NCBI GenBank assembly: GCA_016764875.1 | Contig: JAESQX010000168.1 | Location: 1 to 42,142, forward strand | DNA length: 42,142 nt | Reading direction: 5' to 3' | Source of the DNA: Gammaproteobacteria bacterium | Lineage (GTDB): Bacteria > Pseudomonadota > Gammaproteobacteria > Pseudomonadales > Pseudohongiellaceae | Part shown: positions 1 through 42,142 of the stretch, one piece after another | How positions within the stretch are numbered: the first letter of the stretch is position 1 | Layout: each line of letters begins with the position of its first letter | Translations under genes and position numbers: made by a program | Notes under the pieces: generated by a model | The model's database searches: none | What the model was told of the DNA's origin: nothing | Seen by the model: only the letters and a program-made list of their open reading frames with translations

Positions 1-369
1 CAGGATCAGGCACCTACCAGCTACCGCGTTCGTCATGGCGATAATCTATGGAGCATTGCCCGTAGATACGGTCTTCGCTCAAGTGAAATAGCGCGCGGGA
101 ATAATATTTCACTGGACTCATTACTCCATCCCGGTCAAATTCTGACCCTCAACCCGCCTGAATATATTGCGGCTCTTGATACCAACAAAATCGGCACCCC
201 GCTGAAAATCAGCTATCGGGTAGTAAAAGGTGATTCACTGGCAAAAATTGCTGGAAAACTGGGTGTCAGCGTTGACAGCATTGTCGGCTGGAACGGCTTG
301 AATCGCCAGGCTTTGATTTTTCCAGGCCAGGAACTGGCGATATTCATTCCTGATACAACCCTTAACTAG
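1..369 (+). CDS. LysM-domain protein, C-terminal part (probably lytic transglycosylase MltD)
   Basis: The reading frame is open from the first base and ends at TAG 367-369, so only the last 122 residues are present. Two LysM repeats are visible, at about residues 8-51 (start YRVRHGDNLWSIARRYGL) and 70-113 (start YRVVKGDSLAKIAGKLGV). LysM modules bind the GlcNAc backbone of peptidoglycan. A C-terminal pair of LysM repeats is typical of the membrane-bound lytic transglycosylase MltD, but the catalytic SLT domain lies outside the window. Other LysM hydrolases or a NlpD-like protein are possible. The LysM call is secure; the MltD identity is inference. Confidence 0.75.
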   Translation, partial: QDQAPTSYRVRHGDNLWSIARRYGLRSSEIARGNNISLDSLLHPGQILTLNPPEYIAALDTNKIGTPLKISYRVVKGDSLAKIAGKLGVSVDSIVGWNGLNRQALIFPGQELAIFIPDTTLN

Positions 370-522
370 AGGCGTTCGCGAGACAGATTAATGTTGCATC
401 TTTCTGTCTATCACCGACCTGCGGCTACCTGCAAGGTCGAATAGTAACTTGATCGATTTGGCATTGACCTTTTCAAACTACGTCCTTTGAAATTTAATAA
501 ATCTGTAAAATGAGAGATCACT

Positions 523-1311
523 ATGGGATTTTTGGCAGGCAAACGAATTTTGGTTTTAGGCGTCGCGAGCAAACTATCGATTGCATCAGGTATCGCGGCG
601 GCGATGCATGAGCAAGGGGCAGAACTCGCACTCACGTACCAGAATGAGAAATTGAAAGGCAGGGTAGAAGGCTTTGCTCAAAGCTGGGATTCGAACCTTA
701 CCTTTCCCTGCGATGTTACCAGCGATGAGGAAATAGACCAGTTATTTACAGATCTTGGCCAGCACTGGGATGGCCTGGACGGTATTGTTCATTGCCTGGC
801 CTTTGCCCCTGCTCATGAACTCAATGGTGACTATGTTGAGGTAACCACCAGGGACGGATTTCGCACTGCTCACGAAATCAGTTCGTACAGCTTTGTCGCA
901 CTAGCCAAGGCCGGTAGAAAACTTATGGAGGGTCGTAATGGCTCCCTGCTAACCCTTAGCTATCTGGGGGCGGTGCGCACTCTGCCCAATTACAATGTAA
1001 TGGGTCTGGCCAAGGCCAGCCTGGAAGCAAATGTTCGCTATATGGCGGCAAGTCTTGGTCAGTCCGGAACGCGAGTTAATGCTGTATGCGCAGGCCCTAT
1101 TCGAACTCTGGCTGCATCCGGCATCAAAAATTTTCGCAAGATGCTGGCTTATAACGAGAGGCAAACTCCATTACGTAAAAACGTCACCATTGAAGAAGTT
1201 GGTAACGCAGCGGCCTTCCTCTGCTCCGATCTGGCAGCAGGAATCACCGGTGAAATTCTTAACGTGGATGCAGGTTTTAATATAACCGCAATGGGAAACC
1301 TTGAAGACTAG
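523..1311 (+). CDS. fabI: Enoyl-[acyl-carrier-protein] reductase (NADH), FabI
   Basis: FabI catalyses the last reduction of each cycle of type II fatty acid synthesis, turning trans-2-enoyl-ACP into acyl-ACP with NADH. The 262-residue protein matches the Escherichia coli enzyme in length and almost block for block. The catalytic Tyr157 and Lys164 sit in [20 protein letters not shown], Tyr147 in LLTLSYLGA, and the nucleotide-binding loop is [13 protein letters not shown] near the N-terminus. The residue matching E. coli Gly93 is Ala. GAGA upstream of the ATG is a modest ribosome site. The gene converges on ppiD, leaving 16 bp between stops. fabI follows ppiD in Pseudomonas as well, so the neighbourhood is conserved. 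Confidence 0.97.
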
Positions 1312-1327
1312 CCGTCCTGCGAGAGAC

Positions 1328-3214
1328 TTAAAAATTGTTATCAGCCAGTCTTGAAGTAATATCTGCCTCTTCTCGCAGATTTCCAAGAAAGGCACCAAAT
1401 TCGGCCTGACCCTTCTGGGTCAGCAAAGAGTTCTTTACATCCGCTTTTTCCATATCAGCCATCGCAGACAGATCGCCCACGCTGACACTATTCAACTCAA
1501 TCACAACGTAAGTACCGTTGCTCAGTGTTACCCCTTCATAAACAGGGCTACCTGTAACAGGCTTTGGCAAAGAAAATACCAGCCTGGTAATTTCCTGGTT
1601 GACCGCCCTAGAATCCCGGACAGTGTCATTGAGTTCCACCCACTCAAGCTCATTCTCAATGAGCAAGGCATCAATATCTCCACTTGCCTGCAATTCGGCA
1701 AAAAGTCGTTCACCCAGTTCCAGGGCCCGCTCTTTTTCAAGCTCGGTTCGTAAAACCACGGCAATCTCGCCTTCAACCTCTTCTCGGGGCCTGACCTGGG
1801 CTTCCTGCCTTGCCAGTGATCGCAGCACCAATGCCTGAGAGTCATTAATTTCGACTACGTTACTGTTAAATTCACCCTTCAGCACATCTTGCGAAAATGC
1901 CTCGCTAACCACTGAAGGATTGAAAAATATTCCTCGTCCGCCTGATCTCGGAAACAGTTCGCTTTCCTGAACCTCCAGGTTCAGTTGTGTCGCCAGGGCT
2001 TGTAAGTCAGGTGACTCAAAAGCCATGTTAGACATGTCTTCCAAACGGCGGGCAAACAGAAGCTCAGCCTCTTCCGATTTTAAATCCCTGATTATGCGTT
2101 CGGATACTTCGTCAAAGGAGCCAAATGCAACCGCCGCATCTTCAGTAAGCATCACCAGATGTACCCCGAATTCAGTCACAACGGGATCTGAAATCTCACC
2201 TTCAGCAAGCTCCAGCAAGGCGTCCTCAATAGCCTGCGGGAATGCTGAACCGTCAGAATAACCAATACCACCATCCTCTGCCGAGACAGTATCACTGGAA
2301 AACTCCAGTGCCAGCATCGCAAAATCCTCGCCTGCGTTCAGGCGTTGCCTGGCAGAATTGGCTTGTTCCATGGCTTCGCCTTCGGAAATTCCGGCACCAA
2401 CTTCAAACAAAATATGGGATGCCCTTCTCTCGGCTGACCCTTCAAAGGTCTCCCGCTCGCGTTCGTATTGTTCCTGAACCAGTGATTCCTCAATATTGAT
2501 TTCATCCATAATGGCGGCCTTGTTGAGGTCAACATATTGAACACTCACCATTTCCTCAATAGTAAATTGGGCCTGGTTCTCTTCATAATAACGAGTAATA
2601 TCCGCGTCGGGGATTGCTTCTCCCAAAGTTCTGGTTCCCAGAGTTAAAGCAACAAAACGGAAATCACGTGACTGAAGGCGCAAAGCAGCAACCCGTTCCA
2701 GCTCAGAGAGGGTTACAAAACCAGATGCCGAGTAAGCATTCGCAATCTGCGACAACAACATACTTCTTCTTAATTGATCCCTGTAAGCAGGCACGTTCAA
2801 TTGCTGAGCCGCCATAGTGCGCACCGCCAGGTCAGAATCAAAAACGCCGTTAAGTTGAAACTGGGGGGTTTCAAGAATGGCTCGGTCGATTCGATCTTCT
2901 GATATTCGCATGGAAGCATCTTGCGCTGTTTGTCGAAGCAGGACTTCTTCGATTAGCCGCGACAAGGAAACCTGCTCGATCAATCCCTGATCAAAATTAT
3001 CAACATTGCCTCCCAGGGAGGCGATAAGGTTCTGAGTACTGATAGCAAGCTGTTGTTCAGAAATTTCTTCACCGTCTATCTCTGCAACGGAAGGTGAAGA
3101 AACAAAGCCGCCTATGATTGAGTCAACTCCCCATAGAGCGAATACAGCCACTATAAGACCGATAATTACTTTAGCAACCACACCCTGCGAATTGTCACGA
3201 ATATCTTGTAGCAT
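1328..3214 (-). CDS. ppiD: Periplasmic peptidyl-prolyl isomerase/chaperone PpiD
   Basis: PpiD is an inner-membrane-anchored periplasmic folding factor associated with the SecYEG exit. The 628-residue protein begins with a short cytoplasmic stretch (MLQDIRDNSQGVVAK) and one membrane segment at about residues 14-34. A SurA_N-like chaperone region follows, and then one parvulin domain, recognisable from RRASHILFEV to FGVHLVMLTE at about residues 260-360. The length agrees with E. coli PpiD (623 residues). It is the last gene of the tig-clpP-clpX-lon-hupB-ppiD set. A likely terminator after hupB and a sigma-70-like promoter at 3286-3314 suggest that it is transcribed at least partly on its own. 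Confidence 0.95.
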   Translation of the reverse strand: MLQDIRDNSQGVVAKVIIGLIVAVFALWGVDSIIGGFVSSPSVAEIDGEEISEQQLAISTQNLIASLGGNVDNFDQGLIEQVSLSRLIEEVLLRQTAQDASMRISEDRIDRAILETPQFQLNGVFDSDLAVRTMAAQQLNVPAYRDQLRRSMLLSQIANAYSASGFVTLSELERVAALRLQSRDFRFVALTLGTRTLGEAIPDADITRYYEENQAQFTIEEMVSVQYVDLNKAAIMDEINIEESLVQEQYERERETFEGSAERRASHILFEVGAGISEGEAMEQANSARQRLNAGEDFAMLALEFSSDTVSAEDGGIGYSDGSAFPQAIEDALLELAEGEISDPVVTEFGVHLVMLTEDAAVAFGSFDEVSERIIRDLKSEEAELLFARRLEDMSNMAFESPDLQALATQLNLEVQESELFPRSGGRGIFFNPSVVSEAFSQDVLKGEFNSNVVEINDSQALVLRSLARQEAQVRPREEVEGEIAVVLRTELEKERALELGERLFAELQASGDIDALLIENELEWVELNDTVRDSRAVNQEITRLVFSLPKPVTGSPVYEGVTLSNGTYVVIELNSVSVGDLSAMADMEKADVKNSLLTQKGQAEFGAFLGNLREEADITSRLADNNF

Positions 3215-3285
3215 AAATTTCTCTTAGTCTCTTTAGCTGTAAGCCCAAACTTTCTCCGGTTCGATGATCGTCCCGGTATGAGTTA

Positions 3286-3314
3286 CTTATCCTGTAAAAT
3301 AAAACCCCTGCCAA
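3286..3314 (-). promoter_or_regulatory. Candidate sigma-70 promoter for ppiD
   Basis: On the minus strand TTGGCA (3309-3314) and GATAAG (3286-3291) are separated by 17 bp. The -35 differs from consensus at one base and the -10 at two. It begins immediately after the U-run of the hupB terminator and would give a leader of about 65 nt. Called by eye. Confidence 0.5.
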
Positions 3315-3316
3315 AT

Positions 3317-3343
3317 GAAAAAGGCGCATCAATTTGATGCGCC
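3317..3343 (-). terminator. Rho-independent terminator after hupB
   Basis: Read on the minus strand, a perfect 9-bp stem (GGCGCATCA / TGATGCGCC) with a three-base AAT loop is followed directly by TTTTTC. It lies about 107 bp downstream of the hupB stop and just before the ppiD promoter. On the plus strand no U-run follows, so it should act only on hupB transcripts. Confidence 0.85.
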
Positions 3344-3449
3344 CTATAAAAGCCCCGCTCCAGCCCGCGACAAACACACGATTCTAGCGTGGTTGAAACA
3401 GGCTAGTGAACAATTCGTCATACTAAAACGAATCTGCCCTTAATTCCAT

Positions 3450-3725
3450 TTAGGAATTAACAGCGTCCTTCAATGCTTTACCTGCTTTAAAACTAGGCAC
3501 CTTAGCAGCTTTAATTTGAATCGGCGCTCCAGTCTGGGGATTGCGTCCAGTACGTGCGGCGCGATGTTTAGTCGCAAATGTACCAAAGCCCACCAGCACT
3601 ACCGGATCTTCCTTTTTCAAGGAATCAGTAATTGTGTCGATCATTGCGTCCAACACACGACCAGCTTCAGCTTTTGAAATATCTGCACTTCCCGCAACGG
3701 CATCTATTAGTTCTGATTTGTTCAC
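3450..3725 (-). CDS. hupB: DNA-binding protein HU (beta type)
   Basis: HU is a small nucleoid protein that bends and compacts DNA as a dimer. The 91-residue length is standard. The family signature [20 protein letters not shown] forms the base of the DNA-binding arm, and the arm itself contains the usual NPQTG turn. The start is GTG at 3723-3725, supported by the strong ribosome site AAGGGGA four bases upstream. The position after lon is the conserved hupB place in Gammaproteobacteria. It has its own consensus-like promoter at 3897-3926 and terminator at 3317-3343, so it is probably a highly expressed single-gene unit. Confidence 0.97.
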
Positions 3726-3865
3726 GTTGTCCCCTTTTTTATTGAGTCAGTCAATTATCGATGAAGCCTAATATTAATTTTTCTCAAACGTAATATCGTA
3801 CATTTAAAATCAAACTAGAATTAAGCAAATTTATTTTGAATTAGTACTCTATTTTTATCCCTGAA

Positions 3866-3888
3866 CGCACGACGAAAATCCTCGTACG
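3866..3888 (-). promoter_or_regulatory. 5'-terminal stem-loop of the hupB leader
   Basis: On the minus strand the first transcribed bases predicted from the promoter can fold into a 7-bp stem, CGTACGA with TCGTGCG including one G-T wobble, around a nine-base loop (GGATTTTCG). A hairpin at the extreme 5' end of an mRNA often slows RNase E attack; that role here is inference. Confidence 0.4.
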
Positions 3889-3896
3889 ACCGCGTA

Positions 3897-3926
3897 TTTA
3901 TACCAAGTGCTTGAAAGCGGTGTCAA
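3897..3926 (-). promoter_or_regulatory. hupB: Strong sigma-70 promoter for hupB
   Basis: A perfect -35 TTGACA (3921-3926) and a -10 TATAAA (3897-3902) are separated by 18 bp on the minus strand, 17 bp after the lon stop codon. The predicted start near 3890 gives a long leader of about 165 nt before the GTG start of hupB. Confidence 0.75.
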
Positions 3927-3942
3927 CCTGAAAAGCAGCCAA

Positions 3943-6390
3943 TTAGTGCGTATTTATGTGCTTTTCATCACCCGCTTGATCAATCTCTTCTTTTGCTGTG
4001 TCTTTTTCGCTTTTTTTGCTTTCTTCCGTAATTTTTGGAGTTGGTAAGTATTGCGACGCATGCTCGAGAACTTGATCTATCCAGCGAACCGGAATGATGT
4101 CCAGATCGTCTTTAATATTGTCTGGAATCTCTGCCAGATCCCTCTCGTTGTCCTCCGGAATAATTACTGTTTTGATGTTACCCCTGTGAGCGGCCAATAA
4201 TTTTTCCTTTAGCCCACCAATTTTCAGCACTTGACCGCGAAGGGTAATTTCACCTGTCATGGCAACATTTGCCTTTACTGGAATAGCGGTAAGTACGGAC
4301 ACTAGGGCAGTACACATTCCGACGCCGGCACTGGGTCCATCCTTTGGAGTGGCACCCTCTGGAACGTGTATGTGAAGATCAAGTTTTTCATGAAAATTTG
4401 TATCAAGACCGAGCGAAGCGGCTCGACTTCTTACCACGGTTAAGGCCGCCTGGATGGATTCCTGCATCACTTCACCAAGGGAACCTGTCTTAATTGTTTT
4501 GCCTTTACCCTCAACTGCTACGGCTTCAATGGTCAGTAACTCACCGCCCACCGAGGTCCATGCAAGCCCATTCACCTGCCCTATTTTGTCTTCCTCATTG
4601 GCTTTGCTGTAATCAAACTTGCGAACGCCGGAATACTTCTCCAGCATATCTGTCGACAGGGTAAGTTGTTTATGCTCCCCATCCAGCGAATTTTCTTTGA
4701 CAACCTTGCGACAAATTCTGGCGATCTCGCGCTCCAATCCTCTCACACCGGCCTCGCGGGTATAGTATCGAATCAAATCTCGAATCGGTGCTTCTCCTAT
4801 CTCCAGTTCGCCCTCTTTTATCCCATTGTTCTTTTTCTGTTTCGGAACAAGGTATCGCTCGGCGATATTGAACTTTTCATCCTCGGTATAACCAGGTATA
4901 CGAATGACTTCCATGCGGTCCAGTAGCGCAGTGGGAATATTCATTGAATTTGAAGTACAGATGAACATCACGTCGGACAGGTCGTAATCAACTTCAAGAT
5001 AGTGATCATTGAAATTGTGGTTCTGCTCCGGGTCAAGCACCTCCAGTAATGCCGATGCAGGATCACCCCTGTTGTCCATGCCCATCTTGTCAACTTCATC
5101 GAGCAGAAACAGGGGGTTTTTTACGCCGGCCTTTGCTAGTTTCTGTAACAATTTGCCTGGTAACGAACCAATATAGGTACGACGATGACCTCGGATTTCC
5201 GCTTCATCCCGAACTCCACCCAGGGCCATTCGCACGAACTTGCGGTTAGTGGCACGGGCGATGGATTCTCCGAGAGAGGTCTTTCCCACGCCTGGAGGAC
5301 CCACCAGGCACAATATCGGCCCCTTCAGTTTCTTTACTCGCTTTTGCACCGCAAGGTACTCAAGAATTCGTTCTTTGACTTCCTTAAGTCCATAGTGATC
5401 ATTCTCAAGAATGTCCTCTGCCTTTTTCAAATCCATTCTTACTTTACTGCGTTTCTTCCAGGGGATACTCACCATCCAGTCGAGATAGGTTCTCACTACA
5501 GAGGCTTCAGAAGACATGGGAGACATCATCTTCAACTTGTTCAATTCTGACGATGCCTTATCTTTGGCTTCTTTCGGCATGCCTGCTTCTTCAATCTTTT
5601 GTTTTAGTTCCTCGACCTCGTTTGGCACATCATCCAGCTCACCCATTTCTTTCTGAATAGCCTTCATCTGCTCATTCAGGTAGTACTCTCGCTGGCTTTT
5701 TTCCATTTGCTTCTTAACTCGGCCGCGAATACGTTTTTCAACCTGAAACAAGTCTATTTCAGACTCTATGAGTGCCATCAGGTGCTCTATACGAGGCTGT
5801 AAATTAGCCAGCTCCAGCAGATTCTGTTTTTCTTCAAGCTGTAATGACATATGCGAAGCTATGGTGTCTACCAGGCGGCCTGGTTCATCAATGCTGGATA
5901 TGGAGGTGAGAACTTCCGGGGGGATTTTTTTGCTCAGTTGCACGTACTGGTCAAATTGTGACAGCAGGGATCGCAACAGCATGTCCGACTCTTTTTGTTC
6001 CAGTTCTTCGCTCTGCAAGGTTTTTATATACGCTTTAAAATAATCAGGTTCAGTCACCACCTCATTAATCCTGGCGCGATTGAGTCCCTCAACAAGCACC
6101 TTAACAGTACCATCGGGGAGTCGAATTAATTGCAGGATGGAAGCAACCGTTCCTATTTGAAATAAATCATCAATCGCAGGTTCATCATCGGACGCGTTCT
6201 TTTGCGCTACAAGTAACACTTGTTTGTCGTCTGCCATTGCAACTTCAAGCGCCTTGATTGATTTGGCGCGACCAACGAACAGGGGTTGAACAATTTGAGG
6301 ATAAACGACAACGTCCCTTAACGGGAGTAAGGGGTGAGCGTTACCGTTTTCAGTTGTGGTTTCTGCAGAGGTTTCTTCAGGCTGGCTCAT
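3943..6390 (-). CDS. lon: ATP-dependent Lon protease
   Basis: Lon is a cytoplasmic homohexameric AAA+ serine protease that degrades misfolded and short-lived regulatory proteins. The 815-residue chain has the N-terminal substrate-recognition domain (about 18-210), a coiled linker, the AAA+ module with Walker A GPPGVGKT (Lys370), and the C-terminal protease domain. The catalytic dyad is Ser687 in DGPSAGVGM and Lys730 in GGLKEKLLAAHRG, spaced exactly as in E. coli (43 residues). It is about 30 residues longer than E. coli Lon because of a charged C-terminal tail of Lys, Glu and Asp. A heat-shock-type promoter lies at 6454-6481. Confidence 0.98.
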   Translation of the reverse strand: MSQPEETSAETTTENGNAHPLLPLRDVVVYPQIVQPLFVGRAKSIKALEVAMADDKQVLLVAQKNASDDEPAIDDLFQIGTVASILQLIRLPDGTVKVLVEGLNRARINEVVTEPDYFKAYIKTLQSEELEQKESDMLLRSLLSQFDQYVQLSKKIPPEVLTSISSIDEPGRLVDTIASHMSLQLEEKQNLLELANLQPRIEHLMALIESEIDLFQVEKRIRGRVKKQMEKSQREYYLNEQMKAIQKEMGELDDVPNEVEELKQKIEEAGMPKEAKDKASSELNKLKMMSPMSSEASVVRTYLDWMVSIPWKKRSKVRMDLKKAEDILENDHYGLKEVKERILEYLAVQKRVKKLKGPILCLVGPPGVGKTSLGESIARATNRKFVRMALGGVRDEAEIRGHRRTYIGSLPGKLLQKLAKAGVKNPLFLLDEVDKMGMDNRGDPASALLEVLDPEQNHNFNDHYLEVDYDLSDVMFICTSNSMNIPTALLDRMEVIRIPGYTEDEKFNIAERYLVPKQKKNNGIKEGELEIGEAPIRDLIRYYTREAGVRGLEREIARICRKVVKENSLDGEHKQLTLSTDMLEKYSGVRKFDYSKANEEDKIGQVNGLAWTSVGGELLTIEAVAVEGKGKTIKTGSLGEVMQESIQAALTVVRSRAASLGLDTNFHEKLDLHIHVPEGATPKDGPSAGVGMCTALVSVLTAIPVKANVAMTGEITLRGQVLKIGGLKEKLLAAHRGNIKTVIIPEDNERDLAEIPDNIKDDLDIIPVRWIDQVLEHASQYLPTPKITEESKKSEKDTAKEEIDQAGDEKHINTH

Positions 6391-6453
6391 ATGAATTCTC
6401 TCTAAATTTTAGGCCGTCTTGAATAGGGAATCATGGACAGCTGATGCCTTGAA

Positions 6454-6481
6454 TTATGGAGGCAGGGAAGGCTTTTTCAAG
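6454..6481 (-). promoter_or_regulatory. lon: Candidate sigma-32 (heat-shock) promoter for lon
   Basis: On the minus strand CTTGAAA (6475-6481) matches the RpoH -35 element fully. After 13 bp comes CTCCATAA (6454-6461), close to the -10 consensus CCCCATNT. The predicted start lies about 57 nt before the lon ATG. lon is a known RpoH target in E. coli, which supports the call. Confidence 0.6.
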
Positions 6482-6495
6482 TTTATCAGAGGTGA

Positions 6496-7785
6496 TTATT
6501 CGTCAACCGCTTTCCGCTTAGGCTCTTGCTCCAGGTTTTCGTACATGAGCAAAGGTTCAGATTCACCGGAAATGACAGCGGCATCAATAATTACCTTACT
6601 GACTTTCTCTTCTGATGGAATCTTGTACATAGTTTCCAGTAATACTCCTTCCATGATGGAACGAAGCCCCCGGGCGCCGGTTTTCCGCTTCCGGGCTTTC
6701 AGAGCGATGGCTTGTAGGGCATCATCCCGAAACTGAATCTCTACTCCCTCCATTTCAAACAGCTTTATGTATTGCTTGGTTAAAGAGTTCTTGGGTTCGC
6801 GAATAATACGAACCAGTGCATCGAGGTCCAGTTCATCAAGGGTCGCGATCATCGGCAAGCGACCCACGAATTCCGGGATAAGGCCATACCTGACCAGATC
6901 TTCCGGTTCCACTTCTTTTAGCGTTTCACCAACCTTGTCATCGATTTCATGACTTCTTACTTCGGCGGTAAAACCTATACCACTCTTATCTGAACGGTCC
7001 CGAATTATTTTGTCCAACCCGGAAAAAGCCCCACCACAGATAAACAGGATGTTGGATGTATCAACCTGGAGAAACTCCTGTTGCGGGTGTTTTCTTCCTC
7101 CCTGGGGTGGCACCGAGGCCACCGTGCCTTCGATAAGCTTCAGCAATGCCTGCTGTACACCTTCTCCGGAAACATCCCTGGTAATAGAAGGGTTGTCTGA
7201 TTTACGGGATATTTTGTCGATTTCGTCTATGTAGACAATGCCTATCTGGGCTTTTTCCACATCGTAATCGCACTTTTGCAATAATTTCTGGATTATATTT
7301 TCAACATCTTCGCCGACATAGCCTGCTTCGGTAAGTGTGGTTGCATCAGCGATGGTAAAGGGGACATCCAGTAATCTAGCCAGCGTCTCTGCCAGCAACG
7401 TCTTACCCGTACCAGTGGGCCCAATCATTAAAATATTACTTTTGCCCAGTTCCACCTCGGATTTTACTTTATCGTAATTGAGACGCTTATAGTGATTGTA
7501 TACAGCTACTGCGAGCACTTTTTTAGCCCTTTCCTGGCCAATCACATATTCATCCAGCGTCCCTTTTATTTCCTCGGGAATTGGTAGTTTCCGGCCACTG
7601 GATTCGGAATCTTTATCCTGGATTTCTTCCCGAATAATGTCATTGCACAGGTCGACACACTCATCACACACAAAAACAGAAGGACCCGCAATCAGTTTTC
7701 GCACTTCGTGCTGACTCTTACCGCAAAAGGAGCAGTAAAGTAATTTACCGCCATCATCCCCTTTGTTGAAACGATCGTCCGACAT
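6496..7785 (-). CDS. clpX: ClpX, ATPase subunit of the ClpXP protease
   Basis: ClpX is the AAA+ unfoldase that feeds tagged substrates into ClpP. It starts with a zinc-binding domain ([11 protein letters not shown] ... CDECVDLC), followed by Walker A GPTGTGKT, Walker [10 protein letters not shown], and the [10 protein letters not shown] and FVGRLP segments of the ClpX family. The IGF-type ClpP-docking loop appears as SGIGF. I take ATG 7785 as the start (429 residues, MSDDRF...), with GAGG ten bases upstream. The in-frame TTG two codons earlier is only four bases from that ribosome site. It lies 155 bp after clpP, in the usual order. Confidence 0.97.
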
Positions 7786-7940
7786 TTGCAACTTACCTCG
7801 GTCCTGCTGATAAAATATAAATACTTAATAAATTCAATAGGTTAACTTGCCTTTTTGAAACATTTTAGACAAGCCTTTACGTATAACCAAAACATGCGGC
7901 TTTAAACGCCTAATTGCAAGCCCCTCATTGAGGTATCTAA

Positions 7941-8582
7941 CTATTTATGCGCTGTATTTTTCCCTTTGTTATCTACCCTGGAGTCGATTACTTTATCCAG
8001 CATGCCGTATTCAACCCCTTCCTCGGCACTCATAAAATTGTCGCGCTCAGTATCCTTGGCAATTACTTCGAGGTCCCGCCCGGTATGCTCAGCCATGATC
8101 TTATTTAGCCGGTGACGAATCTTGATTATTTCATTAGCCTGAATTTCTATATCTGAAGCCTGCCCCTGGGCACCCCCGCTGGGCTGATGAATCATCATCC
8201 GCGCATGGGGTAATGCAAATCGCTTGCCGGCCGCACCACCGGTAAGCAGTAAAGCACCCATGCTGGCCGCCTGGCCCATACACATGGTACTTACGTCTGG
8301 CTTAACAAATTGCATGGTATCGTAAATGGAAAGACCCGCTGTTACCGAGCCGCCGGGGGAATTGATATACAGGTGTATGTCCTTGTCCGGATTTTCCGAT
8401 TCACAAAACAGCAGTTGGGCCACTACGAGGTTTGCCATATGATCCTCAATGGTACCGGTTATAAAAATTACTCTATCCTTGAGTAACCTGGAGTAAATAT
8501 CATATGAGCGCTCACCACGGGCTGTCTGTTCCACAACGATTGGAACCAGATTAGAGGTCATAGGGGTATAGTTCTTGGCCAT
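7941..8582 (-). CDS. clpP: ClpP, proteolytic subunit of the Clp proteases
   Basis: ClpP forms the double-heptamer serine protease barrel used by ClpX and ClpA. The 213-residue protein has the catalytic triad in family context: Ser107 in [12 protein letters not shown], His132 in [10 protein letters not shown] and Asp181 in [13 protein letters not shown], with the 25- and 74-residue spacings found in E. coli. A short N-terminal propeptide is likely. An ATG eight codons in is an alternative start. AGGA lies 11 bases before the chosen ATG. It sits between tig and clpX, as in most proteobacteria. Confidence 0.98.
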
Positions 8583-8785
8583 CGATAGTTTATTCCTGCA
8601 GCATTAATAGAGGTGCCGAGAGTTCACCCTGACACCAGTTTGGATACGAAAACCTTAAATTCTGTTGTAGCCCGCAAATTATCCAGTCCATGTCCATCTC
8701 CGGGTTAAGGCCCGATCAAATAGCTGACCGCTGGGTATCAAAATCGAGCAGAAATTTCCTGGTCTTTCTCTGTATCGACCTTTTC

Positions 8786-10114
8786 TTAATCTGATTTACT
8801 TTCAGTTGCCGTGGGTTGTTCACTCTGGATGACTTCTTCGTAGTCCACCTTGTTCTCTGCTACCTGGGCCTGCTCGAGTATCACATCAAAACCCTGATCT
8901 TCCATTACCGTCGATTCTACGGTTGCCAGTTGCTCCTGATTGCCATAGTACCAGTTCACGACCTCGTCGGGAGATTCGTAGGTAGAAGCAATTTCTTCTA
9001 CGGCCTCCCTTACTTTGGCGGCATCTGCTTTCAACCCCTGCTGCTCAATCACCTCACTCAGGATCAATCCGGTTACGACACGTCGATTCGCCTGGTCAGT
9101 GAACATATTGTCTGGCAACAGGCTTGGGTCGATATTCTGCCCACCGCCCATTCTCTGTAGGGCTTGATCTCTAATACTTTTCACCTCGGAGTCAATTAGC
9201 ACCTGCGGTATTGAAACTTCACACAGCTCAATCAAAGCATCAACGACCTTGTTCTTGAGCTTGCTACGACTTGCGCTCTTCATTTCCCTTTCCATATTTT
9301 GGGAAACTTCCACGCGAAAGGCCTCTTCGCCCCCTTCTTCGATGCCAAAACCGGCAAAGAATGCTTCATTCAGCTCTGGTTTAACCTGCTCCGAAACCTT
9401 ATTGATGGTTATTTCAAATTCGACTTCCTTCCCTGCCAGCTCTGCATTGTGATATTTCTCAGGAAATGTCAAAGACAAGGTAACGGACTCACCGGCCTTT
9501 TTACCCAGCAATCCAGATTCAAATCCCGGAATCATGCGTTCGGAACCAAGTACCAGATTGCTGCCTTTAGCCTCGCCTCCCTGAAATGCTTCTCCGTCAC
9601 TCTTGCCAAGATAATCAATATTGAGCATGTCGCCGTTACCGGTTTCACGATCCACCTCTTCCCAGGTTTGTCGTTGCTCGCGCAAGGTCTCGACCATTTT
9701 ATCTATATTCTTCTCATCTACATCTGCTACCAGTTTCTCCACCTTGATGCTAGAAAAATCCGGTAACTGAATTTCCGGATAAACTTCAAACACAGCGGTG
9801 AACTGAAGGTCCTGCCCCTCTTCCAATTGAGTCGCTTCAATAGAAGGCTGTCCTGCAGGCCGGATTTTTTCCTGGTTCAAGGCTTCATAAAAGGAATTGT
9901 TCATTAACTCCCCTACAACCTCTTGCCGCACTCCTTCACCAAATCGATTTTTAATCACCTTCATTGGAATTTTGCCCTTGCGAAAGCCATTCATCTTTAC
10001 GTTATGGGCGGCCTCCTGCAAACGAGCCAATACAGCGGAGTCCACTTCCTGGAAAGGAATTGCTATGGTCATTTTTCTTTCCAGTGCAGTAGTGGTTTCT
10101 ACGGAAATATCCAT
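8786..10114 (-). CDS. tig: Trigger factor, ribosome-associated chaperone
   Basis: Trigger factor binds ribosomal protein L23 at the peptide exit and shields nascent chains. The 442-residue protein has the N-terminal ribosome-binding domain with the signature region GFRKGKIPMKVIKNRFG (about residues 43-59), an FKBP-type prolyl isomerase domain (about 150-245) and a helical C-terminal chaperone domain. Its C-terminus is acidic and slightly longer than that of E. coli TF (432 residues). The ribosome site GAGG lies seven bases before the ATG. It is the first gene of the block and is divergent from mobA. Confidence 0.97.
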   Translation of the reverse strand: MDISVETTTALERKMTIAIPFQEVDSAVLARLQEAAHNVKMNGFRKGKIPMKVIKNRFGEGVRQEVVGELMNNSFYEALNQEKIRPAGQPSIEATQLEEGQDLQFTAVFEVYPEIQLPDFSSIKVEKLVADVDEKNIDKMVETLREQRQTWEEVDRETGNGDMLNIDYLGKSDGEAFQGGEAKGSNLVLGSERMIPGFESGLLGKKAGESVTLSLTFPEKYHNAELAGKEVEFEITINKVSEQVKPELNEAFFAGFGIEEGGEEAFRVEVSQNMEREMKSASRSKLKNKVVDALIELCEVSIPQVLIDSEVKSIRDQALQRMGGGQNIDPSLLPDNMFTDQANRRVVTGLILSEVIEQQGLKADAAKVREAVEEIASTYESPDEVVNWYYGNQEQLATVESTVMEDQGFDVILEQAQVAENKVDYEEVIQSEQPTATESKSD

Positions 10115-10481
10115 TAATCAGCCTCTTTGATTCGAATTCTTTACCAACTTCTACCACCAACAACTGTTACTAATATAAATAATGTCCCGGTCGGACAAAG
10201 CAGTCATGGGGATAACAAAACTCGGGAAACCTCTGTTTAACCAGTAGGACCCAAGTCAGAATAGCCAAGTTTTCCATTAATTTTCAAGAAGTTGAAATTA
10301 ACCTGGCCGGGTTATAAGGAGCGCGATTGTGCCATATCAAATAAGCAGATTCAACCGTAAATAAAGTGCATTAAAACAACCCTCTGATGCTTCGGCAAAA
10401 CATACATCTTTGCACCTGCCAGTATAACCCGACATGCTATTAACCTATGATAACGGTCATCCCGCATCAAGGTGAAATCAA
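10115..10481. other. Divergent intergenic region between tig and mobA (367 bp)
   Basis: I see no credible gene or RNA here. The half near tig carries a candidate promoter for tig. The half near mobA is A/T-rich and holds the mobA ribosome site (AAGGTG, 10469-10474), but I found no convincing -35/-10 pair for mobA. Confidence 0.6.
10172..10199 (-). promoter_or_regulatory. tig: Candidate sigma-70 promoter for tig
   Basis: On the minus strand TTTGTC (10194-10199), a 16-bp spacer and TATATT (10172-10177) form a moderate match. The leader would be about 50 nt. The -35 is weak, so this is tentative. Confidence 0.35.
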
Positions 10482-11150
10482 TTGGACAAACCCCGCAATA
10501 AAGTCAGGATCTGTGGCGTCATAGTCGCCGGGGGCCAGGCATCCAGGATGGGTTATCAGGACAAGCCTCTGGTGCCTCTGGCGCAAAAGCCACTGATTGA
10601 GTATGTGATTGCTGCCGCCTCCCCTCAGGTAGGCCAGCTGATCATAAGCGTCAATCGGAATCTGGATAAATATACCCGCTACTCTCTACCGCTGGTGAGA
10701 GATGTTTCAGCTGCCGGCGCGGGCCCCCTGGTTGGCATCTACAGCGCCATGAAGTGGTACTCGAATCAGACTGTTCAGGCGGACTACCTAGCCTGCTTCC
10801 CCGCCGATGTCCCCATGTTTCCGGCGAACCTTGTTGACACTCTTTCTACGGCCATTGCGGCGACTGATTCTTCGCTCCACAACAGCGTCAGGGAAGTGGC
10901 CTGGTGCCAGACCGACACGCAAATACAACCGTTGTTCTCACTGTGGTCCTTTAAGCTGTTGGCAGCTCTTGAACAGTCAATCCATGCAGGAGTGTGTGGC
11001 CCCAGCCTTTTCTTTCAGAATCATCCCTCGCAAAAAGTTGTACTGCCGCCGCAGGATCCCGGCATGTTTCATAATATCAACACCCTTGAAGAACTGGCGC
11101 AGGCCGAGAAGTTTATTGCCAAGCGCACCGCTGATTTCAATCATAATTAA
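10482..11150 (+). CDS. mobA: Molybdenum cofactor guanylyltransferase MobA
   Basis: MobA transfers GMP from GTP to molybdopterin, making the guanine-dinucleotide cofactor used by DMSO-reductase-family enzymes. The 222-residue protein opens with the nucleotide-binding loop VIVAGGQASRMGYQDKPL (Lys28) and carries the metal-binding segment ACFPADVPMFPANL, both MobA hallmarks. The start is a TTG at 10482, supported by AAGGTG seven bases upstream and by the normal N-terminus it gives. It stands alone, divergent from tig. No moa or moe genes are in the window, so its user enzymes lie elsewhere. Confidence 0.93.
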   Translation: MDKPRNKVRICGVIVAGGQASRMGYQDKPLVPLAQKPLIEYVIAAASPQVGQLIISVNRNLDKYTRYSLPLVRDVSAAGAGPLVGIYSAMKWYSNQTVQADYLACFPADVPMFPANLVDTLSTAIAATDSSLHNSVREVAWCQTDTQIQPLFSLWSFKLLAALEQSIHAGVCGPSLFFQNHPSQKVVLPPQDPGMFHNINTLEELAQAEKFIAKRTADFNHN

Positions 11151-11232
11151 CAACAACAACCCGGGGTAAACGGGCCACTTTCTTCAGCAGCAAAATCAAA
11201 ACCCGGTTCAATAAAGAAAATGAATCAAAATA

Positions 11233-11248
11233 TGGCACATAAATTGCG
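11233..11248 (+). promoter_or_regulatory. Near-consensus sigma-54 (RpoN) promoter
   Basis: TGGCAC (11233-11238), five bases, then TTGC (11244-11247) match the RpoN consensus TGGCAC-N5-TTGC at every conserved base. The invariant GG and GC are exactly 10 bases apart. The predicted start is near 11259, giving a leader of about 90 nt before the small gene at 11348. No activator gene is adjacent. Confidence 0.65.
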
Positions 11249-11347
11249 CTCTTTTATTCGTTTTCCAGTTAAATTATCGTGCGTTTTACTCGCTAGCCTA
11301 AGGTTGCACCCTGGACTTGTTTCAGACCTAGTTATTAGGGCCGCCTT

Positions 11348-11572
11348 ATGGCTAGTGTAGACAAATTTCTGATAAATAAAATTATGCCCAGCACTCGAAT
11401 TCATGACCAGACCATTACTGAAGCGCCCGCGAGAACCGAGCGCTTATTCAGCCGTGACGAATTGTGGTATTTCCGCACTCGCGAAAATGATCGGGTAGGG
11501 CCGTTTCGTTACCGTTCGGAGGCCCAGAGCAATCTTGACAAATTTCTGAACGAATTAAGAGATAAGCTGTAG
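11348..11572 (+). CDS. Small conserved-looking hypothetical protein (74 aa)
   Basis: The product is a 74-residue, soluble, charged protein with no signal peptide or membrane segment. The segment RLFSRDELWYFRTRENDRVGPFRYRSEAQ, at about residues 32-60, resembles small gammaproteobacterial proteins grouped, I believe, as DUF6316, with the pattern WYFxTRE followed by GPFR; that family name is from memory. No function is known to me. AGGG seven bases before the ATG supports translation. It is preceded by a sigma-54-type promoter and converges with msrB, so it is probably a single-gene unit. Confidence 0.75.
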   Translation: MASVDKFLINKIMPSTRIHDQTITEAPARTERLFSRDELWYFRTRENDRVGPFRYRSEAQSNLDKFLNELRDKL

Positions 11573-11623
11573 CCCTATCTTCCCAAGCATAACAAAATCA
11601 TCTCTAAAGACAGTGGGGGATAA

Positions 11624-12022
11624 TTATTCCTCCGGTTTATCAAGCTGTAGCGACGCCGAATTTATACAATATCGTAGCCCTGTTTCCGTTGGCCCGTCCT
11701 GAAAAACATGGCCCAGGTGTGAATCACATTGACTGCACACCACTTCAGTTCTATACATTCCCTGGGACTTGTCCCCATGCTCCGTTACATTTTCCACCGC
11801 TAATGGTTGATAAAAACTTGGCCAACCTGAGCCGGAATCATATATAGTTTGCGAAGAAAACAAGGGAGCCGCACAAGCGACACAACGGTAAATTCCAGTC
11901 TCTTTACAATCCCAATATTTCCCGCTAAATGCCTGTTCAGTGCCCTTGCCCCGACAAACCCGGTACTGCTCAGCGTTAAGCTGGCTGGCCCAATCCTGAT
12001 TACTCTTGACTGTTTTAGCCAT
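11624..12022 (-). CDS. msrB: Peptide-methionine (R)-S-oxide reductase MsrB
   Basis: MsrB repairs oxidised methionine by reducing the R-sulfoxide in proteins. The 132-residue product has the structural zinc cysteines Cys47/Cys50 (RCVAC) and Cys96/Cys99 (CSQCDSHLGHVF) and the catalytic Cys119 in GLRYCINSASL. The substrate-pocket motif GSGWPSF is present. I place the start at ATG 12022, because the upstream in-frame GTG at 12031 overlaps the AAGGAG ribosome site (12031-12036), which is eight bases before the ATG. The gene is divergent from alaA and convergent with the small gene at 11348. Confidence 0.97.
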   Translation of the reverse strand: MAKTVKSNQDWASQLNAEQYRVCRGKGTEQAFSGKYWDCKETGIYRCVACAAPLFSSQTIYDSGSGWPSFYQPLAVENVTEHGDKSQGMYRTEVVCSQCDSHLGHVFQDGPTETGLRYCINSASLQLDKPEE

Positions 12023-12030
12023 AATTGCCA

Positions 12031-12036
12031 CTCCTT
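12031..12036 (-). promoter_or_regulatory. msrB: msrB ribosome binding site that fixes the start
   Basis: AAGGAG on the minus strand lies eight bases before ATG 12022. The competing in-frame GTG at 12029-12031 shares its last base, so it cannot be the start used with this site. Confidence 0.8.
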
Positions 12037-12114
12037 AAAGCTCTGTTGCTGCCGACATTGTTACTCAAAGGTTCCCTAGAATATCACCCGCCATTTTATT
12101 AAAACAGGACGCTC

Positions 12115-13326
12115 ATGAAAACCGTTGAACAATCCAGTAAGTTGGCGAATGTCTGTTACGACATTCGCGGGCCGGTACTGGAAGAAGCCAAACGCCTTGA
12201 GGAAGAAGGCCATCGCATACTGAAGCTCAATATAGGCAACCCTGCTGCCTTTGGTTTTGATGCCCCTGACGAAATCCTGCAAGATGTAATATTCAATCTG
12301 CCCAATGCACAGGGTTACAGTGATTCCAAAGGCCTGTTTTCCGCGCGCAAAGCCATTATGCAGGAATGCCAGAAGCTTGGTATCAAGGACGTGGATATCA
12401 ACGATATCTACCTGGGCAATGGCGTAAGCGAATTAATCACCATGTCGATGCAGGCTCTGCTAAACAACGGTGACGAGGTTTTGATCCCCGCACCGAATTA
12501 TCCCTTGTGGACAGCATCGGTTTCTCTTGCTGGCGGTTGTCCGGTGCATTACATTTGCGATGAGCAAGCCGATTGGCAACCGGACATTGCCGATATTGAA
12601 AAAAAGATAACCAGTAAGACCAGAGCACTGGTGATAATAAACCCCAACAATCCAACCGGTGCTGTTTACGAAAAACAAACCCTTATTGATCTCATCGAAG
12701 TGGCTCGCAAGCACAATCTGATTTTGTTTACGGACGAAATTTACAGCAAAATTACCTACGATGATGCCGTCCATTTCCCCCTGGCTTCCCTGTGTGATGA
12801 CCTGCTGATGGTCAGCTTTAATGGGCTGTCGAAAGCTTATCGCCTGGCCGGGTTTCGATGCGGATGGATGATAGTCAGTGGCGCAAAGGATAAAGCTTCT
12901 GGCTATATAGGAGGCCTGGACATCCTCACCAATATGCGCCTTTGCGCCAATGTGCCTGGTCAATTTGCGGTGCAAACCGCTCTGGGAGGCTACCAGAGTG
13001 TTAATGAATTAATCTTGCCAGGGGGAAGGTTGCATGAACAACGCGACCTGGCCTGGGATATTCTGACCCAGATACCCGGGGTAAGTTGTGTCAAGCCCAA
13101 GGGCGCCATCTATATGTTTCCACGTCTGGATCCGCAGCGCTTCAAAATAGACAACGACGAAAAGCTGATACTGGATATTCTCGACAAGGAGAAAATCCTG
13201 CTGGTGCAGGGCAGCGCTTTTAACATCACTGATAACAACCATTTCCGACTGGTATTTCTACCCCCGGTAGACGTGCTGGAAAAGGCGGTGAGAAGTATTG
13301 GACAGTTTTTGCGGAATTATCCGTAA
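12115..13326 (+). CDS. alaA: Alanine-synthesising aminotransferase AlaA
   Basis: AlaA is a PLP-dependent class I aminotransferase that makes alanine from pyruvate and glutamate. The 403-residue protein closely follows E. coli AlaA from its N-terminus (SSKLANVCYDIRGPVLEEAK). The PLP-binding Lys240 lies in SFNGLSKAYRLAGFRCGW, with NPNNPTGAVY and FTDEIYSKI supplying other cofactor contacts. Length and Lys position equal those of the E. coli enzyme. AGGA is seven bases before the ATG. It stands alone between msrB (divergent) and pdxB (convergent). Confidence 0.95.
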   Translation: MKTVEQSSKLANVCYDIRGPVLEEAKRLEEEGHRILKLNIGNPAAFGFDAPDEILQDVIFNLPNAQGYSDSKGLFSARKAIMQECQKLGIKDVDINDIYLGNGVSELITMSMQALLNNGDEVLIPAPNYPLWTASVSLAGGCPVHYICDEQADWQPDIADIEKKITSKTRALVIINPNNPTGAVYEKQTLIDLIEVARKHNLILFTDEIYSKITYDDAVHFPLASLCDDLLMVSFNGLSKAYRLAGFRCGWMIVSGAKDKASGYIGGLDILTNMRLCANVPGQFAVQTALGGYQSVNELILPGGRLHEQRDLAWDILTQIPGVSCVKPKGAIYMFPRLDPQRFKIDNDEKLILDILDKEKILLVQGSAFNITDNNHFRLVFLPPVDVLEKAVRSIGQFLRNYP

Positions 13327-13334
13327 CTAACCAT

Positions 13335-13359
13335 CGGTAACTATCTCTATCGGTTACCG
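13335..13359. terminator. Hairpin between the convergent alaA and pdxB ends
   Basis: A perfect 7-bp stem, CGGTAAC with GTTACCG, encloses an 11-base loop between the two stop codons. Neither strand has a proper U-run after it, so it could be a weak bidirectional terminator or an RNA 3'-end stabiliser. Confidence 0.4.
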
Positions 13360-13360
13360 T

Positions 13361-14527
13361 CTATTGCTTCAGGTTAAATCCCATAGTGGCAAGTAAAAGT
13401 TTCTGCCGCGGGCCAAATAATCGGGCATCAACCCTGTATGCACAAAATTCATGCCGGCTAACCAGCTGTTTGCGCAATTTATCAAATATCTGTGCCGGAT
13501 TGTTATTACTCAACGACATCTGTTGTCGCAACTGCCTGGTAATATCAGTCAGTGGTAAAACACGGCTCAATAGCTTCAAGCACAATGAATCCATATCGTC
13601 CGTAGCGACCTTGTCGAGCTCAATGAAATCTTCCGAAACAAGAGAAGGCTCCTGACCCTCCTGCTGTACTGGCAGCGCAAAGAACTCACAAAAGTTTCGA
13701 CAGAGCCTGGCGGTGGCACTCCGCTTGGCTTCAATACTGTAACCGGCGATATGTGGACTACCCAATCGTACCCTGGTCAATAATTCCCGGTTGATGTTCG
13801 GCTCATCCTCCCATACGTCCACTACGGCATGAAGATCATTACGCTTGCTTAAAACCTTTAACAAATCGTGGTTATCAACCACAGCCCCCCTGGAGGTATT
13901 CAACAAAACGGCGTTCGGGGCAAGGCTCGTTAAATTGGTTTCGTTCAACAAGTGGATCGTCGGGTGGTCCCCTGTAAATGTCAGTGGAACATGCAAGCTT
14001 ATTACGTTTGCCGTCAGCGCCTCGTCAAATCCCACCAGAGGACAATTTAACTGCTCCAGGCGCAACCTGCGTCGCTCAGTAATAAACGGGTCACATACAA
14101 GGCATTGGTAACCGAGATTTGCCAGCTTCTCCGCCAACAGACTTCCAACGTTACCGGCGCCAATAATCCCGAAGCTACTCCTTGAAAAATCAATTGATTG
14201 ACGGACACCGGTAATAGCCAGGGCAGTTAAACAATACTCCACCACCGCATTGGCATTACAGCCACTGGCATTACTGAATTCAATATTGTTGCATTTGAGG
14301 TAATCGAGATCCACATGGTCGGTTCCCGCCGTCGCACTACCGACGAACTTCACACCGCTCTGATCAAGTAATTGACCGTCAACCCGAGTTATGGAACGCA
14401 CCAGAAGCGCATCAGCATTCAACAGATCCTGGCGGGCAATCTTCCTGCCTGGAATTTTTATCAATTCACCAAATTTGCTGAAGCTCTTGTCAACTGAAAG
14501 GATATCTTCATCTGCAACTATACGCAT
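13361..14527 (-). CDS. pdxB: Erythronate-4-phosphate dehydrogenase PdxB
   Basis: PdxB oxidises 4-phosphoerythronate in the DXP-dependent pyridoxal phosphate pathway. The 388-residue protein is a D-2-hydroxyacid dehydrogenase with the NAD-binding motif GAGNVG (residues 123-128). Its catalytic set is Arg213 (NTSRGAVVD), Glu242 (WEDEPNI) and His259 (SPHIAGYS), each five residues later than in E. coli. The C-terminal PdxB-specific dimerisation region is present, which separates it from SerA-type enzymes. It starts 12 bp after the 5' nuclease gene and is probably the last gene of the fadB-to-pdxB run. Confidence 0.95.
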   Translation of the reverse strand: MRIVADEDILSVDKSFSKFGELIKIPGRKIARQDLLNADALLVRSITRVDGQLLDQSGVKFVGSATAGTDHVDLDYLKCNNIEFSNASGCNANAVVEYCLTALAITGVRQSIDFSRSSFGIIGAGNVGSLLAEKLANLGYQCLVCDPFITERRRLRLEQLNCPLVGFDEALTANVISLHVPLTFTGDHPTIHLLNETNLTSLAPNAVLLNTSRGAVVDNHDLLKVLSKRNDLHAVVDVWEDEPNINRELLTRVRLGSPHIAGYSIEAKRSATARLCRNFCEFFALPVQQEGQEPSLVSEDFIELDKVATDDMDSLCLKLLSRVLPLTDITRQLRQQMSLSNNNPAQIFDKLRKQLVSRHEFCAYRVDARLFGPRQKLLLATMGFNLKQ

Positions 14528-14539
14528 CGGCCAACCATT

Positions 14540-15487
14540 TCAGAAAAACGAATTATTCAGAGTGCTAACAGTATTAACCATACGGTCGCAAAAACGGTCA
14601 TCAAATTTCTCGGCGGCCAGGAATTCAGCCAGGCGCTCAGTGTCAGCAGGTTTTCGTTCAAGGTCCTTAAGGGGAATAATGGAAAATTCTTCCGCTTCGT
14701 CCACAACATTATCAACAATGGTTGCCAGCCGCTTACTCAAGTAGGCTTTTCCTTTGTGTTCGTGTAGCAAAAGCGCAAGTTTTTCGGAACCCCGCAAAGA
14801 AAGGTTTCTGACCTGATCAATATCCGAATAAATTGCATCCAGGTCCGCGAATTCCTGCAACAGGTGTTTTCCTTTTACCGGACCGACTCCAGGAACACCC
14901 GAGATATTATCAACCGCATCGCCAACCAACCCGAGGTAGTCCGGAATCTGAACCGGATATACGCCAAAATCTTCAACAACTTGTGGAATGAAACGTTTCC
15001 TATTTCGCTGATAATCCCAAACAAAATCCATCTCACCATGCAACAACTGAGCAAGATCCTTGTCTCTCGAGACAATGCCAATACCTTCTCTCGGACATCC
15101 GGCCAAGTGGGTATCAGCTTCTCTCAATCTTCGCGCCAGAGTACCTATTATATCGTCTGCCTCATACTTCTTGCTGGCGAAAGTAGGCAAGCCCATTATT
15201 CTGCTTAACTCGGCGCAGCCTGCCAACTGCCGGCTCAAGTTCTCATCGGGCAGCTCGCGGTTAGCCTTGTACTTCTCACACAGTTGATGCCTGAAACCAC
15301 AAAAAAGACTCTCATCCATTGCAACCGCGGCCACACGCGGATTCTGTCTACGCAGAAACTGCAGCAAGAACTGGGAGAAACCATACAGTGCTCCCAAATC
15401 CTCTCCATCGGCATCATAACATTCAATATTTGGAGAGAAATGAGCCTGAAAAATATAAATTGATGCATCTATCAGATAGGCAGGCAT
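14540..15487 (-). CDS. Free-standing 5'-3' exonuclease / flap endonuclease (PolA N-domain type)
   Basis: The 315-residue protein matches the 5' nuclease domain of DNA polymerase I but has no polymerase. The acidic metal ligands expected for an active enzyme are visible: Asp7, Asp58 (AVAMDES), Glu109/Asp111/Asp112 (YEADDIIG), Asp142/Asp144 (VSRDKDLAQLL) and Asp190/Asp193 (GLVGDAVDNISG). The helix-hairpin-helix GVPGVGPVKGKHLL follows. It is longer than E. coli Xni/ExoIX (251 residues) and may act on flaps in repair or primer removal. It sits between tusA and pdxB on the same strand. Whether to call it xni is uncertain. Confidence 0.88.
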   Translation of the reverse strand: MPAYLIDASIYIFQAHFSPNIECYDADGEDLGALYGFSQFLLQFLRRQNPRVAAVAMDESLFCGFRHQLCEKYKANRELPDENLSRQLAGCAELSRIMGLPTFASKKYEADDIIGTLARRLREADTHLAGCPREGIGIVSRDKDLAQLLHGEMDFVWDYQRNRKRFIPQVVEDFGVYPVQIPDYLGLVGDAVDNISGVPGVGPVKGKHLLQEFADLDAIYSDIDQVRNLSLRGSEKLALLLHEHKGKAYLSKRLATIVDNVVDEAEEFSIIPLKDLERKPADTERLAEFLAAEKFDDRFCDRMVNTVSTLNNSFF

Positions 15488-15520
15488 AATTCAGCGAGAT
15501 CCGGGGTCACTATAATTTAA

Positions 15521-15790
15521 TCAGAATTCATTTTTACGAATAAGGTAGAAATACTTGTTATCCTGCTCATACTTCTCAACCAGTTCATGGCCAAGGTAGA
15601 TGCAAAATTTTGGAACGTCGCGGGTAGTGGAAGGATCTGTTGCAACGATGCGCAGCATATCACCCTTGTTCATTTCCCTAATTTTATTATGTAGCAACAT
15701 AACGGGTTCCGGACAAAAAAGCCCGGTCGCATCCAGCTCAATGGTCGGCTGTGTATTCTTGTTTTCAGGATCCGCTATTTTCTCTGACAT
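15521..15790 (-). CDS. tusA: Sulfur carrier protein TusA
   Basis: TusA accepts persulfide sulfur from the cysteine desulfurase IscS and passes it on, notably for 2-thiolation of tRNA wobble uridine. The 89-residue protein has the acceptor Cys26 in the invariant LFCPEPVM motif, then [14 protein letters not shown] and the terminal YFYLIRK typical of true TusA. Compared with E. coli (81 residues) it has a slightly longer polar N-terminus. It follows yheU by 8 bp and lies near ttcA, another tRNA sulfur gene, so a shared transcript is likely. Confidence 0.93.
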
Positions 15791-15798
15791 GAAGTTTA

Positions 15799-16020
15799 CT
15801 ACTTTATAAAAATATTCATAACACTATGTAGATGGCAACTCTGAGAATCAGGATCAAATTCTATAACCACTTCTCCCCGCCGGATCTGTACTAACACCTG
15901 TTCAACTTTTTCATCCAGAGTGTAGTCTTTACTACCGTACTCAGTCCCTTCCCGGCTCACATACTCCTCGATTATACCTCTTAGAGATTCCGGCGATAAC
16001 TGCGAATAGGGAATTTTCAT
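15799..16020 (-). CDS. UPF0270 protein (YheU family)
   Basis: A 73-residue protein like E. coli YheU. The family pattern is clear: [21 protein letters not shown], then [20 protein letters not shown] and a hydrophobic segment GEVVIEFDP. The molecular function is unknown. The start has only a weak ribosome site, so translation may be coupled to ttcA, which ends 20 bp upstream. Its position between ttcA and tusA suggests a link with tRNA or sulfur metabolism, which is inference from context only. Confidence 0.9.
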
Positions 16021-16040
16021 CCTGAGGGATACTCTATAAG

Positions 16041-16871
16041 TTACGAAAGCTCAACCACATCAAGCAAACCCTCTTCCATGCCGAGCTGACGCAACTCAGT
16101 GAAAGGGTACTTACTGGTGTCTGCAAGGTGTGACAAAGAAACGCTGGTAATGCTGCGAAAAATACTCTCAACTCGTCCAGGATGTTCCCGGTCCCAATCC
16201 GCCAGCATCTTTTTAATTACCTGGCGCTGCATATTGTCCTGCGTCCCACACAAGCTACAGGGAATTATCGGGAACTGACGTAGTTCTGAATACTTGCTTA
16301 TCTCCTTTTCCTTACAATACGCAAGAGGCCTGATAACCACGTTACATCCATCATCACTTAGCAACTTTGGTGGCATTGCTTTCAACTTGCCACCATAAAA
16401 CATATTCAGAAAAAGGGTTTCAATTATATCTTCCCGGTGGTGGCCCAGGGCGATTTTGTGAGCGCCGATTTCTTTGGCATAAGTATACAAACAGCCCCGG
16501 CGTAACCTCGAGCATAAACCGCAGTAGGTTTTTCCCTTCGGGGTTTTGTCCGTGACTATGGAGTAGGTGTCCTGCTCCAGAATATGATAATCAATGCCTT
16601 CTCCTTGCAGGTAGTCGGGTAATATATGTTCAGGAAAACCCGGTTGCTTCTGATCCAGATTTACGGCCTTGATTTTGAAATCAATTGGCGCATGGCGCTG
16701 CAAATTAATCAGGATATCCAGTAACGTATAAGAGTCCTTTCCACCCGACAGACACACCATAACCAGGTCACCATCTTCAATCATATTGAAATCAGCTATG
16801 GCGCGGCCAACCTCACGTCGCAGGTTTTTTTGAGCGCGATTTAATTGAAATTGCTGCTTCTGGTTTTTCAT
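16041..16871 (-). CDS. ttcA: tRNA-cytidine(32) 2-sulfurtransferase TtcA
   Basis: TtcA makes 2-thiocytidine at position 32 of certain tRNAs, using ATP and an oxygen-sensitive [4Fe-4S] cluster. From ATG 16871 the protein is 276 residues. The PP-loop SGGKDS is at 42-47. Cys117/Cys120 ([12 protein letters not shown]) and a further cysteine near 205-208 (PCSLCGTQ) are the expected cluster ligands. An upstream in-frame ATG at 16943 lies inside fadA and would add 24 residues unlike the family, so I reject it. The gene begins 23 bp after the fadA stop, on the same strand. Confidence 0.95.
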
Positions 16872-16894
16872 ATACTTCGCCCGAACAAACTGCG

Positions 16895-20240
<3,346 letters not shown>

Positions 20241-20294
20241 TCCTTAGACTCCATAAGTTCCAGGCTGCCGATGCATGGTTAGCCGAACAGCGGT

Positions 20295-20328
20295 TGTCCA
20301 TTATAGCGTTCGAAGGACACCAAAAGCG
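20295..20328 (-). promoter_or_regulatory. fadB: Candidate fadB promoter with overlapping inverted repeat
   Basis: On the minus strand a perfect -10 TATAAT (20300-20305) lies about 60 bp before the fadB ATG. The -35 at 17 bp spacing (CGCTTT, 20323-20328) is poor, as in activator- or repressor-controlled promoters. An inverted repeat TGTCC-N15-GGACA (20295-20319) covers the -10. It does not match the FadR or PsrA consensus sequences I know. Confidence 0.4.
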
Positions 20329-20408
20329 AAAATGAAGCAAACAAAGCCTCATCCCTTCCAATCAGTTACGCTATCATTCCCCTGGACACAACCGCCTTTG
20401 GAATTTCC

Positions 20409-21452
20409 ATGATCCGAACCATGCCCAGCACTTTCCTGTATACCCTTCTCGCTCTGTTATTGCCATGGTTCGCCACAGCGGCTGAGCACGGGGTGATATT
20501 ACAATACCACCATGTAGCCACTGACACCCCGCCCTCTACCAGCATATCTCCAGCCGATTTTCGCAGTCACCTGGAATATCTCCAAGACAACGGCTTCACC
20601 GTTATAGCCCTTGATCAAATGATTGAAAGCCTGCGTAACCACCAGCAAATTCCGGACAAATCCGTAGCAATTACCTTTGATGATGGCTATCTGTCCATTT
20701 ATGAAGAAGCTTTCCCCACCCTGCGTAGTTTTAATTTTCCTTTTACTGTTTTTATAAGTACCCAGCCAATCGATGACAGACAGGCAAATTTCATGACCTG
20801 GGCACAAATTCGGGAAATGGCTGATACCGGTGTGGTGATCGCCAATCACATGGTGTATCACCCTTATATGCTGGACCGGTTGCAAGAGGAAAGTGATGAT
20901 GCCTGGATCAATCGACTGCGCGCTGAATTACTCTCGGCAGAAGAAAGAATTCAAGCCAATACAGGGGAATCCTTCAAGTACCTGGCCTATCCTTATGGCG
21001 AATTTGATCTACAGATTAAACGCATGCTTGAGCAGGAGGGATTCACAGGAATAGCCCAGAATTCAGGTGCCATGGGGTTTTATTCAGATTTTCTGGCATT
21101 GCCCAGATATCCTCTGGGCAGTATTTATGCAAACCTGGAAACAGCAAAAATCAAATTTGACTCATTGGCTTTCCATGTCATCGAACAAAAACCCGAAAAT
21201 CCGGTAACGTCGAGCACCAGCCCGGGGGCCACATTGCGCTTCGCAGAGGGAGAATACTCCCTTGACCAGATTGGTTGCTTCGCCAACAGCCAGAGGATTC
21301 CTATGAACTGGATTGACCGGGATCAAGGTCTGTTGGAACTGGTGCCGGACCAGGAATACAACGGACGACGCTGGCGTTACATATGCACCGCGCCCAAACC
21401 TGGCACAGGTAGATATTTCTGGTATTCACTGCAGTGGATTAAACCTGATTGA
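20409..21452 (+). CDS. Secreted polysaccharide deacetylase (NodB domain, CE4)
   Basis: CE4 enzymes remove N-acetyl groups from GlcNAc polymers such as peptidoglycan or biofilm polysaccharide. The 347-residue protein has a signal peptide (about 1-25, ending WFATAA). Its NodB motif 1 is TFDDGY (Asp91, Asp92) and motif 2 is His147/His151 in NHMVYH, the metal-binding pair. A C-terminal extension of roughly 75 residues, from about residue 272, has two cysteines and aromatic residues and looks like a small beta-rich accessory domain. ATG 20421 (MPSTFL) is an alternative start. It is divergent from fadB and convergent with the Bax-like gene. The substrate is unknown. Confidence 0.88.
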   Translation: MIRTMPSTFLYTLLALLLPWFATAAEHGVILQYHHVATDTPPSTSISPADFRSHLEYLQDNGFTVIALDQMIESLRNHQQIPDKSVAITFDDGYLSIYEEAFPTLRSFNFPFTVFISTQPIDDRQANFMTWAQIREMADTGVVIANHMVYHPYMLDRLQEESDDAWINRLRAELLSAEERIQANTGESFKYLAYPYGEFDLQIKRMLEQEGFTGIAQNSGAMGFYSDFLALPRYPLGSIYANLETAKIKFDSLAFHVIEQKPENPVTSSTSPGATLRFAEGEYSLDQIGCFANSQRIPMNWIDRDQGLLELVPDQEYNGRRWRYICTAPKPGTGRYFWYSLQWIKPD

Positions 21453-21470
21453 GGGGAAAGGCAGGGCAAC

Positions 21471-22292
21471 CTAAATCTTGTACTTATTGATCAGGTCATT
21501 TTGTTGAATGATTGTTTGAACCTCATCAACATATTTTTCGCCTCGCTCAGAGTAACCGCCAAGAGCGTAAGCCAATACCAACGGGTCCAGTTCGCCGCGC
21601 TGATTGCGCATCTGGTAGCGCATATCCCGAAAGCCTTCATAGCGGTTATGGGTATTCAAATTCATAAAATAGGCTTTCACCGAATCTTCGATGCTGGCAA
21701 AACTCCGCACTTCATGACTGGCATTGTGTGCGCGCCGGTTTGGCACCAGTCCGCAGCCTTCCTTGTAGCACCATTGGCCGAAAATATTATTGGCCTCAAG
21801 GGCAAATCGTGATGTTCCCCAGGCAGATTCGTTGGCAGCCTGTGCCAGGGCCAGAGAAACCGGAATGGCATCTACCCGCTTGAGCAGTTCAAAGACAATC
21901 TGATTTTCCTGCATTCCTTCGAATTCAAGATGGTAACTGATCGCCAGGGACAGTAATTCGTTTCTTTCACCGGGACTGAGGGAAACACCGTTAGTAGCAA
22001 TGTCTGACAGAACCAGCAATTGCTGTCGGCTCGCCTTAACTTTCAAATTTTCCTCGTCAATATACAACTCCAGAAAATCAAAGAACATTTGCTTCTTAAC
22101 ACTTACATCCTGTATGGATGTGAAATCAGGGAAAACCACTATCGGCCTCAGCTCAGTGACTTCCGGAAGCGGCTGAAGGCGGTAATGCACTAATGCACCG
22201 GCAAACAAACCAAACAACATGCCGCCAACAACCCCGGAAATGAGGACATCTGATCGCCGTAGAAATCTGATAGTTTTGTTAATTCGGCTCAT
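21471..22292 (-). CDS. Bax-like glucosaminidase-domain membrane protein
   Basis: The 273-residue protein has one N-terminal membrane anchor (about 17-36) and a periplasmic domain of the Bax/FlgJ-type N-acetylglucosaminidase family (GH73). The presumed catalytic Glu155 sits in AQAANESAWGTSRFALEANN, followed by IFGQWC, as in E. coli Bax. It probably cuts peptidoglycan glycan strands. The two cysteines in QWCYKEGCG could form a disulfide. It lies downstream of bolA on the same strand but 220 bp away, so separate transcription is likely. Confidence 0.87.
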   Translation of the reverse strand: MSRINKTIRFLRRSDVLISGVVGGMLFGLFAGALVHYRLQPLPEVTELRPIVVFPDFTSIQDVSVKKQMFFDFLELYIDEENLKVKASRQQLLVLSDIATNGVSLSPGERNELLSLAISYHLEFEGMQENQIVFELLKRVDAIPVSLALAQAANESAWGTSRFALEANNIFGQWCYKEGCGLVPNRRAHNASHEVRSFASIEDSVKAYFMNLNTHNRYEGFRDMRYQMRNQRGELDPLVLAYALGGYSERGEKYVDEVQTIIQQNDLINKYKI

Positions 22293-22505
22293 GTTTTTCT
22301 AACTTTGAATAACCAGGGTTTATTAAGTAACAAAGGCAATTATTTGCTCTTTTTTTCAAACTTCCGCTATCACCAGCGCGCGATCATAACACAATGCCAC
22401 ATCCATCTTCTCTCCCGTCCTGTTCGACGCCGTCTTTTTCGAGTTCACTGACAAAAAAACAAAGGCTTTTTATCTATTGCACTTTTATGAACAATCATTC
22501 ATCAA

Positions 22506-22525
22506 CAAGCCTTTATCCAGGCTTG
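22506..22525 (-). other. Hairpin holding the bolA stop codon in its loop
   Basis: On the minus strand a perfect 7-bp stem, CAAGCCT with AGGCTTG, encloses a six-base loop whose last three bases are the bolA TAA stop. No U-run follows, so it is not a standard terminator. It may stabilise the 3' end. Confidence 0.5.
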
Positions 22526-22827
22526 CTGCCACCACGACAATTCGGTGATTCCGGAACGTCCTCTTCTCTTTCTTGCCATTGTGCCGGGGTGTATGTATGT
22601 AGCGCCAGGGCATGAACGTCACCACTTAGCTCTTCAGCGAGCACTCGATAGATCTCGCGATGTCGCTTGATCAGCATCATGCCGTTGAAAATTTCCGAGA
22701 CCACGGTTAGTTTGAAGTGACTCTCAGTGGCTGGGCCACCGTGCATGTGACTTTCATTTTCAACAACCAGATAAACTGGCTGAAATTCATTGTTCAGTTT
22801 CTCTTCGATAACTTCCTGGATACTCAT
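22513..22827 (-). CDS. bolA: BolA family regulator / iron-sulfur partner protein
   Basis: BolA proteins pair with monothiol glutaredoxins on [2Fe-2S] clusters. E. coli BolA also acts as a stationary-phase regulator of morphology genes. From ATG 22827 the protein is 104 residues, matching E. coli BolA (105). Key features are ESHFKLTVVSEIF, the RHREIYRVLAEEL helix and the nearly invariant VHALALHTYTPAQW. An in-frame start at 22863 would add 12 residues not found in the family; AAGGA lies 11 bases before the chosen ATG. The gene is divergent from the YlqF-type GTPase gene. Confidence 0.95.
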   Translation of the reverse strand: MSIQEVIEEKLNNEFQPVYLVVENESHMHGGPATESHFKLTVVSEIFNGMMLIKRHREIYRVLAEELSGDVHALALHTYTPAQWQEREEDVPESPNCRGGSKPG

Positions 22828-22903
22828 CGTTTGTTGTTTCCTTCTTGTTTGATTCCGCTGCACGGCCCCACCGAAACCCTGACGTGCTCCAATTCGGCTG
22901 AAA

Positions 22904-22912
22904 ATTATAACA
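22904..22912 (-). promoter_or_regulatory. bolA: Extended -10 promoter for bolA
   Basis: TGTTATAAT on the minus strand is a perfect extended -10 (TGn-TATAAT), with a poor -35. The leader would be about 70 nt. Extended -10 elements without a good -35 can serve RpoS as well as RpoD, which would suit bolA, but the sequence cannot decide this. Confidence 0.5.
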
Positions 22913-23024
22913 GTGAGAGGTATGATGTGCCGCTGATCCGCCCCAGAGCCATGAAGCGTGCCTATAGCTGCACTGAATATACTCGGATAAGTGCAACAGA
23001 TTCACTGTAAGGATAAATTAAGTC

Positions 23025-23882
23025 ATGAGTATTTCATGGTATCCCGGACACATGCACAAGGCCAGAAAAGAGCTGGCGAAAGCGATGTTGAACACCAATG
23101 TGGTGATAGACGTACTGGACGCCAGAATTCCCCAGGCCAGCTCCAACCCCCTGCTGGCCGAGCTGCGAGGAGACATACCCTGCCTGAGGATACTCAACAA
23201 ATCAGATCTGGCGAACCCCGAAATCACCCGGCAATGGTGTAAATTCCTTTCTCAGGGCCCTGATAATCTTTGCCTGGTTAATGGCAGGGATTGTTTCCTG
23301 AGTAAGGAGAGTATCCTCCGGGGATGCCGTCAATTGATCAAGGGAAAAGCCACTGCTGTAAAAAAACATCAGGTGTTGATAACCGGTATTCCCAATGTGG
23401 GAAAATCGACTCTTTTAAACCAGATCCTGTGTCGTAAGGTTGCCAAAACCGGCAACGAACCAACCGTAACCAAGAGGCAGCAACGAGTCAAACTGGATGA
23501 TGACTGGTATCTGATTGATTCACCGGGCATGCTGTGGCCAAAACTGGAAGACCAGCAGGCGGCCTACCGTCTTGCCAGCACCGGCACTATTCGCAATACG
23601 GCCGTGGAAGCCGAGGACATTGCCTGGTTTACAGCTGAAACATTGCTACAGGACTTCTTTCCCTGTCTACAAAAGCGCTATGAATTGAGCCAAAAACCAG
23701 AAAACGTAGAAAGTTTTCTAGAAGAAATAGCCATCAAAAATGGCTGTCTGGGAAGAGGCCGTGCCGTAGACTGGAATAAAGTATCAGAATTATTATTAAA
23801 CGATTTTCGTTCAGGCCGACTGGGTAGAATCAGCCTGGAATCACCCCCCGCTACAAACCCCCATTCAGGGACTTCTGAATGA
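23025..23882 (+). CDS. ylqF: Circularly permuted ribosome-biogenesis GTPase (YlqF/RbgA family)
   Basis: YlqF/RbgA GTPases assist late assembly of the large ribosomal subunit. The 285-residue protein has the permuted order diagnostic of the family: G4 NKSD at 58-61 comes before G1 GIPNVGKS at 121-128, then G2 PTVT and G3 DSPGM at 165-169. The N-terminus ISWYPGHMHKARKEL is also characteristic. AAGGA precedes the ATG by 11 bases. It is followed after 22 bp by the M16C protease gene, probably on one transcript. The role in this organism is inferred from family knowledge. Confidence 0.92.
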   Translation: MSISWYPGHMHKARKELAKAMLNTNVVIDVLDARIPQASSNPLLAELRGDIPCLRILNKSDLANPEITRQWCKFLSQGPDNLCLVNGRDCFLSKESILRGCRQLIKGKATAVKKHQVLITGIPNVGKSTLLNQILCRKVAKTGNEPTVTKRQQRVKLDDDWYLIDSPGMLWPKLEDQQAAYRLASTGTIRNTAVEAEDIAWFTAETLLQDFFPCLQKRYELSQKPENVESFLEEIAIKNGCLGRGRAVDWNKVSELLLNDFRSGRLGRISLESPPATNPHSGTSE

Positions 23883-23904
23883 TTATTACAGGTAAAAATT
23901 TACA

Positions 23905-26883
23905 ATGAGCAATCTGGAAAATACCGAACCCTCAAGCGCTGTTTCCACCAGTCATGAAACGGAGCATGAAGTGTCCTGCGACGCGTTCGAACTGGTACGA
24001 GAAAAAGAAATCTCATCACTGAATCTGGTTATGGAGGAATACCGGCACCGGGAAACAGGAGCAAGCCATTACCACCTGAATTGTGATAACCCGGAAAACG
24101 TCTTCCTGGTTGCCTTTCGTACCGTTCCAATGGACTCCACCGGAGTTGCCCACATTCTCGAACATACCGCTTTATGTGGCAGTGAAAAGTATCCCGTACG
24201 CGATCCTTTTTTTATGATGATCCGTCGCTCCCTTAACACTTTTATGAATGCGTTTACCAGCAGTGACTGGACCGCTTATCCCTTTGCCAGTAAAAATCGC
24301 AAGGACTATTTCAACCTGTTAAACGTCTACCTGGACGCGGTATTTTTCTCCCGCTTGCATGAACTGGATTTTGCCCAGGAAGGACACCGACTGGAATTTA
24401 CTGAACCGGATAACCCTGAAAGTCAGTTGCAATACAAGGGCGTCGTATTTAATGAAATGAAAGGAGCCATGAGTTCCACCAACAGTGTGTTGTGGCAAAC
24501 CATCAGCAAACACCTCTTTCCCACCACCACCTATCATTACAATAGCGGAGGAGAGCCGGAAAATATTCCAGATCTTAGCTACGAACAATTAAAGTCCTTT
24601 TACAAAAGCCACTACCATCCCAGCAATGCCGTGTTTATGACATTTGGCGACATTGGAGCCTGTGAATTACAGCAGAAAATTGAACAGTTGGCTCTTTCAA
24701 GGTTTACCCGACTGGATATCAACATCGAAGTAGGCGATGAGAAAAGGTATAGCTCGCCTGTTTGTGTCGAAGAGCATTATTGCTGTGAAGACACCGACCA
24801 GGACAGAACCCACGTTGTGACAGCCTGGCTGCTCGGCAAGAGTATAAATTTAAGCGAATTGTTCAAGGCGCAGCTTTTGTCCAGCGTGTTATTGGATAAC
24901 AGCGCCAGCGCTCTGCTGAAAGTGTTGGAAACTACTGATCTGGGATCATCCCCATCGCCCATGTGCGGGCTGGAGGACTCCAATCGCGAGATGAGTTTTA
25001 TCTGCGGTCTGGAGGGTTGCGCCACAGACAGCACCGGAAAAGTCGAAGCGATGATTCTGCAGACTCTTACCAGCATCGCAGAAAACGGGGTACCACAAGA
25101 GCAGGTGGAAGCGGCTCTGCACCAGTTGGAGTTAAGCCAGCGAGAAATAACCGGGGACAGCTATCCTTATGGCCTGCAATTAATACTGGCAGGCTTGTCT
25201 ACCGCCGTTCATCGCGGAGACCCTATTAAGCTGCTGGACATAGATCCGGTGCTGGAGGAATTGCGAAATGAGATTAAGAACCCTCAATTCATACCGGACT
25301 TGATACGCAAACTTCTATTGACCAATCAGCATCGACTGACCTTAACCCTGAAGCCGGATCTTGAACTGGCTGGCCAACAGGTGGCCAATGAACTCAAACG
25401 CCTGGACAAAATCAGACAGTCATTAAGCGCTGAGGAGATAAGCCACATAATAAAGCAAAGCAAGGCGCTGGCCGCACGTCAGTTGCAGGAAGACAACCCT
25501 GACCTGTTACCCAAGGTAGGCCTGGAGGACATACCCAAAACAATCGAACAACCCTCAGCCCGTTTATCGTCAATCCGGGATAGCCATACGGCGGTTAGTT
25601 TCTTCAATCAGGGTACCAATGGCCTTTGCTATCAACACTCTGTTCTGGAATTACCCGCACTGGAGGAAGATTTACTGGAAGCGCTGCCCTATTACACCAG
25701 TTGTCTTACCGAACTGGGTATTGGGAACAAGGATTATACCGAGGTTCAAACATGGCAATCGCGCGTAAGTGGAGGGATTCACTTGTACAGTAACGTGAGA
25801 AGCCAGATAGACGACGAACAGCAGGCAAAAGGTGTACTGGTTCTTTCATCGAAAGCACTGAGTAAAAACCACCAGCCACTTACCGAACTTCTGGCGCAAT
25901 CACTGCAGAATGTCCGACTTGACGAAGGTCAGCGCATTAAGGAGTTAATCGAACAGCTCTGCGCGCGCCGGGAAAACAGTATCACCAGTCAGGGACATAG
26001 CCTTGCTATTACACTGGCTTCAAGCCTGATGAGCCCTGCGGCCAAACTGAGCCATAAGCTTTCCGGATTGGAAAGTATTAAAAGAATAAAACAACTGCGT
26101 TCAGCACTGTCACAGCCGGAGCAAATTGAGCAGATAATTGATAAGTTTCAAAGGCTGCATCAAAAGGTGCTCAGCGCACCACGGCGCTTCCTTCTGATTG
26201 GCGAATCAGCCAATGAATCTGCCATGTGTTGCGACCTTGATCGATACTGGGACAGTGCCCCCGATTCCAGATTATTCAAACCAATGCAACTACCTCAATC
26301 CAGAGAAACCGTATTGCAGGCCTGGACGACCTCTACCCAGGTAAACTTCTGTGCCAAGGCCTATCCTACGGTGCCCTCCAACCACCCGGATCATGCCCCA
26401 CTGACGGTGCTGGCGGGATTTATGCGCAATGGTTTTCTGCATCGTGCAATCCGTGAAACCGGAGGTGCCTATGGTGGAGGTGCCGAGCAGGACGCCAACT
26501 CTGCATCTTTCAGGTTCTTTTCCTACCGCGACCCACGATTACTGGACACCCTTACCGACTTTGACCGTGCCGTGGAATGGGTCGTTAACGAAAAACACCA
26601 GCCCCGCCAATTGGAGGAAGCAATCCTTGGGGTAATTTCCAGCATGGACAAACCCTCTTCTCCGGCCGGAGAAGCAAGCCGCGTTTTCTATAACGATCTG
26701 TTCGGACGTGACCTCAACTACCTTTTGGGATTGCGACAAAGAATTCTTGATGTCACCCTGAATGACCTCCGGCGAGTAGCCTCTACGTGGCTACATCCTG
26801 AAAAAGCAAGTATTGGCATAATTACCAGCCGTGGGGTATTGCAGGAAAGCGGGCTGGAAGCAATTACTGAAGTAAATCTTTGA
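23905..26883 (+). CDS. M16C zinc metalloprotease (PreP/insulinase family)
   Basis: This 992-residue protein is a single-chain inverzincin like mitochondrial and bacterial PreP. The inverted zinc motif HILEH gives His83 and His87 as ligands and Glu86 as the base. Glu184 in VVFNEMKGAMSS is the third ligand. Two M16 halves are joined by a helical linker near residues 500-560, as in peptide-degrading PreP. The second half includes the substrate-binding segment RETGGAYGGGA. No signal peptide is seen, although the first 25 residues are polar and poorly conserved-looking, so it probably acts in the cytoplasm on short peptides. It follows the GTPase gene by 22 bp. Confidence 0.93.
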   Translation: MSNLENTEPSSAVSTSHETEHEVSCDAFELVREKEISSLNLVMEEYRHRETGASHYHLNCDNPENVFLVAFRTVPMDSTGVAHILEHTALCGSEKYPVRDPFFMMIRRSLNTFMNAFTSSDWTAYPFASKNRKDYFNLLNVYLDAVFFSRLHELDFAQEGHRLEFTEPDNPESQLQYKGVVFNEMKGAMSSTNSVLWQTISKHLFPTTTYHYNSGGEPENIPDLSYEQLKSFYKSHYHPSNAVFMTFGDIGACELQQKIEQLALSRFTRLDINIEVGDEKRYSSPVCVEEHYCCEDTDQDRTHVVTAWLLGKSINLSELFKAQLLSSVLLDNSASALLKVLETTDLGSSPSPMCGLEDSNREMSFICGLEGCATDSTGKVEAMILQTLTSIAENGVPQEQVEAALHQLELSQREITGDSYPYGLQLILAGLSTAVHRGDPIKLLDIDPVLEELRNEIKNPQFIPDLIRKLLLTNQHRLTLTLKPDLELAGQQVANELKRLDKIRQSLSAEEISHIIKQSKALAARQLQEDNPDLLPKVGLEDIPKTIEQPSARLSSIRDSHTAVSFFNQGTNGLCYQHSVLELPALEEDLLEALPYYTSCLTELGIGNKDYTEVQTWQSRVSGGIHLYSNVRSQIDDEQQAKGVLVLSSKALSKNHQPLTELLAQSLQNVRLDEGQRIKELIEQLCARRENSITSQGHSLAITLASSLMSPAAKLSHKLSGLESIKRIKQLRSALSQPEQIEQIIDKFQRLHQKVLSAPRRFLLIGESANESAMCCDLDRYWDSAPDSRLFKPMQLPQSRETVLQAWTTSTQVNFCAKAYPTVPSNHPDHAPLTVLAGFMRNGFLHRAIRETGGAYGGGAEQDANSASFRFFSYRDPRLLDTLTDFDRAVEWVVNEKHQPRQLEEAILGVISSMDKPSSPAGEASRVFYNDLFGRDLNYLLGLRQRILDVTLNDLRRVASTWLHPEKASIGIITSRGVLQESGLEAITEVNL

Positions 26884-27089
26884 CAAGAATTAATTTTATA
26901 TTACTCAAGGTGATACATCGCCTATGTAAAGTCAGCCTTTAACCAGTGATCCCCTGGTTGAATTTACCTATGAATTTATTTTTTCAACCCGGGAACTTAT
27001 CAGCAACCAGTCAGTCTTAGTTAGTGTAGGTAGATGGTTTTACAAAATTGTGGGTTTTGTTTCATTTATCTCTCCCTTGATAGTATATT
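26884..27089 (+). other. Long 3' region with two competing hairpins
   Basis: No ORF of note lies here. AACCAG/CTGGTT (26941-26946 with 26954-26959) and GGTTGAA/TTCAACC (26956-26962 with 26983-26989) share bases 26956-26959, so only one stem can form at a time. It ends at the strong terminator 27090-27117. It may be just the 3' UTR of the protease gene, or an unrecognised small RNA. Confidence 0.4.
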
Positions 27090-27117
27090 AAGCCCGACTT
27101 AGGTCGGGCTTTTTTTT
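27090..27117 (+). terminator. Strong rho-independent terminator
   Basis: A perfect 8-bp G+C-rich stem (AGCCCGAC / GTCGGGCT) with a TTAG loop is followed by eight T on the plus strand. It closes the transcript coming from the GTPase-protease pair and isolates the CDF gene, which starts 62 bp later. Confidence 0.95.
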
Positions 27118-27179
27118 ATGACCAAAAATCACCTTATATCCCTTTCTTTCACACGCCCGCGCTGCCCACATATCTACCA

Positions 27180-28331
27180 ATGACTGATCAAAGCGCAAAA
27201 AAAGAGGCGGCCCGCGTAACTCTCGTCGGCATGTGGCTTGATTTGCTCCTCGGCGGAGCCAAAATCATCGGTGGCAGTATTACCGGTTCCTTTGCCCTGA
27301 TGACTGACGGCATCCATTCCTTGACGGACGCGGTAACCGATATTTTTGTCCTGCTGGTAGGCCGTTTTTCTTACGAAGCCCCTGATGAACAACACCCTTA
27401 CGGTCACGGTCGCTTCGAGGCCATTGGAACTGTTGTTATGGGAATGGTGTTCTTCGCCATCGCAGCGGTTTTACTTTATGACAGCTATCTTCGCTTGCAA
27501 AACACAGAGAACCTTCCCATTCCTACCCTCGGAGGACTACTGATCGCGGGAGTTTCGGTAGCGTCCAAGGAGTGGATCTACCGTTACACCATGCGTACGG
27601 CCAAACGGCTTAATTCATCCTTATTACGTGCCAATGCATGGCACAGTCGTACTGACGCCATTTCTTCTATTGCGGTGTTCATCGGAATTATTGGTGCTCA
27701 CCAGGGTTATCCGTGGCTCGATGTATTGGCCGCCATGTTTGTTGCCTTGATAATCGCCCGCATTGGCTGGGAACTGTGTCTGGATTCTCTAAAAGAGCTG
27801 GTAGATACGGCAATCCCCGAACATCACCGTAATGAAATCGAACAGACAATCCGTGAAGTCAGCGGAATAAACCAGGTCACCAATCTTCGCAGCAGGCAGT
27901 CCGGTGGCAAAATATTGCTGGAAGTACAAATTCAGGTTGATCCACGAATTTCAGTTTCAGAGGGCCACCACCTTGGAGAGGCCGTGAACAGGACTATTAC
28001 AGACAAATTTGCCAACATCAGCGATGTTATCGTGCACATTGATGCCGAACCCCATAATGGCGCCCAGAGCCATGACCTTCCACTGCGGGATGAAATCGTA
28101 GGGCAAATCATGCAGTTGTGGGAAGGGCTGCTGAGTCCCTCTGAAATCAAAAATATAGATCTGCACTACCTGGAGAATGGCATAGAGGTGGATCTTTACC
28201 TGGAAGCCTACAGTCTTGACGAGACTGTAGTGAAACGATTGAGCGATGCCATAAAAGTAATCAAGCCGGTCACCAGGTTGAACATTTACTGCAATATTCT
28301 TCAAACCAAGGTAGGTACCGAGCTCTCATAA
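27180..28331 (+). CDS. Cation diffusion facilitator metal exporter
   Basis: CDF proteins export divalent metals in exchange for protons. The 383-residue protein has about six N-terminal membrane segments (to about residue 190) and a cytoplasmic C-terminal domain of some 190 residues, longer than FieF (300 total). The transport-site residues are His46 and Asp50 (DGIHSLTD) and His155 and Asp159 (HSRTD), with the accessory HPYGHGRFE segment at 72-80. His instead of Asp at the first position, relative to FieF Asp45, suggests a zinc preference. No good ribosome site is seen before the ATG. The true metal is unproven. Confidence 0.9.
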   Translation: MTDQSAKKEAARVTLVGMWLDLLLGGAKIIGGSITGSFALMTDGIHSLTDAVTDIFVLLVGRFSYEAPDEQHPYGHGRFEAIGTVVMGMVFFAIAAVLLYDSYLRLQNTENLPIPTLGGLLIAGVSVASKEWIYRYTMRTAKRLNSSLLRANAWHSRTDAISSIAVFIGIIGAHQGYPWLDVLAAMFVALIIARIGWELCLDSLKELVDTAIPEHHRNEIEQTIREVSGINQVTNLRSRQSGGKILLEVQIQVDPRISVSEGHHLGEAVNRTITDKFANISDVIVHIDAEPHNGAQSHDLPLRDEIVGQIMQLWEGLLSPSEIKNIDLHYLENGIEVDLYLEAYSLDETVVKRLSDAIKVIKPVTRLNIYCNILQTKVGTELS

Positions 28332-28358
28332 ATTACTTTCAATTATGGGTATATTGCC

Positions 28359-28364
28359 TATACT
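28359..28364 (+). promoter_or_regulatory. Candidate -10 of the oxidoreductase operon promoter
   Basis: TATACT is a good -10, about 95 bp before the first operon gene, but the upstream -35 (TTTCAA region) is weak. The following leader contains two possible hairpins: GGCCC/GGGCC near 28368-28384, and a CGACG/CGTCG stem near 28418-28442. Confidence 0.35.
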
Positions 28365-28459
28365 AGGGCCCAAGCTACGGGGCCTGCATCCTGACCAGAA
28401 TTAACACCAGAGCATCGAACCCACGACGTTCCCGTCGGGTTTAGAAGTATTAAGAAAAA

Positions 28460-30244
28460 ATGAAACCAACAGATTTTACGGACCCCGATTACTTTCACAA
28501 AGTGGTCGACTGCCAGTGGGCTTGCCCCGCACATACTCCAGTTCCGGAGTACATTCGCCTCATTGCCGAGAAGCGTTATACCGACGCCTATATGATCAAT
28601 TGGCATAGCAACGTCTTTCCCGGGATTCTGGGCCGCACTTGTGACCGACCTTGTGAACCAGCATGCCGCCGCAGTCGGGTGGAGGAACAACCGGTTGCCA
28701 TATGTCGCTTGAAACGAGTAGCGGCTGATTACAAATCGGATATCCGGCACTTGTTGCCAGAAGTGCCTAAAAAGAAAAATGGCAAACACATCGCCCTGGT
28801 GGGAGGCGGACCCGCTTCCTTGACTGTCGCCAGGGATTTGCTTCCCCTTGGATACCAGATAACCCTGTTTGAAAAAGATCAGAAAAGCGGCGGAGCCATG
28901 CGCACCCAGATCCCTCGCTTTCGCTTGCCGCACGCTGTACTGGACGAAGAACTTAATTACATTCTTAATATGGGTGTTGACCACCGGTTTAACGAAGAAA
29001 TAACCAGCATGCAGGCGCTTCTTGATGAAAATTTTGATGCGGTTTTTGTTGGCACCGGCGCTCCCCTGGGCAAGGGACTTAACCTGCCAGGCCAGGAAAA
29101 ATGTAAAGACAATATTCATATCGGAATTGAGTGGCTGGCAAACATTGCATTCGAACACGTTTCCAGCATAGGAAAAAATGTAATTGTGCTGGGCGGGGGT
29201 AATACCGCCATGGATTGCTGCCGAACAGCTAAACGTCTTGGTGGTGAAAATGTCACCGTTACAGTGCGAAGTGGTTTTGATGAAATGAAAGCTTCGCCCT
29301 GGGAAATAGAAGATGCCCAGGCTGAGGACATTCCTGTGCTGAACTTCCATGTACCCAGGGGGTACATCCATGAAAATGGCAAACTGGTAGCGATGGAATT
29401 TGAAAAAGTTCGCCGGGAATATGATGCTGATGGCAAACGTCTTTTGATCCCCACCGGCGAAGACCCGATGATCTTACCCTGCGACGATGTATTGTGCGCT
29501 ATCGGCCAGGAAAACAGCTTCCCCTGGATTGAAAGAAATATCGGCATAAAATTTGACCAGTGGAATCTACCCGTTCTGGACGACGTCACGTTTCAGTCTA
29601 CTCATGAGAAAGTCTTTTTTGGCGGTGATGCTGCCCTGGGACCCGACAACATCATTACTGCAGTGGCCCACGGACATGAAGCGGCATTATCAATAGACCT
29701 GCTATGTCAGAATCAGGATCTTAATCAGCGCCCCGCTCCCGGGACCACCCTGGACAGCCAGAAGATGGGCATTCACCAGTGGTCCTATAGTAATGACATC
29801 AGTAACGAATTACGTAACCAGGTTCCCCACGCCGAAAAAGCCAAGACCTTAAATGATATAAACATCGAGGTAGAGCTTGGCTTTAATGAGCAGCTTGCCT
29901 ACGAAGAAACCATGCGATGTTTAAACTGCGATGTGCAAACAGTTTTTACCGATAACCTTTGCATTGAATGCGACGCCTGTGCCGATATCTGTCCTACCGA
30001 CTGCATCACTTTTACTGGAAACGCTGAAGAAAAAATACTGCGAACAAATTTAATGGCACCGGCTGGAAATACTGACCAGGATTTATATGTTTCTGGCGAA
30101 CTGAGTACCGGGCGAATCATGGCAAAAAATGAAGACCTTTGCCTTCACTGTGGCCTCTGTGCGGAAAGATGCCCCACCAATGCATGGGATATGCGCAAAT
30201 ATTTGTTCAATACAGCCAAGGCAGGTTCCCTATGCCAGAAATAG
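28460..30244 (+). CDS. GltD-like NAD(P)H:acceptor flavoprotein with C-terminal 2[4Fe-4S] ferredoxin domain (KorC-like)
   Basis: This 594-residue protein looks like the electron-transfer partner of the two next genes. The N-terminal cluster domain has Cys18, Cys22, Cys61, Cys65 and Cys69 (GRTCDRPCEPACRR), as in the glutamate synthase small subunit. The FAD loop is VGGGPAS (114-120) and the NAD(P) loop LGGGNTAMD (244-252). The C-terminus has two CxxCxxCxxxCP ferredoxin motifs (501-512 and 561-572). No glutamate synthase large subunit is nearby. It overlaps korA by 13 bp. In Thauera/Azoarcus a similar KorC links 2-oxoglutarate oxidation to NADP+. Whether NADH or NADPH is used here is unclear. 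Confidence 0.88.
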   Translation: MKPTDFTDPDYFHKVVDCQWACPAHTPVPEYIRLIAEKRYTDAYMINWHSNVFPGILGRTCDRPCEPACRRSRVEEQPVAICRLKRVAADYKSDIRHLLPEVPKKKNGKHIALVGGGPASLTVARDLLPLGYQITLFEKDQKSGGAMRTQIPRFRLPHAVLDEELNYILNMGVDHRFNEEITSMQALLDENFDAVFVGTGAPLGKGLNLPGQEKCKDNIHIGIEWLANIAFEHVSSIGKNVIVLGGGNTAMDCCRTAKRLGGENVTVTVRSGFDEMKASPWEIEDAQAEDIPVLNFHVPRGYIHENGKLVAMEFEKVRREYDADGKRLLIPTGEDPMILPCDDVLCAIGQENSFPWIERNIGIKFDQWNLPVLDDVTFQSTHEKVFFGGDAALGPDNIITAVAHGHEAALSIDLLCQNQDLNQRPAPGTTLDSQKMGIHQWSYSNDISNELRNQVPHAEKAKTLNDINIEVELGFNEQLAYEETMRCLNCDVQTVFTDNLCIECDACADICPTDCITFTGNAEEKILRTNLMAPAGNTDQDLYVSGELSTGRIMAKNEDLCLHCGLCAERCPTNAWDMRKYLFNTAKAGSLCQK

Positions 30245-32106
30245 TCGCCACATCCAAGGTTATCCCCATTCCCCGGACTAACGATTTCGTCGTCAAGTTT
30301 GCCAATGTGAACGGATCAGGTTCCGCCAGCGCCAACAACATGTTTGCCAAGGCAGTATTTCGCATGGGCATCCCTGTGAGCCCGCACAATATTTTCCCCT
30401 CTAACATTCAGGGTTTACCCACCTGGTATGAAGTAAGAATAAGCGAATCCGGTTACCTGGGCCGCAGAGACGGCGTAGACCTGATGGTGGCAATGAACGA
30501 ACAAACCATTAAAAGCGATATTAAATCTGTACTGCCTGGCGGCTATGTCCTGTACGACAACTCCAAGACACTGGCGGCGGATTTAATCCGCGACGATGTA
30601 AACTATCTGGGGGTTCCGCTCAAGGATATCTGTCTCAGGGAATTTGAGCGCCCGGCACAACGACAGCTATTCAAGAATATTGTCTATGTGGGGGCTATTG
30701 CTGCTTTTCTGAAAATTGATTTCAAAATACTGACAGACCTGGTGGGCGACCAGTTTCGCGGTAAGGAAAAACTGGTCCCGCCTAACATCCATGCCCTTGA
30801 ACTGGGGCACCAGTACGCTACAGAAAATTATCAATGCCCATTGCACATACAGTTAAAACGTTGCCGCAAGACAAACAAGAAAATCCTCATTGATGGTAAT
30901 ACTGCCACAGCCCTTGGCTGTGTTTATGGTGGCGCAACGGTGGCCGCCTGGTACCCTCTAACACCGTCGACTTCTGTGGTGGATAATTTCAACAAGTACT
31001 GCAAACGCCTGCGTATTGATCCGGGAAGCGGTAAAAAGAAATACGCCATCGTGCAGGCAGAGGACGAGCTATCGGCGATTGGAATAACTCTGGGGGCCGG
31101 CTGGAATGGTGCCCGGGCGTTCACGGCCACCAGCGGACCCGGCATATCCCTCATGCAGGAATTTTTGGGCTTGGCCTACTTCTCGGAAGTACCCCTTGTA
31201 ATTTTCAATATACAGCGCGCCGGACCTTCCACTGGCATGCCAACACGTACCCAGCAAAGCGACATCCTTTGCTGCGCCTACGCGTCTCACGGTGATACCA
31301 AACAGGTACTGTTATTTCCATCCACACCCGGAGAATGCTTCGAGTTTGCCGCCAGCTCCTTTGACATCGCTGATCGTCTGCAAACACCGGTCATCATGAT
31401 GAGCGACCTGGAACTTGGGATGAATGAGCAACTATGTGATTCCCTGCACTGGGATGATAAACATAGATACGACAGGGGTAAGGTTCTTACTCAGGAACAA
31501 CTTGAGAGTATTGAAAATTTTGGTCGATATAACGATGTCGATGGTGACGGTATTTGTTATCGCACCTATCCCGGCACGCATCCCTCCAAGGGCAGCTATT
31601 TTACCCGCGGCAGCTCCCATGATCCGTTTGCGGCCTATACCGAAGACGGCGATGTATACGCAGAAGTCATGAAACGTATTGCCAGGAAATTTGAAACTGC
31701 ACTGAAGTATCTGCCAAAACCCGAAGTCCGTCGCCAGAGCAAGGAAAGTAAAAATCAGACAGGGCTTATTTACTATGGCACAACTACCGGTGCAATTCAG
31801 GAAGCCCTGGATAACCTGGCCAGGAAAGGACTTTATTTTGACACATTGCGTATCAGGTCATTCCCTTTCCATAAGGCAGTGCGCAATTTTATCCAGAAAC
31901 ACGAAACTGTTTACGTCATCGAACAGAATCGGGATGCGCAAATGAAAAGCCTGTTAAAAATTGAATGTTCGGCCACTGATAAGCAGCTTAAGTCTATCCT
32001 TAATTTCAATGGCATGCTGATTACAGCACGGCACATTGAGTCCGAAATTATTGCCTCCCTGCCGTCCATCCCTGAGTCGACAGATTCGAAAAAGAAGCAG
32101 GCCTGA
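30232..32106 (+). CDS. korA: 2-oxoacid:acceptor oxidoreductase, fused gamma-alpha subunit
   Basis: The protein carries the gamma domain (about 1-190, VKFANVNGSGSASANNMFAK) followed by the alpha, pyrimidine-binding domain (from about 205). The latter has FTATSGPGISLMQE and RAGPSTGMPTRTQQSD, which are signatures of CoA-dependent 2-oxoacid oxidoreductases. I choose ATG 30232 (624 residues), which lies inside the end of the preceding gene. An ATG at 30139 would add 31 residues read out of the upstream gene's ferredoxin region. The fused gamma-alpha form occurs in 2-oxoglutarate oxidoreductases such as mycobacterial KorA. 2-Oxoglutarate is the likely but unproven substrate. Confidence 0.9.
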   Translation: MPEIVATSKVIPIPRTNDFVVKFANVNGSGSASANNMFAKAVFRMGIPVSPHNIFPSNIQGLPTWYEVRISESGYLGRRDGVDLMVAMNEQTIKSDIKSVLPGGYVLYDNSKTLAADLIRDDVNYLGVPLKDICLREFERPAQRQLFKNIVYVGAIAAFLKIDFKILTDLVGDQFRGKEKLVPPNIHALELGHQYATENYQCPLHIQLKRCRKTNKKILIDGNTATALGCVYGGATVAAWYPLTPSTSVVDNFNKYCKRLRIDPGSGKKKYAIVQAEDELSAIGITLGAGWNGARAFTATSGPGISLMQEFLGLAYFSEVPLVIFNIQRAGPSTGMPTRTQQSDILCCAYASHGDTKQVLLFPSTPGECFEFAASSFDIADRLQTPVIMMSDLELGMNEQLCDSLHWDDKHRYDRGKVLTQEQLESIENFGRYNDVDGDGICYRTYPGTHPSKGSYFTRGSSHDPFAAYTEDGDVYAEVMKRIARKFETALKYLPKPEVRRQSKESKNQTGLIYYGTTTGAIQEALDNLARKGLYFDTLRIRSFPFHKAVRNFIQKHETVYVIEQNRDAQMKSLLKIECSATDKQLKSILNFNGMLITARHIESEIIASLPSIPESTDSKKKQA

Positions 32107-32124
32107 AAGCAGATATAACGAATT

Positions 32125-33180
32125 ATGACTTATATACGTAAACCAAAATTTCGGCATCCACAGTTAAAAACCAACGACCTTGGTTTTACTCACAGGGACT
32201 ACGAGGGAGCGCTGACCACCCTTTGCGCCGGTTGCGGTCACGACTCCATCAGCGCTGCAATTATTCAGGCGGCGACGGAAATGTCATTGCCACCTCACCG
32301 CGTTGCCAAACTGTCAGGAATAGGTTGTTCTTCTAAAATCCCCGCCTATTTCCTGAGCAAATCCCACGGATTTAACTCGGTTCATGGCAGAATGCCCTCG
32401 GTCGCTACGGGTGCTAACCTCGCCAACAAGGAGCTTGCTTACCTGGGTGTTTCAGGCGATGGAGACAGTGCCTCTATCGGTCTGGGCCAGTTTTGCCACA
32501 TTGTTAGACGTCGCATCAATATGCTGTATATCGTTGCCAACAATGGCACCTATGGGCTGACCAAAGGACAGCTTTCAGCCACCTCGGATATTGGATCAAG
32601 AACCAAATCGGGCGAAGAAAGCCTGTACAACAATATTGATCTGGCCGCTCTTGCCATAGAAATGGGGGCCAGCTTTGTCGCAAGAAGCTTTTCCGGAGAC
32701 AAATCTCAACTGGTACCACTTATCCAGGCCGGACTGAGCCATAAGGGATTTGCCTTTATCGATGTAATCTCACCTTGCGTTACATTTAACAATACTGACC
32801 TTTCTACCCATGGCTATAAAAACACCTGGGAAAATTATGAAGCATTAAGCAGTATTGATTACGTACCCATGAGAGAAGAAATCACCACATCCTATTCAAC
32901 CGGAGAAGACAAGGAAATCACGTTGCACGATGGGTCAGTGATACACCTGCACAAGACAAGTAAAAATTACGAACCGAATGACAAGGAAAATGCCCTGCAC
33001 CACATTAATGAATACAAGAAGCAGGGCAAGATAGCTACCGGCTTACTTTATATAAACCAGGATATTTCTGACTTGCATGAGCTACTGGATACAGTGGATA
33101 AACCTTTCAATTCATTGGCCACTCAGGATCTTTGCCCTGGCGCAGAAACCCTTAAAACCATCAACGATACCTTCCGCTAG
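32125..33180 (+). CDS. korB: 2-oxoacid:acceptor oxidoreductase, TPP-binding beta subunit
   Basis: The beta subunit binds thiamine diphosphate and the catalytic [4Fe-4S] cluster. The TPP motif starts at GDGD (111-114) and ends at Asn139/Asn140 (IVANNGTYGLTKGQ). Four cysteines fit the cluster: Cys34 and Cys37 (LCAGCGHD), Cys68 (GIGCSSK) and Cys218 (SPCVTF). At 351 residues it is of normal KorB size. It starts 18 bp after korA and completes the operon. Its TAG stop shares a CTAG with the stop of djlA on the other strand. Confidence 0.93.
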   Translation: MTYIRKPKFRHPQLKTNDLGFTHRDYEGALTTLCAGCGHDSISAAIIQAATEMSLPPHRVAKLSGIGCSSKIPAYFLSKSHGFNSVHGRMPSVATGANLANKELAYLGVSGDGDSASIGLGQFCHIVRRRINMLYIVANNGTYGLTKGQLSATSDIGSRTKSGEESLYNNIDLAALAIEMGASFVARSFSGDKSQLVPLIQAGLSHKGFAFIDVISPCVTFNNTDLSTHGYKNTWENYEALSSIDYVPMREEITTSYSTGEDKEITLHDGSVIHLHKTSKNYEPNDKENALHHINEYKKQGKIATGLLYINQDISDLHELLDTVDKPFNSLATQDLCPGAETLKTINDTFR

Positions 33181-33956
33181 CGTGATTCCTTTATAAGCTC
33201 ATACGCTGCTTTTATTTCCTGGGTTTTCTCGGTTGCCAGGTCCATCATTTCTTCCGGCAATCCTTTAGCAACCAGTTTGTCCGGATGATGTTGATTCATC
33301 TGCCGACGATAAGCTTTTTTCAATTCCTGCTCACTTGCATTTGCTGAGATGGCCAGAAGTTCATAGGCGGCTTTCAGTTTCTGTTCTCTGCTTTGTTGGC
33401 TCACGAAATTCATCTGCCCAGACATCCGCGCCATCAACTGTTCAAAATCACGACTGGAATAACCCAGGTCGCTGGCTATACCTGATAGTAATTTGTGTTC
33501 AATACTGGACAGCGAACCGTCCGCAAATGCCGTTGCAGTGACAATTTCCATAAACATCTGAATAAGATTACGACGGCGATGACATTCTTTTTTAAACTGC
33601 TGCAGGACATCGTGCACAGGGAAGTCATCCGATTTCCCCTGTGCAAAAAGGTTTCTGGCCACCTTACGTTGCTGTGCGTTTAACTGCATCTGGTTCATGA
33701 CCTTGTCGGCCATGGATATTTCATCACGTGTTACTCGTCCATCCGCCTTGGCGATATAGCCCATAATGGCAAATGTAGTTGCAAAAAATATCGACTGCAC
33801 CCGTTCGGTGGCGCCGATCCCAAGGGAGCCATCCGCTCCAGCATTTTGCAAGCCTGAATCGAAATAGTTGCCTAGGGCGGTTCCCAGAATGGCCCCAAGC
33901 GGCCCTCCCATCATAAAACCAAAGGTGCCACCTATAACTTTTCCCCACCAGTTCAT
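33177..33956 (-). CDS. djlA: DjlA-like membrane-anchored DnaJ co-chaperone
   Basis: DjlA is an inner-membrane J-protein that stimulates DnaK. The 259-residue protein has a Gly-rich N-terminal membrane segment (about 6-31), a TerB-like helical domain (about 55-180) with ADG turns (IAKADGRVTRDE, TAFADGSLS), and a C-terminal J domain (about 195-258). The essential HPD tripeptide is at 224-226. Length and order match E. coli DjlA (271). It converges on korB with a 4-bp overlap of the stop codons. Confidence 0.94.
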   Translation of the reverse strand: MNWWGKVIGGTFGFMMGGPLGAILGTALGNYFDSGLQNAGADGSLGIGATERVQSIFFATTFAIMGYIAKADGRVTRDEISMADKVMNQMQLNAQQRKVARNLFAQGKSDDFPVHDVLQQFKKECHRRRNLIQMFMEIVTATAFADGSLSSIEHKLLSGIASDLGYSSRDFEQLMARMSGQMNFVSQQSREQKLKAAYELLAISANASEQELKKAYRRQMNQHHPDKLVAKGLPEEMMDLATEKTQEIKAAYELIKESR

Positions 33957-34006
33957 TCACTGCTCCCGGTTGTTATAAAAACAAATTTAATTGTGCCAGA
34001 GGTTCC

Positions 34007-34630
34007 CTAGCTGAAAAGCCTGAACAACCAGCTCTTGTTCAAGTCGACTTTGCAGCCAGCGTATTGAGAATTGAATCGATCTGCGTTTGCCTGAACAGCG
34101 TTAGCCGCATCCAGCAGCCATGGTTTTTCACGATAACTGCCGCGCGAATATCCAGCGTTCCCTTCATGGTAGGCGAAATACAAATTTGCAGCGTCGGTAG
34201 GGGCGATATTGTTCGCCTTATTGCTCATGGCGTTATACCAGCCGATGAAATCTGCAGCGTCTTTAAAGTCACTTCGACTTGCACTCCAGTTCCCGGTTGC
34301 TCGTTTGTAGTCTTCCCAGGTTGTATCAACCGCCTGCGCGTATCCAAACGCCGATGACGGCCTTGAACCAGGAAATATCCACAAAACTTTTTTTCGTTTG
34401 GGTTTAGCCCTCGCCCGGAATCCGGATTCCTGGTAAATGAAAGCCATGGTTACCGGAACCGGCACACCCCAGCGCTGCTCGGTATTTTTAACGGCTTTAT
34501 ACCAAGGGCGCCTGTCTTCAAAAATATCACAGACATTGGCAATGCTTTCAGGTGGCGAAGCAACACAACTGGCAAGTAATAGACAATACAAGCTAGTCAA
34601 AAGGGTCGTTGCAGTGCGTCTGTTCAGCAT
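34007..34630 (-). CDS. SLT-domain lipoprotein (putative lytic transglycosylase)
   Basis: The 207-residue precursor has a lipoprotein signal ending in the lipobox LASC (Cys22). The domain that follows resembles goose-type/SLT lytic transglycosylases: IYQESGFRA carries the presumed catalytic Glu68, SSAFGYAQAVDTTWEDYK follows, and NLYFAYHEGNAGY near the C-terminus fits the family. It should cleave peptidoglycan at the outer membrane. Downstream of ligA on the same strand after 36 bp, it may be cotranscribed. It has no LysM or other targeting domain. Confidence 0.85.
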   Translation of the reverse strand: MLNRRTATTLLTSLYCLLLASCVASPPESIANVCDIFEDRRPWYKAVKNTEQRWGVPVPVTMAFIYQESGFRARAKPKRKKVLWIFPGSRPSSAFGYAQAVDTTWEDYKRATGNWSASRSDFKDAADFIGWYNAMSNKANNIAPTDAANLYFAYHEGNAGYSRGSYREKPWLLDAANAVQANADRFNSQYAGCKVDLNKSWLFRLFS

Positions 34631-34666
34631 AATTGCCGCGACATAGCGGGTTCTTCCGTAATCAGG

Positions 34667-36718
<2,052 letters not shown>

Positions 36719-36746
36719 CTATCGTCATTGTTCCTGACGTTACCTG

Positions 36747-38156
36747 TCAGGAGTGGGCCTGGGCGGCTTTTAGTTTTTGCAACTCAAAGTCATGAATACG
36801 TTGTCGATAATGCTCTATGGTTTGAGCCGTCATCACATTGCGGTGATCGTCCCTGAGTTCGCCATCAAGTGCTCCCCGTATCTGTTGTGCCGTTTTAAGC
36901 ATTTGTTCAAAAGCTTCCAGGTTACTGATGGTTGCGGGCATGGGTAGAAACAAGCTCACTCCACGGGTGGTAAAGCCATCCATATTATCAAGATCGAAAG
37001 TTCCAGGGTTTAGAATATTGGCTACACTGAAAACTATAGCCTCTTCAACTGAATTACTCACATGCTTATGAAAAATATTCATGTCCCCATGGTTCAGTCC
37101 TGCCGTTAACAGTACCTGTAGTAAATCAGGGCCACGAAACAGATACCCTTCGCGGGACATCACATTTATCACCAGCACCTCAGACGGTCCTACGGGGCTT
37201 TGTGCGACAGGCGTGGCCACACTACCCGCTGCAGACTTTCTTGATTCCTTCACCTGGTTGATGTCTGTAATCCCGCCAGTGTCGCTATTTATACCCGTGG
37301 CAACAGGTGGTTCATCTGTACTAGCAACTGCTTCTACCGGGTCTATAGTTGTTTTAATTTCCTGATATTCCGGCTGTGTGTTTCCTACTGCTCTGGAATA
37401 CTTTTTCCCCAACCGCCCGAAAAGAGACCTTTTTGACACCGGCTCACCGGAGGGAGCGGTATCCGCAGAGACCTGTTGCGATGCCTCGGCACCACCGATT
37501 CGATCATCGGCAGTCATAGAAAATTCGCCAAATTCGCCCTCGAAGTCACTGTCCAGATCCAGCTCAGGCTCCTTTCGTTCACTACCGTAGTCAAACGCAA
37601 AAGCGTTGTCAGGTGCCGAATCATAGATATCCTGCTCATTCACTACTTCTTCCTGGGCGCCGTAATCGGCATCTTCGCGGCTGTAGCTTTCATCATCGCT
37701 GGCATCGTAGATATCGTCTTCAGCTTGTTTTTCGTCTTCCTGAATCGCAGGATTTTGTTCCACTCTCAGCTCATCGGGAAATTCCAGCCCACCTTCTTGG
37801 ATGACGGTTTCTTCCACAGTGCTTCCAATGCGGGACTCCTTGATCTCCACGGTATCCATGAGAATGGGAATAGGTCCACCCTGCTCTGCTTCGCCACCGA
37901 GATCCAGTTCGTCCTGAGTGGTATTTTGACGGTTAACTTCTTCCAGGGAGCGCTGTACCACCCTGGCACCACCGGTGGGCAGCTCTGCCATTTCCAGCTC
38001 ATCCAGATCCACGTCCTGGGGGATATTTTTATCTATGGCGAGACGGATTTGACCACGGCGAGCCTGCAATGCCAGGTAAAGCCCGCGCAAAATGACAGCG
38101 ACTACCGCCAGCCCCAGAACAAGGATTAACATTTCTCTAATGCCCATGATTTTCAT
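36747..38156 (-). CDS. zipA: Cell division protein ZipA
   Basis: ZipA tethers FtsZ to the membrane. The protein has an N-terminal membrane anchor (about 6-28) and then a very long acidic linker. The C-terminal FtsZ-binding domain (about 325-465) is recognised by VLVINVMSREGYLFRGPDLL, GLNHGDMNIFHKH and FDLDNMDGFTTRGVSLFLPMP. At 469 residues it exceeds E. coli ZipA (328), the excess being in the linker. GAGG is only two bases before ATG 38156, and 11 before the in-frame ATG 38147, so either start is possible. It lies between smc and ligA, the conserved place. Confidence 0.95.
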   Translation of the reverse strand: MKIMGIREMLILVLGLAVVAVILRGLYLALQARRGQIRLAIDKNIPQDVDLDELEMAELPTGGARVVQRSLEEVNRQNTTQDELDLGGEAEQGGPIPILMDTVEIKESRIGSTVEETVIQEGGLEFPDELRVEQNPAIQEDEKQAEDDIYDASDDESYSREDADYGAQEEVVNEQDIYDSAPDNAFAFDYGSERKEPELDLDSDFEGEFGEFSMTADDRIGGAEASQQVSADTAPSGEPVSKRSLFGRLGKKYSRAVGNTQPEYQEIKTTIDPVEAVASTDEPPVATGINSDTGGITDINQVKESRKSAAGSVATPVAQSPVGPSEVLVINVMSREGYLFRGPDLLQVLLTAGLNHGDMNIFHKHVSNSVEEAIVFSVANILNPGTFDLDNMDGFTTRGVSLFLPMPATISNLEAFEQMLKTAQQIRGALDGELRDDHRNVMTAQTIEHYRQRIHDFELQKLKAAQAHS

Positions 38157-38316
38157 GGCCTCTTGAAGCTAATGATGTGGTAAGACAAAAAGTCGGAAAA
38201 TTTATAAGGTTATCTTGCAGTTACTATGATTTCTTTAGCTCAAAATAAGCCATTACCCGACGAATTTCGCAACAAATCCAGACGTTTGATCAGGATTCTT
38301 AAAAGCGCCCCGGCGA

Positions 38317-41300
38317 TTACATAGCTGCCAGTTCAACGGCCTCTTCAATATCGACAGCAACAAGACGGGAAACTCCGGCTTCATGCATGGTCACACCCAG
38401 CAATTGCTTCGCAATTTCCATGGTGATTTTATTATGCGTAATAAAAATAAATTGCACATTGCTGGACATTTCACTCACCAGACTGGCGTAACGTCCCACA
38501 TTGGCGTCATCCAGAGGGGCATCAACCTCGTCCAGCATACAGAAAGGAGAAGGGTTCAGCTGGAAAATTGAGAATATCAGGGCAATGGCTGTCATCGCTT
38601 TCTCTCCACCGGAAAGCAGGTGAATAGTACTATTGCGCTTGCCAGGTGGTCTGGCCATTATGGCAACCCCCGTGTCAAGAAGATCATCGCCGGTCATATC
38701 CAGGTAGGCATGCCCCCCACCAAAGACCTTTGGAAACAACTTCTGCAAGCCACTATTAATCTTGTCGAATGTATCTTTGAAACGCACCCGGGTTTCCTTG
38801 TCGATTTTGCGGATAGCGTTGCGCAATGTAACCAGAGCTTTTTCCAGATCCTCGTTTTGTTTGTCCAAATAATCCTTTCGCTCTGATTTTTGCTTGTACT
38901 CATCAATGGCGGCCAGATTAATAGGCCCAAGGCGCTGAATCCGATTGGAAATCTTCTCCAATTCAGTTTCGCAAGTTGCTTCATCAAGCTCTTCCGGCAA
39001 ACCTGCAAGCACTTCTTCCAACTTGAAATTTGCCTCATTTAACTGTTCCAGCAAACCACCTCTCCTTACCGAGGCCCCTTCGCTCTTGATTCTGTACTGC
39101 ATCATTTCTTCACGAACCTCACCGAGGTTTCGCTCAATTTCAGTTCGGCGATGTTCCAGGCTGCGAATAGTGTGCTCATTCTCATCGACCCTTGCCTTCG
39201 CTGCAGAGAGTTCTTTCTCCACTACTAATCGCTGGCCCAGCAACCCTTCCAAATCCTCTCGCATTTGCTTCAGTGGTTTATCTGAATTTTCCAGCTGGCT
39301 GACAAGGGTTTCAATACGCTCTTTTGAGCGCTGTACCTGGCTGGCCATTCGGTCCATGGATTCACGGGTGGATTTAAGTTGGGCCGTAACAAATTGGTGC
39401 CGCAACTCCAGCTGGTGCGCCGTTTCCTTGCTCTTGCCAGAGACCTCTTTTTTACGATCGAATTTCTCACGGCATTCGCGCCGCTGTTGCTCCAGTTTTT
39501 CCCGCTGATTGACGTCCTGCTCCATGGCGTCAATGGCCGTCTGCAATCTCTGCCTTGCTGAAGCCGTATTCTCTTTCTCAATCTCGAGCTGGTTCAATAA
39601 CTCATTGAGATCATGGTTTGTGCGCTCTCTTTGCAATTCAGTTTGTTCTACCGTGGCCAGTCGCGCACTTAACTGTGACTTCAGCTCACTGAATTCGGCA
39701 TTCTTTTCAGCGAGCTGATGTTGTAGCTCTTCCCGTCTTGATTCACTGTTTGATATTTCCAAACGACATTCGGACTGTTTATCAATTAACACTGAAACCC
39801 GACCGTTGAGTTTTTTGATTTTTATAAATATCTCGGAAATCTGGCCTCTACGCTCCAGGATGCCAGAATCTTTATCTGTCTGACCCTGTGCCCTGATCCA
39901 GTGTTTTCCGAGCCACACTCCCTGGGGGGTAACTACCGATTCGTGAATGGCAAGCCCGGGCCTCAGCGCCAGCGCCATAGGCAAATCCTCACAGGCAAAA
40001 ATTCCGCTGAACATTTCCCCCACCTGCCAGTCGGCTGAAACTTTCTCACTCAGTAACTGTGCCCCTTTATTCGGGGAAGCCTGCTCGCCCCCTGCTGTTG
40101 AAGTTTCCAGCAAAGACAGCATTCCCCTGGGTAATCCAGTCAGAAGACTTTCCAGATCAGCGATACTATCGACACAAATACTTTGCAGTGAATCACCAAG
40201 CACTACCTCAACGGCCGCTTCCCAACCCGCTTCCACGCTGATCGATTCTCCCAGTCGTTTACTATTTTTTAACCCTTTGTCATCCAACCACTTGTTGATC
40301 CCGGAATTATCACGGCCCAGCGCAGCCTGTTGCAATGCTTCCAATGAGGCCAGGCGGCCCTTGCCCGTCTGCAGCTCGCTGCGTCTGTTGTCCAGTTCCG
40401 CATTAAATCGCTGGTCCTGCTCGCGTAGTGTTTCCAGGCCCGCAACCAGCTTCTTGTTCTCGACCTGTAATTGATCAAGGGAATTCTCTAACAGCGCAAT
40501 TTCCCCTGAAAGCGAATTGGTTTCCTCGTGCTCACCTTTGTCTTCCTGCAAGCTTTCCAGTTCCTGTGTGAGCCTGTTCTTACGCTCCAAAGCGCGCTCC
40601 ACAATGGACTCCAGTTGCTGGATTCGGGCTTGCTCAACCTCGGCTACCTGTCTTGGTTCTTCTGCCTGCTGGCTAAATTTATCCCAGGCTTGTTGCCATT
40701 GCTGCAATACCTCGTCGGCCTGTTCTAACTCGGCGCCAGACTTGACTACTTCCTGCCGGGCATCTGCCAACTGGGGTTCGATTGACTCCCTTTCTTCATC
40801 GAGGCGAATGACCTGTTGCAGGTCAACATCCATTTCTTCCCTGGTTTGCTCCCATACCTCTTCCGTTTCCTGCAGGTCCTGTTTTGTTTGTTCAGCCCGC
40901 TCCAGATGATGCTCGATTGATTGTTCCAGTCTGGCTATTTCATTCCCAAGGCCATAGAACCGGGCCTGTACTTCGCCCAGGGCATCAGTGAATTCGGCAT
41001 TATCGGCCAGGTGTTTTTCCACCTTTGCATCTATTGATCGCTGCTGTGCGATAGTCTCCTCAATTTTCAATTCCAGCGAATTGGTGATTTCCTGTTGCTG
41101 CTTCAATTCTGCATCGAGTTTACGCCAGCGCAAAGCATTGAGATTTGCCTGGGTTCCCCGTTCCAGTTCTTTATATTCGCCGTATTTTTCCGCCGCCACT
41201 GACTGCCTTTTTAAATGGGCCAGTTGTTTCTGCAATTCGTCACGTATATCAGTGAGCCGCTCCAGGTTATCGCGGGTTCTTTTGATCCGACTTTCTGTTT

Positions 41301-41835
41301 CCTTACGGCGTTCCTTGTACTTCGATATCCCCGCCGCTTCTTCAATGAATATGCGCAAATCCTCGGGCTTTGATTCGATAAGCCTGGAGATCATCCCCTG
41401 CTCAATTATGGAGTAACTTTTGGGCCCGAGACCGGTACCCAGAAAGATGTCAGTAATATCACGGCGACGACACTTTGTACCGTTGAGAGAGTAGGTAGAC
41501 TGAGCATTCCGATCCACCTTGCGCTTGATGGAAACCTCGGCAAAATTGGCATATTCGCCCTTCAAGCCATGATCTTCATTGTCAAACAATAGCTCGACAC
41601 TGGCCTGTCCTATCGGTTTGCGACTGCTTGAACCGTTAAAAATAACATCGGTCATTTGTTCGCCGCGAAGATTCTTGGCAGAGGACTCCCCCATCACCCA
41701 GCGTACGGCATCGATAATATTGGATTTCCCGCAGCCATTGGGGCCAACAACAGCACAAAGGTCAGAAGGGAAATTAACGGTCGTGGGATCTACGAATGAT
41801 TTGAAGCCGGATAATTTAATACATTTCAGTCGCAT
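38317..41835 (-). CDS. smc: Chromosome partition protein Smc
   Basis: Smc is the ATPase of the condensin-like complex that organises and segregates chromosomes. The 1172-residue protein has the N-terminal head with Walker A GPNGCGKSN (Lys37), two long coiled coils (about 170-500 and 670-1000) and a hinge between them. The C-terminal head carries signature LLSGGEKAMTAIAL (Ser1075) and Walker B MLDEVDAPLDD (Asp1102-Glu1103). It is a standard Smc, not MukB, which excludes the enteric MukBEF clade. scpA/scpB are not in the window. It lies 160 bp upstream of zipA, same strand. Confidence 0.98.
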   Translation of the reverse strand: MRLKCIKLSGFKSFVDPTTVNFPSDLCAVVGPNGCGKSNIIDAVRWVMGESSAKNLRGEQMTDVIFNGSSSRKPIGQASVELLFDNEDHGLKGEYANFAEVSIKRKVDRNAQSTYSLNGTKCRRRDITDIFLGTGLGPKSYSIIEQGMISRLIESKPEDLRIFIEEAAGISKYKERRKETESRIKRTRDNLERLTDIRDELQKQLAHLKRQSVAAEKYGEYKELERGTQANLNALRWRKLDAELKQQQEITNSLELKIEETIAQQRSIDAKVEKHLADNAEFTDALGEVQARFYGLGNEIARLEQSIEHHLERAEQTKQDLQETEEVWEQTREEMDVDLQQVIRLDEERESIEPQLADARQEVVKSGAELEQADEVLQQWQQAWDKFSQQAEEPRQVAEVEQARIQQLESIVERALERKNRLTQELESLQEDKGEHEETNSLSGEIALLENSLDQLQVENKKLVAGLETLREQDQRFNAELDNRRSELQTGKGRLASLEALQQAALGRDNSGINKWLDDKGLKNSKRLGESISVEAGWEAAVEVVLGDSLQSICVDSIADLESLLTGLPRGMLSLLETSTAGGEQASPNKGAQLLSEKVSADWQVGEMFSGIFACEDLPMALALRPGLAIHESVVTPQGVWLGKHWIRAQGQTDKDSGILERRGQISEIFIKIKKLNGRVSVLIDKQSECRLEISNSESRREELQHQLAEKNAEFSELKSQLSARLATVEQTELQRERTNHDLNELLNQLEIEKENTASARQRLQTAIDAMEQDVNQREKLEQQRRECREKFDRKKEVSGKSKETAHQLELRHQFVTAQLKSTRESMDRMASQVQRSKERIETLVSQLENSDKPLKQMREDLEGLLGQRLVVEKELSAAKARVDENEHTIRSLEHRRTEIERNLGEVREEMMQYRIKSEGASVRRGGLLEQLNEANFKLEEVLAGLPEELDEATCETELEKISNRIQRLGPINLAAIDEYKQKSERKDYLDKQNEDLEKALVTLRNAIRKIDKETRVRFKDTFDKINSGLQKLFPKVFGGGHAYLDMTGDDLLDTGVAIMARPPGKRNSTIHLLSGGEKAMTAIALIFSIFQLNPSPFCMLDEVDAPLDDANVGRYASLVSEMSSNVQFIFITHNKITMEIAKQLLGVTMHEAGVSRLVAVDIEEAVELAAM

Positions 41836-42004
41836 GGAAGGATGACTTTATCGCCTGCTTTTGTTATATTTTTTCTGCGCGAGAGCCACACAGACCAAGG
41901 GTCGAAGTTTATCTGATTTGTCTTATCATTAACACTCAAGCCCCAGTTTAAATGCTAAATTCTATGGCAATATTTCCCTTGCATTTTCAGTTTATTTTAG
42001 CGAG

Positions 42005-42079
42005 TTAGAAACCCGAAAAAGCCAGGAATTTCCCCTTAGCGCTACGGTCTCTAACCAGGGAATTAAATACCTTCCCCAT
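42005..42079 (-). CDS. Possible 24-residue ORF upstream of smc
   Basis: ATG 42079 to TAA 42005 encodes MGKVFNSLVRDRSAKGKFLA plus four residues, a basic peptide. GAGGAG (42089-42094) lies nine bases upstream, a better ribosome site than that of smc itself. The peptide is not recognised. It could be a leader peptide or a chance ORF. Confidence 0.25.
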   Translation of the reverse strand: MGKVFNSLVRDRSAKGKFLAFSGF

Positions 42080-42083
42080 AGCG
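42030..42083. repeat. Pair of 12-bp direct repeats, 42 bp apart
   Basis: TTCCCCTTAGCG (42030-42041) and TTCCCCATAGCG (42072-42083) match at 11 of 12 bases. The 42-bp period is close to four helical turns, so both face the same side of the DNA. They could bind a regulator, or be chance. Confidence 0.35.
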
Positions 42084-42142
42084 ACTTGCTCCTCACACTA
42101 ATATTGTACGCTCTACTGAGGATTTGCCGGTTCTGCACCGAA

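Follow-up and report, generated by a model that had tools for sequence, protein, structure and literature searches.

What does a sigma-54-type promoter serve when the only gene behind it encodes a very small protein? The question is raised by a stretch of 42,142 nucleotides (contig JAESQX010000168.1, assembly GCA_016764875.1, Gammaproteobacteria bacterium), referred to here as the window, for which a sequence-only reading had proposed a sigma-54 promoter driving a lone 74-residue protein of unknown function. Comparison with related genomes points to another main product: the conserved unit is probably a sigma-54-driven gene for a small structured RNA that acts as a regulatory RNA, with the protein, a member of the family DUF6316, in a secondary place.

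A Conserved Sigma-54 Promoter

The full motif TGGCACATAAATTGC is present at 11233-11247 on the plus strand, with 10 bases separating GG and GC, and it is intergenic as had been described, between the end of the mobA-like gene at 11150 and the open reading frame (ORF), 115 bp before the ATG at 11348. The promoter features are the following:

11233..11248, plus strand: sigma-54 -24/-12 element TGGCACATAAATTGCG; TGGCA[CT]N5TTGC[GC] is kept at a fixed distance in 34 of 34 relatives
11249..11258, plus strand: region -10 to -1; CTNTT is conserved in relatives, with T at column 19 in 34 of 34
11275..11280, plus strand: TATCGT, a TAnnnT element that relatives keep 42 bp beyond the -24 T (T in 33, A in 30 and the last T in 32 of 34)

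By the usual spacing from the -12 element, transcription would start at about 11259. The motif by itself is weak evidence, because at least one TGGCAC-N5-TTGC match also turns up in 14 of 100 dinucleotide-shuffled versions of the window and the counts in the window's own genome are near those of the controls (4 matches of TGGCAYN5TTGCG versus 2 for the reversed control, and 2 other occurrences of the strict form with W after TTGC versus 3). A covariance model of the downstream hairpin alone, with no promoter (R1), was searched in 95 related genomes; it matches 34, and TGGCA[C/T]-N5-TTGC stands 52-53 bp upstream of the hairpin model start in all 34, which places the motif far beyond chance. The site is at the same 52-53 bp in 17 of 17 genomes found without promoter information. 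Among the 34 sites TGGCA and TTGC are invariant; the sixth base is mostly T (28 sites) and otherwise C (6), and in 33 the TTGC is followed by G. The promoter pattern does not recur anywhere else in the RNA loci (208,704 bases, both strands). The gene rpoN was found in 56 of 57 genomes searched and is encoded in that of the window. Judged by this conservation, the sigma-54 promoter at 11233 is genuine and conserved, and this part of the earlier proposal holds.

The TAnnnT element (columns 42-47) and CTNTT (columns 16-20) could together form a sigma-70-type promoter with 17-bp spacing and a start at the hairpin base. A consensus promoter scan of the window did not report TATCGT as a -10 element. 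The distant genome L248 has a sigma-54-like site, TGGCATGCATATTGCGCTCTATTC, with the same CTCTATTC tail as the hairpin-RNA promoters; as this tail is common to the unrelated L248, promoters of this type may share it generally, and the sigma-70 reading of CTNTT-N17-TAnnnT is a possible one at most. Another hairpin lies between the mobA stop and the promoter (11155-11179, minus strand in the scan listing); its possible role is to terminate mobA transcripts and insulate the RNA promoter.

A Hairpin Selected as RNA

The product that follows the promoter is recognized by its structure:

11286..11365, plus strand: conserved RNA hairpin of 80 nt (R1 match), core ACTCGC...GTAGACA at 11288-11363
about 11289-11306 (5' arm) and about 11341-11361 (3' arm), plus strand: the two arms of the hairpin

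The hairpin starts about 27 nt past the predicted transcription start. A long inverted repeat (ACTCGyyAGy...rCTrrCGGAGACC) occurs downstream of the site in 17 of 17 DUF6316 loci that have it, and in their aligned repeats 15 of 18 pairs have changed on both sides with pairing kept. Members of alignment A1 were picked for carrying the promoter, and covariation is given beside sets not so picked. Across 33 of the 34 sequences (L116 fell below the E cut), 95.5% of pair cells are standard and 15 of 18 pairs are changed on both sides, as reached by 1 of 500 shuffles; the covariation score is reached by 0 of 500, and slid versions are at most 49.3% paired.

Further loci were fetched from named genomes by a pattern of promoter plus 5' arm, with no 3' arm. 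Among the 80 listed of the 99 stretches obtained, 56 are confirmed by scoring at least 61 bits with a model of promoter plus hairpin (R2), and 24 are not this RNA; the fetched loci partly repeat the first genome set, and the two together comprise 60 distinct cores. The stems of the 56 confirmed loci (among the 80 listed of 99) contain 660 Watson-Crick, 55 G-U, 3 A-C and 4 other cells. The occurrence of G-U pairs without A-C pairs indicates selection on the sense-strand RNA, in the promoter's orientation, and not on DNA.

Over the whole RNA family, the hairpin measures 80-115 nt and consists of a base stem of 16-18 bp and a variable head, which folds into further hairpins in the genera g1, g5, and g6 and is mostly A-rich in g2, g3, and g8. 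A small inner hairpin with a CACA loop is found in g2 and g8 (11 of 13 copies, CCACA in 10), followed by an A-rich strand; the loop (L099-L115) keeps CACA while the sequence of its stem changes, and is a candidate pairing or protein-binding loop. Among loci without DUF6316, 10 of 20 loops hold the motif AANAANAA (200 shuffle sets average 4.1 and reach at most 10), against 0 of 40 loops of the remaining loci; in this count three mobA-plus-RNA loci lacking DUF6316 were scored as "without" despite loops of the other type, and L207, L190 (its stretch stops short downstream) and similar rows as "with"; for loops so A-rich the excess is modest. No conserved unpaired seed common to all genera was found.

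Downstream of the hairpin, 17 of 18 loci that lack DUF6316 have more C than G. By eye no U-tract terminator can be made out there, and the scan gave none on the plus strand of the window; a C-rich tail without U-tract suggests Rho-dependent ending. The ends of the RNA and its half-life, like its transcription, are predictions at this stage.

A search of Rfam with positions 11100-11620 of the window and seven loci gave no usable match to the hairpin; STnc410 (L043, 27.1 bits, cut-off 50) and ftsZ-DE (16.9 bits, cut-off 72.2) were taken as chance matches. In a literature search covering titles and the starts of abstracts, mostly of journals other than subscription ones, the hairpin RNA is described nowhere.

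The copy in the window is among the more divergent. Its fold has a z of -3.4 versus -6.1 to -7.7 for four other copies folded, GTAGACA replaces GGAGACC, and no IHF-like sites are recognizable upstream of it in the window; on these grounds the window copy may be decaying or rewired.

Distribution and Gene Neighborhood

All R1 matches fall inside a single GTDB-style family, f1 (34 of 59 genomes, and 0 of 36 outside it), with one sense-strand match in each genome; five weak extra matches are the same palindrome on the opposite strand. Six genera carry the RNA: g1, to which the window belongs, g2, g3, g5, g6, and g8. Family f1 is probably Pseudohongiellaceae, as a confirmed RNA locus (L145) lies in a Pseudohongiella sp. 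bin and NCBI places Pseudohongiella within Pseudohongiellaceae. Searches with R2 gave strong matches in f1 only (7 genomes) among 390 genomes of the order, and in the window's genome only among 369 genomes of the class. The weak matches elsewhere (two in the order, four in the class, 23-27 bits) amount by eye to promoter-like sequence at most and were rejected as instances of the RNA outside f1. Bins labeled Klebsiella pneumoniae (L188, L201) and SAR86 cluster (L168, L171, L212) carry the f1 hairpin RNA as well; all five have tig, mobA, DUF6316 or msrB alongside, so these bins look mislabeled.

The locus is framed by three genes:

8786..10114, minus strand: tig (trigger factor), the conserved divergent neighbor of the RNA locus and the tblastn query used in relatives
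10482..11150, plus strand: mobA-like gene (TIGR02665, 155.2 bits, cut-off 151.85) between tig and the RNA
11624..12031, minus strand: msrB, convergent, closing the locus

The first of them we take to be tig from its sequence. The RNA is divergent from tig wherever sequence extends far enough. A mobA-like gene usually lies between the two in three of the six RNA genera only (g1, g5, g6), and is absent from that place in G033 (L151).

The DUF6316 Protein and Its Link to the RNA

The protein-coding part of the locus has to be redrawn:

11348..11383, plus strand: N-terminal part of the 74-residue ORF, probably not translated; it overlaps the hairpin 3' arm
11384..11572, plus strand: DUF6316 protein of 62 residues (from Met13 of the 74-residue ORF), most likely the true start by homologue alignment

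The ATG at 11348 lies inside the hairpin 3' arm and 29 homologues (of 33 listed) align from the Met at 11384, so that the gene is 11384-11572; the 74-residue delimitation does not stand. A ribosome site had been reported before the ORF, and none that is good can be seen by eye at either start. The 62-residue start is 151 bp from the -24 element (146-149 in g6 relatives). "Unknown function" remains an apt description: the ORF belongs to Pfam DUF6316 (PF19837; 47.2 bits for 74 residues and 48.0 for 62, cut-off 28.5), and it is a lone gene in the window, as convergent msrB comes next. The predicted fold comprises three strands and a helix (mean pLDDT 73, pTM 0.50); the model has no significant match in the PDB (best E 0.9), the sequence search gave a sole match at E 0.042, and DUF6316 is named nowhere in the literature searched (mostly other than subscription journals).

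DUF6316 was sought in the 95 related genomes and the upstream regions of 63 places were examined. Within f1, TGGCA[CT]N5TTGC lies within 300 bp of the start codon at sixteen places and at 548 bp at a seventeenth (L042); outside f1, L020 has a one-mismatch site upstream of DUF6316, and the hairpin is absent. The 59 f1 genomes divide into 17 with both RNA and DUF6316, 17 with the RNA only, 16 with DUF6316 only and 9 with neither. The 17 RNA genomes that lack DUF6316 (E 0.001) belong to g2, g3, and g8. The 16 DUF6316-only genomes show neither the hairpin nor, up to 320 bp from the start codon, a site with one mismatch or none; 16 of the 33 DUF6316-bearing f1 members thus lack site and hairpin at the equivalent place, an outcome that the earlier reading had itself named as refuting its proposal and that applies here to the protein. 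A hidden hairpin upstream of DUF6316 at 17 RNA-less loci was also considered (no filters) and rejected: the best match has 11.6 bits (E 0.31, L022) and, lying 1 kb from the DUF6316 match, is not at the expected place.

It follows from this cross-table that the promoter belongs to the RNA gene and not to DUF6316; the two share an address, not a fate. Sigma-54 driving DUF6316 as primary function is rejected on the same 59 genomes, which leave DUF6316 no larger part than that of a read-through passenger of the RNA gene. Of the earlier proposal the promoter survives, and the protein as its conserved product does not. The functional hint that the promoter was thought to offer for the protein is accordingly slight, the structured RNA to which the promoter belongs having been overlooked.

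In g4 (L022, L026, L027, L030, L033-L037), an RNA-less DUF6316 lies beside tig with another conserved upstream block, GGGATA...GGTCTACTA, which is perhaps the ordinary promoter of DUF6316 itself.

Upstream Sites and Candidate Activators

Motif counts at the RNA promoters refer to those of the 60 distinct cores with enough upstream sequence and no N (57 or 59). In an EM search of 57 sequences, ATCTnnTTGTTT-like sites cluster at two positions, 69 and 124 bp upstream of the -24 T, with a log-likelihood of 169.5 (39.3 for the shuffled set), and exact matches to the IHF consensus occur in 11 of 57 sequences versus 1.9 in shuffles. The two positioned sites in relatives look IHF-like. A search for enhancer sites had been suggested beforehand; beyond these positioned sites in relatives, it yielded no such site in the window and no motif of a known activator. 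Sites for NtrC, GlrR, NifA, LuxO and QseF were not above shuffles at the RNA promoters, and CbrB subsites (TGTTAC/GTAACA) number 3 versus 4.8 expected, with 8 of 8 CrcZ-like promoters as positive control. The presence or absence of a CbrB-like regulator was rejected as an explanation: such a regulator is present in 95 of 95 genomes of the order, so its presence is not informative.

Comparison with Known Sigma-54-Dependent RNAs

Qrr RNAs of vibrios (LuxO/sigma-54) are sigma-54-driven and about 100 nt long. The hairpin RNA resembles them in its sigma-54 control and similar size, and differs in place, in having no Rfam match and in LuxO sites (TTGCAN3TGCAA), found in 2 of 59 sequences versus 1.8 expected.

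The CrcZ/CrcY/CrcX RNAs of pseudomonads (CbrB/sigma-54, decoys for Hfq-Crc) are likewise sigma-54-driven sRNAs with an IHF-like site, and A-rich AANAANAA is met in half of the stand-alone hairpin RNA copies. However, several such motifs per RNA are not seen (10 of the 20 loops lacking DUF6316 have one or more, and 0 of the 40 others), the RNA is one hairpin instead of about 400 nt, and the locus has no CbrB subsites and no CrcZ match. Membership in the CbrB/CrcZ system was rejected, the subsites being absent here and present at 8 of 8 CrcZ-like promoters.

Family f1 also has a separate CrcZ-like RNA beside a CbrB-like gene (L003, which is G000:C115 of the window's own genome, and L240-L246). 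The response regulator is presumably CbrB-like, by its sequence resemblance. At these 8 loci, a sigma-54 site and a AANAANAA-rich RNA follow the gene after 200-256 bp; TGTTAC at -120/-121 and GTAACA at -79/-80 are present in 8 of 8, IHF-like TTGWTT at -25 in 7 of 8, and a sub-threshold Rfam CrcZ match (26.8-38.9 bits, cut-off 95) in 7 of 8. As CbrAB is called exclusive to pseudomonads in the abstracts of two papers (PMC6296734, PMC8871633), a CbrB-CrcZ module beyond that group appears to deserve separate investigation.

GlmY is an enterobacterial sRNA controlled by QseF, IHF and sigma-54 with an overlapping sigma-70 promoter, according to passages of PMC6075780. The likeness lies in a structured small RNA, a sigma-54 promoter, IHF-like upstream sites and a possible overlapping sigma-70-type element. 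The differences are the lack of an Rfam match to GlmY/GlmZ, QseF sites (TGTN12ACA) in 2 of 59 sequences versus 2.6 expected, a place adjoining tig/mobA/msrB and not qseEGF, and a presumed sigma-70 start that would follow the sigma-54 start by about 28 nt.

The remaining point of comparison is PF19837 itself: the downstream 62-residue protein is a member, yet half of the RNA genomes are without DUF6316, which therefore does not define the system. The best reading of these sequence comparisons is a new RNA family of the sigma-54-dependent kind, wired much like GlmY or CrcZ and a member of neither.

Proposed Mode of Action and Alternatives

As we picture the RNA gene, RpoN together with an enhancer-binding protein would switch on the structured RNA, with the DNA bent at the pair of phased upstream IHF-like sites, 69 and 124 bp from the -24 element. 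The product would begin with some 27 nt of 5' sequence, followed by the hairpin of 80-115 nt, and would probably end in the C-rich, G-poor stretch. In g2, g3, and g8 the RNA would stand alone beside tig and act in trans, its mostly A-rich head suiting Hfq. A-rich sequence suits the distal face of this protein, whose gene was found in 55 of 57 genomes searched. The head is folded in g1, g5, and g6, and in most of these read-through into DUF6316 would make the RNA the leader of that mRNA.

A more elaborate version, which we regard as speculative, combines a two-tier promoter (inducible sigma-54 and basal sigma-70 from the hairpin base) with a family-specific RNA that was captured as DUF6316 leader in three genera, its A-rich Hfq-type head being swapped for folded hairpins, so that a trans-acting sRNA would have become a dual or cis leader at the same locus.

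The alternative that survives best, although we consider it unlikely, is that sigma-54 drives DUF6316 and the hairpin is a control element in its 5'-UTR, affecting stability or translation or resembling a riboswitch. In g6-type loci 15-18 nt separate the end of the hairpin match from a start codon preceded by a GAGG-type ribosome site, and 35 of the 56 confirmed loci (among the 80 listed of 99) have DUF6316 within 700 bp downstream; among the 21 where it is absent there, the stretches of L190 and L173 are too short to tell and L163 (G028 contig) has DUF6316 just further on. Against a cis leader, promoter and hairpin are kept in the 17 of 34 RNA genomes without DUF6316, the G028 ORF is 548 bp from the promoter, and mobA and the RNA are retained while DUF6316 is missing in L199, L160 and L161, the last of which extends 816 bp downstream.

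That the RNA merely insulates or terminates between tig/mobA and msrB, or is antisense to the msrB 3' end, seems improbable. Its fixed intergenic place and the C-rich tail seen in 17 of the 18 loci that lack DUF6316 would suit such a role, and msrB faces the RNA closely in a few genomes (L192, L198 and L199, with a convergent msrB match 164-188 bp after the -24 T and no DUF6316 between); however, the distance to msrB is far from constant, ranging from 164 bp to over 4 kb (L212, L166), no U-tract is found, and an insulator does not need a conserved sigma-54 promoter.

Very little weight attaches to a chance motif, with DUF6316 under another promoter: the shuffles that give the motif in 42 kb and the window's lack of recognizable upstream sites speak for it, but the fixed-distance site in 34 of 34 relatives refutes it there. 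A DNA element (cruciform, protein-binding palindrome or mobile repeat) could account for a long inverted repeat, but with 55 G-U versus 3 A-C pairs and a single copy per genome at a single locus it is hardly credible.

Significance

If the RNA-gene reading is correct, small ORFs behind conserved promoters call for caution, as they may be passengers of an RNA. The series of loci formed by RNA alone, RNA with a small-protein gene and the gene alone may help to understand how sRNA genes and mRNA leaders interconvert. Sigma-54 regulatory RNAs such as GlmY, CrcZ, and Qrr are central to cell-envelope, carbon and quorum circuits; another, unrelated one shared by six genera of a family with hardly any cultured members would be a target for metatranscriptomics and for work on the RpoN regulon.
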